Assembly: GCA_001464585.1 (NCBI GenBank)
Contig: LNFF01000006.1
Span: forward strand, 124,001 to 188,000
Reading direction: 5' to 3'
Origin: Gammaproteobacteria bacterium Ga0077554
Lineage (GTDB): Bacteria; Pseudomonadota; Gammaproteobacteria; Ga0077554; Ga007554
DNA: 64,000 nucleotides
The notes under the pieces are model-generated. The model did not search any database. It was not told where the DNA came from and worked only from the letters and a program-made list of their open reading frames with translations. Of this stretch, positions 1 through 64,000 are shown piece after piece. The position numbers and the translations under genes were made by a program. Positions within the stretch are counted from its first letter, which is position 1; every line of letters starts with the position of its first letter.

Positions 1-2138
<2,138 letters not shown>

Positions 2139-2167
2139 CGGCTTGTCACTACAGTATGGAGAAACAC

Positions 2168-4603
2168 ATGCACTACATACGCTATTTTTCTGAATTGGGC
2201 ATCAAGGATGTGGCTCTGGTAGGCGGCAAAAACGCCTCGCTGGGTGAAATGATCAGCGCATTGTCGGCACAAGGCGTGAAGGTGCCTGACGGCTTTGCCA
2301 CCACGGCACAAGCCTATCAGCATTATATTGAACATAATCACTTACACCAGCGCATCGCCACTGCGCTGGCCGATTTAGATATTAAAGATGTACTGGCATT
2401 GGCCACCACCAGCGCGAAGATCCGCCAGTGGATTATACGTGGCGAAATGCCCGATGATCTTGCCGATGAAATTCGTGCGGCTTATCAGGAACTCGCCACA
2501 ACGTACGGCCCCAGCCCCGACGTAGCCGTACGCAGCTCTGCAACCGCTGAAGACTTGCCCACCGCCTCCTTCGCCGGCCAACAGGAAACCTATCTGAACA
2601 TCCGTGGCACAGACAATCTTCTCAACACCTGCAAGCACGTGTTTGCCTCACTGTTCACCGACCGCGCCATTTCATATCGTGCAGACAAGGGTTTTGAACA
2701 TATGGACATCGCCTTGTCTATCGGCGTGCAAAAAATGGTGCGCGCTGATCAGGGCACATCAGGAGTCATGTTCACTCTCGACACAGAAACCGGTTTTCGG
2801 GATGTAGTCTTCATCAACGCCGCCTACGGCCTTGGCGAAAACATTGTGCAAGGCGCAGTGAATCCCGATGAATTCTATGTCTTCAAGACCACTCTTGAGA
2901 AAGGCTTTCGCCCCATCATCAAGCGCCAGTTGGGTGACAAAGCCATCAAGATGATCTACAGCAACGATGCCATGGCGGGGACTTCAACGCGCAATGTCGG
3001 GGTACGGCGCGAAGATCAGCAGCGCTTTGCCTTGACGGATGATGAAGTGCTGACACTGGCGCGTTATGCCGTGATTATCGAACGCCATTACTCCCGGCAA
3101 AGCGGGCGCGATATGCCCATGGACATCGAGTGGGCCAAAGATGGCATCAGCAATGAACTGTTTATCCTGCAGGCGCGTCCTGAGACCGTGCATGGCGTAA
3201 GCGACCGTCTTGTACAAGAAAGTTATCGCCTCAAGAAACGCGGCTCGGTGTTAACCATCGGCAAGAGTGTCGGGCAAAAAATCGCTACCGGCCGTGCGCG
3301 CGTCATTCTTGAAGCCGCGCACATGCATGACCTGCAACCGGGCGAAGTGTTGGTGACCGACATCACCGATCCGGATTGGGAGCCTATCATGAAAATCGCG
3401 GCGGGCATCATTACCAATCGCGGTGGACGCACCTGCCATGCCGCCATTGTCGCCCGCGAGTTGGGCATTCCCGCCGTAGTGGGATGCGACAACGCCACGC
3501 ACGTTATTACCACCGGCACACCCGTCACCATCTCATGTGCTGAAGGCGATACTGGTTATATCTATGAAGGTTTATTGCCGTTTACGGTGGAACATAGAGA
3601 TTTAAGCGCCCTGCCGCGTCCCAACACCCACATCATGATCAACCTGGGCAACCCAGAGCAAGCTTTCGAAGTGTCACGTCTACCCAACGATGGCGTAGGA
3701 TTGGCGCGCCTCGAATTCATCATCAACACCAGCATCCGCATTCATCCACGCGCGGTGCTTGAATACCCCACCCTTGCCCCCGCACTGCAAGAGCAGATTG
3801 CTGCGATCTGCGCTGGCTACACTGATCCAAAAACTTTTTACATCAACCGGCTCGCCGAAGGCGTGGGCACCATCGCCGCTGCCTTTTATCCCAAACGCGT
3901 CATCGTGCGCATGAGTGACTTTAAATCCAATGAATATGCGGCACTGGTGGGTGGCAATGAATTTGAACCGGAAGAAGAAAATCCGATGATCGGTTTTCGC
4001 GGCGCATCGCGTTACCCTTCAGCGCAATTTGCCGAATGTTTCGCGCTGGAATGCGCCGCCATGCGCCAGGTACGCGAGGTGATGGGATTAGACAATGTGG
4101 CGCTGATGATACCCTTTGTGCGTAGCGTTGAAGAAGCGCATAAAGTGCTCGATTTAATGGCCGAACATGGCCTGAAACGCGGCGTGCAAGGTTTAAAGAT
4201 TTATATGATGTGTGAAATTCCCGCCAACGCACTGCTCGCCGATCAATTTCTCGTATACTTCGACGGCTTCTCCATCGGCTCGAATGACCTCACCCAACTG
4301 ACGCTGGGCGTGGATCGCGACTCCGGCATCGTCGCCGGCTTTGACGAACGCAATCTGGCAGTACTCAAGCTTATGGAAATGGCTATCCATACCTGCCGCA
4401 GGCTGGGAAAATATATAGGCATCTGTGGCCAGGCGCCTTCGGATTATCCGGAAATTACCCGTTGGCTGGTACAGCAGGGTATTGACTCCATATCGCTTAA
4501 TCCTGACAGCGTGTTACACATGACAGAAGTGGTGCTTAAAATGGAACAAGAACGAGCGGGGCAATATGCGGACGCCAATCAATCAAACTCAACTATGATA
4601 TAG
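2168..4603 (+). CDS. ppsA: Phosphoenolpyruvate synthase
   Basis: PEP synthase converts pyruvate, ATP and water to phosphoenolpyruvate, AMP and phosphate, the entry step of gluconeogenesis from pyruvate. The 811-residue protein has the N-terminal ATP-binding pyruvate-phosphate dikinase domain (RSSATAEDLPTASFAGQQET), the swivelling phosphohistidine domain GGRTCHAAIVAREL with His424, and the C-terminal TIM barrel ending in IGICGQAPSDYPE, whose Cys is the catalytic acid in this family. The start at 2168 is chosen because GGAGA at 2158-2162 lies at proper spacing and the family N-terminus is YIRYFSELG. An in-frame ATG at 2156 lies upstream. Its pairing with pgm suggests a gluconeogenic/glycogen role. 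Confidence 0.96.
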   Translation: MHYIRYFSELGIKDVALVGGKNASLGEMISALSAQGVKVPDGFATTAQAYQHYIEHNHLHQRIATALADLDIKDVLALATTSAKIRQWIIRGEMPDDLADEIRAAYQELATTYGPSPDVAVRSSATAEDLPTASFAGQQETYLNIRGTDNLLNTCKHVFASLFTDRAISYRADKGFEHMDIALSIGVQKMVRADQGTSGVMFTLDTETGFRDVVFINAAYGLGENIVQGAVNPDEFYVFKTTLEKGFRPIIKRQLGDKAIKMIYSNDAMAGTSTRNVGVRREDQQRFALTDDEVLTLARYAVIIERHYSRQSGRDMPMDIEWAKDGISNELFILQARPETVHGVSDRLVQESYRLKKRGSVLTIGKSVGQKIATGRARVILEAAHMHDLQPGEVLVTDITDPDWEPIMKIAAGIITNRGGRTCHAAIVARELGIPAVVGCDNATHVITTGTPVTISCAEGDTGYIYEGLLPFTVEHRDLSALPRPNTHIMINLGNPEQAFEVSRLPNDGVGLARLEFIINTSIRIHPRAVLEYPTLAPALQEQIAAICAGYTDPKTFYINRLAEGVGTIAAAFYPKRVIVRMSDFKSNEYAALVGGNEFEPEEENPMIGFRGASRYPSAQFAECFALECAAMRQVREVMGLDNVALMIPFVRSVEEAHKVLDLMAEHGLKRGVQGLKIYMMCEIPANALLADQFLVYFDGFSIGSNDLTQLTLGVDRDSGIVAGFDERNLAVLKLMEMAIHTCRRLGKYIGICGQAPSDYPEITRWLVQQGIDSISLNPDSVLHMTEVVLKMEQERAGQYADANQSNSTMI

Positions 4604-4610
4604 TGTAAAA

Positions 4611-5294
4611 ATGTCTGTTGAAAAATGCTCATCACGCGATGTATATGACGCCCTGCGGGAAATGATTCTCAGTTTTGAGCTATATCCCGGCAGCCGCATT
4701 ACTGAAACTGAACTTGCCGATAAGTTTGGCGTAAGCAGAACCCCGGTGCGTGGTGCGTTGCAACGCCTTGAGGCCGAAGGCTACATCACCATCCTGTCCA
4801 AACAGGGCTGCTTTGTCCGCAATATCGACATCGACTCCCTCACCAGTTATTACCAGGTGCGTATCACCTTAGAGATGTTGTCTCTGGAAAACGCGTGCAT
4901 CCATATGCCGGAAAAAGAACTTAAAAACCTTGCCGAGACATGGGATCCACAACATCAGAAAGGACGTACCGACAACGCCGACGAAATGGAAGCGTGGGAC
5001 GAAGCCTTTCACATGACGCTGGCCGAAGCGGGCGGCAATTTTGCGCTCGCCGAGTATCTGAACGACATCAATCACCACATCCGCGTGATTCGCCGCCTCG
5101 ACTTCACTGATCCACACCGTGTCGACAAAACCTACGACGAGCATTATCTCATCTGCCAACACCTGTTACGCCGCGATCTCGCCGCAGCGCAAGCCTTGAT
5201 GCGGTCGCACATCACACGCAGCGAACAATTCGCTAAAACCCTTACATTAACCCAACTCGCCAGACGTAAGCCGACTTCCCCTACCCGTCAGTAG
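4611..5294 (+). CDS. GntR-family regulator, FCD subfamily
   Basis: A 227-residue transcription factor with an N-terminal winged helix (residues 8-75, including SRTPVRGALQRLEAEGYI) and a C-terminal all-helical FCD effector domain (about 85-210). The FCD domain shows the metal-binding pattern of D in EAWDEAFHMTL and later histidines. FCD regulators normally bind small acids or amides and repress adjacent catabolic genes. It lies 7 bases after ppsA but directly upstream of the biuret operon, and a perfect palindrome typical of FCD operators lies in that operon's promoter (5481-5490). I infer that it controls uptake and hydrolysis of biuret-like compounds. The effector is unknown. Confidence 0.85.
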   Translation: MSVEKCSSRDVYDALREMILSFELYPGSRITETELADKFGVSRTPVRGALQRLEAEGYITILSKQGCFVRNIDIDSLTSYYQVRITLEMLSLENACIHMPEKELKNLAETWDPQHQKGRTDNADEMEAWDEAFHMTLAEAGGNFALAEYLNDINHHIRVIRRLDFTDPHRVDKTYDEHYLICQHLLRRDLAAAQALMRSHITRSEQFAKTLTLTQLARRKPTSPTRQ

Positions 5295-5316
5295 CCACTT
5301 TCACGCCCTACTTTGG

Positions 5317-5329
5317 AGCGCCCTGCGCT
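5317..5329. promoter_or_regulatory. Interrupted palindrome upstream of the biuret promoter
   Basis: AGCGC-CCT-GCGCT lies about 150 bases upstream of the predicted sigma-54 start site, a distance usual for enhancer-binding activators such as NtrC. It does not match the NtrC consensus well, and it could instead belong to the end of the GntR gene transcript, though no T-run follows. The rest of 5295-5450 is strongly AT-rich, with no gene seen. Such a stretch could be a DNA-bending region, but no clear IHF site was found. Confidence 0.25.
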
Positions 5330-5451
5330 TTAATGATGCAAAAACTTCATCTTTAGATCAACAACATCCCCTTATTTTCATTACACTTAACTTCACAATA
5401 AAACAATAATATATTGAATATTAAATAATATATCCTCTTACCCTCCCCTCT

Positions 5452-5467
5452 TGGCACAAATCTGGCT
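5452..5467 (+). promoter_or_regulatory. Sigma-54 (RpoN) promoter of the biuret operon
   Basis: The sequence TGGCACAAATCTGGCT matches the sigma-54 consensus TGGCACG-N4-TTGCW at all but two positions. It keeps the invariant GG (5453-5454) and GC (5465-5466) at the required spacing of ten bases between them. The predicted transcription start is near 5478, leaving a leader of about 87 bases before the porin ATG. Sigma-54 control fits a nitrogen-scavenging operon because NtrC-type activation is the common route for such genes. No convincing sigma-70 promoter was found in the same gap. Confidence 0.72.
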
Positions 5468-5480
5468 AGTCAATATCTCG

Positions 5481-5490
5481 TTGTATACAA
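5481..5490. promoter_or_regulatory. Candidate GntR/FCD operator TTGTATACAA
   Basis: A perfect 10-base palindrome lies just after the predicted start site of the sigma-54 promoter, where bound repressor would block transcription. FCD-type GntR proteins characteristically bind short palindromes with a TTGT...ACAA frame. The neighbouring regulator gene at 4611-5294 is the obvious candidate protein. The same 10-mer occurs at 32638-32647 near the integrase, so the sequence alone is not proof. Confidence 0.55.
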
Positions 5491-5564
5491 CATTGTACTC
5501 TAAAATGTTTATGCGGCACCGCTCGACTGAAACCCACTATAACTATCCAATACGGAGAAGGCGT

Positions 5565-6365
5565 ATGAAAATTAAAACACCCTTATCATTCCTCGGCACT
5601 CGCCCCTCTCGACGCCTCGCCGTAAGCACTGTGCTTGCAGCCGCAGCGCTAAGCGCGAACATCTCGGTTCAGGCCGCCGACTGGAGCAGCACCAATGTTC
5701 AATACCTCTATGGCACCAATTACGCAGACACATTTGGCATTGATGACAAGGATAAAGTCGTGTTCACTTTTGAGCATGCCAACGGATGGAAATACGGTGA
5801 CAACTTCTTCTTCCTGGATGTTTCCAACCCCGGCGATAAGGGCACCACTTATTACGCAGAATTTTCGCCACGCCTGAGCTTCGGCAAGATCTCTGGCAAC
5901 AGCATGGCGTTTGGCATTGTCAAGGATGTGCTGTTATCCGGCACCTGGGAAATGGGACAAGGCCTGCGCGCCTATCTGCTGGGCGTGGGGCTGGCACTGG
6001 ATCTGCCGCACTTCGCGTTCGCCGACTTCAATTTGTACTGGCGTCAGAGTGAGCGTGACTTTATAGCAACCGATACTAATGCTGGCGCGCAAATTACCAT
6101 CGACTGGCTAGTGCCGTTTAAAGTCGGCGCAATGAAACTCGCATTTGAAGGCTTTGTCGATTACGCTTTCGGCGAGGATGGCGGCAACGCCCCCAAGGAA
6201 GATAACCTGATTGCCGGGCCACGCCTGCTGGTAGACGTAGGTGATATGTGGGGCACGCCGGGCCAACTACAGATGGGCGTTGAATACCAGATCTGGAGCA
6301 ACAAATTTGGCATTAAAGGTGTAGATGAGGATGTGGCTCAGTTGATGGTGAAATGGACCATGTAA
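5565..6365 (+). CDS. Tsx-like outer-membrane channel
   Basis: A 266-residue beta-barrel protein of the nucleoside-specific channel (Tsx/OmpK) family. The start at 5565 follows GGAGA (5554-5558). It opens with a long signal peptide ending SVQA before ADWSS. Family features are FTFEHANGWKYGDNFFFLD near residue 67, SPRLSFGKISG, and a C-terminus KWTM with the aromatic/hydrophobic ending of outer-membrane proteins. As first gene of the operon it probably lets the small amide substrate (biuret, triuret or a nucleobase-like compound) cross the outer membrane. Classical Tsx carries nucleosides, so the substrate is inferred from the downstream enzymes. Confidence 0.85.
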   Translation: MKIKTPLSFLGTRPSRRLAVSTVLAAAALSANISVQAADWSSTNVQYLYGTNYADTFGIDDKDKVVFTFEHANGWKYGDNFFFLDVSNPGDKGTTYYAEFSPRLSFGKISGNSMAFGIVKDVLLSGTWEMGQGLRAYLLGVGLALDLPHFAFADFNLYWRQSERDFIATDTNAGAQITIDWLVPFKVGAMKLAFEGFVDYAFGEDGGNAPKEDNLIAGPRLLVDVGDMWGTPGQLQMGVEYQIWSNKFGIKGVDEDVAQLMVKWTM

Positions 6366-6394
6366 TTGCAAATCAGCAACGGGAGAATTAACCA

Positions 6395-7528
6395 ATGAAA
6401 AAAAATGAAGTTGATAACAAACGTCGCACCTTGCTGAAAGGCGCACTAGCAGTTGGCATGGCAACGGCATTGGGTGGATTGTTACCCAGCAAAGCATGGG
6501 CAAAAAAGAAAGTCGGTATGGGGTTCATTTATGTGGGGCCGCGCGACGATTATGGCTACAACCAGTCGCACTATGAAGGAAAATCATCGCTTGCAAAGCT
6601 TGATTGGGTAAAAGCCGTTGATCAGGAAAATGTACCGGAAACCATTGAAGTGCAAAAGGCCATGGAGAGCATGATTAACCTTGATGGCATACAGATTGTA
6701 TTCCCTACTTCCTTCGGTTATTTCGACCCGCATATTCTCAAGATTGCGCCCAAGTATCCGGACGTTATGTTCCTGCATTGCGGTGGATTGTGGGATGCCA
6801 AAAAGCACCCGAAAAATGTCGGCAGTTATTTCGGCTACATCGACGAAGCGGTGTATGTCGCTGGCATTGTAGCAGGCCATATGAGCAAAACCGGCAAACT
6901 CGGCTTTATTGCCGCCATGCCTATCCCGCAAGTGTTGCGCAACATCAACAACTTCACACTGGCTGCGCGCAGCGTTAATCCCAAGATCACCACCACGGTA
7001 GTATTCACGGGTGGCTGGTCATTGCCAGTAAAAGAGGCTGAAGCGGCCAATAGCTTGATCGACCAGGGTATCGACGTACTGACCTGTCATGTTGACAGCC
7101 CCAAAGTAGTGATTGAAACCGCCGAAAAGCGTGGCATTTATTCCTGTGGTTATCACACCAATCAAGCCGTGCTTGCCCCGAAAGGATTTTTGACCGGCGC
7201 GCAATGGAACTGGAGCAAGGTCTATCAAGACTATGCTGAAATGATTTCCAAAGGCACAAAAATTCCTAACCTGGTGCGCGGTGGATTCAAGGAAGGCCTC
7301 GTGACCAGCTCACCCTATGGCAAAGTAGTGAGTGCAAAGGCCAAAGAACAGGCGGACAAAATGCGTGCTTCATTCATGAATGGTTCAATGGTGGTATACA
7401 AAGGTCCCATCAAAGATAATACCGGGCGCGTTGTGATTGCGGCAGGCAAGGAATACAAGCAAACCGATATATGGTTAGAGGGCATGGACTGGCTAGCCGA
7501 GGGTGTCATTGGCAGCACAAAAGGCTAA
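6395..7528 (+). CDS. BMP-family ABC transporter substrate-binding protein
   Basis: A 377-residue periplasmic binding protein of the BMP/PnrA family, whose members bind nucleosides or related compounds. The N-terminus has NKRRTLLKG followed by a hydrophobic stretch ending AWA, a twin-arginine-like signal, so export may use the Tat route. There is no lipobox, unlike many BMP lipoproteins. The body shows GFIYVGPRDDYGYNQSH and CHVDSPKVVIETAEKRGIYSCGYH, typical of the BMP fold. GGGAG at 6381-6385 supports the start. The two permeases and the ATPase follow. Substrate inferred from context: biuret or a related ureide. Confidence 0.88.
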   Translation: MKKNEVDNKRRTLLKGALAVGMATALGGLLPSKAWAKKKVGMGFIYVGPRDDYGYNQSHYEGKSSLAKLDWVKAVDQENVPETIEVQKAMESMINLDGIQIVFPTSFGYFDPHILKIAPKYPDVMFLHCGGLWDAKKHPKNVGSYFGYIDEAVYVAGIVAGHMSKTGKLGFIAAMPIPQVLRNINNFTLAARSVNPKITTTVVFTGGWSLPVKEAEAANSLIDQGIDVLTCHVDSPKVVIETAEKRGIYSCGYHTNQAVLAPKGFLTGAQWNWSKVYQDYAEMISKGTKIPNLVRGGFKEGLVTSSPYGKVVSAKAKEQADKMRASFMNGSMVVYKGPIKDNTGRVVIAAGKEYKQTDIWLEGMDWLAEGVIGSTKG

Positions 7529-7564
7529 TGTAACGCTGTCAACGCCGCACAATTGGGTCTCTCT

Positions 7565-8611
7565 ATGATGGGACGTTTGTTTGAACCGATAGTTATCCCG
7601 TTTGCGGCCTTACTGGTAGCGTTGCTACTGTTCGGAATATTTATCACGGCAGCGGGAGCCGATGCGCTAGGTGTCTTCGAGTCCATGTACCGGGGTGCAT
7701 TCGGCACCTGGTTTTCCTGGCAAAACACGCTGGTGCGTGCCGCGCCGTTAATGCTTACTGCCTTGTGTACTGCATTACCGGCGCGGATTGGTTTGATTAT
7801 TATTGGTGGCGAAGGCGCCGTGGTGGTGGGCGGCATGACGGCGGCATTAACCGGTATTGTGCTGACCCACGCATCACCGATTATCGTGCTCACTGCCATG
7901 GCTTTTATGGGGATGACCACCGGCGGCTTGTGGATCGCCGCTATCAGCGCGTTGCGCCACTACCGGGGCGTGAATGAAACCATCAGCTCATTACTCCTCA
8001 ACTATATCGCCATTGCAATAATGAACTTTCTGGTTTTCGGCCCGTTGCGCGATCCAGAGACGCTCAACAAACCCTCCACCTATCATATTGGCGAAGCTAA
8101 TATGCTTACTGAAATGGGCAGCACCTCCATACACTGGGGTTTTGGCCTGGGAGTGATAGCCTGCGTAGCATTGTGGGTGCTGATGCGCCATACACCGTTT
8201 GGTTTCGCCGTTGATATTACCGGGGGCAACATGCGGGCCGCAAAATTATCCGGCTTGCCGGTGGCGCGCTTGATGATTATCACCTCATTGCTGGCGGGCG
8301 CCGCTGCCGGCCTAGCCGGCATGATTGAAGTCGCTGCGGTGCATGGCCGTGCCAATAGCTCACTGAATGCCAATTACGGTTACGAAGGTATCCTCGTCGC
8401 CTTCATCGCACGTCACAATCCCCTCGCCATTATCCCGGTCGCCATTCTGTTTGGCGGGATTCGCGCCAGCAGCGGTCTGCTGCAACGCGATCATGATCTG
8501 CCCGATGCCAGCAGCCTGGTGCTGCAAGGCATTATTTTTATCGTGATTCTCGCCAGTGAAACCTTGTACGGACGGTTTTCCTGGCTGCGAGCCAAGGAGA
8601 AAACAGTGTGA
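7565..8611 (+). CDS. ABC transporter permease, BPD_transp_2 family
   Basis: An integral membrane permease of about 348 residues with eight or more hydrophobic segments and the family motif ALPARIGLIIIGGEGAVVVGG near residue 70. It pairs with the next gene to make a heterodimeric inner-membrane channel for the BMP-type importer. The start is uncertain: ATG 7565 is used, ATG 7568 and TTG 7553 are alternatives, and no strong ribosome binding site is seen. The stop codon overlaps the next gene's GTG start by four bases. Confidence 0.88.
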   Translation: MMGRLFEPIVIPFAALLVALLLFGIFITAAGADALGVFESMYRGAFGTWFSWQNTLVRAAPLMLTALCTALPARIGLIIIGGEGAVVVGGMTAALTGIVLTHASPIIVLTAMAFMGMTTGGLWIAAISALRHYRGVNETISSLLLNYIAIAIMNFLVFGPLRDPETLNKPSTYHIGEANMLTEMGSTSIHWGFGLGVIACVALWVLMRHTPFGFAVDITGGNMRAAKLSGLPVARLMIITSLLAGAAAGLAGMIEVAAVHGRANSSLNANYGYEGILVAFIARHNPLAIIPVAILFGGIRASSGLLQRDHDLPDASSLVLQGIIFIVILASETLYGRFSWLRAKEKTV

Positions 8612-9534
8612 ACGAAACCGAGTTTAGCCTGTTGAATATCCTGATTGCCGTGATCGGCGGCGCAATTCGTGTCGGTACGCCGTTTCTGTTTGTGAGCCTT
8701 GGCGAATGTCTGACAGAACGCAGCGGACGTATCAATCTGGGCCTGGAAGGCACTTTGATGATGGGCGCCATGACGGGCTATGGGGCTTCCTATCTCAGCG
8801 GCTCACCGTGGTTAGGCGTGATGGCAGCGGGCATGACAGGTGTGATACTCGGGGGCGTGCATGCGTTATTGTGCCAGCAACAAAAAGTTAATGATATTGC
8901 CGTGGGCATCGCACTGATGTTGCTGGGCACCGGCCTGGCGTTCTTTTTAGGCAAGCCACTGATCCAGCCCACCGCTGCGCACTTGCCCGCACTTCATCTC
9001 GGTAGTTGGAGCGATTCACCGGTGATTCAGGCCGCACTGGATATCAATGTACTGTTTGTGATGGGCGCCCTGCTCGCACCTGCCATGGCGTGGTTTTTCC
9101 GCTATTCACGCTGGGGATTGTATGTGCGCACTGTGGGTGAAAGCGCCGATGCGGCACGCGCCATGGGCTTGAATGTAAATCGTGTGCGCATGTACAGCAC
9201 TATGGCGGGCGGTTTTCTTGCCGGTGTCGGCGGATCATTTTTGTCGCTTTACTATCCCGGCGGATGGAGTGAAGGCTTATCCAGCGGCCAGGGATTAATG
9301 GCTGTGGCGTTGGTGATTTTTGCGCGCTGGAATCCGGTGTATTGCCTGTATGCGTCTCTGTTATTTGGCGCTGCCGCAACCCTGGGTCCCACCTTGCAAT
9401 CCATCGGCATGACGTGGGGCTATTATCTGTTTCATGCCGCACCTTATGTGCTGACCCTGATCATCATGATAACCACATCGTCGAGCACACGCCTGCTATC
9501 GGGCATGCCGGGCCAGCTTAGCAATGTTAAATAG
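8608..9534 (+). CDS. ABC transporter permease, BPD_transp_2 family (second subunit)
   Basis: A 308-residue multi-spanning membrane protein with the diagnostic loop SLGECLTERSGRINLGLEGT, typical of the shorter permease of nucleoside-type BMP transporters. It starts with GTG in the overlap GTGA with the preceding permease and has AAGGAGA at 8594-8600. The overlap suggests translational coupling and fixed stoichiometry of the two permeases. Confidence 0.9.
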   Translation: MNETEFSLLNILIAVIGGAIRVGTPFLFVSLGECLTERSGRINLGLEGTLMMGAMTGYGASYLSGSPWLGVMAAGMTGVILGGVHALLCQQQKVNDIAVGIALMLLGTGLAFFLGKPLIQPTAAHLPALHLGSWSDSPVIQAALDINVLFVMGALLAPAMAWFFRYSRWGLYVRTVGESADAARAMGLNVNRVRMYSTMAGGFLAGVGGSFLSLYYPGGWSEGLSSGQGLMAVALVIFARWNPVYCLYASLLFGAAATLGPTLQSIGMTWGYYLFHAAPYVLTLIIMITTSSSTRLLSGMPGQLSNVK

Positions 9535-9576
9535 TACTGATATTGACTGTCACTATACGAACTAAACAGGTGAGTT

Positions 9577-10257
9577 ATGAGCTTATACGTACCGTCTGAT
9601 CCCTACCCATGGCCCTACAACGGCGATCTCAGACCCAGCAATACCGCGATTATTGTTATTGACATGCAAACTGATTTTTGCGGAAAAGGCGGCTATGTGG
9701 ACAAAATGGGATATGACCTGTCACTCACCCGATCCCCCATCGAACCGATTAAAAAGGTGCTGGCTGTGGTACGCAAACAAGGATTCACCGTTTTTCACAC
9801 GCGCGAAGGCCACCGCCCTGATTTGTCAGATTTACCAGCCAATAAACGCTGGCGCAGCCAACGCATCGGAGTAGGTATTGGCGATGCTGGACCCTGCGGA
9901 AGGATTCTGGTGCGTGGTGAACCGGGCTGGGAGATTATTGCTGAGTTGACGCCTTTGCCTGGTGAACCCGTCATCGACAAACCCGGCAAAGGCTCATTCT
10001 ACGCCACCGACTTAGACATGATGTTGAGACAACGTGGCATCGTCAACATCATTCTCACTGGCATTACTACCGATGTATGTGTGCATACCACGATGCGCGA
10101 GGCCAACGACCGTGGTTATGAATGCCTGTTACTCGAAGATTGCTGTGGGGCCACTGACTATGGAAACCATGTGGCAGCGATAAAAATGGTGAAAATGCAG
10201 GGCGGTGTATTCGGCGCCGTATCAAATGCCAAACAACTTATTGCGACCATTGCATGA
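9577..10257 (+). CDS. biuH: Biuret amidohydrolase
   Basis: A 226-residue cysteine hydrolase of the isochorismatase-like superfamily that splits biuret to allophanate and ammonia. The expected catalytic residues are Asp29 (VIDMQTDF), Lys135 (IDKPGKGSF) and Cys168 (TTDVCVHTT), plus Gln208 (KMQGG). From memory, the characterised Rhizobium leguminosarum BiuH uses Asp36, Lys142, Cys175 and Gln215; all four correspond here with a constant offset of seven. The N-terminal PYPWPYNG and the [20 protein letters not shown] block are also BiuH-like. The gene lies between transporter genes and is coupled to the ATPase by an ATGA overlap; the allophanate hydrolase that takes its product is three genes on. 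Confidence 0.9.
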
Positions 10258-11771
10258 CCATCCCTGACAAATACGCCCTTGAAGCACTCCATATCAACAA
10301 GCGCTTTGGCGCATTGATTGCGCTCAACGACGTATCACTGCATCTTGAGAAAAGCACATTTCATGCGTTACTCGGTGAAAACGGCGCAGGAAAAAGCACG
10401 CTGGTGAAGTGTATTATGGGATATTACGCCCCTGACAGCGGAGAGCTGATGATAGAAGGGAAGCAACATGATATTTCCAACCCGCGTCATGCCCATCAAT
10501 TGGGGCTGGGCATGGTATATCAGCATTTCACACTGATTCCCAATATGACAGTCATGGAAAACCTGGTTTTATCCCGCCCTCATCTGCCCATAAAAATTGA
10601 CTGGCGTGCAGAGCGAAAATCCCTACAGGAACGTATCGCGCAACTGCCCTTCCAGTTTCAACTGGATATTCCGGTAAGCCGTATGGCGGCAGGTGAAAAA
10701 CAAAAACTGGAAATCACCAAGCAACTGCTGCTGAACAGCAAAATATTGATCCTGGATGAACCTACTTCGGTACTCACTCCTGTGGAAGCCGATGAAGTCT
10801 TAGGTAAGCTACACGCATTAACGCAAGAAGGTGCATTAAGTGTGCTCATTATTACCCATAAATTCAGGGAAGTGATGACCTTTGCCGATGAAGTGACAGT
10901 ATTACGCAAAGGAAATTGCGTTGGCACCGCCACTGTTAAAAATGTGGACACACAACAACTCGCAAAAATGATGGTGGGCACAGAGTTTGTTAAAAAAACC
11001 TTGCACCGGCAACCGTCACTCGCTCAGGAGGCGCGCCTGGAGATTCATAATCTCAAGGTCAACGATGACACCCAAGCCCAGGCGGTTAATAATCTTTCAT
11101 TAACCGTACATAGCGGCGAAATCGTGGGCATCGCTGGGGTATCAGGCAATGGTCAGCGTGAACTGGTAGAAGCCCTCAGCGGCCAGCGCTGTACGAGTGG
11201 CGGCGAAATACGTGCACACAAACAACCCTACCAGGGCCGACGCGAAGATATGCGCAAAAGCCATTTCTATTGCCTGCCGGAAGAGCCGTTACGGAATGCG
11301 TGCGTACCGGCCATGAGTATTGCTGAAAACATGGTGTTTCGTAATTTTGATCACCTGCCCTTCACACGTTACCGCTGGTTATTGGATCGCCGCGCCATGC
11401 TACATCATGCCAGGGAGCTGATCAGCCAATACAAAATTCGCACCCCGGGGCCTCACGTACCGATTGCAACACTCTCTGGCGGCAACGTACAACGCGCTGT
11501 ATTAGCCCGCGAACTGGAAAATGAAGTTGATATATTAGTGGTCGCAAACCCATGCTTTGGCCTGGATTTCAGCGCTGTTGCAGAGATACACGATAAGATC
11601 ATGCAAGTGCGTAACCGGGGCGGGGCGGTGCTGCTGGTCAGTGAAGATCTGGATGAAATCCTGGAATTGAGCGACCGACTCATGGTGATGTCCGGGGGAA
11701 AACTTGTTTACGAAACCATCCCCGCCCAAGCCGATCTGGCCACCATCGGCCGTTATATGGCAGGGCAATAA
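10254..11771 (+). CDS. ABC transporter double ATPase (BMP/sugar type)
   Basis: A 505-residue protein with two fused nucleotide-binding domains, as usual for BMP and ribose-type importers. The first has Walker [10 protein letters not shown], signature region [10 protein letters not shown] and Walker [11 protein letters not shown]. The second has the degenerate P-loop [14 protein letters not shown], signature [15 protein letters not shown] and a Walker B variant [12 protein letters not shown] where the usual catalytic Glu is replaced, common in the second half of this family. It powers the importer formed with the two permeases. The start overlaps the biuH stop (ATGA). Confidence 0.93.
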
Positions 11772-11772
11772 T

Positions 11773-12459
11773 ATGAATAAAAAAATGATAGAGGCACATC
11801 CTTATGCTTACTCTCTCACTGACACTCCCCCTGCACTGATTATTATCGACATGCAGCGTGACTTCATCGAACCCGGTGGGTTCGGCTCGAGCTTAGGCAA
11901 TGACGTGCGACCTTTAATGAAAATTGTGCCCACAATAAAACGCCTACTGGATCTTTATCGACGCCTGCACTTGCCGGTAATTCATACGCGGGAGGCGCAT
12001 AGTCCTGATTTACTCAACTGCCCACCCTCTAAAATCAATCGTGGCAATGCCATGCTTCGTATTGGCGATGCAGGCCCCATGGGGCGGGTGCTTGTCGACG
12101 GTGAACCGGGTAATGCGATCATCGATGCGCTAAAACCTCTACCGGGAGAAATAGAATTGACGAAACCCGGTAAAGGCGCATTTTATGCCACGCCATTGCA
12201 TTCGTTACTGCAGGCACGCGGCATAACTCATTTGCTGTTTGCTGGTGTTACGACCGAGGTTTGCGTGCAAACCACTATGCGTGAAGCCAATGATCGTGGC
12301 TATGAGTGCCTTCTCATTGAAGATGCCACGGAAAGTTATTTCCCTGAATTTAAGCGCGCCACCCTGGAAATGATAACCGCTCAAGGCGGCATTGTGGGCT
12401 GGTCGGCTTCGAGTATGCACGTTATAAAAAGTCTGGAGAGTGCATATGGCAACCCTTAA
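11773..12459 (+). CDS. Isochorismatase-like cysteine hydrolase, possible triuret hydrolase
   Basis: A 228-residue paralogue of the biuret hydrolase, with the triad Asp26 (IIDMQRDF), Lys131 (LTKPGKGAF) and Cys164 (TTEVCVQTT) and the shared block [14 protein letters not shown]. It differs around the active site: the [11 protein letters not shown] stretch of BiuH is [11 protein letters not shown] here, so the substrate is likely different. Known relatives include TrtA (triuret to biuret), RutB (ureidoacrylate) and other carbamoyl hydrolases. Sitting between the transporter and the allophanate hydrolase, a triuret or other biuret-precursor activity is the most economical guess, not proven. ATG 11773 starts right after the ATPase gene; the frame is open further upstream but overlaps it. 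Confidence 0.8.
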
Positions 12460-12817
12460 AAATTCTATTTTACTCGAGGATTTATTCAAGATAGCTGAAA
12501 ATCAGGATCAGTATGCCTGGAAACCCTTCCGGCAGGGTATTGAGATTTATAATTTATATGGGGGTGATGAACATCAGCCCGCAGCGGCATTGCTCCGCTA
12601 TCAAGCAGGCGCGTGCGTCCCCAGGCACCTGCATGAAGGTATAGAACATATATTAGTGTTATCAGGCGCACAATCTGACGACCACGGTGAGTATCCCGCA
12701 GGAAATCTTCTAATCAACTTTCCTGGCTCCCATCATCAAGTCACCAGCACCCAGGGATGTATTGTGCTGGCGATCTGGAATAAACCGGTTAGCTTTATCC
12801 AGGAAGAAAATTCATGA
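12446..12817 (+). CDS. Small cupin protein (ChrR-like cupin)
   Basis: A 123-residue single-domain cupin. The metal-binding pattern is visible as [16 protein letters not shown] near residue 53 and the later FPGSHHQV. It resembles the cupin half of ChrR anti-sigma factors but lacks the sigma-binding N-terminal domain. Such cupins recur beside allophanate hydrolases, possibly as ligand sensors or isomerases, but the role is unknown. ATG 12446 has GGAGAG at 12435-12440, overlaps the end of the preceding hydrolase by 14 bases, and its stop overlaps the atzF start, so it is translated within the operon. Confidence 0.8.
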
Positions 12818-14649
12818 CGTGGGATATGCTACACAGTAGTCTGGATATTTCTACTTTGCACCGGCACTACCTCACGGGAACCTTATCAGTTACCGATGTC
12901 ATCACTGCGGTGCTGGAACGTATTCGACACCGTGGAAAAGACCATGTCTGGATCAGTAGGGTCACTGCCGCAGAAATGTATCAACGCGCACGTCAACTGG
13001 ATAACCTGCATCATACCCCCGATTTATTTGAACGATACCCATTGTATGGCATTCCGTTCGCAGTAAAAGACAATATAGATGTTGCTGACATGTACACCAC
13101 GGCGGCGTGTCCAGCCTATGCTTATCTCGCGCAGAAAAATGCCACAGTGGTTCACAGGCTTTTGAACGCGGGCGCGGTATTGATCGGCAAAACCAATATG
13201 GATCAATTTGCCACCGGGCTGGTGGGCACGCGTTCGCCGTATGGCATACCAGTTAACCCTTTTGATCCGGCCTACATTCCCGGTGGATCCAGTTCTGGCT
13301 CTGCGGTGGCTGTCGCTACAGGATGCGTCAGTTTTTCCTTGGGCACAGACACTGCTGGATCAGGCAGAGTGCCTGCGGCACTTAACAATATCATCGGACT
13401 AAAACCCACCCGGGGCTTGCTCAGTACCCACGGAATAGTACCGGCCTGCCGCAGCCTGGATTGCGTATCAATATTTTCCCTGACGGTTGATGACGCCACG
13501 AAAATAATGGCCGTTACAGCCGGATATGACCCTGATGATCCATTTTCAAAATCTGAAGCGGATCGACAACACCCTGCGTTGCTGCCCGTATGCCGTAATT
13601 TCAAGTTTGGCGTGCCTGATGCGGCGAGCCTCACGTTTTTTGGAGATGCTGATTCAGAGCAATGCTTTTATCAAGCCATCGCTCAACTTCAGGCGTTGGG
13701 TGGAGAAGCCATAGAAATAGATTTTTCACCGTTCCGCCGCACCGCCGACTTGTTATATCAAGGCCCATGGGTCGCTGAGCGCTATCTGACCGTGGGTGAG
13801 CTTATGGAAAAAACACCCCACGAACTGCACACTGATGTACGCCAGGCTATTGAAACTGCTTACCGCTATGATGCTGCCGATGTTTATGCGGGCTTATATC
13901 AATTAAAGACGTTACAACAAGAAGCAGATCTCATTATGCGCACGATTGATTATCTGGTGACGCCTACCGTGGGTACCACTTACCCGATTAATGACGTGCT
14001 TGCCCAGCCAAAAATAACTAATCAAAATTTGGGTTATTATACCAATTTCATGAACCTGCTCGATTTATGCGCCATGGCGATACCTGCCGGAATGTTGCCG
14101 AATGGTTTACCCTTTGGCATTAGCATCGTAGCGCTACCGTATCAGGAAAATATGTTGTTTTCGGTGGCAGAGGCCTTTCATCGCACTGGCGGATTGTCCA
14201 CTGGAGCAACTCAACAACCGCTACCCATGGCATCTCCAAAAGCCCTCGCCATCAAAGATGAAAAGTATATCCGCCTGTGCGTCTGTGGCGCCCACATGTC
14301 GGGGCTGCCTTTGAATTATCAATTACTGGAATGTGGCGGCCGTTTATGGGCAAAAACACGCACCGCCCCCCATTATAAATTATATGCAATGGAAGATATG
14401 CAGCCACCTCGACCCGGCATGATACGCGCTGAAAATGGTGTGTCTTTAGATATTGAGGTATGGGAATTACCAATAGAGAAATTTGGTTACTTCATGCGAA
14501 AGGTACCTGCACCTTTATGCATTGGAACGGTGTACCTGGAAACCGGGGAGGCAGTCAGTGGTTTTCTTTGCGAACCCTTGGCATTGAAAGATTCCAGGGA
14601 CATTTCGTTAAAAGGTGGATGGCGAGCTTATCTGAAAGACGCATGTTAA
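12814..14649 (+). CDS. atzF: Allophanate hydrolase
   Basis: This enzyme hydrolyses allophanate to ammonia and CO2 and finishes biuret breakdown. It has 611 residues in two domains: an amidase-signature domain (1-450) and the C-terminal AtzF domain (about 475-605, ending in a WRAYL motif) that is specific to allophanate hydrolases. The Ser-cisSer-Lys triad is present as Lys85 (FAVKDNID), Ser159 (GGSSSGSA) and Ser183 (DTAGSGR), a constant offset of six from the AtzF numbering I recall for Pseudomonas ADP. No urea carboxylase lies nearby, so the substrate here comes from biuret and not urea. It is the last gene of the operon and converges on the ATPase gene with a four-base overlap of stop codons. 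Confidence 0.93.
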   Translation: MTWDMLHSSLDISTLHRHYLTGTLSVTDVITAVLERIRHRGKDHVWISRVTAAEMYQRARQLDNLHHTPDLFERYPLYGIPFAVKDNIDVADMYTTAACPAYAYLAQKNATVVHRLLNAGAVLIGKTNMDQFATGLVGTRSPYGIPVNPFDPAYIPGGSSSGSAVAVATGCVSFSLGTDTAGSGRVPAALNNIIGLKPTRGLLSTHGIVPACRSLDCVSIFSLTVDDATKIMAVTAGYDPDDPFSKSEADRQHPALLPVCRNFKFGVPDAASLTFFGDADSEQCFYQAIAQLQALGGEAIEIDFSPFRRTADLLYQGPWVAERYLTVGELMEKTPHELHTDVRQAIETAYRYDAADVYAGLYQLKTLQQEADLIMRTIDYLVTPTVGTTYPINDVLAQPKITNQNLGYYTNFMNLLDLCAMAIPAGMLPNGLPFGISIVALPYQENMLFSVAEAFHRTGGLSTGATQQPLPMASPKALAIKDEKYIRLCVCGAHMSGLPLNYQLLECGGRLWAKTRTAPHYKLYAMEDMQPPRPGMIRAENGVSLDIEVWELPIEKFGYFMRKVPAPLCIGTVYLETGEAVSGFLCEPLALKDSRDISLKGGWRAYLKDAC

Positions 14650-16391
14650 TCCACCCGCCCCGTCAAAACCTCTTCTATCGAAGTTTTTCTCTGCCACGCC
14701 AGCATCAATGCCTGCTCGGTAATGCGTGTCATACCCTGCTCAATGGCTTTCTGGGTGATCTCTGCCGCAGATTTTCCCTGGCTGATCATTAACGCGATTT
14801 CAGGCGTTACAGGTAACAGCTCACATACTGTGGTACGGCCATGATAACCAATCTGGTTGCAGGCCTGGCATCCTTTCCCACGATAGAATATGTCGGAAGC
14901 GGCAAGCTTAAACAAGCTGCGTACCGCCGGACTGACCTCTTCTTCGCGCAGGCACTTCGGACAATTCAGCCGCACCAGACGCTGTGAAATCACCCCCAGC
15001 AAGGTAGATCCCAACAAATAAGGCTCTATGCCCATTTCAGTGAGCCGCGTAATCGTGCCTGCGGCTGTATTGGTATGCAAGGTGCTAAAGACCAGGTGTC
15101 CGGTTAGTGCAGCTTTGTTGGCAATACGTGCCGTTTCTTCATCGCGGATTTCACCCACCATGATCACATCGGGATCATGGCGTAAAAAATTCCTTAATAC
15201 CGCAGCAAACGTATAACCACGATCGGAAGCGACTTGCACTTGCTCAATACCTTCCATGTCATATTCCACTGGATCTTCTACGGTGAGAATATGTGGATCT
15301 CTTTTCTTAACCTCATTAAGCAAAGCATACAGGGTCGTTGATTTTCCTGATCCTGTCGGACCTGTCACTAAAAACAAACCGTGTGGCTTGGATACCAGAT
15401 CTTTAAGGATAGCGACTTCTTTATCCTGTATTCCCAGCTTTTCCAGTGATTTCAACCCCGCCTCTTTATCAAGAATACGGATAACGACGCTTTCACCGCA
15501 TATAGTGGGAATAACAGAGATGCGCAAATCAATGCTTTTTCCGGCGCGCACCATACGCGCATGTCCGTCTTGCGGTAAGCGCCGTTCAGAAATATCCATC
15601 TCACCAGTGATTTTAATACGACTTACGAGAGGCGCCAATAATGATTTGCTGATCGTCTGTGAGTAATGCATTTTACCATCGACGCGGTAATACACATTCA
15701 CACGATCTGTCTCAGGGCGGATATTGATATCAGACGCGCCGCGAATTATTCCTTGTAAGACGATGGCATTAAGCAAGCGGACAATGGGTTTTTTATGTGC
15801 CTCCTGCTCAATAACATGAGTGGATTCATTCGCTTTTGCATTGGCGCGAATCGGATCCATCTGCATATCTTCAAGCGCTTCGTTTTCATCAAAGGTGCCG
15901 TAATGCTTATGCACCGTCATGCTGATATCCTGTGCTGACGCTTTCACGGATTCAACATTCATCTTGGTGTTAAAGCGTAATGCGTCCAACACTTTCTGAT
16001 CCAGGGGATCTTGCAGCGCAACAATTAGCTTGCCCCCGATTTCGGCTAAAGGGAAAGCGTTAAGCTGCAAAGCGAGATCGGCAGATAATTTACTTAAGGT
16101 ATTCGCTGGCGCCTGAAAATCCTCTAATTTCACAAAGGGAATACCCAGTTTCCTGGCCATGGCAATATCCACTTGCTCTGGTGTTACCACACCTTTTTCA
16201 ATCAATAGTTGTCCCAGATGTTTTCCCGGCAGAGTGCGCTGCTTGGCTAACGCGTCATCCAGTTGTGCCTGGCTAAGCAGGCCATCTTCAAGCAGAATCT
16301 GCCCCAGACGCTGGTCTGGCAGATTTTTGTGTGCCTGCAAAACGGCTTGGACATCCTGGGGATTTTTAACTGTTACACGTTGCATTTTCAT
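14646..16391 (-). CDS. PilB/GspE-family secretion ATPase with cyclic-di-GMP-binding MshEN domain
   Basis: A hexameric assembly ATPase of the type II secretion/type IV pilus family, 581 residues. Two tandem N-terminal motifs at residues 28-51 and 58-81 (RLGQILLEDGLLSQAQL, then HLGQLLIEKGVVTPEQV) match the MshEN cyclic-di-GMP-binding pattern. The motor domain has Walker A GPTGSGKST (344-352), an Asp box, Walker B MVGEIRDEETA and a tetracysteine zinc site (CPKC ... CQAC). No other pilus gene is nearby, so the partner machine lies elsewhere. ATG 16391 follows AAGG closely; ATG 16385 is an alternative. It is divergent from a diguanylate cyclase gene. Confidence 0.88.
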   Translation of the reverse strand: MKMQRVTVKNPQDVQAVLQAHKNLPDQRLGQILLEDGLLSQAQLDDALAKQRTLPGKHLGQLLIEKGVVTPEQVDIAMARKLGIPFVKLEDFQAPANTLSKLSADLALQLNAFPLAEIGGKLIVALQDPLDQKVLDALRFNTKMNVESVKASAQDISMTVHKHYGTFDENEALEDMQMDPIRANAKANESTHVIEQEAHKKPIVRLLNAIVLQGIIRGASDINIRPETDRVNVYYRVDGKMHYSQTISKSLLAPLVSRIKITGEMDISERRLPQDGHARMVRAGKSIDLRISVIPTICGESVVIRILDKEAGLKSLEKLGIQDKEVAILKDLVSKPHGLFLVTGPTGSGKSTTLYALLNEVKKRDPHILTVEDPVEYDMEGIEQVQVASDRGYTFAAVLRNFLRHDPDVIMVGEIRDEETARIANKAALTGHLVFSTLHTNTAAGTITRLTEMGIEPYLLGSTLLGVISQRLVRLNCPKCLREEEVSPAVRSLFKLAASDIFYRGKGCQACNQIGYHGRTTVCELLPVTPEIALMISQGKSAAEITQKAIEQGMTRITEQALMLAWQRKTSIEEVLTGRVD

Positions 16392-16475
16392 CACACCTTA
16401 ATATTTAGCGGGATTATTACTTTGGTGTTTTTGACGCGATACCCAGCATTTTTTGGATCATTTTTAGTCAATAGT

Positions 16476-16504
16476 TTGACATCATGGCGTAAAATTCTTT
16501 ATAT
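16476..16504 (+). promoter_or_regulatory. Sigma-70 promoter of the diguanylate cyclase gene
   Basis: A perfect -35 box TTGACA (16476-16481) is followed after 17 bases by TTATAT (16499-16504); TATATA at 18 bases is equally good. The predicted transcript has a leader of about 130 bases before the ATG at 16641. Confidence 0.65.
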
Positions 16505-16595
16505 AAGCCGGGCTGTATTACTAAACACAAGGCTAAAGCACGCCTGAAAAACACCACCTTATCCTCTATGTCGGCATTTTTCACGAAAAAATGAG

Positions 16596-16629
16596 TTGGC
16601 ACAGTTATCGCATATAGCTGTGTTGCCAA
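16596..16629 (+). promoter_or_regulatory. Stem-loop in the leader, next to the ribosome binding site
   Basis: TTGGC (16596-16600) pairs with GCCAA (16625-16629), and ACAGTTAT (16601-16608) with ATAGCTGT (16614-16621) through one G-U pair. The loop is CGCAT, with a 3-base bulge on the 3' side. The stem ends inside the AAGGAGG ribosome binding site (16628-16634) of the GGDEF gene, so folding could limit translation. This is read from base pairing only. Confidence 0.45.
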
Positions 16630-16640
16630 GGAGGTATTCC

Positions 16641-17570
16641 ATGAGAACCGTACAACAGTCTGCAACGCGCAATTTTACTTATCCGGATTTGACGCACGGG
16701 ACGAAGGCATGGCCGACTGAAGCCATTGCCATTGCGACCAAACAGCCGATTTCAGATGAAAGTTTGCGTATCACGCGGGCTCTTCAAACCACGCTGGACA
16801 CGGAAGAACTTCTTGAAACGTTTTATAAAGAAATCAAAAAACTTATCTCATATACCGGACTTTCCTACAGCAATATTCCGCAAGGAATCGAATATACCGT
16901 CGGCAAGATTGCGCCCCATGCCTGCACTTATCACCTGGTGATTGCGGGTGAATCTCTTGGCGAGCTGAGCTTTACCCGCCGCAAGAAATTTACCGATCAG
17001 GAAACCATGATCATTGAATACCTGATGTGCAGCCTGGTTTATCCGCTGCGCAATGCCTTAATGTATAAGCATGCCTTGCAAATGGCCTTGAAAGATCCTC
17101 TCACCGGCGTAAATAACCGCGTTGCAATGGACTCTACCTTGCAGCGTGAAGTGGAGCTGGCAAACCGCTATGGCACGCCGCTATCGCTGATTGCACTGGA
17201 TGTGGATTATTTCAAGCGGATTAATGATACATACGGCCATGCTACGGGTGATTGTGTTTTGAAGGCAGTCGCGGCGGCGGCCGTCTCCAGCATTCGCAGC
17301 ACCGATATTATTTTCCGCTTTGGTGGGGAAGAATTTATTATCCTGTTAAGCAACACCGCTGAAGAAGGTGCTTTGTGCCTTGCAGAACGCATTCGCCAAC
17401 GCATACAAGCGGCAAAATACATCTGCAATGAGGCAATGATTGCCGCTACAGCCAGCCTGGGCGTTGCCTGCCTAGGAAAAGGCGAAAATATTCACTCGCT
17501 TTTTTCACGGGCAGACCAGGCGCTTTATCGCGCAAAATCTGAAGGACGTGATTGTGTGAGACTAGGCTGA
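16641..17570 (+). CDS. Diguanylate cyclase with GGDEF domain
   Basis: The 309-residue protein makes cyclic-di-GMP from two GTP. The C-terminal GGDEF domain (about 148-309) has KDPLTGVNNR, DVDYFKRINDTYGH and an active-site GGEEF at 228-232. An RSTD inhibitory site (219-222) lies five residues before it, so product feedback is expected. The N-terminal half (about 35-145) looks like a GAF-type sensor without membrane segments, so it is probably cytosolic. ATG 16641 follows a strong AAGGAGG. Its divergent neighbour is an ATPase with a cyclic-di-GMP-binding motif. Confidence 0.92.
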   Translation: MRTVQQSATRNFTYPDLTHGTKAWPTEAIAIATKQPISDESLRITRALQTTLDTEELLETFYKEIKKLISYTGLSYSNIPQGIEYTVGKIAPHACTYHLVIAGESLGELSFTRRKKFTDQETMIIEYLMCSLVYPLRNALMYKHALQMALKDPLTGVNNRVAMDSTLQREVELANRYGTPLSLIALDVDYFKRINDTYGHATGDCVLKAVAAAAVSSIRSTDIIFRFGGEEFIILLSNTAEEGALCLAERIRQRIQAAKYICNEAMIAATASLGVACLGKGENIHSLFSRADQALYRAKSEGRDCVRLG

Positions 17571-17603
17571 CACAGTGCAGGATTCTGTCATTCTCTTCAT
17601 GAT

Positions 17604-19763
17604 TTAACCGCGTTTCCAGGCATGGTAACGCTCAATCCACACGAGTAAACGCTGCGGCGCATGCGCGCGCTTCCATTCGCCTGCCGCGTATTTATTGGCT
17701 TCGGCAAGTGTGGGATACGTATGAATAGTGCCGAGGATTTTATTCAACCCCAACCCATGCCGCATCGCCAGCACAAATTCCGCCAATAAATCACCGGCAT
17801 GCTCGCCAACGATGGTGACACCGAGAATCCGATCTTTACCCGGGACGGTAAGCACTTTGACAAAGCCATGCGCAACACTGTCAGCAATGGCGCGATCAAG
17901 ATCATTCAATTCATAACGAGTGATCTCGTAAGGAATTTTTTTGGCCTTGGCTTCCTGTTCATTCAACCCCACGCGCGCTACTTCAGGGTCAATGAAAGTA
18001 GCCCAGGGCACCACAGAATAATCTACCTTGAATTTTTTGAACTCCCCAAACAGCGCATTCACTGCGGCGTACCATGCCTGATGAGCGGCGATATGCGTTA
18101 GCTGATAAGGCCCTACCACATCACCGGCGGCGAAAATATTAGGGTAGAGTGTTTCCAGAAATTCATTCGTGATGACGGTGCGCTGGGTCTGAATACCTAG
18201 CTCCTCCAAACCATACCCCGTAAGCCTAGGCACCCGACCAACAGCACAGAGCAATACATCAAACTCAAGACGCTGCTCTACCCTATTATGTTCAACCACA
18301 AGAATCTTGCTGTTATTGGTCTTCTCGCAACGCAGACCCTTATGGTTGATCAACACGGTTACGCCATCGGTTTCAAGTGCTACGCGCGCTAAAGCTGATA
18401 CCTCTTCATCTTCGCGGATCAGGATGCGCTCACCTGACTCCACCAGCACGACCTGCGATCCCAGTCGAGCAAAACTTTGCGCCAACTCGCAGCCAATCGG
18501 CCCACCGCCCAGCACCAGCAAACGCTGCGGAGCGGCATCCAGCTTTGAAAATTCATCCCATAGCGTGTCGCTGGTGACGTAACCCACTTCTTCAATGCCC
18601 GGCAACGGGGGAATCAGTGGCTGTGCACCGGTGGCGATGACGATGCTACGCGTGGTTAATCGACGCGTTCCACCCTCGTTCAGAGCAATTTCTACCGTCC
18701 AGGGATCAATGACTTTTGCATATCCTTGCAAAACCTCAACCCCCAGCTTTGTATAACGCTCAATGCTGTCATGCGGCTCTACAGCGCGAATAACTTCGTG
18801 TATGCGCGTCATCACTGCTTTGAAGCTGAAGTGTGGTGATACACGCGTCAATCCATAACGATCAGCCGTCGCCATCTGGTGTGCAAGCTTGGCACTTTTA
18901 ATGAGCGCCTTACTTGGCACACAACCGTAATTAAGGCAATCACCGCCCATCTTGTGCGCTTCAATCAGCGTGACTTTAGCTTTGACCGCCGCCGCAATAT
19001 ACGACGTAACCAATCCCGCGGCGCCACCGCCAATCACAATCAGATTGCGGTCAAATGACGAGGGACGTTTCCAGTGATTTTCACGGCTATAAACGCGGCG
19101 CTTTTGCGTCCATTGAATCACCCGTTTAGCGATCAAGGGAAACACGCCCAACAAAGCGAAAGACAACAACAACCCCGGCGAAACAATGCCAGACAGGCTA
19201 TCAATTTGCGCGAGTTGTGTGCCTGCATTAACATACACCAGCGTACCCGCCAGCATACCGACTTGACTCACCCAATAGAAAGTAACGGTGCGGATGGATG
19301 TCAGGCCCATCAACAGATTGATCAGGAAAAACGGAAACGCCGGCACCAGGCGCAACGTAAAAAGATAAAGCGCGCCCTCTTTTTCCATACCATCGTTGAT
19401 GGCGCTGAGCCTGTCGCCGAAACGGCGCTGCACACCTTCACGCAGCACATAGCGCGAAGCCAGAAACGCGGCAGTCGCACCAATACTCGACGCGAAGGAT
19501 ATTAAAATAATCCCCGTCCAGAGGCCGAACAGCGCGCCACCCGCCAACGTCATGATCGTGGCGCCCGGCAACGACAATGCCGTAACAACGACATACATCA
19601 CAAAAAATCCAGCAGCAACAAGCCACGGTGATTGCGCTTGCAGGGATGCAAATCGGGTGTGGCTTGCCTTAAGTGCATCAAGGGTAAGGTATTGGCCAAA
19701 ATCAAAGCTAAAGAACAGCGCGATGCCGATTACAAACAACACGATAATGATAATTTTCTTCAT
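17604..19763 (-). CDS. TVP38/DedA-like membrane domain fused to a mercuric-reductase-like flavoprotein
   Basis: A 719-residue fusion. Residues 1-225 are a TVP38/TMEM64 (VTT) membrane domain with several hydrophobic helices and the FGLWTGIILISFASSIGA and RLVPAFPFFLINLLMG motifs. Residues 240-719 are a class I pyridine nucleotide-disulfide oxidoreductase: FAD motif VIGGGAAGL, redox CXXXXC in GGDCLNYGCVPSKA, a second Rossmann motif VLGGGPIGCELAQ, the ATGAQP stretch, and the C-terminal dimerisation domain. There is no N-terminal HMA domain and the C-terminus lacks the paired cysteines of MerA, so mercury reduction is unlikely. A membrane-bound dithiol/quinone or thiol reductase is more plausible. 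Confidence 0.88.
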   Translation of the reverse strand: MKKIIIIVLFVIGIALFFSFDFGQYLTLDALKASHTRFASLQAQSPWLVAAGFFVMYVVVTALSLPGATIMTLAGGALFGLWTGIILISFASSIGATAAFLASRYVLREGVQRRFGDRLSAINDGMEKEGALYLFTLRLVPAFPFFLINLLMGLTSIRTVTFYWVSQVGMLAGTLVYVNAGTQLAQIDSLSGIVSPGLLLSFALLGVFPLIAKRVIQWTQKRRVYSRENHWKRPSSFDRNLIVIGGGAAGLVTSYIAAAVKAKVTLIEAHKMGGDCLNYGCVPSKALIKSAKLAHQMATADRYGLTRVSPHFSFKAVMTRIHEVIRAVEPHDSIERYTKLGVEVLQGYAKVIDPWTVEIALNEGGTRRLTTRSIVIATGAQPLIPPLPGIEEVGYVTSDTLWDEFSKLDAAPQRLLVLGGGPIGCELAQSFARLGSQVVLVESGERILIREDEEVSALARVALETDGVTVLINHKGLRCEKTNNSKILVVEHNRVEQRLEFDVLLCAVGRVPRLTGYGLEELGIQTQRTVITNEFLETLYPNIFAAGDVVGPYQLTHIAAHQAWYAAVNALFGEFKKFKVDYSVVPWATFIDPEVARVGLNEQEAKAKKIPYEITRYELNDLDRAIADSVAHGFVKVLTVPGKDRILGVTIVGEHAGDLLAEFVLAMRHGLGLNKILGTIHTYPTLAEANKYAAGEWKRAHAPQRLLVWIERYHAWKRG

Positions 19764-19926
19764 CCGCTCACTTTACAGGTAATAAATATGCCAAGGCGTC
19801 TCTTTCAATATACCCCGAATCTACTTAATATATATCAATAAAATTAATGGCGCACGCAAGATCACCCAATGCTAAAATACATTACCGTACCCACCCCAGA
19901 GCCATTTTATAAGGACAATAGCCTGC

Positions 19927-21225
19927 ATGAGCATTGAGCACTTGTACGGAGTTCCGCACCTGACAACCGTGCTGACCGGCCCGCTATTAAAACTTGAGCG
20001 CCATTTACTGGATCATCAGGCGGCCATTGAATGGTGGTTACGCGGCCAATGGCTGGACACACCGCCCCCTTTCTATGCCTCCGTAGATTTACGCAACGCC
20101 GGGTTTAAGCTGGCGCCCGTAGACACCAACCTGTTTCCCGCTGGCTTCAACAATTTGAATCCAGCATTTATGCCGCTGTGTATTCAGGCGATGCAGTCCG
20201 CCGTGGAACGGGTTTGTCCGCGCGCCGCAAAAGTGCTGGTAATTCCCGAAAGCCATACACGCAATTTATTTTATCTTGAAAACCTCGCCACGCTGGTTAC
20301 CATGCTTAACAAAGCAGGATTTGAAGTGCGCCTGGGTTCATTGATTGATGACCTGGCGGAACCACGCACCCTCGATCTGCCTTCAGGTCGCAAAATCCAG
20401 TTAGAACCACTTCTGCGAGTCGGTAACCGCGTCGGCGTTAAAGATTTCTTTCCCTGCATGATATTGCTGAATAATGATTTTTCAGCGGGTCGTCCTGCAC
20501 TTCTTGAAGGCCTGGAGCAACCTGTCATGCCGCCCCTGGATCTGGGCTGGTTTAACCGTTTAAAGTCAGATCATTTCACCCATTATCGGCGTGTCGCGCA
20601 GGAATTTTCTGAGATCATCGACATTGATCCGTGGTTGATTGATCCGCTGTTTCGCCAATGCGGTGAGATTAACTTCATGAAACGTGAAGGCGAAGAATGT
20701 TTGGCGACTAATGTAGATGGCTTGCTGAGTTCAATCCAGCGCAAATACGATGAGTATGGACTGGATAAAAAACCTTTTGTGATTGTGAAAGCCGATGCCG
20801 GCACCTATGGCATGGGGATTATGACCGTACACTCCGCCGCAGAGATTTATGAGCTGAACCGCAAGCAACGCACCCACATGGCCGCCACCAAAGGCGGGCA
20901 GGACGTAACCCAGGTGATTATTCAGGAAGGTGTGTACACCTTTGAAACCTGGGGTGAAGCGCAAAAGGTCGCGGAACCGGTTGTATATATGGTTGATCGT
21001 TTTGTCGTAGGCGGCTTTTATCGCGTACACACCACGCGTGGCGTGAATGAAAACCTTAACTCTCCTGGCATGCAGTTTGAGCCTCTGGCCTTTGCTGAAC
21101 CGTGTAACAACCCCGACCCCAACAAAGACCCAGATGCCCATCCCAACCGCTTTTATGCGTATGGCGTTATCGCGCGCCTGGCCATGCTTGCCGCTGCCCG
21201 TGAAATTGCTGGTACAAAAGCATGA
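19927..21225 (+). CDS. gshA: Glutamate-cysteine ligase (acidithiobacillus-type)
   Basis: This enzyme makes gamma-glutamylcysteine, the first and limiting step of glutathione synthesis. The 432-residue sequence (SVDLRNAGFKLAPVDTNLFPAGFNNL near residue 57; FVIVKADAGTYGMGIMTV near residue 287) belongs to the class first described in Acidithiobacillus ferrooxidans and not to the E. coli GshA class. The ATP-grasp-like KADAGTYGMGI supports the fold. AAGGAC precedes ATG 19927. The stop overlaps the gshB start (ATGA), so the two steps are co-translated. Confidence 0.92.
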   Translation: MSIEHLYGVPHLTTVLTGPLLKLERHLLDHQAAIEWWLRGQWLDTPPPFYASVDLRNAGFKLAPVDTNLFPAGFNNLNPAFMPLCIQAMQSAVERVCPRAAKVLVIPESHTRNLFYLENLATLVTMLNKAGFEVRLGSLIDDLAEPRTLDLPSGRKIQLEPLLRVGNRVGVKDFFPCMILLNNDFSAGRPALLEGLEQPVMPPLDLGWFNRLKSDHFTHYRRVAQEFSEIIDIDPWLIDPLFRQCGEINFMKREGEECLATNVDGLLSSIQRKYDEYGLDKKPFVIVKADAGTYGMGIMTVHSAAEIYELNRKQRTHMAATKGGQDVTQVIIQEGVYTFETWGEAQKVAEPVVYMVDRFVVGGFYRVHTTRGVNENLNSPGMQFEPLAFAEPCNNPDPNKDPDAHPNRFYAYGVIARLAMLAAAREIAGTKA

Positions 21226-22181
21226 GCACGATAAACCTGGGCGTGATCATGGATCCCATCACCTCCATCAATCCAAAAAAAGACAGCACCCTGGCCATGT
21301 TACTGGAAGCCCAGTCGCGCGATTGGGTGCTTTATTACATGGAGCAAGGGGATATATTCCTGCGCGATGGCAAGGCCTACGCCAAAATGCAGCAGCTCAC
21401 CGTCAGCAATAACCTGCATGAATGGTTTGAACTAGGACAGCCCTACATCAAACCATTGGCTGAGCTTGATGTAATCCTGATGCGCAAAGATCCGCCCTTT
21501 GACATGGAGTATATTTACACCACCTATTTTCTCGAACACGCAGAAGAGGATGGCGTGTTAGTGGTAAATAAACCGCAAAGTCTGCGTGATGTTAATGAAA
21601 AAGCCTACATCACCTGGTTTCCAGAATGTTGCGCCCCGACGTTAATCAGCCGTAATGCTGATCAATTGCGTGAATTTCTCTATGAGCATGGCGATATTAT
21701 TTTGAAGCCATTGGATGCCATGGGCGGCGCCTCGGTGTTTCGCCTCCGCGAAAATGATCCAAACATAAATGTAATCATCGAAACCATTACCCAGCGTGAA
21801 ACACGCTTTGTGATGGCTCAGCGCTTTATACCTGAAATCGGCGAAGGCGATAAGCGCATTCTGCTGATTGACGGCCGCCCTATTCCCTTCGCACTGGCGC
21901 GCATTGCCGCACCCGGAGAAACACGCGCCAATCTGGCGGCGGGCGCCCACGGTGAAGGCGTGCCCTTGAGCGAACGTGATTTATGGATATGCGAGCAGGT
22001 GGGGCCAACATTACGCACCAAAGGTTTGATGTTTGTCGGGTTGGACGTGATTGGTGATTATCTTACCGAAATAAATGTCACCAGTCCCACCTGCATACGC
22101 GAACTTGATGCCATTTATGATTTGAATATCAGTGGATGGCTGATGGATTGTATTGAAACAAAGTTAGGTGCAGCCACATAA
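21222..22181 (+). CDS. gshB: Glutathione synthase
   Basis: GshB joins gamma-glutamylcysteine and glycine with ATP to form glutathione. The 319-residue protein shows the N-terminal GVIMDPITSINPKKDSTLAML, the substrate loop MRKDPPFDMEYIYTTYFLE, the ATP-grasp segment GDIILKPLDAMGG, and the C-terminal GLDVIGDYLTEINVTSPT. All are standard for proteobacterial GshB. It forms a two-gene unit with gshA by a four-base overlap. Confidence 0.97.
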   Translation: MSTINLGVIMDPITSINPKKDSTLAMLLEAQSRDWVLYYMEQGDIFLRDGKAYAKMQQLTVSNNLHEWFELGQPYIKPLAELDVILMRKDPPFDMEYIYTTYFLEHAEEDGVLVVNKPQSLRDVNEKAYITWFPECCAPTLISRNADQLREFLYEHGDIILKPLDAMGGASVFRLRENDPNINVIIETITQRETRFVMAQRFIPEIGEGDKRILLIDGRPIPFALARIAAPGETRANLAAGAHGEGVPLSERDLWICEQVGPTLRTKGLMFVGLDVIGDYLTEINVTSPTCIRELDAIYDLNISGWLMDCIETKLGAAT

Positions 22182-22189
22182 GGTGTAGA

Positions 22190-23245
22190 GTGACTTTCCC
22201 CGATAAAACACCGCGCGGATGGATTCTGCTGTTGATGCTACTGTTTCTCAATGCCTGCGACATACAGCAAGCGCAATTGCACCAGCAACAATTTTTGCTG
22301 TTTGGCACCCTGGTGGACATCAGCCTATGGAGTGATGATAAACAGAAAACAGAAAACGCCATTGCCCAGATCACTACTGACCTGGAAAAAATGCACAACG
22401 AATGGCATGCCTGGCATGACAGTCCACTGACACGTCTCAACAAAGCGCTGGCCGCAGGACAACCGGGCACTGTACCACCATCCATGATCCCGCTTCTGCA
22501 AAAATCCATAGCCCTGTCGAATGCCAGTGACGGCTTGTTTAATCCGGCGATTGGCCGACTGATAAACTTATGGGGATTCCAGCAGGACGATGCGCCCAGC
22601 AACACACCGCCTGACGCCGCCAGAATTCAGGATCTCACCACTGCACAACCAAAGATGCAAGACTTGGTTCTTGCTCACGACCAACTAACAAGCCGCAACC
22701 CCAATGTACAACTTGATTTCGGTGCGATTGCCAAGGGCTATGCTGTGGATCTGGCCATTGAAAAGTTGCGCGCGCTGGGCATTCACAACGCGATTATCAA
22801 TGCTGGCGGTAATTTACGCGCTATCGGCAAACACGGTGATCGTCCGTGGCGCATTGGCATACGTAATCCACGCGGACCGGGAGTGCTGGCTTCTATTGAA
22901 GCACGCGGCGATGAAAGCATGTTGACGTCGGGTGATTATGAACGCTTTTTTGAATATCAGGGCAAACGCTACCATCACATTATTGACCCGCGCACTGGCT
23001 ATCCGGCCAGAGGGTTTACCTCAGTCACAGTGATCTACCCTGATGCTGCCACAGCCGATGCCGCATCCACCGCACTGTTTGTCGCGGGGCCGCAGCACTG
23101 GCGTGACATTGCGAAAAAAATGGGACTTCAATACATTATGATCGTGGACGATAAAGGACATGTCACCATGACACCTGCCATGGCAGAACGGGTGCGCTTT
23201 GAATTAAATCCGGCGCCCAACTTTAGTATCGTTGCATTGCCATGA
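22190..23245 (+). CDS. apbE: ApbE FAD:protein FMN transferase, lipoprotein
   Basis: ApbE attaches FMN to threonines of exported or membrane flavoproteins such as Rnf or Nqr subunits. The 351-residue protein has a lipobox LLFLNAC near residue 25, so it is anchored at the periplasmic side. Core motifs are SDGLFNPAIG, DFGAIAKGYAVDLAI, NAGGNLRAIG and HHIIDPRTGYPARG, the magnesium/FAD sites of the family. It starts with GTG at 22190. The next gene, with NusG domain II, often accompanies ApbE in flavinylation loci. No obvious ApbE target is in the window. Confidence 0.93.
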   Translation: MTFPDKTPRGWILLLMLLFLNACDIQQAQLHQQQFLLFGTLVDISLWSDDKQKTENAIAQITTDLEKMHNEWHAWHDSPLTRLNKALAAGQPGTVPPSMIPLLQKSIALSNASDGLFNPAIGRLINLWGFQQDDAPSNTPPDAARIQDLTTAQPKMQDLVLAHDQLTSRNPNVQLDFGAIAKGYAVDLAIEKLRALGIHNAIINAGGNLRAIGKHGDRPWRIGIRNPRGPGVLASIEARGDESMLTSGDYERFFEYQGKRYHHIIDPRTGYPARGFTSVTVIYPDAATADAASTALFVAGPQHWRDIAKKMGLQYIMIVDDKGHVTMTPAMAERVRFELNPAPNFSIVALP

Positions 23246-23601
23246 CACGCGCCGATAGGGTTGTGGTGATCCTCGCGGTAGCATTACTGCCGTTTCTTTA
23301 TATGACCTATTGGGGGCCGTCACAACAGGGCGACGCGTTACGGGTGATGGTGAATGGCAAAGAAACCATGACAGTATCGCTGCACGCAGATAAACACATT
23401 ACGGTTCACGGATCCTTGGGAGACAGTGTGATTGACGTTGATCAGGGCAAGGCGCGTTTTATCAGTTCACCGTGCCGTGGCAAACAGTGTGTGCACACTG
23501 GCTGGCTGGGTCAAGGCGGTGAATTTGCGGCGTGCCTGCCGAACCGGGTGAGCATTGCAGTGATCGCGGAAGAACAGCGTTATGACAGCATTGTATTTTA
23601 A
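23242..23601 (+). CDS. NusG domain II-containing membrane-anchored protein
   Basis: A 119-residue protein with one N-terminal membrane helix (residues 7-24) and a small beta domain related to NusG domain II. It includes a CRGKQCVHTGWL segment whose two cysteines could be redox-active or metal-binding. Proteins of this type lie next to ApbE and Gx-type membrane proteins in many bacteria and are linked to extracytoplasmic flavin transfer; the exact role is unclear. It overlaps the apbE stop and the next gene's start, so it is part of one operon. Confidence 0.8.
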   Translation: MTRADRVVVILAVALLPFLYMTYWGPSQQGDALRVMVNGKETMTVSLHADKHITVHGSLGDSVIDVDQGKARFISSPCRGKQCVHTGWLGQGGEFAACLPNRVSIAVIAEEQRYDSIVF

Positions 23602-24106
23602 CACCACCCGCGAAGATCACCGCATTGCATGGCTTGCGGCATTGGCGATTACGCTGCATATTGTGGAAAGCGCCTTGCCCAGCCCCATCCCCGGCGTTAA
23701 ACCTGGCCTGGCAAATATTATTACGATCATCGCGCTGATTCAATTTGGCTGGTCGACAGCGGCCTGGGTCAATCTGCTGCGGGTACTGGTGGGCAGTGTA
23801 TTGATCGGCAGCTTTCTGTCACCCACGTTTATCTTGAGCCTGGCCGGAGCGTTATCCAGCATTCTGGTACTGCGTCTGGCAAGCTGGTTACCGGGTCGCG
23901 GCTTTGGCCCTATCGGATATAGCGTGCTGGCAGCCCTGGCGCATATGGCCGGGCAATTTTACACTGCCTATCTGCTGTTTATTCCACATGCCGCACTGTT
24001 TCACTTGCTGCCCGTGCTAATGACCGCCGCCGTGATTTTTGGTATAATTAGCGGGTATATTGCGCACCTGATTTTAGGGTACGGCTCAAGACCTTTGGCG
24101 CACTGA
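23582..24106 (+). CDS. Gx transporter/heptaprenyl-diphosphate-synthase component I-like membrane protein
   Basis: A 174-residue hydrophobic protein with about five membrane segments and the motif PGVKPGLANIITIIAL, diagnostic for the Gx transporter family (annotated by history as heptaprenyl diphosphate synthase component I). The fold resembles substrate-specific ECF transporter subunits, so substrate binding in the membrane is likely and prenyl synthase activity is not. With ApbE and the NusG II protein it may form a flavin-handling set. It overlaps the preceding gene by 20 bases. Confidence 0.8.
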   Translation: MTALYFNTTREDHRIAWLAALAITLHIVESALPSPIPGVKPGLANIITIIALIQFGWSTAAWVNLLRVLVGSVLIGSFLSPTFILSLAGALSSILVLRLASWLPGRGFGPIGYSVLAALAHMAGQFYTAYLLFIPHAALFHLLPVLMTAAVIFGIISGYIAHLILGYGSRPLAH

Positions 24107-24110
24107 CCGC

Positions 24111-24995
24111 ATGACCACTGCCACCGCCTCTCCCATTACCTCGACCGACCGTTTGGGTCTGACGCTGTTTTTTGCGGTTGTGGTGCATGCCTTGATCATT
24201 CTTGGCATTACCTTTATCGCGCCCGATGAAAAGCCAGCAGACAACCAGCCCACGCTTGAAATTATCTTGGCCACTCGCCCTGCCACCCAGAAAATCACTA
24301 ATCCCGATTTTCTGGCGCAGGCACATCAGGAAGGCGGCGGCACCCAGGAAACCCGCCACAGACCCACCGCGCCACCGACCGTATCAACAACCCCTAGCCC
24401 GCTGGCGGGTAATGGGCCGACCAACACATCCACGGGCGCCGCTAAACCAGCCGCCGCTCCTGCGCCCACGCAAATAACCACTACGCGCCATTCACAGCAA
24501 CAAGCTACGCCCGAGATCGCGCCCCCGTCAATACCAACAGAAGCACCATCCGCCGCTGACATGATGATGCGCAGCCGCGAAATTGCCAAGCTCAGTGCTG
24601 AGTTGAGCAGCTCAATGCAAGCGTATGCGCGTCGGCCAAAACACCGTTACATCGCGGCGCGCACAGCGGAATTCCGCGATGCCGCCTATATGGCCGCCTG
24701 GCAGGCCAAGATTGAAATGATCGGCAATCTCAACTATCCTGAAGAGGCGCGCCGCCGCAACATATCCGGTAATTTACGCCTGGATGTGGCGATTAATCCC
24801 GATGGCAGCGTTAACAACATCAGCGTGCTCCGCTCGTCCGGGCACAAGTTGCTCGACGATGCCGCAATACGCATTGTGCGCCTGGCCGCACCTTTTGGCC
24901 AAATGCCGCTGGAAATGCGCAAGGAAACCGATATCCTGCATATTATCCGTACCTGGCAATTTCTTGATAAGGATGGGCTGGTAACTGGACAATAG
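24111..24995 (+). CDS. tonB: TonB-family energy transducer
   Basis: A 294-residue protein with one N-terminal membrane helix (about 16-38), a long Pro/Thr/Ala-rich periplasmic spacer (85-155), and a C-terminal TonB domain (about 205-294). The C-terminal domain shows YPEEARRRNISGNLRLDVAI and SSGHKLLDDAAIRIV. TonB passes proton-motive energy from ExbBD to outer-membrane receptors. No exbB or exbD lies here. The position between glutathione synthesis and yqgE matches the Pseudomonas arrangement, where a TonB-like gene also sits. Confidence 0.9.
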   Translation: MTTATASPITSTDRLGLTLFFAVVVHALIILGITFIAPDEKPADNQPTLEIILATRPATQKITNPDFLAQAHQEGGGTQETRHRPTAPPTVSTTPSPLAGNGPTNTSTGAAKPAAAPAPTQITTTRHSQQQATPEIAPPSIPTEAPSAADMMMRSREIAKLSAELSSSMQAYARRPKHRYIAARTAEFRDAAYMAAWQAKIEMIGNLNYPEEARRRNISGNLRLDVAINPDGSVNNISVLRSSGHKLLDDAAIRIVRLAAPFGQMPLEMRKETDILHIIRTWQFLDKDGLVTGQ

Positions 24996-25045
24996 TTAAC
25001 TACACCCCCTTGCCACTGGACACCCTTGTGCATGATACTATCACC

Positions 25046-25630
25046 ATGAGCGCAACCCTCTCGCTGACCAATCAATTTCTCATTGCCATGCCCTCGCTGG
25101 CAGACCCCAATTTTTCCCAAAGCGTCACTTATATCTGCGAACACAACCAGGAAGGCGCGTTGGGTATCGTCATCAATCATCCTCTGGATATTCAGCTCAG
25201 TGAAGTATTGCAACACATGAATATCGAGGCACAAACCCCTGCCATCCTCAATCGACCGGTGTTTCTCGGCGGGCCGCTGCAACGTGAGCGGGGTTTTGTC
25301 ATTCATTCACCCATCGGCGCGTGGGACAGCGTGCTGAAAATAGCGGACATTGGCGTTGCCAGTTCGCGTGACATTCTGGAAGCTATCGCGCGGGGCACTG
25401 GGCCAAAACACACTTTGATCGCCTTGGGCTATGCCGCATGGGGGCCGGGGCAACTTGAAAAAGAGTTAGCCAGCAACGATTGGCTGAATGGGCCAGCCAG
25501 TGCCAGTGTATTGTTTGATTTACCCTTTGATCTATCCTTTAATCTATTACGCGAACAACGCTGGCATGCCGCAGCGGCATTAAGCGGCGTGGATTTAAAC
25601 AGGCTGTCAAACGATGTTGGTCACGCATGA
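25046..25630 (+). CDS. yqgE: YqgE/AlgH family protein
   Basis: A 194-residue member of the UPF0301 family, cytosolic and of unknown biochemical function. Family motifs are LTNQFLIAMPSLADPNFSQSVTYICEHN and FLGGPLQRERGFVIH, with YAAWGPGQLEKEL further on. ATG 25046 fits the family N-terminus; a longer frame from 25010 is possible but has no similarity. It precedes ruvX in a conserved pair. Confidence 0.93.
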   Translation: MSATLSLTNQFLIAMPSLADPNFSQSVTYICEHNQEGALGIVINHPLDIQLSEVLQHMNIEAQTPAILNRPVFLGGPLQRERGFVIHSPIGAWDSVLKIADIGVASSRDILEAIARGTGPKHTLIALGYAAWGPGQLEKELASNDWLNGPASASVLFDLPFDLSFNLLREQRWHAAAALSGVDLNRLSNDVGHA

Positions 25631-25672
25631 CCACGTATATAAGCTCATGCATGACCACTTATATAAGCATAT
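25625..25672 (+). repeat. 24-base tandem duplication before ruvX
   Basis: Units at 25625-25648 and 25649-25672 differ at only a few positions. Because the unit is eight codons, the open frame is kept and would read HDHVYKLM then HDHLYKHM. It lies across the yqgE stop and the region upstream of the likely ruvX start, so it may not be translated. Confidence 0.7.
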
Positions 25673-25703
25673 GCGTGAGCAACATCACAACGATTGGCAG
25701 GCA

Positions 25704-26159
25704 ATGACTGCCGCACGTCCCCGCACATTTCTTGGTTTTGACTTTGGCATGAAGCGCATCGGCATCGCTGCTGGTCAGGATTTGACAGCAACCACCACCG
25801 CACTCGAAGCCGTGCGCGTAACCGACGCAATACCCGATTGGGTCGGCATCACACGTCTGGTGAATAGCTGGAAGCCGGATGCGCTGGTGGTGGGTGTGCC
25901 GTTTAATCTGGATGGTACGGAACACGACATGACGCACGCCGCGCGCGATTTTAGTGTAGGGCTGCAACAGCGTTATGGCGTGCCCGTACACATGATCGAC
26001 GAGCGATTATCATCACTGGCAGCGGAGCAAATTTTAGCGGCAAGCGGCAAAAAACGGCCAAAATCGCATACCCAGGCCAGTAAGCAGCAGATTGACAGCG
26101 TGGCTGCACAAGTCATTCTGGAAACATGGTTCGCTGAACAACGTATCACACACAGGTAA
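25704..26159 (+). CDS. ruvX: RuvX/YqgF Holliday junction resolvase-like nuclease
   Basis: An RNase H-like fold protein of about 151 residues, linked to processing of pre-16S rRNA and to Holliday junctions. Motifs are FLGFDFGMKRIGIAAG, DALVVGVPFNLDGTE, MIDERLSS and DSVAAQVIL, giving the acidic catalytic residues Asp, Glu and Asp. ATG 25704 gives the usual family length. The frame is open back to ATG 25614 through a tandem repeat, so a longer N-terminus cannot be excluded. Confidence 0.93.
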   Translation: MTAARPRTFLGFDFGMKRIGIAAGQDLTATTTALEAVRVTDAIPDWVGITRLVNSWKPDALVVGVPFNLDGTEHDMTHAARDFSVGLQQRYGVPVHMIDERLSSLAAEQILAASGKKRPKSHTQASKQQIDSVAAQVILETWFAEQRITHR

Positions 26160-26163
26160 CGCA

Positions 26164-26742
26164 ATGACCCAACCTTCTGATGCCGAGCGACCGCTCACTG
26201 CCAATATAGAGCGACTACTCGCTACTGATATAGACCAACTCATCGTCACCATGGCGCAGAATTTGAAAGCGCGGCTGGATGCGCATCACGTCAAGGATCC
26301 GGCCATGGTGGGCATACACAGCGGCGGCGTGTGGATTGCACAACGCCTGCATGCCTTGCTCGGCTTGCAGCAACCTTTGGGCAGCCTGGATATTTCATTT
26401 TACCGCGACGACTTCGTGCGCATCGGCATCAATCCGCAGGTGAAACCCTCTCACCTGCCCTTCAATGTTGATGACCACCACATCATCCTGGTTGACGATG
26501 TGCTCTACACGGGTCGCACCATCCGCGCGGCATTCAATGAAATTTTTGACTATGGCCGCCCTGCCGCCATTACACTCGTCGCACTGATTGACCGCAACGG
26601 GCGTGAATTACCCATTCAGGCAGATATCGTCGGACAACATGTGGATTTACCACCCGACACCCATATTAAATTAACCGGCCCGGCACCTTTGGCGCTACGA
26701 TTAAAGAACTCTATCAACCCAATAAAATATGAAAAATTATAA
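26164..26742 (+). CDS. pyrR: PyrR bifunctional regulator/uracil phosphoribosyltransferase-like protein
   Basis: A 192-residue PRTase-fold protein with the PRPP loop [12 protein letters not shown] and the PyrR features [12 protein letters not shown] and SFYRDDF. In Gram-positive bacteria PyrR attenuates pyr operons in response to UMP. In pseudomonads it lies, as here, directly before pyrB and can act as a regulator or as a uracil phosphoribosyltransferase. No attenuator hairpin is evident in the 4-base gap upstream. It overlaps pyrB by 14 bases. Confidence 0.94.
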
Positions 26743-27784
26743 TATACAATTTGATAAAAATGGCCGCCTGCGGCACTTTCTCACTATCGAAGGATTAAAG
26801 CGCCAGCTACTGGTAGACATACTCGATACCGCTGAATCATTCTCCGGCGTCACCGCACAGAGCATTAAAAAAGTGCCATTATTACGCGGCAAAACTGTCG
26901 TCAATTTATTCTTTGAACCCAGCACCCGCACCCGCACTACCTTCGAGCTGGCGGCCAAGCGCCTCTCCGCCGATGTGCTCAATATCAACGTCACGGCCTC
27001 CGCCACCACCAAGGGCGAAACCCTGCTTGATACCCTGCACAACCTGCAAGCCATGCACTGCGACATGTTCGTGGTGCGTCATGACCGTGGCGGTGCCGCG
27101 CACTTCATTGCCCAGCATGTGGCGCCGCATATCAGCGTCATTAACGCGGGTGATGGCCGCCATGCGCACCCCACCCAGGCGATGCTGGACATGTTTACCA
27201 TTCGCCGCCACAAAAAAGAATTTGCAAAACTCAATGTAGCGATTGTCGGCGACATCCTGCATTCACGCGTGGCACGCTCGCAGATTCATGCGCTCACCAC
27301 ATTGGGCGTGAACGAAGTGCGGGTTATCGGCCCGGAAACACTTATTCCCTGCGAAGTAGAAACCCTGGGCGTACATGTGTACCATGACTTGCGCGAAGGC
27401 CTGCGTGATGTGGATGTGATTATCATGCTGCGTTTGCAACATGAACGCATGAAGGGTGCGTTATTGCCCAGTGAACATGAATATTTCCGTCTCTACGGAT
27501 TAACCGAAGAAAAGCTGGCGTATGCCAAACCGGATGTCATCGTGATGCATCCGGGGCCGATAAATCGCGGCGTGGAAATTGATTCGTCAGTAGCTGATGG
27601 GCCACGCTCCGTCATTCTCGAACAAGTCACGCATGGCATTGCGGTACGTATGGCGATCATGTCGATGGTGCTGTCTGGATCAGCATCAATCCCATTATCA
27701 ATCCGCCCGCCAGGGATGGCGGAAGTGCCGAAAACGCAGGAGCAGCTTTCCGGCAAGGCCAACTCTGAAGGAGAAATTATCTGA
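26729..27784 (+). CDS. pyrB: Aspartate carbamoyltransferase catalytic subunit
   Basis: PyrB makes carbamoyl aspartate, the first committed step of pyrimidine synthesis. The 351-residue protein has the carbamoyl-phosphate loop [13 protein letters not shown] and the aspartate-side MLRLQHERM, with HPGPINRG near the C-terminus. It has a longer C-terminal tail than E. coli PyrB. It is followed with a one-base overlap by an inactive dihydroorotase homologue; in Pseudomonas such a pair assembles into a dodecamer. There is no pyrI regulatory subunit. Confidence 0.97.
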
Positions 27785-29064
27785 TGCGCCTGCGTATTAT
27801 CAACGGTCGCATCATCGACCCTGCCAATTCAATTGATAGTGTGCAAGAGATCTGTATCGCCGATGGTCACATTCAGTCAATAGGTGCCGCATCACGCGAC
27901 TTTACCGCAGACCGTGAAATAGACGCGACCAATTTAATCATCTGCCCCGGTCTCGTCGATCTCAGCGCACGCCTGCGTGAACCAGGCTATGAACACAAGG
28001 CCACCATCGCCAGCGAAACACGCGCGGCGGCCAGCGGTGGCATTACAACCTTGTGTTGCCCGCCCGATACCGACCCCATCATCGACACGCCCGCCGTCGC
28101 CGCACTGATTCGCAGCCGTGCCGAAGCCGCAGGCTATGCGCGCATCGTACCGCTCGGTGCACTGACCCAAGGCCTGAAGGGTGAGCGCCTCAGTGAAATG
28201 GCTGCGCTCAAAGAAGCCGGTTGCATAGGCGTAAATAATGCTTCGCGCCACATCACCAATGCACATGTGTTGCGCTGTGCCATGGAATACGCCGCCACGC
28301 AGAATCTCACGGTGTTTTTAAACGCCGAAGATTATTGGCTGCGCAATCAAGGCTGCATGCACGAAGGCATGGTCAGCACCCGCCTCGGCCTGCCCGGCAT
28401 TCCTGAGTCTGCCGAAGTCGCCTCCGTGGCGCGTGATCTGGTGTTAATCGAACAAACCGGCGTGCGCGCCCATTTCTGCCGCTTGTCCACTGCGCGCGCG
28501 GCACGCATGGTGGCGCGCGCGCGTTATGAAGGCCTGCCCATCAGCGCCGATGTCAGCGCGCATCATTTATATCTCACGGAAATGGATGTGGGTGACTTCA
28601 ACAGCCAGTGCCACATTGAGCCTCCCCTGCGCACGCAACGCGACCGCGACGGCCTGCGCGCCAGCCTTGCGCGCGGCATAGTCACGGCGATCTGTTCCGA
28701 TCACCAACCGCATGAACCTGACGCCAAGCTGGCGCCGTTCAGCGCCACAGCACCCGGCATTTCAGCGCTCGAAACCTTGCTGCCGCTCACCTTGCGCCTC
28801 GCCGATGAAGACCTGCTAAGCCTGAGCGATGCCATCGCCTGCCTGACGCATCAACCCGCTAAAATCCTCGGCATTAATGCCGGCACCCTGAGCATCGGCG
28901 CACCCGCCGACATGTGTATCTTTGACCCCAACCACTACTGGACAATCACCGAAAAAACCCTGCTGAGCCGTGGCCGCAACACCCCATTTATGGGCTGGGA
29001 ATTCAAGGGTCGAGTAACGCACACCGTGATGGGTGGAAAAGTTGTGTATGAATTGGTGGGTTAA
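27784..29064 (+). CDS. pyrX: Dihydroorotase-like PyrX, probably non-catalytic partner of PyrB
   Basis: A 426-residue amidohydrolase-fold protein of the dihydroorotase family. The first metal motif, HxH in active enzymes, is here LSARLREPG: Ser61 and Arg63 replace the two histidines. A second expected histidine is also changed (HFCRLSTA where active enzymes have H-V-S). The Asp of SDHQPH is kept. Loss of metal ligands matches the PyrC' subunit of pseudomonad aspartate transcarbamoylase, which is structural. An active pyrC must exist elsewhere in the genome. Start and stop codons of pyrB and this gene overlap (TGATG-type junction), indicating coupled synthesis. Confidence 0.93.
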   Translation: MRLRIINGRIIDPANSIDSVQEICIADGHIQSIGAASRDFTADREIDATNLIICPGLVDLSARLREPGYEHKATIASETRAAASGGITTLCCPPDTDPIIDTPAVAALIRSRAEAAGYARIVPLGALTQGLKGERLSEMAALKEAGCIGVNNASRHITNAHVLRCAMEYAATQNLTVFLNAEDYWLRNQGCMHEGMVSTRLGLPGIPESAEVASVARDLVLIEQTGVRAHFCRLSTARAARMVARARYEGLPISADVSAHHLYLTEMDVGDFNSQCHIEPPLRTQRDRDGLRASLARGIVTAICSDHQPHEPDAKLAPFSATAPGISALETLLPLTLRLADEDLLSLSDAIACLTHQPAKILGINAGTLSIGAPADMCIFDPNHYWTITEKTLLSRGRNTPFMGWEFKGRVTHTVMGGKVVYELVG

Positions 29065-29077
29065 AGCATGTAGCCTG

Positions 29078-29952
29078 CTATTTTTTGCAATGTAGGCCCA
29101 GCAGGATATTAGCACCCGGAGCAACCCCTGACGCTGCAGATTCTCGTGCCTGACGCTCAGCTTGTTCCCTGTTGAATCGCTTTCCCCCCAAACCACATTT
29201 CCTGGAAAGAGGTAAGATTATTACATATTCTTGTGGCTCCTTCATGGCAGCCTTTAAGGCGTCAGAAAAAGCGTTTTTTGGCTCGTCCGATTCGCCAGGT
29301 TTATCCGTGATCGGAGACGGTGGCGTATGCATAACAGAAGGTGCTTGGTGCCAAAGTTCACTTTTTCGCCTTTTATGTAACGCGTCTTCCCTTGCCTCTT
29401 GTTGAATGAAATCACGCGCAAGGCCATATAAATCGCTGTTTGGTGCGCCTTCAATATCGGGTATAACGATCTGCTTTTGGTTTATCTCTGGCGCTACCGA
29501 TTCATGAGCCTCTGCCTGCCGAATCTCCGATGGCTTAGCCTGGATAACAATAGATCCCTCAACAGCATTTTTTTCCCTCGGGGTGGCATCGACTTCCGTA
29601 CTTGGCGCAGCAAGTGATCGGGTTCGGGATGCCCCTCACGTTGCAGAGGAAGCTCCTTGGCATTAGTCGTTTGCGAGCGGGACGGTGTCTGCGTGTGGGT
29701 CGGTTCCTGGAGTTTTACTATAAGTGGCTGGGTGCGTGGGTCATCACCCACATCGACAGTATCGGTTGATTCTGAGACAACGGCACCAAGGATCAACAGG
29801 TGCAAAATAATCGACAAGCCCAATGAGACCTGAATCAGCGCCTTGCTCTTCCTTTCTTCATCTATTTGGGCTATTAACTGCATCGCGTACTTGTCGGCTA
29901 CTCGGGGGTACTGGACATTAAAACAAGGTATGTATTTTTTGGCAACAACCAT
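29078..29952 (-). pseudogene. Frameshifted gene for a membrane-anchored, TonB-like hypothetical protein
   Basis: Two minus-strand frames join into one reading of about 290 residues. The first (29952 to about 29640) has an N-terminal cytosolic stretch, one membrane helix (SLGLSIILHLLILGAVV) and a Pro/Thr/Gln-rich linker. The second (about 29635 to 29078) continues in another frame through a charged region to the end LLGLHCKK. The switch is best placed at the C-run 29632-29635, since the old frame turns basic and nonsensical after it while the new frame opens there. The architecture resembles TonB N-termini, but no TonB C-terminal domain is seen. It could be a real mutation, a sequencing indel or a programmed shift. 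Confidence 0.65.
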
Positions 29953-29999
29953 GAATTAATGGGATAAAAGTGTCTCTAAAAATCTGTTAAAATTGCAGG

Positions 30000-30974
30000 A
30001 TGCAACAACGCTATCCACTTCTTCGTATTCTTGCCGACGGCCAGTTTCATTCCGGTGTAGCGCTCGGTGCCGCATTAGGCATGGGGCGCAGCGCCGTATG
30101 GAAACATCTGCACGCGCTGGCTGAATGGGATATAGATCTGCACGCCGTGCCCGGCAAGGGTTATCGCCTGGCGCGGCCCGTGGAATTATTGGGCCATGAT
30201 CTCATCCTCAATACCTTGCCACCCACGGCTGCCGCTACATTGTCAGGGCTTGAGATTCATCAAGACATCGACTCCACGAATCGCTATTTAATGAACAAGG
30301 CGCGGCTTGGTGCGCCGTCGGCGCAGGTGTGTCTCGCTGAACGCCAGCAGGCCGGACGCGGTCGGCGGGGGCGGGACTGGGTGTCACCGTTTGGTGCGAA
30401 CATTTATCTTTCGCTGCTGTGGCGCTTCACGCTCAATGCGGAATCATTGACGGGGCTGGGGCTGGTGGTAGGCGTAGCGGTGAACCGTGCGCTGCACGAA
30501 GCAGGCTTAATCGACGCAGGTCTGAAATGGCCTAATGATATTTTGTGGCAAAACCGCAAATTGGCGGGTATTCTCCTCGAAATGACGGGTGAAATATCTG
30601 GCCCCTGCGCGGTGGTGATTGGTGTGGGTCTGAACGTGCGCATGCCCGCTACGCAGGCGATAGACCAGCCGTGGGCGGATCTGGAAACTGCCCTGAACCG
30701 CCCCGTATCACGCAATCAGTTGGCAGCAAGTTTAATCCAGCACATTATCCATGCAATTCAAGAATTTGAATTGCATGGATTTAATGGCTTCGCTCAGGAA
30801 TGGGCGCAGCATGACCTGGCAAATGGTAAATCCGTAGCATTGCACCTGCCCAATCAGGCCACCGTCAATGGCATCGGTCGTGGCGTCGACGCCTCCGGTG
30901 CGCTGCTGCTGGAAGATCACAACGGGGTGCATCATTATCCTTATGGGGAAGTGAGCTTGCGCTTGATGCCTTAA
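30000..30974 (+). CDS. birA: Bifunctional biotin ligase/biotin operon repressor
   Basis: BirA activates biotin to biotinyl-AMP and attaches it to carboxylases; with its DNA-binding domain it represses biotin genes. The 324-residue protein has an N-terminal winged helix (residues 1-65, GMGRSAVWKHLHAL), the biotinyl-AMP loop QQAGRGRRGRDW, KWPNDILW, GILLEM and a C-terminal SH3-like domain. ATG 30000 has only a short AGG close by. It contains a 15-base perfect inverted repeat in its coding sequence. It is followed by coaX, a common pairing. Confidence 0.96.
   Translation: MQQRYPLLRILADGQFHSGVALGAALGMGRSAVWKHLHALAEWDIDLHAVPGKGYRLARPVELLGHDLILNTLPPTAAATLSGLEIHQDIDSTNRYLMNKARLGAPSAQVCLAERQQAGRGRRGRDWVSPFGANIYLSLLWRFTLNAESLTGLGLVVGVAVNRALHEAGLIDAGLKWPNDILWQNRKLAGILLEMTGEISGPCAVVIGVGLNVRMPATQAIDQPWADLETALNRPVSRNQLAASLIQHIIHAIQEFELHGFNGFAQEWAQHDLANGKSVALHLPNQATVNGIGRGVDASGALLLEDHNGVHHYPYGEVSLRLMP
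30747..30780. repeat. Perfect 15-base inverted repeat inside birA
   Basis: The arms at 30747-30761 and 30766-30780 are exact reverse complements separated by GAAT. It encodes part of a helix (IIHAIQEFELHG) without breaking the frame. A stem this long in coding mRNA is unusual. No T-run follows, so it is not a standard terminator. Confidence 0.85.
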
Positions 30975-31039
30975 TGATTTCGGGTAATGCTAAACTTCAC
31001 CCCTGCCACTGTATGACAAGCTTCAAATCAGGAATATTA

Positions 31040-31903
31040 ATGACCATTTTAGTAGTAGACGCCGGAAACACCCGCATTAAATGGGCGATATTCACCCGCC
31101 GTGCAGGGATGCACAAGTGTCGCCAGAGGCAGGATGCCGGAAGCGACCAAGGCGTGCTGGATAATGCCGCACAAGCCGAGCGACCACCGCATTCTGCAGA
31201 CCACTTTCAAACCTTTGCCGCGCAGCATTGGACACCCCTGGTGCGGCCTGCGCGCGTCGTCGTCGCCAACGTCGCCGGGGCGGATTTTGGCGCAACACTG
31301 GCAGCGTGGGTTAAACAGACCTGGGATATTGAAGCCGAATTTGTCGTGCCACAACGCAACGCCTGCGGCATAAACAACGCCTATCTTGACCCGCAAAAAT
31401 TAGGCGTAGACCGTTGGGCCAGCATGATTGCCGCACACCGTAACATCAAAGGCGCTGTGTGCGTGATTGGCTGCGGCACGGCGATCACCTTTGACGTGTT
31501 AACCGCCAGCGGCGAACACCAGGGCGGATTAATTGTGCCCGGCCTGACCCTGATGCGCCGTGCATTACTGGAAAACACCCAGGACATCTTCAATAAAATG
31601 GGCGACGGAATGGATGATGAAAGCAGCCAAACCGCCATTCTGGCGCGCGACACACAAGGGGGCGTCAATGGCGGCACCTTGTATACCGTCATCTCCGTTA
31701 TTGATCGCGTCACCGCCGACCTTGCTGCCGAGCTGGGTAAAGGCATGACGCGCGTCATCACCGGCGGCGACGCCCCCGCCCTGCTCCCCTTATTGGCTGG
31801 TTCTTATCGCCATGAGCCATTGCTGGTACTCCAGGGCCTGTCCATGATCGCGCAGGATACGCAAGAACCGCCACATCCGTGTGCGGCGGAAGATACACAA
31901 TGA
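31040..31903 (+). CDS. coaX: Type III pantothenate kinase
   Basis: CoaX phosphorylates pantothenate, the first step of coenzyme A synthesis, without being inhibited by CoA. The 287-residue protein has the phosphate-1 motif VDAGNTRIKW, LGVDRWASMIAA, the GCGTAITFD motif and RVITGGDAPAL. ATG 31040 follows AGGA and gives the family N-terminus TILVVDAGN; the frame extends to 30974 without similarity. A mildly unusual feature is a charged insertion after residue 15 (TRRAGMHKCRQRQDAGS). The stop overlaps the next gene's ATG. Confidence 0.95.
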   Translation: MTILVVDAGNTRIKWAIFTRRAGMHKCRQRQDAGSDQGVLDNAAQAERPPHSADHFQTFAAQHWTPLVRPARVVVANVAGADFGATLAAWVKQTWDIEAEFVVPQRNACGINNAYLDPQKLGVDRWASMIAAHRNIKGAVCVIGCGTAITFDVLTASGEHQGGLIVPGLTLMRRALLENTQDIFNKMGDGMDDESSQTAILARDTQGGVNGGTLYTVISVIDRVTADLAAELGKGMTRVITGGDAPALLPLLAGSYRHEPLLVLQGLSMIAQDTQEPPHPCAAEDTQ

Positions 31904-32358
31904 GAGTGTTGTTTGCGCTATTGATCATGCTGAATGCGGGATTTTTTATCTGGCAATACAGCATGCAAGAATCCAGTGAAGCACGCCCCCCCACCCCCCT
32001 GGCATTGCCGCCCGACAGCAGCATTAAACCCCTGGTATTATTGCGAGAAGCTGGCACCCCGACACCGAAAGACACCGCTGCCACCGAAAGCCCCGCGCAA
32101 CCACCTGCGCCGACAATCACATCCTGCTATACCATCGGCCCTTTCATCACCGCACCAGAAGCCCAGCGCGCCAGCGTCATGCTCGAAACGGAAGGACTCG
32201 CCGCCCACCCGCGCACTGGCGGATCACTCGACAACCCCGAACACTGGCTAGACATAGGCAACAACGCGGCGGCGCCCACTCCCGTATCCGAAGCACTGTG
32301 GCAAACCTTACTCAGCCTGTTTACCGATATTCAACAGCAACCTCACGCCTGCCAATAA
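31900..32358 (+). CDS. Membrane-anchored SPOR-like protein
   Basis: A 152-residue protein with one N-terminal membrane helix (MRVLFALLIMLNAGFFIWQY), a Pro/Thr/Ala-rich linker, and a C-terminal domain with the SPOR-like pattern CYTIGPFITAPEAQRASVMLETEGL. SPOR domains bind denuded glycan strands at the septum, so a role in cell-wall remodelling is possible. The later half of the domain (HWLDIG...) is shorter than usual. Translation is coupled to coaX by the ATGA overlap. A similar small protein often follows coaX in gammaproteobacteria. Confidence 0.7.
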   Translation: MRVLFALLIMLNAGFFIWQYSMQESSEARPPTPLALPPDSSIKPLVLLREAGTPTPKDTAATESPAQPPAPTITSCYTIGPFITAPEAQRASVMLETEGLAAHPRTGGSLDNPEHWLDIGNNAAAPTPVSEALWQTLLSLFTDIQQQPHACQ

Positions 32359-32379
32359 TATATTAAAAGCAAATTCAAA

Positions 32380-32408
32380 TTGCCTTAAGCCGCGCCTTGC
32401 CTTAAAAT
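32380..32408 (+). promoter_or_regulatory. Promoter of tRNA-Thr
   Basis: TTGCCT (32380-32385) and TAAAAT (32403-32408) are separated by 17 bases and lie about 55 bases before the tRNA 5' end. This is a standard sigma-70 arrangement. Confidence 0.55.
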
Positions 32409-32463
32409 AGCCGACTGCCTTACCTCCATCACAAGTACGCCACACATTTTCACCCTACGCACC

Positions 32464-32539
32464 GCCGGCGTAGCACAGTTGGTAGAGCAACTGATTTGTA
32501 ATCAGTAGGTCGGGGGTTCGATTCCCTCCGCCGGCACCA
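32464..32539 (+). tRNA. tRNA-Thr (anticodon TGT)
   Basis: A 76-base tRNA with acceptor stem GCCGGCG pairing with CGCCGGC, anticodon arm CTGAT-TTGTAAT-CAG with anticodon TGT reading ACA, T-arm GGGGGTTCGATTCCCTC and an encoded CCA end (32537-32539). All arms fold. The element that follows begins with an integrase gene, so the 3' part of this tRNA is the likely integration target. Confidence 0.97.
32512..32539 (+). other. Inferred attachment site (attL) of the ICE
   Basis: Tyrosine integrases of ICEs commonly recombine at the 3' end of tRNA genes, leaving the tRNA intact. Here the T-arm, acceptor stem and CCA end are followed within 180 bases by a convergently placed integrase. I searched for the T-arm/acceptor sequence elsewhere in the window and found no second copy, so core boundaries and attR are unproven. 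Confidence 0.4.
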
Positions 32540-32717
32540 TTTAAAATCAATAGGTTACAAGGTTTCTCTTAAACTTCCTGATTTCTTTATTTAAATCCGT
32601 ACGCCCTGCGTGTAGCGTTTTTTGTATTTACGATTTGTTGTATACAATTATTTTTAATTATTTGCAATAGTTGCTTGCTGCTTGATTCTCAAAAAAAGCA
32701 GCAATTCGGCAATAACA

Positions 32718-33659
32718 TCAAATGAAATCACCCAACCGTGCATTCAGCAGCGAACGTAAATTATCCATATCCACCTCCACATATTCCAGAGTCATCCGCA
32801 TGTCCGTGTGGCCTAACAGATCCTGCACGGTCTTGATATCTGGGAACGGTCCACGCAGGAGTTTTGTTGCCAAAGTATGTCTGAAGCGATGCGGCGAAAT
32901 GGTTTTTCCTAATGTGCGAGACAAGCGTCTGAAGAATCCAGAAAGTTGTTCTTCGGTCATTACATCATGCATGTATCGATCATTAAATAATGTGACATTG
33001 AATACCTGCAAGGCAGAGATATCATCAATAGCCAGCCGTTCCAGCGTACGATTTCGCAGAAAAATAAGCTCAGATACCACTGCTGGCAACAATGGAATCT
33101 CCCATTCACGTCGAGTCTTGCTGCCTTCGACAACTAGGAGCAGCACACCTTGCTCCAAATCAACATGTCTCCAGCACATTTCTATAAGTTGGTGTCGCCG
33201 TATTCCCGTGCTAAAAAGTACTTTAATTACGATAACCCAAAACCATCTCGGCTGGAGATGATCAGTGCCACTCTCGTCTACTGCGTTACCTAGAAGATCG
33301 AGAGCGTGTTTTATTAGCTTATCGTCAAGGGTCTTCTTACGCTTGCGAGGTACGGGTGCAAGCTTTATCTCCTTAAAAGGATTTTTCGTGGCATAACCCA
33401 TGCGTACGGCAAAATTCCCAAGTACCCGCAAGTGCCTGAGATAATTATTCCAGGTGGTTGACTTGGCTCTCGCCAATACTTGATCACGAAATATTAGAAT
33501 CATGTCTCGGGAGATTTCTGTGAATGGGTAAACACCCACAGTGCGATTGAAAATTCCCACCACAAACCGAAAATGAATAACCGTTGCAGGCCTAAGCACG
33601 CTGTCTTGCATATACATGTCAAGCAAGGTATCAAGCGTGATTGAAGCGTGGCAATCCAT
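32718..33659 (-). CDS. Tyrosine-type site-specific integrase
   Basis: A 313-residue tyrosine recombinase that would integrate and excise the element. It has an N-terminal SAM-like core-binding domain (about 5-100) and a catalytic domain with the conserved residues: Arg in STGIRRHQL, HRFRH near residue 262, the LGHTDMRMTLEYV box with the second His and the nucleophilic Tyr of LEYV. The gene points toward the tRNA-Thr and ends about 180 bases from it. The AT-rich gap 32540-32717 holds no gene. No excisionase gene was recognised nearby. Confidence 0.92.
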   Translation of the reverse strand: MDCHASITLDTLLDMYMQDSVLRPATVIHFRFVVGIFNRTVGVYPFTEISRDMILIFRDQVLARAKSTTWNNYLRHLRVLGNFAVRMGYATKNPFKEIKLAPVPRKRKKTLDDKLIKHALDLLGNAVDESGTDHLQPRWFWVIVIKVLFSTGIRRHQLIEMCWRHVDLEQGVLLLVVEGSKTRREWEIPLLPAVVSELIFLRNRTLERLAIDDISALQVFNVTLFNDRYMHDVMTEEQLSGFFRRLSRTLGKTISPHRFRHTLATKLLRGPFPDIKTVQDLLGHTDMRMTLEYVEVDMDNLRSLLNARLGDFI

Positions 33660-33715
33660 TTGAAGGCTTGTACTTCCATGAGTATGTGTTTATCTATTTC
33701 TATCATCATGGAAAT

Positions 33716-35416
33716 TCAGGTTTTATGCAAGACAGTATTTATTGATGGGGCATGTTCTAAAACAAGACTAACGTCAGTGACGACAATGCCTTTCAGCAAA
33801 TGGGTTTTACCGTTGTGATTGCCTTCGGGAAGACGCACCTGATAACTATGGACGTTGGTGTCATCCAACGCACGCAGGTGAATCTTGCGCTGGCAAAACG
33901 CTTTTTGGACACGGTTCCACACTTCTGGGGTGCCCAGGCTACGCGCGTAATCCTTGAAAATCGCAGGGCTGATCAATAGCACCCCTTCGGGCACGGTATG
34001 AACACGCGCATCGGCTTGATTGACGCGCAGACTTCCTTTAGCTACACCCTGCCGTACCCAGGCAAGGAAGCTGGTGGCAAGATTATCGTTACTGACGGCT
34101 CCCTCTTCTTTTTCTTTTCCACTGTGATAGTCAACCCCAGATGATTCATTCAGTGCCTGAGAAGTGTGAGACTGATCATTGGCCGAGGCCGTGCCAATTT
34201 TTTCCAACGCGGGCGCGATGGCATCGGGGATCTCGACTTCGTTATCGGCAGGCGGGATGGCAATGAGTTGTGGCATTACCGTGCCCTTGAACGGTTCCGG
34301 GCGTGCCACCGGATCAGGCCAGATCCGCGAGGCATGAATCCGCAATACCGTCAGTGTGTGTGCCCACCCTTCGCCTTTAACCTCCGCCACCCATATCGCG
34401 CGTTCACCGTTGGGAATGAGGATGCCATGTTCCTGCAACACATCAAAAATCCGATCATTACGCGTCGGGATGCCGGTATGTCCCTCCTGTATCAAGTGAT
34501 CACGTAACGCATCCACGATGCGCTTTGAGACCAGCCAGACATCGTCACCTGCCAGCCAGCCCACCGCGCCATCACGATTGAGAGTTAAATGACCGCGCGT
34601 GATGAGATGACGTAATGTGGTTATCAATTTCTGGTGTAACGGTATGGTGTTGGTGTAGAGAACATTACCGCTGCCCCCCAGGTTGTGGGCCACCGACACG
34701 CCATCCGCTTTACCGACGATGACGCCGAGAATGCCTGCCGTGTCCGCCTGCCCCGTGAGGGTTGCCAACCACGCAGCCAATACTGCCGGGTCGCTTGCCA
34801 GCCACGTCAGTCCCACCTCGGGCAAAATGCTGCGCACCAGCAGCGGTGTAATCGCCTGATGCAAAGCATAACGCCGACCCCGTACAAACTGCATTTGATA
34901 CCACCGCCCCGTGGGCATGGGGCCTGCCCACGGATCCCAACACCCCACGGGGCGTCGATCAGCGCCCAGCAAAGTGACGCGCTGGTCAACGACCGGTTTT
35001 CCAATATCGTGCAAGAGCGCCGCACAAAATACCGCGTAGGTCCACAGGTGTTGTTTCTGGTTGATATCTTCCGGTTCCGCCCCCGGTGGCAACAAATGAG
35101 CGCGGCGTGATTTCATGGCTCTGACCACCACATCCAGGGTGTGATCGAGCATGCCGCCGGGGCCGGCATGATGGTGCGCTTCCGAGGCCGGAAGTTGTTG
35201 CACGAAACGGGCAAAGGTGCTCAATGGTGCGAGATACAAGGCCTCAAAGTGATGTTTGGGTACGGCCACCAACTGCTCGATCTCCCTGACCCGGTGCTGA
35301 ATGACGGGATTCGAGAGCAGCTTAACAGCGTCCAGTACCGGTAACGCATGTTCCGGTGCCAGGAGTAGTTTAGTCTTGGCACGGCCAAACAGCGCGCGGA
35401 GCAACCCCTTACTCAT
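33716..35416 (-). CDS. traI: MOBH-family relaxase TraI of the ICE
   Basis: The relaxase nicks the transfer origin and leads the strand into the recipient. The 566-residue protein has the MOBH signature: HHH at residues 81-83 (EAHHHAGPGGMLDHTLDV) and an HD motif at 136-137 (LLHDIGKPV), the metal site of the HD-hydrolase fold used by this class. The C-terminal part (about 450-560) resembles the TraI_2 C-terminal domain. It fits the PFL_4751-type ICE relaxases. ATG 35416 is chosen because it overlaps the upstream gene's stop by ATGA; the open frame reaches 35701 but that part lies wholly within the upstream gene. Confidence 0.9.
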   Translation of the reverse strand: MSKGLLRALFGRAKTKLLLAPEHALPVLDAVKLLSNPVIQHRVREIEQLVAVPKHHFEALYLAPLSTFARFVQQLPASEAHHHAGPGGMLDHTLDVVVRAMKSRRAHLLPPGAEPEDINQKQHLWTYAVFCAALLHDIGKPVVDQRVTLLGADRRPVGCWDPWAGPMPTGRWYQMQFVRGRRYALHQAITPLLVRSILPEVGLTWLASDPAVLAAWLATLTGQADTAGILGVIVGKADGVSVAHNLGGSGNVLYTNTIPLHQKLITTLRHLITRGHLTLNRDGAVGWLAGDDVWLVSKRIVDALRDHLIQEGHTGIPTRNDRIFDVLQEHGILIPNGERAIWVAEVKGEGWAHTLTVLRIHASRIWPDPVARPEPFKGTVMPQLIAIPPADNEVEIPDAIAPALEKIGTASANDQSHTSQALNESSGVDYHSGKEKEEGAVSNDNLATSFLAWVRQGVAKGSLRVNQADARVHTVPEGVLLISPAIFKDYARSLGTPEVWNRVQKAFCQRKIHLRALDDTNVHSYQVRLPEGNHNGKTHLLKGIVVTDVSLVLEHAPSINTVLHKT

Positions 35417-35852
35417 GTGTAGATCCGGCATTGCTGCGAAGCTGTTTCCGCAGCCAGACTTCCACCTTGTCAGGCACCGGATCAGGATCCCAATGCTGCC
35501 AGACCGTCGGTTTGCCGCGCGCACTGAAATTGCTGAACGATTCTTGGAGCGGATACCACACACCGCCTTGATGGGAAGCGCGATAATAAAATACCGGCAG
35601 ACGTGCCAGCCGCCTGCATAACAATAATTCCCGCAACCGCGAATCGCATAGCTCGGCATCGTCGATGATATTCGCCAAATGACGAAGCAGCGATGGTTCA
35701 TCCGGCGATATGTGTTTCTCCAGTCCCTGAACCTGCGTTACCAGCATGGCAACCACAGGCATCCAGGCGGTAAGTCGCATGCGCGCGAGCGCGATATAAA
35801 ACTGCGACACTAACAACGCATCGTCTGATTCTAAAGGGGGGATAGGATCCAT
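35409..35852 (-). CDS. Hypothetical protein co-transcribed with the relaxase
   Basis: A 147-residue protein of unknown function, not recognised by family. It is soluble and mostly helical in its first half, with no signal peptide or membrane helix, and has a WYPLQESFSNFSARGKPTVWQHWDPDP stretch. Its stop overlaps the traI start, so it is translationally coupled and may be a relaxase accessory protein, perhaps binding the adjacent inverted repeat. That role is inference from position. Confidence 0.65.
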   Translation of the reverse strand: MDPIPPLESDDALLVSQFYIALARMRLTAWMPVVAMLVTQVQGLEKHISPDEPSLLRHLANIIDDAELCDSRLRELLLCRRLARLPVFYYRASHQGGVWYPLQESFSNFSARGKPTVWQHWDPDPVPDKVEVWLRKQLRSNAGSTHE

Positions 35853-35882
35853 TGGTGAGAGTGTGTGAGTAATATTTGCCGC

Positions 35883-35932
35883 GTGTCCAGCGTAAACCCT
35901 GTTAAAACCAAAACAGGGTTTACGCTGGACAC
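35883..35932. repeat. Perfect 21-base inverted repeat, candidate oriT
   Basis: The arms at 35883-35903 and 35912-35932 are exact reverse complements with an 8-base A-rich loop, and GCCGC/GCGGC (35878-35882, 35941-35945) extend the symmetry. It lies in the only gap between the leftward relaxase operon and the rightward transfer operon, where oriT is often found. There is no T-run, so a terminator is less likely. It could also be a shared operator of the two divergent operons. Confidence 0.6.
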
Positions 35933-35961
35933 TGTCTTGTGCGGCTGGTTAGTCTCGTCCC

Positions 35962-36708
35962 ATGAAATTTCTAAACCGCTCACTAAACACTTTGATTGCA
36001 GCCCTGCTGAGTATATCGGCGCTAGGCGTATCGGCCGCACCCGTGAATAAGGCGCCACGCCAGGCGTCTGATGATGTGCTGCGGCAGATGGTGACTGCGT
36101 ACCCTGACATCCAAATTGACAGCGTGTGGGCTTCAGAGATACCAGGACTGTACGAATTGCACGTAGGTAAAGACATTCTGTATGCCACCCAAGAACGTTA
36201 TTTGCTGGTCGGGCATATCTACGATACTAAGGCACGCCGCAATTTGACGCTGGCGCGCTTGATGAACCCAAGACAGTGGCCTGCCCATGCCGCGATTCGC
36301 CTGGGCAAACCCACCGGCCAGAAATTGGCGGTATTCACCGACCCGGATTGCCCCTGGTGCCGCAAGCTCCAAAGTGAGCTGGAACAGCTCAAGGACGTGG
36401 ACATCCACGAATTCTTATATCCGCTGCGTCCAGAGTCTCCCGCCAAAGCGCGCGCCATCTGGTGTAACGCGGATCGCCATCACGCCCTGGTGACGGCGAT
36501 GCAAGGGGGCGCGTTGACCGCCCCCGATGATGCAACGTGTGATATTTCCGCCTTGGAGCAGGCGGTGACTTTCGGGCAAGCGCGCGGCATCCAGGACACC
36601 CCCACGTTGATACGCGGCGATGGTGAAATGTGGGTGGGCTACCTGACCCTGGAGCAGCTGCGTAAATGGCTGGCAGAAACTACGGAAAGCAATGAGGAGG
36701 GTCAATGA
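35962..36708 (+). CDS. DsbC-like thiol-disulfide isomerase of the ICE
   Basis: A 248-residue exported protein (signal peptide to about residue 26) with an N-terminal DsbC dimerisation-like domain and a thioredoxin fold carrying CPWC (DPDCPWCRKL near residue 132) and the cis-Pro in DTPTLIRGDG. DsbC-like proteins in conjugative elements fold disulfide-rich pilus and secretion components in the periplasm. It is the first gene of the rightward transfer operon and overlaps the next gene by four bases. Confidence 0.9.
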   Translation: MKFLNRSLNTLIAALLSISALGVSAAPVNKAPRQASDDVLRQMVTAYPDIQIDSVWASEIPGLYELHVGKDILYATQERYLLVGHIYDTKARRNLTLARLMNPRQWPAHAAIRLGKPTGQKLAVFTDPDCPWCRKLQSELEQLKDVDIHEFLYPLRPESPAKARAIWCNADRHHALVTAMQGGALTAPDDATCDISALEQAVTFGQARGIQDTPTLIRGDGEMWVGYLTLEQLRKWLAETTESNEEGQ

Positions 36709-37226
36709 ATCCGCATCCAACGATTACGAAGCACCTGTGCCTGGTTATGTGCTGCAGTGGCAGCGCGACTGTTCTGGCTGACACATTGCCCGAACCCGCT
36801 GTCTCAGCCGTGCAAGTCGCGCGCTATTCGGTGATGCCACCCACCGCCACACCGGCGCAGGCGGATCTGATGGCCGTCATTGTGAATATCAAATTCCCCC
36901 AGCAGATCGCAACCGTCGGCGAAGCGCTGGACTTCTTGCTGCGGCGTAGCGGCTATCGCTTGGTGGATACCGACAGTCCCGCGATGACTATTTTACAAAG
37001 TTTGCCGTTACCCGCCGTACATCGCCAACTGGGGCCGCTGACGCTGCATAACGCGTTAATGACATTAGCGGGATCCGCGTATCGGCTGTCCATCGACCCG
37101 CTGCACCGTACGCTCAGTTTTAATGCCGGGCAGCCTCCGCCTTCTGATCAGGCACAGGGGGCAGAGGCTGCCCCACAACTTTCCCACGCCGGGAAAGCAC
37201 AGTCTACCCCGAACTCTGCGAGGTAA
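36705..37226 (+). CDS. PilL-type ICE protein (PFGI-1 class N-terminal domain)
   Basis: A 173-residue exported protein with the family pattern VARYSVMPPTATPAQADLMAVIV followed by IATVGEALDFLLRRSGYRL. This matches the PilL N-terminal region of PFGI-1-type elements, related to the secretin-associated TcpQ/PilL domain. The signal region is MNPHPTITKHLCLVMCCSGSATVLA. It is probably part of the outer-membrane or pilus assembly of the transfer apparatus. The Pro/Gln/Ala-rich tail after residue 145 looks disordered. Confidence 0.8.
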   Translation: MNPHPTITKHLCLVMCCSGSATVLADTLPEPAVSAVQVARYSVMPPTATPAQADLMAVIVNIKFPQQIATVGEALDFLLRRSGYRLVDTDSPAMTILQSLPLPAVHRQLGPLTLHNALMTLAGSAYRLSIDPLHRTLSFNAGQPPPSDQAQGAEAAPQLSHAGKAQSTPNSAR

Positions 37227-37231
37227 TGGCA

Positions 37232-38032
37232 ATGAATCGAGACACTGTTGTTGCATTCACCAATGCTAATGCAAATACCGCCGAAGGCCATGAGGGGCAA
37301 TCACTGCCACCCCTCGGAGACGGCCACGCTGATGATCTGAATCCACAGCGCAGGATAGTCGACCAGGAAGCGCGTCCCAAAAAACGGGGAACATCGAAGA
37401 AGGCATTGCTTGTGAGTACGGTGGTTATGGTTGGCATTTTGGGTTGGGCTGGCTATACGGTTTACACTGCACAACCCGGAAAAAGCATGGGAGAAAGCCT
37501 GACGGACCTATGGCCCACCAGCACTTCATCTTCTCCTGCAAAACCTGACGCCATGACCTTGCTGGCCCAACGCGTAACACAAATTGAAGCCGCGCAAACA
37601 GCGGCAGCGTCACGCGACACTGTACTCCAGAATGACATGACCACGTTACAACACGCGCTCCAGGACGGTGTGACACCGGAACAAATTGCCGTGCTGGAAA
37701 CGCAACTGGACAGCGGCCACGCCGATCTGGACACGCGTTTATCTAAAATTGAGCACGACCAGCGTCAGCGCATCAAGGCTGCCGCCCGACAGGCCGCCGC
37801 TCCGGCAGTGATCTTACCTACCCTGCCCTTCCAGGTGCTGTCCATCGACCTGTGGAATGATCGCCCCTATGTTGCGGTGTCGGTGGCGGGGGTGACTGAA
37901 TTGTTGGCCGTCGGTGATCACCGTGCCGGATGGGCGGTACTAGATATCAACCGGAGCACTGGACAGGCCACTTTTGTAAACAACAAAGATGGCACGACTG
38001 TTAAGCGTACCGCTCAGGACGGCGGCGCATGA
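37232..38032 (+). CDS. ICE inner-membrane protein with coiled coil, unassigned
   Basis: A protein of about 266 residues with a cytosolic N-terminus (1-52), one membrane helix (ALLVSTVVMVGILGWAGYTVY), a predicted coiled coil (about 105-175) and a C-terminal globular part (LPFQVLSIDLWNDRPYVAVSV). The topology resembles bitopic scaffold proteins of secretion systems, such as PilP/PilO-like factors, but I do not recognise a family. GCGAGG (37218-37223) fits ATG 37232 better than ATG 37226. It overlaps the next gene by four bases. Confidence 0.7.
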   Translation: MNRDTVVAFTNANANTAEGHEGQSLPPLGDGHADDLNPQRRIVDQEARPKKRGTSKKALLVSTVVMVGILGWAGYTVYTAQPGKSMGESLTDLWPTSTSSSPAKPDAMTLLAQRVTQIEAAQTAAASRDTVLQNDMTTLQHALQDGVTPEQIAVLETQLDSGHADLDTRLSKIEHDQRQRIKAAARQAAAPAVILPTLPFQVLSIDLWNDRPYVAVSVAGVTELLAVGDHRAGWAVLDINRSTGQATFVNNKDGTTVKRTAQDGGA

Positions 38033-38856
38033 ATTCACAAGGTTTTACAGCAGGGCTTTTCCAGTGGGGTGTGATGCTCGGGTGCCTGACCGTGATGCCG
38101 GCCCAGATCGCGTGGTCCGCCGAAGCGGTCGGCACCCAGGAGGTGACAACCCTCGGGCAACGCGCTGCTGTGACTGTGACCGATCAAGAACGGATGCGCA
38201 TGTACGGTCTCAACGAAGAAGAGTGGCGGCGGTATCAAACCTTATTGAGCGGCCCGCGCGGCCTGGGTCGTCCCACGCTTGATCCGATCATGGAGCTGGG
38301 CATCACCGCGCGCAATGATGCAGAGCGCCGCCGTTATGCAGAAATAGCGGCGCGCCAGGAGCGTGCCCGCGTGGAGGGCGAACTGGCATTTGATCGTGCT
38401 TATGATGAAGCCTGGGATCGGCTGTATCCCAATGAACCGCTGATCAACATGGCGCGTTTTGAAGCCTTGCGGGCAGCGGCGCGCAAGGCCTCGGCGACGC
38501 AACGGCCCGTCAGCACTAACATTTCAACTGGGGCACGCGTGCTGTTGTTCACGCGCCTGGACTGCACGCCATGCAACGCCACGGTAGACGCCGTGGTGCG
38601 CCGCGTGCCTGCCAAAACCGATCTTGCGGCAGACATTTATTTTCTCGGCACCCGCCCGTCCGATAATGCCGCGATTCAGGCGTGGGCCGCCCAGCGCGGG
38701 ATTGCGCCTGATCTGGTAAAAAAACGCCGTATCACGCTCAATCATGACAACGCCACGCTGGCGAAGCTGGGGCGTAGCGCCGGTTCATTGCCGCAGGTAT
38801 TGCGGCTCAGCGGCGGCACGGCCAGTACCGTGTCACTCACCGAACTGGGGCTATAA
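38029..38856 (+). CDS. ICE protein, PFL_4693/TIGR03759-like, thioredoxin-fold
   Basis: A 275-residue exported protein. The first half has the pattern LNEEEWRRYQTLLSGPRGLG followed by LGITARNDAERRRYAE, characteristic as I recall of the PFL_4693 family of PFGI-1-type ICEs. The second half has RLDCTPCNATVD, a CxxC motif, and a thioredoxin-like layout with DNATLAKLGRS. It may therefore act with the DsbC-like protein in periplasmic disulfide chemistry or scaffolding. The signal peptide runs to about residue 30. Confidence 0.82.
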   Translation: MNSQGFTAGLFQWGVMLGCLTVMPAQIAWSAEAVGTQEVTTLGQRAAVTVTDQERMRMYGLNEEEWRRYQTLLSGPRGLGRPTLDPIMELGITARNDAERRRYAEIAARQERARVEGELAFDRAYDEAWDRLYPNEPLINMARFEALRAAARKASATQRPVSTNISTGARVLLFTRLDCTPCNATVDAVVRRVPAKTDLAADIYFLGTRPSDNAAIQAWAAQRGIAPDLVKKRRITLNHDNATLAKLGRSAGSLPQVLRLSGGTASTVSLTELGL

Positions 38857-38857
38857 C

Positions 38858-39487
38858 TTGTGGAGACGGCGGTCATGGATACGATGGTTGAAATGGTTAC
38901 CGCTGACGGCAGGGCTGATGATGCCGGTCGCGTGGGCCAAGACCGACTCACCAACCTTGAAGCAAATAGTCCCGCAAGGCTATCGGGATATCGCGCGCGA
39001 GCAGGGCGTCCCTCCCCACATCCTGTATGCACTCAGTCTCACAGAAAGTGGCAGAACCATTTCACGCGCCGGGCAGGATGCCCAAGTGCGGTGCGCGCAG
39101 GGATGCGCAAGAACCGCCAAAGCGTTCAGACCCTGGCCCTGGACGCTCAATGTGGAGAAAAAATCTTATTACTATCCCACGCGCCGCGCGGCGTGGCAGG
39201 CCCTGACGGGATTTCTGGAACAGGGAAAGGTCGTAGACATCGGACTGGCACAGGTCAACTGGAAGTGGCACAAAAAGCGTTTGATCAATCCCTGGCAGGC
39301 CTTGGAGCCGTATTTAAATCTGCGTGTCGGCGCGCAGATTTTGCGCGAGCATTACGACGCGTCGGGCGACTGGTGGACAGCAATAGGTCATTACCATGCT
39401 TCAGCGCCCACCCCCGAAGCACGCGAACGCGCGCAACGCTACCGGGTGCGCGTGGGGCGTCATTTAAATCGGGTACGCTCGGATTAG
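38858..39487 (+). CDS. Lytic transglycosylase of the transfer apparatus
   Basis: A 209-residue SLT-family muramidase that would open peptidoglycan for the secretion channel. The catalytic Glu is in PHILYALSLTESGR and the family block is VVDIGLAQVNWKWH. The most sensible start is TTG 38858, two bases after the preceding stop, with GGGG upstream. It gives a clear signal peptide (MWRRRSWIRWLKWLPLTAGLMMPVAWA). The frame is open back to 38744, but that part overlaps the preceding gene and has no similarity. Confidence 0.87.
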   Translation: MWRRRSWIRWLKWLPLTAGLMMPVAWAKTDSPTLKQIVPQGYRDIAREQGVPPHILYALSLTESGRTISRAGQDAQVRCAQGCARTAKAFRPWPWTLNVEKKSYYYPTRRAAWQALTGFLEQGKVVDIGLAQVNWKWHKKRLINPWQALEPYLNLRVGAQILREHYDASGDWWTAIGHYHASAPTPEARERAQRYRVRVGRHLNRVRSD

Positions 39488-39498
39488 GTTACGCGGCA

Positions 39499-40017
39499 AT
39501 GCGCGCCTGGCGTGCCGCCCTCGCCATCACATCGCTCGTGGCGGCAATAACGGCTACCAGCGTGGCGCTGGCCTCCCCCATCATCATTCATGACACGGGC
39601 CGGGGTCTTCCCCTCGCCACGTATTTTGAACCCCTCAAGGGCACGGACGCGGAGGCCGCACCCGCCGTCCGGGTGCCGGATTCGGTCGCCGACGGTTTGC
39701 TGCCCATACATACCCCGGAAATGTCACCGGGCACCGTCGCAAAACGTCCGCTCAATAAACCCGAATTGACCCAGCCCCTGTTTCTGATCGGCCCTGACGC
39801 GTTGTCGCTGGCGTGGTTGCGCCGTCACCGTGAGCGGCTGATCCAGATCAACGCGATCGGCATGCTGGTCGAGGCCAATACGACCCACGATCTGCACGCT
39901 GTTGCGGCTATTTCCAAAGGACTGCGCATCATGCCGGCCAGCGCCTCGGATATCGCGCGTTTACTGGGGCTGATGCACTACCCCGTGCTGATTGCACGCA
40001 CCGGGATTGAGCAATGA
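39499..40017 (+). CDS. ICE protein, PFL_4695/TIGR03765-like
   Basis: A 172-residue exported protein with signal peptide (cleavage after VALA) and the family pattern PIIIHDTGRGLPLATYFEPL; the middle has PLFLIGPDALSLAWLRRHRERLIQI. It is conserved next to traD in PFGI-1/TOL-type elements; the function is unknown. The stop overlaps the traD start (ATGA). The frame is open far upstream (to 38860), but that part overlaps the lytic transglycosylase in another frame and is not real. Confidence 0.82.
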   Translation: MRAWRAALAITSLVAAITATSVALASPIIIHDTGRGLPLATYFEPLKGTDAEAAPAVRVPDSVADGLLPIHTPEMSPGTVAKRPLNKPELTQPLFLIGPDALSLAWLRRHRERLIQINAIGMLVEANTTHDLHAVAAISKGLRIMPASASDIARLLGLMHYPVLIARTGIEQ

Positions 40018-42266
40018 CGCAGAAACACGCCATCGAAGTGCTGCTCCGTCCCCCGGTAGAACAGTGGTCGGCGCTGACCGCGCTATCGGCGGCGGCATTA
40101 TCGGCGGCGGCCCCGGCGGCCTTCATGATGACACCTGGCGTAGCATATGCGAGCGCCGCCGTGTTTGGCCTGTTGGCGGTCTACCGTTTCCGCCAGGTGC
40201 GCGGCATACGCCGATATCAGCGTAATTTACGGCGTCTGCCCTCGTATTCATTAACGGCGGATCGCATCCCCTTCAGTGTCAGCAAATTATTTCTGGGACG
40301 GGGTTTTCGCTGGGAAGCCATCCACACGCAGCGGCTGCACGATGCCATCCTCCATGCCGACGACTATCTGGATCCTGGCCCGCTCTACCAGTGGGCACGG
40401 CGCAAGGAACGCGACTGGGAGCATGTGGTGGGGTTGCGGCACCTCGCCAGCGTATTTGCGAAAACTGCGTGGTGGAATCCCGTGCGTCCCTTGCCGATGC
40501 TGGGGGGCACGCCCGCGTTGCACGGCGTGGGGATGAACCAGGAACAGGATGTGTGGATGGACCTGCGCGAACGCGTCGGGCATATGCTGGTGCTCGGCAC
40601 CACGCGGGTCGGTAAAACCCGCCTGGCCGAGATCCTGATCGCCCAGGACATTCGCCGGGGGGCGGTCGTCATCGTGTTTGATCCCAAAGGGGACGCCGAA
40701 CTGTTACGGCGCGTGTATGCCGAAGCCAAACGTGCCGGTCGCCTGGATCAGCTCTCCATTTTCCATCTGGGATTTCCCGATATTTCCTCGCGCTACAATC
40801 CCATCGGGAGTTTTACCCGCATTACCGAAGTGGCGTCGCGGCTCACCAACCCGTTGCCGGATGCGGGCAACTCGGCCGCCTTCAAACAGTTCGCCTGGCG
40901 CTTCGGTAATGGCGTGGCACGCGCCGTGGTGGCGCTCGGACGGCGTCCCGATCTACCCACCATCCAGCGATACGTCACCAACATCGAACCGCTGTTCGTG
41001 GAATACACCGAACACTGGCTGGAGCGCGAGAGCGTGTCGGGCTGGCGCTCCGAGGTGCAATCCCTGGAGGGACGCGTCGCCAATGACAAGAATCTGCTGT
41101 TCGCCTACAAGGGCCGAGGCTACCGCGCCATCGCGCTGATTCAATACATGCAGGCCCACGTCGAACTCTACGATGCGGTCGCGGACAGCTTGCGCGGCGC
41201 CATCACCTATGACCGGCAATTCTTCGACAAGCTGGTGGCCTCGCTACTGCCTCTGCTGGAAAAACTCACCACCGGAAAAATTGCCGGGATTCTGGCGCCG
41301 GATTACGGCGACAGCGCTGACCCGCGCCCGATTCTCGACTGGCGAGAGGTGATCCGGCGCCGGGGCATTGTCTATGTGGGCCTGGATGCCATGACCGATC
41401 CCGTAGTGGCGGCAGCGGTGGGCAACGCCATGTTCTCCGACCTGACCTCCGTGGCGGGCGAGATTTACAAAGGGGGTTCAGAGCAAGGCTTGCCCGATAT
41501 TGCCCACACCCATAGCAGCACCCGCGCCAACCCGACCGCTCGGGATGGCGGAAGTGCTGGAAATGCAGGAGCAATTTTCCAGCCAAAATCAGATCAACGT
41601 GTTGCGCTGTGTTTACATGCCGACGAATTTAACGAACTCATCGGCGATGAGTTCATCCCGATGGGGAACAAGGCGGGTGGCGCAGGATTTGAGGTGACGG
41701 GCTACACCCAGACGATTTCGGACATCGAAGCGCGGCTGGGTAATCGCGCCCAGGCGGGACAGGTGATCGGTAACTTCAACACGCTGGTGATGCTGCGCGT
41801 GAAAGAAGAGGCCACCGCGAAAATCCTCACCTCACAACTCCGTGACGTGCGGTTGTCCACCCTGGTGGAAGTCTCGGGTGCCAACGATTCCTCCGATCCG
41901 GGATCCTCTGTGGATTTCACCTCGCGCAACGAAGACCGTCTCGGCGTGGAGCGCGTCCCCACGTTGGCGCCGGCCGATATTGTGCAATTGCCCAAAGGCC
42001 AGGCCTTCGCCTTGATGGAAGGACACCTCTATAAATTGCGCATCCCGCTGGCAGCGTCAGACAGTGATACGGAGCTTCCCGCCAACATCCAAGCCATGGC
42101 GAATGAAATGGAACAGCGTTACGCCAGTTCCGAAGACTGGTGGAAACCGGCGTGGGGCACACTGGCCGTAGAAAAAAACCAGCGTACTACGGAATCATCA
42201 CAGCACAGCCCCTTGGTCATGACCCCTGCCACGATGGGTGCCGATGCGGCGGGGATGGACGGCTAA
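40014..42266 (+). CDS. traD: Conjugative coupling ATPase TraD
   Basis: The type IV coupling protein brings the relaxase-DNA complex to the secretion channel. The 750-residue protein has two N-terminal membrane segments (about 18-60), Walker A GTTRVGKTRLAE near residue 195, the following VIVFDPKGD, and a second conserved region LHADEFNELIGDEFIPM with the Walker B acid. It belongs to the TOL/SXT-like TraD class. The stretch HTHSSTRANPTARDGGSAGNAGAIF before Walker B looks like a low-complexity insertion. It overlaps both neighbours. Confidence 0.93.
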   Translation: MTQKHAIEVLLRPPVEQWSALTALSAAALSAAAPAAFMMTPGVAYASAAVFGLLAVYRFRQVRGIRRYQRNLRRLPSYSLTADRIPFSVSKLFLGRGFRWEAIHTQRLHDAILHADDYLDPGPLYQWARRKERDWEHVVGLRHLASVFAKTAWWNPVRPLPMLGGTPALHGVGMNQEQDVWMDLRERVGHMLVLGTTRVGKTRLAEILIAQDIRRGAVVIVFDPKGDAELLRRVYAEAKRAGRLDQLSIFHLGFPDISSRYNPIGSFTRITEVASRLTNPLPDAGNSAAFKQFAWRFGNGVARAVVALGRRPDLPTIQRYVTNIEPLFVEYTEHWLERESVSGWRSEVQSLEGRVANDKNLLFAYKGRGYRAIALIQYMQAHVELYDAVADSLRGAITYDRQFFDKLVASLLPLLEKLTTGKIAGILAPDYGDSADPRPILDWREVIRRRGIVYVGLDAMTDPVVAAAVGNAMFSDLTSVAGEIYKGGSEQGLPDIAHTHSSTRANPTARDGGSAGNAGAIFQPKSDQRVALCLHADEFNELIGDEFIPMGNKAGGAGFEVTGYTQTISDIEARLGNRAQAGQVIGNFNTLVMLRVKEEATAKILTSQLRDVRLSTLVEVSGANDSSDPGSSVDFTSRNEDRLGVERVPTLAPADIVQLPKGQAFALMEGHLYKLRIPLAASDSDTELPANIQAMANEMEQRYASSEDWWKPAWGTLAVEKNQRTTESSQHSPLVMTPATMGADAAGMDG

Positions 42267-43009
42267 TGGCCGCGCGCGCGAAGCCGCCCCGGCAGCCGGT
42301 CGAACACGGCGTGATCGGCGGGAGTGTTATCACGCTGATCAAAGGCATCATTGCATTGATCTTTACCCTGGTGCTCGCCGTGATGCTGGAATGGGCAGGG
42401 ATGGCGTGGTGGTGGAAAGATCAAGGCACCGACCATAGCCGGGCGATGCTGGAGAATGAGGTGACGTATCTGAACGAGCAGTTCCGCGACAGTGGCATCG
42501 TCACGGGATCCGCACATTTTGCAGCACGGATGTCAGAGCGGTTTTTTAGTGTATTCGCGTGGGCGCGCCTTGATGAGGTCGCGCAGTGGTTGAAGCAACC
42601 GCCACCCGCCACACCGCCAACAGAAATCGGGGCACGCATCAAAGAAAGCTGGCGGCAAAACCTCAAACATTTCGCGGATCATCTGATCGCCGCGATGACC
42701 ATCACTCAGGTGTTTGCCGTACGGCTGGCGATACTGGTGATGGCGCTGCCAGCCTTTATGCTGTTTGCCCTGGTGGGGCTGAGTGATGGCCTGGTACAGC
42801 GCGATCTACGGCGCTGGGGCGGCGGGCGTGAATCGAGCTTTATCTATCACCATGCAAAAAAAATTGTGATGCCGATGTTCATCGGCGTGTGGATTGTGTA
42901 TCTGGGCATGCCGGTCAGCGTTAATCCGAGCTGGATCATCGTGCCGTTTGCGGCGCTGTTCGGGTTGAGCCTGGCGATCACGGCAGCGACATTTAAAAAA
43001 TATTTATAA
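42266..43009 (+). CDS. ICE membrane protein, PFL_4697/TIGR03747-like (DUF4400)
   Basis: A 247-residue membrane protein with about four membrane helices (residues 18-42, 145-170, 195-215, 220-240) and the recognisable segment ALVGLSDGLVQRDLRRWGGGRESSF, shared by ICE proteins of this family. It follows traD directly, with the ATG overlapping the traD TAA stop. It probably contributes to the inner-membrane part of the transfer system; the function is unknown. Confidence 0.85.
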   Translation: MAARAKPPRQPVEHGVIGGSVITLIKGIIALIFTLVLAVMLEWAGMAWWWKDQGTDHSRAMLENEVTYLNEQFRDSGIVTGSAHFAARMSERFFSVFAWARLDEVAQWLKQPPPATPPTEIGARIKESWRQNLKHFADHLIAAMTITQVFAVRLAILVMALPAFMLFALVGLSDGLVQRDLRRWGGGRESSFIYHHAKKIVMPMFIGVWIVYLGMPVSVNPSWIIVPFAALFGLSLAITAATFKKYL

Positions 43010-43028
43010 GGTTATGTGGGAGGAAAAA

Positions 43029-43331
43029 ATGAACATCAAGCACTTGTTTACAGTAATTGCGATGGGATCGATGCTGCTGGTCGCCACCGCGCACGCGGAC
43101 AGTGATGCCGAGCGCGCCGCCTTGACGCGACTGGTACACGAACTCACTGTCCTGGAACCCTTGCTGCGTGAGGCGCAGGCCCAGGCCGACCCGGACGCGC
43201 GCATTCACTTCCGCTACGACTGGCTGCAGGCGGATCTGACCCGGGTGCGCAGCGGCATCCAGGAACATATCGACAGCCCGCGTGCCGAACCGCGCACGGT
43301 GACACCGTTGCGTGGCGATTACCGGCGTTAA
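43029..43331 (+). CDS. RAQPRD-family ICE protein
   Basis: A 100-residue exported protein (signal peptide to THA-D) whose central sequence AERAALTRLVHELTVLEPLLREAQAQADPDARIHFRYDWLQADL fits the RAQPRD family found beside pilus-like genes in ICEs. Here the signature reads AQADPDARI. ATG 43029 has GGGAGG at 43017-43022. The role is unknown, likely periplasmic. Confidence 0.83.
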   Translation: MNIKHLFTVIAMGSMLLVATAHADSDAERAALTRLVHELTVLEPLLREAQAQADPDARIHFRYDWLQADLTRVRSGIQEHIDSPRAEPRTVTPLRGDYRR

Positions 43332-43349
43332 GGGTAGAGGGCACGATTA

Positions 43350-43589
43350 ATGGCCATCACCGCCGCGCAGAGCGCCGCGTTCAGCGCTGGATCGGGTGTT
43401 GCTGCACCCACCTTGTCCCTGGTCATCGCGTCGCTGGTGTTGGCCGCCATGACGCTGTGGGTGGCATGGATCGCCTTTGGGCACTGGCGGGCATGGTGCG
43501 AGCGGCGCCTCGATCAGCATGAGCTGTTCTGGTCGATATTGCGCGCATGTATCTGGCTGATGTTATTGACAGTCTTTATCCGTCCGTAA
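43350..43589 (+). CDS. Small ICE membrane protein, PFL_4701/TIGR03758-like
   Basis: A 79-residue protein with two membrane helices (about 20-45 and 60-78) and the conserved middle FGHWRAWCERRLDQHELFWSILRA. It is a member of a short family found in the pilin-like cluster of PFGI-1-type elements. It probably sits in the inner membrane near the next two small proteins, which resemble VirB2/VirB3. Confidence 0.85.
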   Translation: MAITAAQSAAFSAGSGVAAPTLSLVIASLVLAAMTLWVAWIAFGHWRAWCERRLDQHELFWSILRACIWLMLLTVFIRP

Positions 43590-43603
43590 CACGGCGCAGT
43601 AAA

Positions 43604-43630
43604 CATGGAAAGGAACTCATCCTTTCCATG
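43604..43630 (+). terminator. Stem-loop between ICE transfer genes, possible attenuator
   Basis: Perfect 11-base arms CATGGAAAGGA and TCCTTTCCATG flank the loop ACTCA. A second weak GATCC/GGATC pairing (about 43642-43661) runs into T-rich TTTTTATTTTT. The pair lies in the only sizeable gap (43590-43696) in this part of the transfer operon, just before the pilin-like gene. It may reduce read-through or protect mRNA to set pilin levels. Confidence 0.5.
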
Positions 43631-43696
43631 ACAACAACGGGATCCATTACCACCGGATCTTTTTATTTTTAATTGATGAAGAAGGAGATTGAAGCT

Positions 43697-44074
43697 ATGC
43701 CATTGAAAAAAGTATTACGTCACATCCGTAGCCGCACACAACGTGTCACCTACACCTTGGGCACGCTGGCCATGCTGGGATTCACCCACGCCTATGCCGC
43801 GCTGCCCGCCGCATCGCCACCCACCACGGCACCGTCCTCAGCCACCAACTGGCTGGACTTCATCAAGTTCTACGCCAAGGACGCGTTTTTGGTGCTCGCG
43901 CTGGTCGTCATGGCGTACGGCCTGATCCAGGTAGTCGGGAAAGTCATGGCGATGTACGGCGAGCTGTCGAGCGGTCGGGTCACGTGGGGTGACATCGGTG
44001 GTGCGGCGGTGGGTGGCGCCACCATCCTGCTGTTCGGTGTGGTGCTCACCACCGCCGCCATTGCGGTCATCTAA
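43697..44074 (+). CDS. Pilin-like ICE membrane protein, PFL_4702/TIGR03745-like
   Basis: A 125-residue protein with a signal peptide ending AYA and two membrane helices (about 57-80 and 102-125). The size and topology are those of VirB2/TraA-type pilins, and the family is placed at the pilin position in PFGI-1-type ICEs. The motif SSGRVTWGDIGGAAVGGATILLFG is conserved. AAGGAG at 43682-43687 supports ATG 43697. It has its own leader with a strong hairpin, which fits a gene needed in high amounts. Confidence 0.83.
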   Translation: MPLKKVLRHIRSRTQRVTYTLGTLAMLGFTHAYAALPAASPPTTAPSSATNWLDFIKFYAKDAFLVLALVVMAYGLIQVVGKVMAMYGELSSGRVTWGDIGGAAVGGATILLFGVVLTTAAIAVI

Positions 44075-44081
44075 TCTGTAG

Positions 44082-44441
44082 ATGGAAACCCCACAACACG
44101 AAACACTGGCCGGACGCCTTAATTCCGAGCCCGTGGTATTTCAGGGCTGCACCTCTTCGGAGATTGTCATCCTGTTGATAGCGGCCGTGCTTTTCTGGCT
44201 GCCGCTATCGTTTCTTGTTGCCATGGTGGTGGGCTATTGGCTCACCGTGGTAATGGGCGGCACCATCCTGGGCGTTTCGGCCACGATGTACTTTGCACCC
44301 AAGCGCTTCCAGGAAATCAAACGCGGCCGCCCGGACGGCTATTACCAGCAGCAGGGCATCCTGGCACTGGCACGGCTGGGAGTGCGGCCCAGCATATTCA
44401 TCACCCGTAGCGGTTTATGGGCAACCGGGAGATCCCACTGA
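44082..44441 (+). CDS. VirB3/TraL-like ICE membrane protein, TIGR03750-like
   Basis: A 119-residue protein with two close membrane helices (about 25-65), the N-terminal LNSEPVVFQGCTSSEI and the C-terminal FAPKRFQEIKRGRPDGYYQQ. It belongs to the DUF3487 family of ICEs and occupies the VirB3/TraL position, between the pilin-like protein and the VirB8-like protein. It probably assists pilin handling. The stop overlaps the next ATG. Confidence 0.85.
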   Translation: METPQHETLAGRLNSEPVVFQGCTSSEIVILLIAAVLFWLPLSFLVAMVVGYWLTVVMGGTILGVSATMYFAPKRFQEIKRGRPDGYYQQQGILALARLGVRPSIFITRSGLWATGRSH

Positions 44442-45079
44442 TGGCATACCGATCCGAAAATGCAAACCTGCAACGAGAAAATAAAATCCTCCGCTGGGTG
44501 ATCGCCGGGCTGGTGATCGTTGCATCCGGCTTATACATGGGATGGCGCGCCGCGCCTACCGATATTGACCTCCATTATCCGCCGGACCTGCGCAATGGTG
44601 CGACGCAGAAATTGGGCGAAGTCCCCCCGGCTAATGTTTACGCGTTTGCACACTACATTTTCCAGCAAATCAATTACTGGCCCGAAGACGGCACACAGGA
44701 TTATGGCAAAGCGGTGTTCCGTTTTGCCGCGTACCTCACCCCGCAGTACCGCCAGCAACTGTTGGAGGACCTGAAAGAACGCGGCAAGGCGGGCGAACTG
44801 CAACGCACCCGCACCATGGCCGAGATTCCCGGCCATGGCTACGCCGAAAACCGCGTGGATATCCTGGGCAACGGATCATGGATCGTGTGGCTGGATCTAC
44901 AGATGACTGAAACCGTCAATGGCGTCCCCGTCAAACAAGCGGCGTTGCGCTATCCCCTTCATGTGGTGCGGTACGACGTGTCACGCGAGACCAATCCGTA
45001 TGGCCTGGCGTTGGACGGGTATTCGGATGAAGGCCCACGGCGGCTGACGATCGATGAACTCAAGAGGGGAGTAAAATAA
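44441..45079 (+). CDS. VirB8/TraE-like ICE protein, PFL_4703/TIGR03746-like
   Basis: A 212-residue bitopic inner-membrane protein: one helix near residues 20-40 (ILRWVIAGLVIVASGLYMGW) followed by a periplasmic domain with VYAFAHYIFQQINYWPEDGTQDY. The topology and gene position equal VirB8/TraE, the scaffold of the type IV secretion channel. ATG 44441 has CGGGAGA at proper distance; ATG 44417 is an alternative. Confidence 0.87.
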   Translation: MAYRSENANLQRENKILRWVIAGLVIVASGLYMGWRAAPTDIDLHYPPDLRNGATQKLGEVPPANVYAFAHYIFQQINYWPEDGTQDYGKAVFRFAAYLTPQYRQQLLEDLKERGKAGELQRTRTMAEIPGHGYAENRVDILGNGSWIVWLDLQMTETVNGVPVKQAALRYPLHVVRYDVSRETNPYGLALDGYSDEGPRRLTIDELKRGVK

Positions 45080-45936
45080 TGAACAGGCATGGGTTATTAC
45101 GTCTCTGCTTTTTCCTGTTATGGGTGGCAGGATTCACGCCCACCTGGGCAACACTGGCGATAGATGACCCCTCGCTTCGCTCTCCCCAACCTGTAAACCG
45201 TGTGGTCTGGAACAAAACCCCCATCCCGCTGCGCCTGACCTTGAACCAGGAACGGCTGGTGCATTTTCCTGCGCCGGTCAAGATTGGCATCCCGTCCACG
45301 CTGGACGCAGTGCTGAGTATCCTGAGCGTGGACGGCACGGTGTATTGGCAGGTGAAAGCGCCTTTTTCACCGATTTCACCGACCCGCGTTCAGGTGCAAG
45401 AGATCGACAGTGGCCGTCTCTATCTGCTTGATGTCAGCGCCGACAAGCAAGGGGGCGAGAATAGCCCGCTGCATATCAGTGCCCCCGCCAAGCGCACGGC
45501 AGATAGCAACGGCCAAGGCGCCTCACATTCCCCCTCTCAAGAGTCGGCTACGACCGACCCCATAGACTACGTCACCCTGACGCGCTATGCCGCCCAACAA
45601 CTGTATGCGCCGGCGCGGTTGATCCGTGACGTACCAGGTATCTGGCCCGCCCAACCGCCGCGCCGCACACCCGTGCCCTTGGTGCGCGGCGGCGCGGTTG
45701 AAGCCATCCCGGTGGCCGCCTGGCGCAGCCGCGACTATTACCTCACCGCCGTGCGCCTGCGCAATCTCTCCGATCGCCCGGTCATCCTGGATCCACGCCA
45801 TGATCTGCGGGGCGCCTGGTTGGGCGCCACCCCGCACCACACCCGCCTGCTGCCGCACGGCGATGAAGCCGACACCACGGCGCTGTACCTGATCTCGGAA
45901 CGTCCCTTTAACGAACTCATCGGGGAGGCTCCGTAA
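45079..45936 (+). CDS. TraK/VirB9-like ICE protein, PFL_4704/TIGR03749-like
   Basis: A 285-residue exported protein with signal peptide (to about TWA) and the family region NRVVWNKTPIPLRLTLNQERLVHFPAPVKIGIP. It takes the TraK/VirB9 place between the TraE-like and TraB-like genes, so it likely forms part of the outer-membrane core complex. The second half contains RLRNLSDRPVILDPRHDLRGAW, an immunoglobulin-like pattern. It is coupled to both neighbours by one-base overlaps. Confidence 0.87.
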   Translation: MNRHGLLRLCFFLLWVAGFTPTWATLAIDDPSLRSPQPVNRVVWNKTPIPLRLTLNQERLVHFPAPVKIGIPSTLDAVLSILSVDGTVYWQVKAPFSPISPTRVQVQEIDSGRLYLLDVSADKQGGENSPLHISAPAKRTADSNGQGASHSPSQESATTDPIDYVTLTRYAAQQLYAPARLIRDVPGIWPAQPPRRTPVPLVRGGAVEAIPVAAWRSRDYYLTAVRLRNLSDRPVILDPRHDLRGAWLGATPHHTRLLPHGDEADTTALYLISERPFNELIGEAP

Positions 45937-47411
45937 TGGTCAATCGCTCTAACAAGCTGCTGCCGATCCTCGGCGTGTTTGCGTTGATTATGGTGGGTTT
46001 TGCGGGCTACAAAGCGTGGTTCAGCGAGTCACCGCAAACCACCACGACCCAACTGCACGAGTTACCCAAAGCACCTGCACCGGATGCCGACAGCCCGACC
46101 GAGACGGTGCGCACCCTCACCGCCCAATTGGGGGAGGTAAAAACCGAACTCGACGCGCGCCGCAAGCAGGATGAAGAACAACGTAATCAGATGGCCGCAC
46201 AACAACAGGCGACGCAGGACGCCCTCAAGAAAAAGAGTGAGGAAGATCAGGGGCTGCTCTCCGGCATCATGCAGCGCATCGACGATCTCTCGGGTCGATT
46301 GGCAGTGTCGGGCGCACCAAAGAATCCAGACAACGGTGCCGGCCAAGGAGACATTCCTGTGGGCTTAGGTTTAGAGGGTCAAGAAACCGGAAACACTGGA
46401 TTCAACACACCGAGTTCAAAAACGCTGGTCTGGATCTGGCCCGCCGATGGCGTCAAAGGTGGAGGCACGCTGCAACAGGTGGCGTCGTATGCAAGCAGTG
46501 GAGGTCAACTGCTGGCAACGGGTGCAGAGCAGGTGGGTGAGACCGCCACACATGCGCTAACAGGCACATGGGCGGGCGCACGTGAGGGCGCAGGACAACT
46601 CACAGAGGGCGTGTCGCAGCTCGCAGGCGGTACTACGGGTAGCCACCCGCAAACGCCATTAAAACCTTATTTCACGATCCCGCGCAACGCCACGTTGCTG
46701 GGCGCCACCGCCTTCACCGCCCTGGTCGGGCGTATCCCGGTCAAAGGGGCGGTGACGGATCCCATGCCGTTCAAAATTTTGGTAGGCCGGGAGAATCTGG
46801 CGGCGAGCGGACTGATGGTGCCGCCCGAAGTGGATGGCATGGTCTTCTCGGGGATTGCCGTGGGTGACCTGACCATGCGCTGCTCCACGGGACGATTAAC
46901 CTCCGCCACTTTTGTGTTTCAGGATGGCACCATCCGCACCGTCAGCGTGAATAGCAGCGGCAGCAACGCGGGCGGCAGTCTGTCGAATATGCCCTCACTG
47001 GGCACGCTCTCGGATGCGCAGGGCATTCCCTGCGTGAGCGGCGAACTGATTACCAATGCACCCACGTTCCTGACCCAACGCATCGGCGTCATGTCACTGG
47101 AAACCGCCGCCGCCGCCGCAGCCGCCGCTCAGACCACCACGACCAACAATGGCCTGGCGGGCACCACCACGGCGGTCACCGGCAGCCTGAGCCGCTTTGT
47201 CGCGGGCCAAACCGTGGCGGGAGGCGCTTCGGAAATCCGCAAATGGCTGGACGAGCGTCAGCAGCAAAGCTTTGACGCCATCTTTATCAAACCCGGTATT
47301 GAGCTGGTCTTGCACATTGACCAGGAACTTGCCATCGACTACGACCCCCACGGGAGGAAATTGCGATATGACCAACCCAAGTCTACCCACCGCCGCGCCC
47401 ATCTTGATTAG
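45936..47411 (+). CDS. TraB/VirB10-like ICE protein, PFL_4705/TIGR03752-like
   Basis: A 491-residue protein that should span from inner to outer membrane: one N-terminal helix (about 8-28), a coiled coil (about 60-110, rich in Lys/Glu/Gln), a Gly/Ala/Thr-rich linker (115-225) and the VirB10-like barrel domain (230-440, FTIPRNATLLGATAFTALVGRIPVKG). It is the channel component that senses ATP energy in this class of machine. GGGGAGG precedes ATG 45936. A Thr/Ala repeat near residue 390 is low complexity. Confidence 0.9.
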   Translation: MVNRSNKLLPILGVFALIMVGFAGYKAWFSESPQTTTTQLHELPKAPAPDADSPTETVRTLTAQLGEVKTELDARRKQDEEQRNQMAAQQQATQDALKKKSEEDQGLLSGIMQRIDDLSGRLAVSGAPKNPDNGAGQGDIPVGLGLEGQETGNTGFNTPSSKTLVWIWPADGVKGGGTLQQVASYASSGGQLLATGAEQVGETATHALTGTWAGAREGAGQLTEGVSQLAGGTTGSHPQTPLKPYFTIPRNATLLGATAFTALVGRIPVKGAVTDPMPFKILVGRENLAASGLMVPPEVDGMVFSGIAVGDLTMRCSTGRLTSATFVFQDGTIRTVSVNSSGSNAGGSLSNMPSLGTLSDAQGIPCVSGELITNAPTFLTQRIGVMSLETAAAAAAAAQTTTTNNGLAGTTTAVTGSLSRFVAGQTVAGGASEIRKWLDERQQQSFDAIFIKPGIELVLHIDQELAIDYDPHGRKLRYDQPKSTHRRAHLD

Positions 47412-47850
47412 CAGCCTGCTGGCCGCGTGCGGCACCACCGGCACCAAGGACAGTATTCTGCCCACGGATCTCAAACCGATGAGCCAAATTTACAAAGAGC
47501 ATTTTGCGCGCGGCAAAGCGCCGTCTGAACGCGCGCCTGCGCCGCACGACATGACACTGCCGAAGCGCCACGATACTCAACTGTACGGCACGTTGCGCAT
47601 CGCGGCCAGTGCGCTTGACCACACCTTTCCGCGTCTCGCTAACCCGACGCTGGTGATGACCATCTACCCCCATCTGGCCGGCTCCTCCGGCGCGCCGGTG
47701 CCGGGCTATGCCACCTACTTTACCCTGTACGAGCAGACTGAGTATGCCCAGCCCGGGGAATTCATCACCCCGGTTCATCCTGCCGCCCCGATCCATCCTG
47801 CCGACAGTGAAACCCTGGAAGCGGAATTCGCAGCAGGAGCCACGCCATGA
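47368..47850 (+). CDS. TraV-like conjugation lipoprotein, TIGR03751-like
   Basis: A 160-residue lipoprotein with lipobox SLLAAC near residue 21 and the conserved segment MSQIYKEHFARGKAP. It occupies the TraV/VirB7 position and likely anchors the core complex in the outer membrane. ATG 47368 with GGGAGGA at 47351-47357 overlaps the end of the TraB-like gene by 44 bases; the frame is open further upstream but has no similarity. Confidence 0.88.
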   Translation: MTNPSLPTAAPILISSLLAACGTTGTKDSILPTDLKPMSQIYKEHFARGKAPSERAPAPHDMTLPKRHDTQLYGTLRIAASALDHTFPRLANPTLVMTIYPHLAGSSGAPVPGYATYFTLYEQTEYAQPGEFITPVHPAAPIHPADSETLEAEFAAGATP

Positions 47851-50642
47851 CAACTCACCTGCTGTCCGGGCTGTTTGGGTTTTTGAAAAGTCCCGCTGCG
47901 CTTCAGCAAACAGCGGTGACCCGCGCCCCGCCGCGCGCCCCACGGCGTGCGGTGACCGAAAGCGAAGTCAGCGCACTTTACCAGCGCCCGGACTCGTTTA
48001 CCGATTTACTGCCGTGGCGAGAATATGACAGTGAAACGAAAGTATTCGTGCTGGAGGATGGCATCAGCGTCGGCGCCTATTTTGAATTGCAACCGGCCGG
48101 TACGGAAGCCCGTCCCGACAGTTGGATGCGCGCCTTACGCGACAATTTGCAAAACGCCCTGAGGGCGATTCCCGAAGTCTCGGGATCACCCTGGGTGTTA
48201 CAGCTTTACCTGCAGGATGAGCCCGATCTGGGATTTCTGATCCCCTTGCTGCGTGATTACGCGGTCCCCACCGCGCGCGGCACCCAATTTACTGAACATT
48301 ACCTGCACGCGCTGGATGAACATCTTCAATCCATTTCCCGCCCTGGCGGTCTCTTTATGGATGCGGCCATTACCGGCACCGCGTGGCGTGGCCAGGTACG
48401 GCGCGTGCGTGCCGTGCTGTACCGGCGTCGCAGCCGCCGCGAGGGGCGCAACGAGGGCGGCGCCGTATCAGAACTCAACGAAGCCGCCGCGCGCCTGACG
48501 CATGCCCTGCAGGCGGGCGGGATCAAAATACAACGACGCGGCGGGGAGGAATTTTACAATTGGATGGTGGGTTGGTTTAATCCCGGCACCCCCCTGAAAA
48601 CCCTGCTGGCACAGGCGCCGTATACAGGCGATCAGGTCGATGACGGCGACGGGCCCGCGCCCTATGGCGCGGATTTTGCCGAGCGTATGCTGTTCAACCG
48701 GCCGCGTTCAGACGCGACCACCGGTACCTGGTGGTTAGACGGTCTGCCGCATCAGGCGCTGACCGTGCAGGGACTGCGTCGTGTTCCCTTGATCGGACAT
48801 ATCACGGCCGAGCGCACCGTGGGCGATCACACCTTCGCCCTCTTTGACCGCGCCCCCGAAAACACCATCATGGCCATGACCATCGTCATCACCCCGCAGG
48901 ATGAAATGGTCGCGCACCTGGAGCGCATCAAGAAATCGGCCGTCGGAGATTCTGCGGAGGCCCAACTCGCACTTACAGAAGCCGAGATCGCATTACGTGA
49001 AAACGCCATGGGCAACGCCCTCTACCCCGTGGAGATGACCTGGTATCTGCGCGCGGCCGACGAAGACAGCCTGCGCTACCAGGCCAGCATGATGAAATCC
49101 AAACTCTCCAATAACGATCTGCAAATTGTCGATGAACGCGGTGACCTGCTGAACCTCGACAGCTACGTGCGCAACCTGCCGATGGCCTATGATCCCGCGC
49201 TGGAAAAATCCGCGTGGACGGCGCGGCGCCGCTCGCGCCTCATGTACGCCCGCCATATCACCAACCTGCTGCCGGTGTATGGGCGCTCCACCGGCACCGG
49301 AAACCCCGGATTTTTATTCTTCTCACGCAGCGCCGAACCACTGACTTTCGACCCGCTCAACCGGGTCGACCGCAAGAAAAATGCCCACCTCCTGCTGCTG
49401 GGGCCTACCGGCTCCGGCAAAACGGCCACCCTGGTCTATGTGCTGCAGCAGATGATGGCGGTACACCGTCCCCGGCTGTTCCTCATCGATGCGGGCAATT
49501 GTTTCGGCCTGCTGGGGCAGCATTTTGCCTCGCTGGGCTTGACGGTCAACCACCTTGACCTCATGCCGGGAACCGATGTCAGCCTGCCACCCTTCGCCGC
49601 CGCGTTGAGTCTCCTGGATGACCAGGATGCCGACCCGGCGTCAGGGCTGGATGACGAGGGGGCAGATCCTGAACCGCCGGCCAGAGGCGATAAATCCAAT
49701 GAGTCGGACAAGCGAGACATGCTGGGCGAGATGGAAATCGCCGCCCGGATCATGATCACGGGGGGCGAGGAACGCGAGGATGCGCGCATGACGCGCGCCG
49801 ACCGCCTGCTGATCCGCAAGGCGATTTTGGGCGCGGCGCGCGCGGTGCGTGAGGCAGGCCGCAAACAGGTCATCACCATGGATGTGTCCACGGCGCTACG
49901 CACCCTAGCTGCCGACGAAGAGGGTGGGCGACGGGAACGCGGCAATGAGCTGGCGGACGGATTGGAATTGTTCTGCGATGGCCTGGCAGGGCATTTTTTC
50001 AACCGTCCCGGTGTGCCGTGGCCGGAAGTCGATGTCACCATCGTCAACATGGGTATCTTCGCCCGCGAGGGCTACCAGGACATGCTGACGGTGGCTTATA
50101 TCGGCCTCATGAACAACATCGTCAGCCTGGCGGAACGTTGCCAGTACGATGGCCGACCCCTCATCGCGCTGACCGATGAGGCCCATATCGTCACCACCAA
50201 TCCCCTACTCGCGCCCTACGTCGTCAAGATTTCCAAGATGTCGGGGCGTAAATACAAACTCTGGCTGTGGCTCGCGACACAGAATCTCGAAGATTTTCCC
50301 GACGCCGCGAAGAAGATGCTCAACATGGCCGAATGGTGGCTGTGCCTGACCATGCCCAAGGAAGAGGTGGAACAGATCGCGCGATTCAAGAGCCTGACAG
50401 AGGAGCAGCGCTCATTGCTGCTGGCGGCACGCAAGGAACCGGGAAAATATACCGAGGGTGTGGTGCTGTCTGACCAGTTGACGGCGCTGTTCCGGGTGGT
50501 GCCGCCGCCGCTGTGCCTGGCGCTGGCGATGACCGAGGGCGAGGAAAAAGCAGAGCGCTGGGCCATCATGAAAGAACGCCGCTGCACCGAACTGGAAGCC
50601 GTTTATGTCGTTGCCGAACGCATTGCCAGGAGCCGGTCATGA
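47847..50642 (+). CDS. VirB4/TraC-like transfer ATPase, PFL_4706/TIGR03744-like
   Basis: The large ATPase (931 residues) that drives pilus assembly and substrate transfer. The N-terminal half is the VirB4 platform domain; the motor has Walker A LLGPTGSGKTATLVYV near residue 515 and Walker B LIALTDEAHIV near residue 770, followed by KYKLWLWLATQNLEDFP. It matches the ICE-specific TraC class. Between the Walker motifs there is a charged insertion (DQDADPASGLDDEGADPEPPARGDKSNESD) that is probably a flexible loop. Overlaps of four bases couple it to both neighbours. Confidence 0.93.
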   Translation: MTTHLLSGLFGFLKSPAALQQTAVTRAPPRAPRRAVTESEVSALYQRPDSFTDLLPWREYDSETKVFVLEDGISVGAYFELQPAGTEARPDSWMRALRDNLQNALRAIPEVSGSPWVLQLYLQDEPDLGFLIPLLRDYAVPTARGTQFTEHYLHALDEHLQSISRPGGLFMDAAITGTAWRGQVRRVRAVLYRRRSRREGRNEGGAVSELNEAAARLTHALQAGGIKIQRRGGEEFYNWMVGWFNPGTPLKTLLAQAPYTGDQVDDGDGPAPYGADFAERMLFNRPRSDATTGTWWLDGLPHQALTVQGLRRVPLIGHITAERTVGDHTFALFDRAPENTIMAMTIVITPQDEMVAHLERIKKSAVGDSAEAQLALTEAEIALRENAMGNALYPVEMTWYLRAADEDSLRYQASMMKSKLSNNDLQIVDERGDLLNLDSYVRNLPMAYDPALEKSAWTARRRSRLMYARHITNLLPVYGRSTGTGNPGFLFFSRSAEPLTFDPLNRVDRKKNAHLLLLGPTGSGKTATLVYVLQQMMAVHRPRLFLIDAGNCFGLLGQHFASLGLTVNHLDLMPGTDVSLPPFAAALSLLDDQDADPASGLDDEGADPEPPARGDKSNESDKRDMLGEMEIAARIMITGGEEREDARMTRADRLLIRKAILGAARAVREAGRKQVITMDVSTALRTLAADEEGGRRERGNELADGLELFCDGLAGHFFNRPGVPWPEVDVTIVNMGIFAREGYQDMLTVAYIGLMNNIVSLAERCQYDGRPLIALTDEAHIVTTNPLLAPYVVKISKMSGRKYKLWLWLATQNLEDFPDAAKKMLNMAEWWLCLTMPKEEVEQIARFKSLTEEQRSLLLAARKEPGKYTEGVVLSDQLTALFRVVPPPLCLALAMTEGEEKAERWAIMKERRCTELEAVYVVAERIARSRS

Positions 50643-51100
50643 AACACATCTTGCTATTTTTGCTGGGGATGCTGGCACACCCTGCTTCAAGCCTGGCGGA
50701 CAGCGCTGTGCTGCCGCAAAAAATCGAGGTGTTCACGAACCGCGCCCTTCCCGTCACCGGCCTGGAACAGACCGTACGCCGCTTCCCTGGCGAACGGTTG
50801 AAGATTTTTGATCTGGATGCGGTGGCGGCGCTGGAACACGACATCAGTGTGGGGTTGCCTGCCGATCCCGCCGAGGCTAAACGTATTGCCGCCCAACGGA
50901 TGAGTACCCTGACCCCCGACCGGATACTGCATTTCGCGCGTGCGTATCAGGGCGTGATACAGGCCAAACGCTATGGGCTGACGATGTTCCCGGCGGTGGT
51001 GTTCGACGGTGGACACAGTGTGGTTTACGGCGAAACTGATCTGGCCGTGGCGCTGGGCCTGTATCACGCCTGGAAAGCACAACGGGGAAACGCACCATGA
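50639..51100 (+). CDS. ICE protein, PFL_4709/TIGR03757-like (DUF1525)
   Basis: A 153-residue exported protein with signal peptide (cleavage near SLA-DS), the family motifs VEVFTN-like (KIEVFTNRALPV) and a central VRRFPGERLKIFDLDAV, and the ending FPAVVFDGGHSVVYGETDLAVAL. The fold is probably thioredoxin-like without the CxxC, as in TrbC/TraW-associated proteins. It lies at the TrbC position between the TraC-like and TraU-like genes. Confidence 0.85.
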   Translation: MKHILLFLLGMLAHPASSLADSAVLPQKIEVFTNRALPVTGLEQTVRRFPGERLKIFDLDAVAALEHDISVGLPADPAEAKRIAAQRMSTLTPDRILHFARAYQGVIQAKRYGLTMFPAVVFDGGHSVVYGETDLAVALGLYHAWKAQRGNAP

Positions 51101-52410
51101 ACCCTCGGTTATCTCTTGCAGCATTGACGCTAATCGCTGGCTTACTCGGCGCCCCACAAACACACGCCATTACGATACTGGACGTGGGAAAAGCCGTTGC
51201 CAGCCCCAACTGCCTCGAATACTGTTTTACCGGGCTGTGTGTCTTTGTACACTGCACGCCGCTCGGTTGCACTATTAGAACCTCACCCAAGGTCGAACAC
51301 TACAACCCCGACCTGGTGGTCAGCGCCTATAATCTGGAAATCGACGGCGGATCAGGGAACCCCTGGGACGAAGTGCGCGCCAGCATCGGATTAGCCACCC
51401 AGACCATCGCCACCAGACTCCTGGCGACCCTCACGGGCGTCACACCCGGCAGTGGCAGCCACAGCTCCCATCCGGGGAAGTTTGTCGCCTTGCGCCATAA
51501 GGAGGTCGATGCCATTGGCCATCCGCTTGCGAAACTGGGCAGCCTGGCCACCACGAGTGGCAGTGGCGCTACCCCTACCGGGGCGCCCTCCGGCAGCCCA
51601 GGCTCGCTGGGTTCGCAGTCGCTCACCAATATCAACAGCGGTCTCAGCTCTGTATCGTCCGCCGCCAGCAACGTGTCCACGGCGGCCAATTGGGCATCCA
51701 TTGTCAGTCCCGTGGCGGGCGACATCGCCTCGGCCGCCAGTGCGGTATTCAGCACCGCCTCCACGCTCAGCAGCCTGGCCAGCAGCGCCTCGGCACTCGC
51801 ATCACTTGGCAGTGCGGCGGGCATCGCCAGCGGCTTGTTCTCCGGCGCCGGTATCAGTTTTTTCTGCACCTCCGAAGCCACGCCCTTCATGCCCTATTAT
51901 CTGTCGGCGGTGGATCCCATCGCCTGGCGTTTCGATATCCCTGAGATGCTGTATCCCGCCGCCCTGATACCGGGCTTGCGGGAAATTGGCAAAGCGCCGT
52001 TCCTGCTGCCGCCCGGCTATAGCTGGGGCCACATCTACCCGCGCAGTGGCACGGTGGCGCAAGGGGATGACCGCAAGGCGGCGGCGGTCGCCGCGCAACG
52101 CGCCGCTGATTTTATTACGCGCCGCAACCAGCCACATGTCTACCTGCCGCTTACGGGACCCACCGGCAACGGCGTGTGGTCGCCCGGTGGGGTTCTGGAA
52201 AATACCGACAACCATAAATGGCAAATGCTGCATCCCGCCGCCTCCACAATCTGCACGCGCTTTGGCTCGACCCTCGGCTGGCCCACGCCCGAATGGACAG
52301 AAACCAAGGGCAATTACTCATGGATATTGTGGCGTAAATACGGTTGCTGTATGGCGAAGCTCGGCGTTTTCATCGGTGCTATTAGCACCCCTAAAGTCTG
52401 CTTAACTTGA
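51097..52410 (+). CDS. TraU-like ICE protein, PFL_4710/TIGR03756-like, with Ser/Ala-rich insert
   Basis: A 437-residue exported, cysteine-rich protein of the TraU class required for transfer. The N-terminal part has the family block CLEYCFTGLCVFVHCTPLGC near residue 38 and the C-terminal part FMPYYLSAVDPIAWRFDIPE and WGHIYPRSGTVAQGDDRKAAAV. Between them (about 150-255) lies a Ser/Ala/Thr/Gly-rich stretch of roughly 100 residues that looks like a low-complexity, glycine-serine linker. It makes the protein longer than I expect for this family. The many cysteines fit with the DsbC-like protein of the same operon. Confidence 0.87.
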   Translation: MNPRLSLAALTLIAGLLGAPQTHAITILDVGKAVASPNCLEYCFTGLCVFVHCTPLGCTIRTSPKVEHYNPDLVVSAYNLEIDGGSGNPWDEVRASIGLATQTIATRLLATLTGVTPGSGSHSSHPGKFVALRHKEVDAIGHPLAKLGSLATTSGSGATPTGAPSGSPGSLGSQSLTNINSGLSSVSSAASNVSTAANWASIVSPVAGDIASAASAVFSTASTLSSLASSASALASLGSAAGIASGLFSGAGISFFCTSEATPFMPYYLSAVDPIAWRFDIPEMLYPAALIPGLREIGKAPFLLPPGYSWGHIYPRSGTVAQGDDRKAAAVAAQRAADFITRRNQPHVYLPLTGPTGNGVWSPGGVLENTDNHKWQMLHPAASTICTRFGSTLGWPTPEWTETKGNYSWILWRKYGCCMAKLGVFIGAISTPKVCLT

Positions 52411-52422
52411 GGATGGTTTCAG

Positions 52423-53820
52423 ATGCCACTTAAACAATTCACACCCACACATCATCGCGTGGCGAAAAAACCCCTGACAGGATGTGTCGCGGCACTCTGC
52501 CTGCTGTGGGGATCGGGCGCCTGCGCCCTCACCGCCGCACCCACCGAAGATTCCATGTTTTACTATCAGATTGGTGGCGGGGAGCCGATTACGTCTGCCC
52601 CCAATCCCTCCGTGCTGACCGCCCCGCTCTCCCTGGCGCTGAGTGGCGGGCTGAATTACAGTTGCGGAAAGTTCGACCCGACGCTAGGCATTGCCAATAT
52701 GCTGAACAATGTGGCAAAGCTGAAAGATACGCTGGGCGATACCGTTCTCGCGGCGATCAATGGTGCGGTGGCAGGACTGCCTTTATATATCCTGAAACGC
52801 GCCAATCCCGATCTCTATGACCTGCTCCAGAACGCCCTGCTCGGCGCCAAAGGTGTGATCAGCCTGGCGACCAAATCCTGCGAGCAAATGGAGGCACAGG
52901 TGCGCGCGGGTAAAAACCCCTATGACGACTGGGTCACATTGGCAGTGGGCGAGTCCTGGAAAAAGAAAATGGGCACGGGCGGCTTTAGCAGCAGTACCAC
53001 GGATGTCGCTACGGCACAGGAGGCCGTCAACAACGAAGATGGCAAGAACGGCGTTGATTGGCTCGGCGGGGTATCTGCGGGAGGTGTGAGTCAACCGCCG
53101 ATCCGCCCGATCGGCGATGCCACGCAGGCCGGTTACAACCTTACCCTGAACCGATCGGTGACTTCCACCGCATCGGCAACGGGCGCGGCAGCGGCAACAC
53201 CCCTGGCTCAACTATGGAGTTCACCCACTCAAGCACGTGATTGGCTGACCAAGGTGATCGGTGACATCGAGACCACGACCTATACGGGCGGTCCGCGCAA
53301 GGGCATCCCCGGCCAGGGGCTCGCGCCGGAAATGGAAGCGACCACGGCGACGGTGCGGTCTGACCTGATCAATCTCGTCTCGGGCGCCACCGCACCTACC
53401 CTGGTCAACCTGGAAGATATCAGTGCGCCGGGCATGGCGATCACGCGCCAGGTCATCGAAGCGATTCGCGCCCTGCCGCCGTCCGACCGGGGCATCGCTG
53501 TCTCTCGTCTGGCGGGGGAAATCGCTATAGCCAAGACCATGGAAAAAGCGCTCATGGCACGCCGACTACTATTAACCGGACGCATGGAACCTAATATTGC
53601 TTCTGTAAATAGGGCTCAGGAGGACATTAACCGTGCCGTCACTGAACTGGATCGTGCCATCGAAGACTTACTGTTCGAGACCCGCGTGCGTCAGGAGATC
53701 GTTTCGGGCACGGTGCGCGAAGTGCTGCATTACGACAACGCCCGAAAAAAACGTGCCCTGCAGGCGGGGGGTATTTCGCCTACGGAAACTCATCCGCTGG
53801 TCGGCGGGGCTGTGAAATGA
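52423..53820 (+). CDS. TraH-position ICE protein, PFL_4711/TIGR03755-like
   Basis: A 465-residue exported protein (long signal region to about ACA-L) with the family starts MFYYQIGGGEPI and LNYSCGKFDPTLGIANMLNN, two Cys residues in the mature N-terminal part, and a helical C-terminal half (ARKKRALQAGG near the end). It follows the TraU-like gene as in other PFGI-1-type elements and is probably a periplasmic mating-pair stabilisation factor. After it the transfer operon is interrupted by leftward toxin-antitoxin genes. Confidence 0.86.
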   Translation: MPLKQFTPTHHRVAKKPLTGCVAALCLLWGSGACALTAAPTEDSMFYYQIGGGEPITSAPNPSVLTAPLSLALSGGLNYSCGKFDPTLGIANMLNNVAKLKDTLGDTVLAAINGAVAGLPLYILKRANPDLYDLLQNALLGAKGVISLATKSCEQMEAQVRAGKNPYDDWVTLAVGESWKKKMGTGGFSSSTTDVATAQEAVNNEDGKNGVDWLGGVSAGGVSQPPIRPIGDATQAGYNLTLNRSVTSTASATGAAAATPLAQLWSSPTQARDWLTKVIGDIETTTYTGGPRKGIPGQGLAPEMEATTATVRSDLINLVSGATAPTLVNLEDISAPGMAITRQVIEAIRALPPSDRGIAVSRLAGEIAIAKTMEKALMARRLLLTGRMEPNIASVNRAQEDINRAVTELDRAIEDLLFETRVRQEIVSGTVREVLHYDNARKKRALQAGGISPTETHPLVGGAVK

Positions 53821-53961
53821 ATGTGATAAACATGAGGAGGCCCCCATGGAAGCCCCCGTATTCCAACAAAGGCGAGTGCGTAAAGACATGCCAGGAACTC
53901 GACCGGTATCGTCGCGGAGCGACTGGATCCATCATCTTCCCGGCATTGCCGGGCGTAACGG

Positions 53962-53985
53962 CCCCGCGTTCAATTGAACGCGGGG
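53962..53985. terminator. 24-base perfect palindrome at the toxin gene end
   Basis: CCCCGCGTTCAA and its exact reverse complement TTGAACGCGGGG join without a loop base and overlap the stop codon of the DUF5615 gene. It lies in the gap between the rightward transfer gene and the leftward toxin gene, where a bidirectional terminator is expected. No clear T-run follows on either strand, so protein binding is also possible. Confidence 0.5.
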
Positions 53986-54332
53986 CGAGGGCGTATCCTG
54001 AGGGTCGATGGGGCAAGGACGGAAAAACCTCCCACCATCTCCGAGCCATGCTCCTGCACGGCCCATGCCACCCGTTCCGCCTTGAGATGCGTTGGCAAGC
54101 CCGCGAAGCGCAACAGCAGAACCCCGCTGTGCAGTCGTCCGTCACGATAAACCAGATCTCCAAAGTCCTTGTCGGCTGTGATCAAAAGAGCATCCGGCGA
54201 AGAACAAAGTTCCAGGACTTCATTGTCCGTGATACCTGGTGCAAGTTCCGCTACATACTCGACGCTATGACCGCAGTGCCTGAGTTTGTCAACGATTGGC
54301 CGGTCAATATTTTCATCCGCGATAAGAATCAT
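53970..54332 (-). CDS. DUF5615 PIN-like toxin candidate
   Basis: A 120-residue protein with the PIN-like acidic motifs ILIADENIDRPIVDKLR and ALLITADKDFGDLVY, and the terminal ending LAPSTLRIR. Proteins of the DUF5615 family are encoded with DUF433 proteins and are thought to be RNase-type toxins. Its ATG overlaps the stop of the DUF433 gene (four bases). It is transcribed against the surrounding transfer genes, so it is an accessory insertion that may stabilise the element. Confidence 0.87.
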   Translation of the reverse strand: MILIADENIDRPIVDKLRHCGHSVEYVAELAPGITDNEVLELCSSPDALLITADKDFGDLVYRDGRLHSGVLLLRFAGLPTHLKAERVAWAVQEHGSEMVGGFSVLAPSTLRIRPRPAFN

Positions 54333-54565
54333 GCCGCCTTTTCAGGCACCGGATATACCACGTCCGCATGCAAAACTGCCGCAGCAAAACCCAGCGCCGC
54401 CCGCACCGCCTCGTGCGTCAGGCGCGGGTGGGCCTCCAGAATCTGCTCTACACTCTCACCCGCAGCCAGCCGTTCCAAGATGGCTTCCACCGTGATGCGC
54501 GTTCCCGCGATCACGGGCTTGCCCATCATTACATTAGGATCCGAGACAACCATCGTTTTTTTCAT
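54329..54565 (-). CDS. DUF433 antitoxin candidate
   Basis: A 78-residue protein of the DUF433 family (MVVSDPNVMMGKPVIAGTRITVEAILERLAAGESVEQILEAHP), a helix-turn-helix-like fold used as antitoxin with DUF5615 partners. ATG 54565 is preceded by AAAGG on the minus strand; a GTG at 54568 is an alternative. Autoregulation by the pair is typical but no operator is evident. Confidence 0.87.
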   Translation of the reverse strand: MKKTMVVSDPNVMMGKPVIAGTRITVEAILERLAAGESVEQILEAHPRLTHEAVRAALGFAAAVLHADVVYPVPEKAA

Positions 54566-54839
54566 CACATCACCTTTTCGAATCTTTGCCGTAAATTACA
54601 GCCACTGCAGAGTGGAGGGACATCACTGTCCAACGGCCAACCGCAAAAAACCATTTTTCAGTATACCCCCGTCATTCGGGGGGTGCAAACACACTGCAGG
54701 TTATCGGCAGGGTACAGGCCAAGTCCGACATACAAAATCACATCATCTTTCCGAAACACTCAGAGCGTGACCCAATTATGGTGGCGAAACGTCTGTTCCG
54801 CAACATCTTTAAGCTTGCTTCAGCAAGGAAATGTAAATA
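54566..54839. other. Intergenic region after the toxin-antitoxin insert
   Basis: About 270 bases with no gene. It should contain the leftward toxin-antitoxin promoter and perhaps a rightward promoter for the last transfer genes. I see only a short CTTGCT/AGCAAG hairpin just before the AAGGAA ribosome binding site of the gene at 54840, and no clear promoter boxes. Confidence 0.4.
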
Positions 54840-55247
54840 ATGAATCACCCGGACACCGAACCCGCTGACACAGCAACCAACGGCACCCCATCAAAGCGGA
54901 ACCGTCTGCGCGGCCTGCTGCGCCTGGCGCTTCTGGGGATTCTGTTTTTAGTCATCAGTTCTCTCATCGGTGCAACCCTGTGGACATGGATCGGTGCATC
55001 CGGGCTGAATACTGTTGACGCTCACCTGGAAGCCATAAAACCTTGGTTCATGTTATGGCGAGGGTTACTTTTTGGATTGGTCATTGGCTTCTGGCCACGC
55101 TGGGTCGGCTGGCTGGCAACCCAGCGAAACTGGCCATCCGCGCGTCGCCAGGACCTGCTGGGATTGCGCTGGCGAGTCGCGGCATGGTGGGTCATTTTGG
55201 AACTGGTGCTCGCACAAAACTTGATTGGCCGAGCACTCGGGTATTAA
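54840..55247 (+). CDS. Hypothetical ICE membrane protein
   Basis: A 135-residue protein of unknown function with three hydrophobic segments (about 28-55, 68-90, 112-132) and a hydrophilic N-terminus. AAGGAA at 54825-54830 precedes its ATG. It lies directly before the TraG-like gene, with 16 bases between, and is probably co-transcribed with it. I do not recognise a family. Confidence 0.7.
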   Translation: MNHPDTEPADTATNGTPSKRNRLRGLLRLALLGILFLVISSLIGATLWTWIGASGLNTVDAHLEAIKPWFMLWRGLLFGLVIGFWPRWVGWLATQRNWPSARRQDLLGLRWRVAAWWVILELVLAQNLIGRALGY

Positions 55248-55263
55248 GGCAAAGGAGAAATCT

Positions 55264-56817
55264 ATGCACGTCGGCAGCTATCTGGAACTTTTCACCACCC
55301 TGTTCGGCTGGCAGTTTTACGACCGCCTGTGGGACATTCTCACTGGAACAGGCCTGGCATTTTTGCCATTCCTCGGCATCATTCTCAACAACGTCCTGGA
55401 AACCCATGTGTACGGTGCCACCGACGGCCCGGTAACCTCACTGCGACGCATGGATATCGAACTCGCCGTGGCGCTCACGGTAGTCGTGTTGGCGGGTCAA
55501 CCGACCGTGACACTGAGTGCGGCATCCTTGAGTTATACACCCCCAACGACGGTGGCCAGCCCGACCCCCTGCACTGCCACCGTGTCCAGTCCTTGCGGCA
55601 CTACCTACGGCAGTTCTGGCTTTACGGGCGCCCCCGGCACCGCAGGCGTACCTATCTGGTGGTATGGAGTAATGTCAGTGAGCAGCGGATTCAATAGTGC
55701 TGCCAGAAGCACCCTACCCTCGGTTGCGGATTTTCGCGGTTTCGAGCAGATGGCGCGCACCGCCAGTATACAAAACCCGTCATTACGGCAGGACACTAAC
55801 GATTTTTATACGCAATGCTATATCCCGGCGCAATCCAAATACCTTGCCGATAAACCGACATCGGCGCTCATTACGGGGTTGTTATCCACGTACGGCAATG
55901 ATGACCCAAAGTGGGTCGGCTCACATGTCTATCTCGCCACACCCGGCTATTACGACACCTTGCGTGCAAGCCAACCGATAAAGGGTTGGCCCTATGCGCC
56001 ACTGCGGGACACCGAATATGCGACTGTAGTGCCGCCACCTGCGTGGGGTCGCCCGTATTGTAGCGAATGGTGGACGGGTTTGGGGAGCACAGGGATAGGG
56101 CTGAAACAAACACTTCTCAACGAAGGTGGGGCACTGGACAGTGTCGCAGCGCTCTTCACTGCAGGATTTAGCGCCATTAAACGCAACGATGCCGTGGTAA
56201 AAATGGTACTCAGCGGTTCGCCACCGACGTTTGTGGAGAGCGGCTATGCCACTGCCAACACCGTTTCCAGTGGCGGCGCTGGGCGATTTTTTGAAACCGT
56301 AGCAAAGGATGTTGTCAGCAGTATCGGGCTTGCATTAGCCTCCATCGTACAAGCCCTCATGATGGCTGTAGTGCTCAAGGGTCTGCCCATGATACAGGCC
56401 ATTATCCTGTTAGGTATGTACGCGTTACTGCCGCTGATTGTGGTGATTTCAGGGTACTCGCTGGAAATGATGCTCACGGGTACCCTGGCGATCTTTACAG
56501 TGAAATTCTGGACTTTTCTGTGGGAGATCGCCCGCTGGGTGGACCAAAATATGATTGCCGCGCTCTACCCAAACGGGCAATCCTTTCTGGGATGGGCGCA
56601 GGGAACTACCGGCGCGTGGACCATGGATGCCATTGATAAACGCATGATTCTGGATTTGATTACTACGGCGCTTTACTTGGGGTTACCCGTCTTGTGGACG
56701 GCGATGATGATGTGGGCGGGGTATCAAATGATGGGGGCAGTCAGCTCAGCAGTCACTAGCCTCTCGGCTTCACTCAATGATAAGGAAATTCGCCCAAAAG
56801 GTCGCTTATTCAGATGA
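55264..56817 (+). CDS. TraG-like mating-pair protein, N-terminal type
   Basis: A 517-residue membrane protein with several N-terminal helices, a long periplasmic segment with four or more Cys (about 95-320) and a C-terminal membrane cluster. The motif LKGLPMIQAIILLGMYALLPLIVVISGYSLEMM, followed by WTFLWEIARWVDQNMI, is characteristic of the TraG N-terminal domain family of ICEs. It probably stabilises mating pairs and may mediate exclusion. AAAGGAGA precedes ATG 55264. It is the last recognised transfer gene in the window. Confidence 0.85.
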   Translation: MHVGSYLELFTTLFGWQFYDRLWDILTGTGLAFLPFLGIILNNVLETHVYGATDGPVTSLRRMDIELAVALTVVVLAGQPTVTLSAASLSYTPPTTVASPTPCTATVSSPCGTTYGSSGFTGAPGTAGVPIWWYGVMSVSSGFNSAARSTLPSVADFRGFEQMARTASIQNPSLRQDTNDFYTQCYIPAQSKYLADKPTSALITGLLSTYGNDDPKWVGSHVYLATPGYYDTLRASQPIKGWPYAPLRDTEYATVVPPPAWGRPYCSEWWTGLGSTGIGLKQTLLNEGGALDSVAALFTAGFSAIKRNDAVVKMVLSGSPPTFVESGYATANTVSSGGAGRFFETVAKDVVSSIGLALASIVQALMMAVVLKGLPMIQAIILLGMYALLPLIVVISGYSLEMMLTGTLAIFTVKFWTFLWEIARWVDQNMIAALYPNGQSFLGWAQGTTGAWTMDAIDKRMILDLITTALYLGLPVLWTAMMMWAGYQMMGAVSSAVTSLSASLNDKEIRPKGRLFR

Positions 56818-56924
56818 ACAGTAATTGTTACCACCACTGAATCACTGCCAGTAGAAATTTTGCTGCTCGTTGCATGGCATTCGTCAGCCGCTAAACCATC
56901 ACTTAGTTGAGAGACGTAAATCTA

Positions 56925-57485
56925 TCAGTGGGTAGGATGGTAGTGATCCTGCAGATACTCTGCAGAGCCAGGTAAAGTAAACCTATCAGATACCTGGGTG
57001 GAATGGTGGCGGCAATCTCCTTGATCGAATTCATCCCCTCCTATAGTGGCACCACCAAACAGTCCATTCTCTTCTTGCTCAGCAGTATCCGGCAGATTGC
57101 GCGTCGCAAACCCCGCGACCCCCAGCACTGCCGTCACCAGCGCTGACAGAACAGTCACGATGCCTACCGCCGCCGTCTCGACGCCTTTTTCAACAGTCTT
57201 GGCAGTTTTTTCGAATCCCTTTTGTCGCACCGACCGCACCATACCCAATACCAAAAGGATCAGCGCAACAGGTGCAGCCGCGTAAACCGTCAAGACAATC
57301 GTAGCTGCCAGCGCGTCAAAAGGTGTGTAAGGCAAGAAACGCCCGACCTCATCCGTGAACATCTCAGGAAAGAAATGAGCCAGCAGGCGATCGAACGGCT
57401 CCCACGCCAGCAGCGCCCAGGTAATAACCGGTAGCCCGCACAACACACCGATTACAAAAACTTTTTGGTTTACCAAAATTTTCAT
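56925..57485 (-). CDS. Hypothetical membrane protein, leftward in the ICE
   Basis: A 186-residue protein with about three membrane segments (residues 8-28, 57-85, 108-128) separated by a basic stretch VRSVRQKGFEKTAKTVEKG. No family is recognised. The C-terminal tail after residue 135 is hydrophilic. It is transcribed against the transfer operon and lies 3 bases after the next leftward gene, so the two form a small operon that could encode exclusion or a stability function; this is speculation. Confidence 0.65.
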   Translation of the reverse strand: MKILVNQKVFVIGVLCGLPVITWALLAWEPFDRLLAHFFPEMFTDEVGRFLPYTPFDALAATIVLTVYAAAPVALILLVLGMVRSVRQKGFEKTAKTVEKGVETAAVGIVTVLSALVTAVLGVAGFATRNLPDTAEQEENGLFGGATIGGDEFDQGDCRHHSTQVSDRFTLPGSAEYLQDHYHPTH

Positions 57486-57488
57486 CCC

Positions 57489-57773
57489 TTACTCCCGTAA
57501 AGGTCGTCTTAAAAAGATTACGGCGTCCGCGCCGCCTGCATTTGGAATGATAGAATCTATTTCCCATCCCTCCTCGCGCGCCAATCTGTTAATATCTTTT
57601 GCAAGCCAAACTTGGTAATTATTCAAAAGGTTTGGAGCGATAATTTTATATTCCCATTGGCCGGATGGATGATTTTGCGCCTTTGAGACATCTTTATCAG
57701 CAGCCGTGGAAGTATTGCAGGCAATAAAAATTAACCCAAATATGAGAACGATTTTTTTCCATGTCGTGAGCAT
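57489..57773 (-). CDS. Small exported protein with DUF4177-like domain
   Basis: A 94-residue protein with an N-terminal signal containing IFIAC, a possible lipobox, followed by a domain of the pattern QWEYKIIAPN...LNRLAREEGWEID with the ending DAVIFLRRPL. This is typical of the short DUF4177 proteins of unknown function. It could be a lipoprotein if the Cys at 19 is modified. It is first of a two-gene leftward unit; a CCTTTATTAAAGG palindrome (57786-57798) just upstream may be an operator. Confidence 0.7.
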   Translation of the reverse strand: MLTTWKKIVLIFGLIFIACNTSTAADKDVSKAQNHPSGQWEYKIIAPNLLNNYQVWLAKDINRLAREEGWEIDSIIPNAGGADAVIFLRRPLRE

Positions 57774-57945
57774 CGCACGTCCCTGCCTTTATTAAAGGTT
57801 AATCGTTGTCATAAATGCAATCGTATGTCAAGATATTTTAATTTGTAGCGCCCCTGACGTTTGCGCTGCATCAATCTGGATTCACTATAACCTTCCCAGT
57901 ATACTTGTCCGTTTTCCTTACCCAATAAGCAAGGAAGCCCTCGCC

Positions 57946-58251
57946 ATGAACATGCTAATGTATGAAATGCTGCAATTTATTCGGAGTGAAGCTCAATCAG
58001 GTAACGACGCTTTATTAATTCGGATGCAAATTCCCGATCTGATCCGTGAGACCATTCGATACATGTCTGACACAGACCTCATCACCCTGCTACAAACCCA
58101 TCCTGACCTGATCACACTGGAATTTGACGAGGCACTGATCACCCAGATCCTGGACAAGATCGAAACAGGCACCCCCACTTCGGAAATCAAAGCGCTGATT
58201 AATGTCTGGTTCAGAGATCACTTTCCTGGCAATGAAAAACACAAACATTAA
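57946..58251 (+). CDS. Hypothetical small acidic protein
   Basis: A 101-residue soluble protein, mostly helical and acidic, with no recognised family (SDTDLITLLQTHPDLITLEFDEALITQILDKIE). AAGGAAG at 57931-57937 precedes ATG 57946. It stands alone between the leftward membrane genes and vapBC. It may be an accessory gene of the element; the function is unknown. Confidence 0.65.
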   Translation: MNMLMYEMLQFIRSEAQSGNDALLIRMQIPDLIRETIRYMSDTDLITLLQTHPDLITLEFDEALITQILDKIETGTPTSEIKALINVWFRDHFPGNEKHKH

Positions 58252-58254
58252 AAG

Positions 58255-58277
58255 TTATCCCCAAAATCTGTGGACAA
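58255..58277. other. Two DnaA-box-like 9-mers in inverted order
   Basis: TTATCCCCA (58255-58263) and, on the other strand, TTGTCCACA (58269-58277) each match the DnaA box TTATCCACA at eight of nine positions and face each other across five bases. They are near the probable right part of the mobile region. A pair of this kind is a weak hint of a replication or regulatory site, no more. Confidence 0.3.
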
Positions 58278-58373
58278 CGTTGTGCGCATTCCCGCAACTC
58301 CCGCGACAGGGTAGCTTTTTTACAGAATGATGACAGAATGGACGGAACGTCTCGCCCTATCACCTCATTTTGA

Positions 58374-58778
58374 TTAAACCCAGTCCTCGACATGCAAGTC
58401 GGCCACTTTGCAAAACGCTTGATCGTTCGTTACCAATACTGCGCCTGCGCCCAGGGCATGGGTGGCGATCAGCAGATCGAGTGGCCCGAGTAGCTTGCCC
58501 TGGCGCTCCAACTCGGCTCGCACGGCGCCATAACACTCTGCGATAGCGCTGTCCCAGGGCAGTACGTCGACACGCAGTAGAAATTCCCTCACGACCGTAT
58601 GGAGCCGTTTTGCCTCCGGTCGCTTCGCCAGCCCGAACAGCAGCTCGCTCTCGGTGATGGATGAAATGCAAAGAGATGCCATCGGGACGTTCACCACGCG
58701 CCTGGAAACGGCTGGATGCCCCTTGATTAAATAACTTACCGTGTTGGTGTCGAGCATGTATCGCGTCATTCGTTTCAT
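58374..58778 (-). CDS. vapC: VapC PIN-domain toxin
   Basis: A 134-residue PIN-domain ribonuclease toxin. The four acidic positions are visible: Asp in [13 protein letters not shown], Glu in [11 protein letters not shown], Asp in [12 protein letters not shown] and the final Asp in [12 protein letters not shown]. VapC toxins of this type cut tRNA and block translation until released from VapB. Its ATG overlaps the vapB stop (ATGA), so both are made together. Confidence 0.94.
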
Positions 58779-59026
58779 CCCGCGAAGGGGTCACGATCTT
58801 GTCTGCCCTGGTTGCGCTCTTTCTCGTCCAGGAAATCGGTCGGCACATTGGCATCCTTGAGCGCGGCGAAGAAGCCATCCCACGTCGCCGGCTTGCGCGA
58901 CAAGATAACGTCGCCGGTTTCCGGATCCTGGCGGATGAAGACTTCCTTGGTGTCGAACCGATAGGCGGCGGGCAGGCGTACGGCCTGGCTGCGGCCGTTA
59001 ATGAACAGTTTGGCTATTTGACTCAT
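58775..59026 (-). CDS. vapB: VapB/VagC-type antitoxin (AbrB fold)
   Basis: An 83-residue antitoxin with an N-terminal SpoVT/AbrB DNA-binding domain ([23 protein letters not shown]) and a C-terminal toxin-binding tail ending [15 protein letters not shown] 59026 follows AGGA on the minus strand. The frame is open to 59191, but that part reads through the Rhs remnant and is not family sequence. Autorepression with VapC is expected at the palindrome upstream. Confidence 0.93.
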
Positions 59027-59048
59027 GGCGGCATCCTCTTGTGGAGAT

Positions 59049-59097
59049 ATATACCAAAGTATATGCCTATTGATGGGATATGTCAAGGTATATGCCT
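59049..59097. promoter_or_regulatory. Candidate vapBC operator
   Basis: The palindrome ATATAC-CAAA-GTATAT (59049-59064) and two direct copies of GTATATGCCT (59059-59068 and 59088-59097) lie directly before the vapB start. VapBC complexes bind such short repeated palindromes to repress their own promoter. Confidence 0.6.
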
Positions 59098-59148
59098 TGA
59101 CTGTATCGCACAAATTACGAGTTTGAGGGTTGGCAGAGAACGGTACCA

Positions 59149-59295
59149 TTAATGGCACCGGTGAGGCTTTCGCTGAACGGTAGTGCGCCATCGTAGATAG
59201 TTTAGCGCCGCGCCGCCGGGTACGGTGAGGATTTGCAGGCGCCCGGCGGTATCATAGGCATAACTTATCCTTGGCCCAGCGCCGGTGACGGGCAT
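59149..59295 (-). pseudogene. Remnant of an Rhs/YD-repeat protein
   Basis: A 48-codon minus-strand frame reads [20 protein letters not shown] near its start, a clear YD-repeat of the Rhs type (Y-x-Y-D-x-x-G-R-L). The rest is truncated, and no further repeat is seen before the IS element on one side or vapBC on the other. It is a scrap of a much larger polymorphic-toxin gene broken by rearrangement. Confidence 0.7.
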
Positions 59296-59333
59296 GCTAA
59301 AACACCCCAAAAATGTTAAAATTCAAGACGTGC

Positions 59334-60850
59334 CTCAATACTGTTAGTTTAACTGTTTTTTGCCTGTGAATACCACTTCCTTTTTGTTAAGGGCAGCGGT
59401 GGCACGAGCGTCGGTAGAAAAGTCTGCGATTGATTGATCGACAGGGTTCGATTGTGGTGGGCGAAGGGCGTATTTCGTCGCTTGACCATTCGTGGGTTTG
59501 TCTTGCCTCGACTGCTGACGCACAACAACACAGCGGCATGCGCCAACAATTGAACAAACCAACGTTTACGTAGACGTGGACGCACTGGGGGGGAATGCCC
59601 CAGACTGGGGCTGTGATCTGCGCAGCAACTGAACATTCGCCACGAAAGATAATGCTCGTGGTACCACCCCATGTTCTGCGGCTGCCGTGTACATGAGCCA
59701 ACGCACGGCATAGTGCGCCAACACCCAACCGTAAAACTCTTGACGCACCAAATTGGCGGTCTTGCTGCGCAGTGTCCGACGGCGCTGATGCAGGTGCGTC
59801 TTAAGCTCGTCAAATACGCTTTCAACTTCCCATCGCTCATGATACAGCGCCGCCAACTCAAGGGCGGGGGCGTGTTGCTCGTCGAGCAGCGTAGTCAGCA
59901 GTCGATATCTTGTCTCGGCGCCCTGCGTGCCAGGCAGGGTGTACTCGATGACGCGTACGGTGACGGCGGCGCTTTCATCCTTGCGTCGTGGCCCCTTGCT
60001 GGGGCGTATCTCGCTCAGAAATGAGCCATCGCCGAGCGACTGGATCACCGGCAGCTGTCGGTTGGACGTGCAGCGCCACACCAACTGAGAGCCAGTGGCT
60101 TTAGCACTACACCAATATTCGTAGCCATTAAATCCTCTATCGGCCAAACACAGCGTAGATGCGTTCAAACGGGAGAGTAGCGGTTTGCACACTGACCACT
60201 CCGAATCACGATAAGCCCCTATATTGGCGGCCACAATGGCGTGCGTGGCGCATTCCACGAGCACGGCGCATTGCGCCTGCGGGTAGCCTGCAACCCCTGT
60301 GCGACTGCCCGGATAACCAAAGGCGGCGATGTTGTCAGGCTCATCGGGTACCTCGAAGTTGCTGCCGTCTATCGCCATCAAGCGCAGTCCGCGATAAAAC
60401 GCGTGGGGGCAGGCAGCCTCAGCCGCCAAGGGTTGGCAACTGACCTCCTGCAGCTGTTTTAATACCGGCCATGACAGCCGTGAACGCGCCACGCTGATGG
60501 ATGATGGTTTGATGCTCTGTGGTACAGCCCCATGGTTTCGCCATGCAAGCCCTTGGGCGACAGCATCAAATACGTCGGCATAAGCCGCCTCGGGATACAA
60601 GCTCAGTGCCATGCAGTAGTAGACCACTGCTGAGGCCGGAAAGCGGCGTTCGCGCCGACTGTTGCATTGATGCACATCCAGGAGTTCATTGACGACCGAT
60701 CCTGGATAAATGCGCGCTAACAAACTCGTACTCAAATAGTCCGTAAGTCGTGCTCCACTACCCAAAACCGCCTTGGTTCTTGCCATGTCGTTCTCCGCTA
60801 TTGAGATAAGCAGATTCTGGCATGAAACTAGTTAAACTAACAGTATTGAG
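59334..60850. mobile_element. IS4-family insertion sequence, complete
   Basis: A 1,517-base element bounded by perfect 21-base terminal inverted repeats (59334-59354 and 60830-60850, outer sequence CTCAATACTG) with one transposase gene between them. The flanks read ACGTGC before and ACGTGA after the element, so a 5-base duplication ACGTG with one shifted base is possible but not certain. It cuts an Rhs remnant region from a truncated transposase gene. With intact ends and transposase it may still be mobile. Confidence 0.88.
59566..60786 (-). CDS. IS4-family DDE transposase
   Basis: A 406-residue transposase with the IS4 N-terminal domain (about 15-105) and the DDE catalytic core: Asp in LMAIDGSNFEV, Asp in LCLADRGFNGYE and Glu in YHERWEVESVFDELK (the Y-R-E-K region). 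The C-terminal end is Ser/Pro-rich. It is intact and framed by terminal inverted repeats. Confidence 0.95.
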   Translation of the reverse strand: MARTKAVLGSGARLTDYLSTSLLARIYPGSVVNELLDVHQCNSRRERRFPASAVVYYCMALSLYPEAAYADVFDAVAQGLAWRNHGAVPQSIKPSSISVARSRLSWPVLKQLQEVSCQPLAAEAACPHAFYRGLRLMAIDGSNFEVPDEPDNIAAFGYPGSRTGVAGYPQAQCAVLVECATHAIVAANIGAYRDSEWSVCKPLLSRLNASTLCLADRGFNGYEYWCSAKATGSQLVWRCTSNRQLPVIQSLGDGSFLSEIRPSKGPRRKDESAAVTVRVIEYTLPGTQGAETRYRLLTTLLDEQHAPALELAALYHERWEVESVFDELKTHLHQRRRTLRSKTANLVRQEFYGWVLAHYAVRWLMYTAAAEHGVVPRALSFVANVQLLRRSQPQSGAFPPSASTST

Positions 60851-61091
60851 ACGTGACCGTTCGCAGTAACAGCATTTTCTTTCGGAGCCCCTCAAACTTC
60901 CACACTGCTCGGCTTACCGTCATATAGTGCACTGCGAAGTGTTGCCCGATCTCTGCCATCGTGTAGGCACCTGACAGGTAAGCCTGAGCCATCGCCTCAC
61001 CTTTATCCGGGTGGCGTATCCGGTACGCATCCAGAGGCAAGGCGACTGATTTTCGATGGGCTTTTGAAACTTCACGTAACGTCTCTGGATT
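60851..61091 (-). pseudogene. C-terminal HTH fragment of an IS200-like/REP-associated transposase-type gene
   Basis: An open minus-strand frame of about 80 codons, cut by the IS4 element at its 3' side and degenerate upstream. It reads KGEAMAQAYLSGAYTMAEIG then FAVHYMTVSRAV, a helix-turn-helix found at the C-terminus of Y1-transposase-like proteins (also mis-named RelE). Neither a start nor the catalytic domain is present. The frame continues some bases into the IS, showing that the insertion interrupted it. Confidence 0.6.
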
Positions 61092-61094
61092 TCA

Positions 61095-61576
61095 GGCACT
61101 GCCTCTTGCCCCGCACGCTCTACCAGCAGGACTATTGTGCACGCGGGCAGGTGGAGAATTATATCAAGCAGGTGAAGTGTGACCTGAAATCCGACCGCAC
61201 CTCGCCTTCATCATACCTTGCCAACTTCGCCCGCCTGCTGCTGACAGCGGCAGCCTACGTCTTGCACCAACAATTGCGCAAGCTGGGGCTGCAAGGCACC
61301 TCGCTGGCCAATGCTCAACCGAAAGAGGTGTTTGCGGCATTGACAATTGCATCCACGGCGAGAGTGGTGATGTCGGCTTGCACTACACGTATAACTGGAA
61401 TTGATTCACTCATATATTGGCTGCGATTTTATGGCTCTGCTGATTCAGCGGGAAGCAACTTCAAACCCTTTCAACCTCCTCCGCAACGCGACGGCGAAAC
61501 CTGCTCTTCCTACGACGAGCAACTGCAGTGTGAGGTACCGCCCAGGTTAAAGAATTTATCTTCCTTCTTTTTATAA
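61095..61576 (+). pseudogene. C-terminal fragment of an IS1380-like transposase
   Basis: The frame encodes LYQQDYCARGQVENYIKQVKCDL followed by SDRTSPSSYLANFARLLLTAAAYVLHQQLR, matching the C-terminal E-containing region of IS1380-family transposases. The N-terminal catalytic part is missing. After about 61400 the frame has no clear similarity and runs into the 3' end of the selO gene on the other strand. It is a non-functional relic. Confidence 0.75.
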
Positions 61577-63279
61577 TACAGGGCGGCCACTGCCTCGGAT
61601 TGTTCGCCGTACGGGTCTTGCAGCACATTGTGCAAATTTTGCACCAGGCTGTAATCACCCGCGTCGGTTGCGCTGCGATATGCGTCTACCAGCATCCACT
61701 CCCTCGGGATGTATTTGGGGTTGACTCGCTTCATTGCCGCCGATACGTCTGCCGGGTTGCGGCCCGCTTGTGCCAAAGTCGTGTGCCACTTTTGCAGCCA
61801 TGCCGCCCAGTGTGCTTCTATCGCTACACTGTTCTGGGCATAGCCGCCACGTGTTTCGTAGAAGCTGGCTCGCAGTGCCTCCACCTGTTTTGGCAGGTTT
61901 GAGAGTTCTCGCCAAAAGATTGTGTAGTCCACCGGTGTTTCCGCCATCAGTGCGTGTAGCTCCTTGAAAAGCGCTGGATCAAATGCGGCAAGTCCCATTT
62001 TTTCTGCCCACATGCGGTTCATCTCGCGGTTCATGGTTTCTGGCAGCGCTTCCACAATTTTTTGCAGCGCCTGTATCTCGCTATCCTCTTGCTGCAGCAA
62101 CGGCAGCAGGGCAATGCAGAACATTCTGAAATTTTCCATGGCGGCCATAGGCTGGTTCATAAAAGAAAAGTGCTCTCCGCCGCCTGTCCACATTTGAAAC
62201 TTCGGGTCATACGCTTCCATGAAGCCGAAAGGTCCGTAGTCCAGCGTGCGCCCGCCTAATGCGCAATTGTCGCTGTTGAAGTTTCCCTGGCAATATCCCA
62301 CCCGTATCCAATGGGCAACCAGGCTAGACAGCCGCACACCAAACTCTTGCGCAACTGCTAATACTTTGTCGGTAAGCGTTGCCTCGGGATGGCAGTGTTG
62401 AGCGGCGAGATCAGGGTATTCGCGTGCGAGCGTATGCAAGAAAATAGCTTCGAGCTCGGCAAGGGCTAGTGCGTGCTCTTTTTTTCTGGCGCGCCGGCCA
62501 AACAACTCAAGCTGCCCGACTCGCAGGAAAGAGGGCGCGACGCGCGTGGTGATGGCGGACGGTTCGTTCACCATGCGGTCCGGGTCCTGGGTTTTGGCGT
62601 TAGGCGAATACCAGGGACGCGAGATGGTTTCGCTGCGGGAGACAAACAGGCAGAGGGCGCGGGTGGTAGGCACACCCAATGCGGCCATCGCTTCCGACGC
62701 AAGGAGTTCACGGATGCTGGAGCGCAGCACGGCACGGCCATCACCACCGCGACAATAAGGGGTGGTGCCGCCGCCCTTGAGCTGAAACTCCCAGCGTTGA
62801 TCGTCAGACAGCAATACCTCAAGCACAGAAATGGCGCGCCCGTCCCCATAACCATTGCCGTTTTTGAAGGGGCAGTTTTGAACCATTTCTTGCCCGTAGA
62901 TGCTCAGGGCATATCCGCTCGCCCAGCCGCCGGCACGAACGCGGGGTGGCTCGGCATCGGTGTTGGCGCTATTCACGGCAAGCGCGAGGTCGCCGGTGAA
63001 AAATTGCATGAAAGATTCTTCTCTCGCGATACTTTCAGGCAAGCCCAGCTCATGGAAAAAACTGCGGCTGTGAATGACGTAGCAAGGACTCGGCAGCGGT
63101 GTCGGGAGCACCTCGACATAGTGACCAGACTTGACTTGCCGTAGCGTTTTGTTGGGGGCGTGGCGTGCCTGCTCAGGATCTGCCGTGAGGGACTGCAGCA
63201 GCGAATAGTCTGCGCGCTGGAGAAAAGCTGTGAAGGAGAGTGAGGAGGAAGAGTCCATTTTTTTAAGTCCGATCTTCAT
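61510..63279 (-). CDS. selO: SelO (YdiU) protein AMPylase
   Basis: A 589-residue pseudokinase-fold enzyme that transfers AMP to Ser/Thr/Tyr of target proteins and is linked to oxidative-stress response. Motifs are FQLKGGGTTPYCRGGDGRAVLRSSIRE, with the nucleotide-binding Lys and Arg residues, and the metal site GNFNSDNCALGGRTLDYGPFGFM. The C-terminus ends SHCSCSS; the Cys-Ser-Ser end matches the place where some SelO proteins carry selenocysteine or a redox Cys. The start may be ATG 63279 or 63258; neither has a strong ribosome binding site. It lies intact amid transposase debris, so it is probably cargo. Confidence 0.93.
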   Translation of the reverse strand: MKIGLKKMDSSSSLSFTAFLQRADYSLLQSLTADPEQARHAPNKTLRQVKSGHYVEVLPTPLPSPCYVIHSRSFFHELGLPESIAREESFMQFFTGDLALAVNSANTDAEPPRVRAGGWASGYALSIYGQEMVQNCPFKNGNGYGDGRAISVLEVLLSDDQRWEFQLKGGGTTPYCRGGDGRAVLRSSIRELLASEAMAALGVPTTRALCLFVSRSETISRPWYSPNAKTQDPDRMVNEPSAITTRVAPSFLRVGQLELFGRRARKKEHALALAELEAIFLHTLAREYPDLAAQHCHPEATLTDKVLAVAQEFGVRLSSLVAHWIRVGYCQGNFNSDNCALGGRTLDYGPFGFMEAYDPKFQMWTGGGEHFSFMNQPMAAMENFRMFCIALLPLLQQEDSEIQALQKIVEALPETMNREMNRMWAEKMGLAAFDPALFKELHALMAETPVDYTIFWRELSNLPKQVEALRASFYETRGGYAQNSVAIEAHWAAWLQKWHTTLAQAGRNPADVSAAMKRVNPKYIPREWMLVDAYRSATDAGDYSLVQNLHNVLQDPYGEQSEAVAALYYKKKEDKFFNLGGTSHCSCSS

Positions 63280-63477
63280 TACGTGGAAGAGATTTTATAC
63301 ATAGCGACATTAGTCTACTGGCACATTTTAAGGGGTCGGAGCCTGAGGTTTCCCCACGAATAGTATTTGCAAATCATAAAGTTGACGAGTACTCTTTACG
63401 CAAAAACGAAAGCTGCATAGTCTGCATGACCTGATCTTTTTCCTTGTTAGCCACCCAGCACACAAGGAGAACCGATC
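63280..63477. other. Intergenic region between selO and the second transposase
   Basis: About 200 bases with no gene. It should contain the selO promoter and the left end of the following IS element. No terminal repeat can be defined because the right end of that element lies outside the window. Confidence 0.4.
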
Positions 63478-64000
63478 ATGCAGACTCAAAAGATAGTATC
63501 GCGTTTGTTGCAGTGTTGTGAACCATTAATGCATGCGGCGCGCTGGCAAGCGTTACGTGATGTGGCGTTATCGGCGGTGTGTGGTCGGCCGCTGACACTC
63601 ACGGCACTCGCCTTGGGCACCGTGCGAGCCACTAGTGTGCGGCACCGGGTGAAATGCGTTGATCGGCTACTGGCCAACCGGCACCTGGACAGCGAACGTA
63701 AGGAGGTCTATGGCGCGCTGGCGCATGAGTGGCTCAGCGGATTGCCGCAGCTGTTGATCGTGGTGGACTGGTCGAGCCTCACGGCTGACATGGAATGGCA
63801 TTGGTTGCGTGCCTCCGTGGTGGTAGACGGTCGCAGTATCACGCTCTTTGAGGAAGTGCATGCGCGCCAGCACCTGACCGCCAGGCACGTGCATCGGCAC
63901 TTCGTACAGCGGATCAAAGCCTTGCTGCCAACAACGCAACGCCCGCCCATCGTCATCACCGATGCAGGCTTTCGTACGACGTGGTTTCGCCTGATGGCCG
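63478..64000 (+). CDS. IS4-family transposase, N-terminal part
   Basis: The first 174 codons of a second IS4-like (IS10/ISPa type) transposase, cut by the window edge. It begins MQTQKIVSRLLQCCEPLMHA after AAGGAGA (63464-63470). Two of the three catalytic acids are visible: Asp in LLIVVDWSSL and Asp in PIVITDAGFRTTWF. It is unrelated in sequence to the IS4 transposase at 59566-60786. The frame has no stop before the edge. Confidence 0.88.
   Translation, partial: MQTQKIVSRLLQCCEPLMHAARWQALRDVALSAVCGRPLTLTALALGTVRATSVRHRVKCVDRLLANRHLDSERKEVYGALAHEWLSGLPQLLIVVDWSSLTADMEWHWLRASVVVDGRSITLFEEVHARQHLTARHVHRHFVQRIKALLPTTQRPPIVITDAGFRTTWFRLMA

Follow-up and report, generated by a model that had tools for sequence, protein, structure and literature searches.

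Predicted nitrogen- and substrate-dependent control of a triuret/biuret operon by sigma-54 and a GntR/FCD regulator

Known two-input systems and the triuret/biuret operon

Operons that answer both to nitrogen status and to a pathway compound are already known, as in rutA-G with RutR and NtrC and in the atz genes with AtzR, a LysR-family regulator, and a conserved, predicted case for triuret and biuret is added here. The E. coli rutA-G genes are NtrC-dependent and RutR-repressed (PMC10891134), and rutA-rutR are also among the RpoN/NtrC targets (PMC8743547). The rutABCDEFG operon differs from the triuret operon in that it serves pyrimidine ring breakdown and its repressor belongs to the TetR family, not to GntR/FCD. 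The atzDGEHF and atzRSTUVW genes of Pseudomonas sp. ADP resemble the present locus in that they serve a chemically neighbouring pathway ending in AtzF, include a related purine-type binding protein, AtzT, and combine sigma-54 promoters and induction by nitrogen starvation with a substrate-responsive regulator (PMC6834077). In contrast to the GntR protein described here, AtzR responds to cyanuric acid, up-regulates atzDGEHF and represses atzRSTUVW (PMC6834077).

Triuret and biuret are produced by purine oxidation and also occur as impurities in fertiliser. In Herbaspirillum and Rhizobium the TrtA-BiuH-AtzF triuret pathway has the same enzymes and operon content as this locus (PMC7948467), and in nitrifiers synteny with bmpA-nupABC and a gntR gene has been described (PMC12625717). 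In the text searched, neither paper gives a promoter, operator or nitrogen control for the triuret pathway. A comparative genomics study predicted NtrC control of atzF in Rhizobiales, a different lineage, and mentions no GntR operator in the passage concerned (PMC5343134). In a Burkholderia ntrC mutant a urea carboxylase gene was down 6-fold, and growth on biuret was better, not worse (PMC5491218), so biuret use is not under nitrogen control in every bacterium. The literature searched, which excluded most subscription papers and in which absence is not proof, describes neither a GntR operator nor a sigma-54 promoter for triuret/biuret operons; a search for the literal operator sequence returned unrelated uses only.

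From comparative sequence evidence we propose, with a probability of roughly 0.83, that positions 5304-5490 of the window (the whole 64,000-nucleotide stretch of DNA analysed) control an operon for the uptake and degradation of triuret and biuret, which is activated by NtrC, IHF and sigma-54 and repressed by GntR until a pathway metabolite binds. For this recently described pathway the model proposes a regulator together with its operator and a global input. The prediction spans many Proteobacteria and is testable in culturable relatives. The motif may be used to find further nitrogen-scavenging operons, and the locus would offer a natural case for studying how sigma-54 polymerase is halted from a repressor site at +1.

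All genes of the operon (5565-14649) lie on the plus strand and either overlap slightly or are separated by short gaps. A Shine-Dalgarno-like sequence, GGAGAAGG, forms a good ribosome site before the first gene, which encodes a Tsx-like outer-membrane channel (5565..6365; Pfam Channel_Tsx, 5.6e-15). This is followed by the BMP/PnrA-type substrate-binding protein of an ABC importer (6395..7528; Pfam Bmp, 5.8e-44) and two ABC permeases (7553..9534, comprising 7553-8611 and 8608-9534; Pfam BPD_transp_2). The ATPase of the importer, with two ATPase domains (10254..11771; two Pfam ABC_tran stretches), is encoded between the biuret hydrolase BiuH (9577..10257) and a predicted TrtA-like triuret hydrolase (11773..12459). 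A small cupin gene (12440..12817; Pfam Cupin_7), kept in most homologous operons, precedes the gene for the allophanate hydrolase AtzF (12814..14649; NCBIfam TIGR02713, 752 bits, cut-off 511). BiuH scores 419.9 bits against NCBIfam NF050097 (cut-off 370), and its best solved relatives are 6azo/5bk6 and 6xjm (biuret hydrolase). The closest solved relative of the TrtA-like protein is the cysteine hydrolase 6xix/6xj4 (3e-91), which we take to be the TrtA entries, far ahead of the biuret hydrolases (2e-56). An earlier sequence-only reading had assigned the operon to biuret use. BiuH bears this out, and the TrtA-like gene widens the predicted substrate to triuret as well. Given its predicted products (TrtA-like, BiuH, AtzF, the BMP-type ABC transporter and the Tsx-like channel), the operon is better named triuret plus biuret. 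In a relative from the same genus (locus L004), about 3 kb separates the Tsx-like and binding-protein genes (5013-8001), and only an ABC ATPase-like stretch was seen in it (7056-7652, 26% identity).

Predicted sigma-54 promoter and palindrome at the operon start

The sequence-only reading had proposed a sigma-54 promoter with a GntR-type operator at its start site. The predicted promoter TGGCACAAATCTGGCT (5452..5467, plus strand) has T-GG at 5452-5454 and GC at 5465-5466, which is the canonical -24/-12 spacing; its one clear departure is a G at -14, where the consensus has T. It ranks third among sigma-54 matches on both strands of the 64 kb, as scored with a weight matrix that approximates the published consensus. 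The strict sigma-54 pattern occurs twice in the window where 0.63 are expected, so the promoter match alone is weak evidence. Transcription from sigma-54 promoters starts 12 nt downstream of the -12 C, which places the predicted start at about 5478 (+/- 1-2 nt) on the plus strand. The perfect palindrome TTGTATACAA (5481..5490), the putative GntR operator, has the GT..AC form expected of GntR/FCD operators; it occupies +4 to +13 and does begin three bases past the predicted start, as had been noted. The window holds two copies of it against 0.02 expected. The 2.9 Mb genome holds three, roughly the chance count genome-wide, so the palindrome alone is weak evidence too. The second perfect copy (32638) is flanked by a tRNA and an integrase gene, whereas no related genes are found near the third; a wider GntR regulon built on these copies was dropped on account of their neighbours.

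We compared 80 loci, collected by searching for homologues of the substrate-binding protein, 48 of them non-cyanobacterial and 32 cyanobacterial; the loci are partly related, so that counts of loci are not counts of independent cases. A strong sigma-54 site was found upstream in 30/48 non-cyanobacterial loci and in 0/32 cyanobacterial loci, compared to 2% of random segments. Among the 22 loci with a related GntR, 20 carry TTGYATRCAA (at most one mismatch) 14-45 nt past the sigma-54 site, against 0.13 in shuffles, in most cases in the form TTGTATACAA, TTGTATACAT, TTGTATGCAA or TTGCATGCAA. Counted from the promoter start, the operator mostly begins at 19-29 nt, so that it falls within roughly -7 to +13 of the transcription start. 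The same layout of promoter and operator is present in the same-genus genome (L003/L004), where TGGCACGAATCTAGCT occupies the place in L004 that matches TGGCACAAATCTGGCT, and in more than 20 homologous operons. Either element alone is weak evidence, yet the layout recurs across relatives, and it is the comparison that settles the observation.

In principle the operon could have a sigma-70 promoter of the usual kind within the AT-rich stretch, with the sigma-54 match a coincidence. One sigma-70-like match, TTAACT-17-TATATT at 5387-5415, agrees at 9/12 positions, which is chance level (shuffle mean 0.5), and what the relatives have in common is the sigma-54 site, not the AT-rich stretch. To our knowledge cyanobacteria lack sigma-54, and their operon homologues also lack the upstream sigma-54 site. 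We consider a sigma-70 origin of the transcript extremely improbable, and this candidate, a single match without conservation, was rejected in favour of the sigma-54 promoter; rpoN is encoded in the genome (Sigma54_DBD, 235 bits).

The operator tracks one clade of GntR proteins. Azospirillum operons, whose FCD regulator is unrelated and falls on a separate, fully supported branch, retain the sigma-54 site and lack the operator, which ties the palindrome to the GntR clade found here. Against the model, some homologous operons with a distant GntR (L065, L081 and L082) have no operator near the promoter, and two loci (L016 and L017) depart from the usual order, the palindrome preceding the best sigma-54 match. 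The GntR protein might instead be an activator or an autoregulator, with the palindrome serving transcription of gntR itself. In five loci (L011, L012, L015, L017 and L046) gntR is indeed divergent from the operon with the palindrome between them. In the window and several relatives, however, gntR lies upstream in the same direction and far from the palindrome, which sits at the operon start, from -7 to +13, in a blocking position. These arrangements make an activator or autoregulator quite unlikely and favour a repressor of the operon.

Probable nitrogen input from NtrC-like and IHF-like sites

Nitrogen control of the window promoter was examined through its upstream sites. The candidate NtrC enhancer site TGCGCTTTAATGATGCA (5324..5340, plus strand) has two mismatches to TGCACN7GTGCA, begins 128 bp upstream of the -24 element and falls in the top 0.006% of window 17-mers scored with a weight matrix made from the relatives' sites. 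Its right half, ATGATGCA, recurs at the corresponding position of the relative from the same genus. A possible second, weak NtrC-like site, CGCCCTACTTTGGAGCG (5304..5320, plus strand), is the second-best matrix match in the 300 bp upstream; it is uncertain, since its spacing from TGCGCTTTAATGATGCA is 20 and not 31. A candidate IHF site, TAATATATTGAAT (5407..5419, minus strand, given in plus-strand letters), with one mismatch to the IHF consensus, lies between enhancer and promoter and is conserved in L004.

Among the relatives, TGCACN7GTGCA-like sites number 24 in the 250 bp upstream, compared to 4.2 in dinucleotide shuffles. Pairs of such sites 30-33 bp apart (about 31) occur at 14/28 loci, compared to 0.6 in shuffles, and 59 permuted half-sites used as controls reach at most 2. 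IHF-like sites at -38 to -64, between the NtrC-like sites and the promoter, were found in 12/21 relatives where 2.95 are expected. The genome encodes ntrBC, with a true ntrC at L086 (TIGR01818, 760 bits). Upstream of glnA in the same genome, TGCACCATTTTGGTGCT and TGGCATGAATCATGCT form an NtrC site and a sigma-54 site, so the NtrC of this genome evidently reads a familiar site. The nitrogen-status input that had been claimed from the window alone thus gains comparative support from the paired NtrC-like sites, the IHF-like sites and the presence of both rpoN and ntrC. In the cyanobacterial homologues (L021-L079), NtcA-type GTAN8TAC motifs stand upstream in 15/32 loci compared to 3.4 expected, a count in which many loci are closely related. 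Nitrogen control seems to be conserved where sigma-54 is absent.

NtrC control of the window promoter itself is likely, and it is the weakest link of the model because TGCGCTTTAATGATGCA differs from the consensus at two positions and lacks a partner at 31 bp, whereas a better pair is present in the same-genus relative. As a pair, the sites of the window score unremarkably, with 14% of random segments reaching as high a value. The promoter and operator could be real while another enhancer-binding protein acts here, or NtrC could act from solution or through weak sites. The single imperfect site in the window and the roughly seven true enhancer-binding proteins in the genome would fit such an arrangement. 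The other activators, however, match models for PEP-CTERM, NtrX or GlrR, or have a sequence and gene neighbourhood that suggest a link to flagella or pili, and none looks like a local operon regulator; NtrC-like pairs are strongly enriched in homologous operons, with a good one in the same genus. We therefore regard these variants as unlikely and prefer NtrC bound upstream of the promoter.

Collectively, the sigma-54 site, the operator, its link to a GntR clade, the NtrC- and IHF-like sites of the relatives and the operon content support the two-input switch suggested earlier, in which nitrogen activation would be combined with substrate repression. From these we infer binding, repression, the identity of the effector and the action of NtrC at the window promoter. 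Under nitrogen limitation, phosphorylated NtrC would bind upstream, near 5324, IHF would bend the DNA between enhancer and promoter, and NtrC would drive sigma-54 RNA polymerase at 5452-5467 to form an open complex. A GntR/FCD dimer on TTGTATACAA, across or just past the start, would block opening or promoter clearance, and a pathway metabolite bound by GntR/FCD would lift the block. Expression of the operon would then require both a shortage of nitrogen and the presence of substrate.

The GntR/FCD regulator, its possible signal and related operons

The proposed repressor is a GntR/FCD protein of 227 aa (4611..5294, plus strand) with PF00392 and PF07729 both above the Pfam cut-off. Its gene begins 7 nt after a ppsA-like gene, which in the window lies between phosphoglucomutase and gntR (2156-4611). 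In the same-genus relative (L003/L004) phosphoglucomutase directly precedes gntR, which implies either gain or loss of the ppsA-like gene. Among 34 GntR homologues the helix-turn-helix motif SRTP-R is kept and the FCD metal residues D/N/E130, H134, H178 and H200 are conserved, with the three His invariant. This metal site, of three His and one Asp/Asn with N/D-x3-H spacing, resembles those of the metal-binding FCD/GntR repressors Atu1419, TM0439 and LldR, whose effectors differ, and it matches that of Atu1419, in which the zinc site is within an effector pocket that held citrate (PMC7797058).

To determine where else the module occurs, we scanned 369 genomes from the class with a pattern that combines sigma-54 site and operator. 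Matches were found in 7/369 genomes, five of them at allophanate-hydrolase operons; the reversed pattern gave no match, and lengthening the spacer by one base gave one. Each of the five stands before an operon that contains atzF and an FCD GntR gene or lies next to them, and three of the seven, the window included, are triuret operons. One further match stands before an operon in which atzF comes ahead of a 1226-aa urea-carboxylase-like gene and an FCD gntR, and another precedes an ABC transporter, a nitrilase-like gene, an FCD gntR and atzF. In these two loci (L108 and L109) the sigma-54 site is accompanied by TTGTATACAW and the operons have their own FCD gntR genes; the GntR of the L109 operon is distant. 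Allophanate hydrolase is the enzyme common to all five neighbourhoods. Neither of the two other matches (G347 and G065) has related neighbours, and both were taken for chance hits.

Allophanate and carboxybiuret carry a carboxylate group, which biuret and triuret lack. Together with the Atu1419-like metal site and the presence of atzF in all five neighbourhoods, this suggests that the effector is possibly allophanate, and the repressor may respond to it rather than to biuret. For the substrate-specific repression proposed earlier, the part played by a GntR/FCD protein is thus supported by operator and clade, while the ligand need not be biuret, since the module also precedes other operons whose shared enzyme is allophanate hydrolase. 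A broader and tentative extension, which we hold to be less probable than the switch itself and somewhat doubtful, is that a family of FCD-GntR proteins senses allophanate (or carboxybiuret) and, through TTGYATRCAA on NtrC/sigma-54 start sites, gates several allophanate-forming pathways (triuret/biuret, urea-carboxylase-type and nitrilase/ABC) by blocking DNA opening rather than polymerase recruitment.

Elsewhere in the window, positions 32460-61000 hold an apparent integrative conjugative element, with an integrase gene (32718-33659) adjoining a tRNA (about 32467) and, beyond it, genes of conjugation type as well as a transposase-like gene around 59566-60786.
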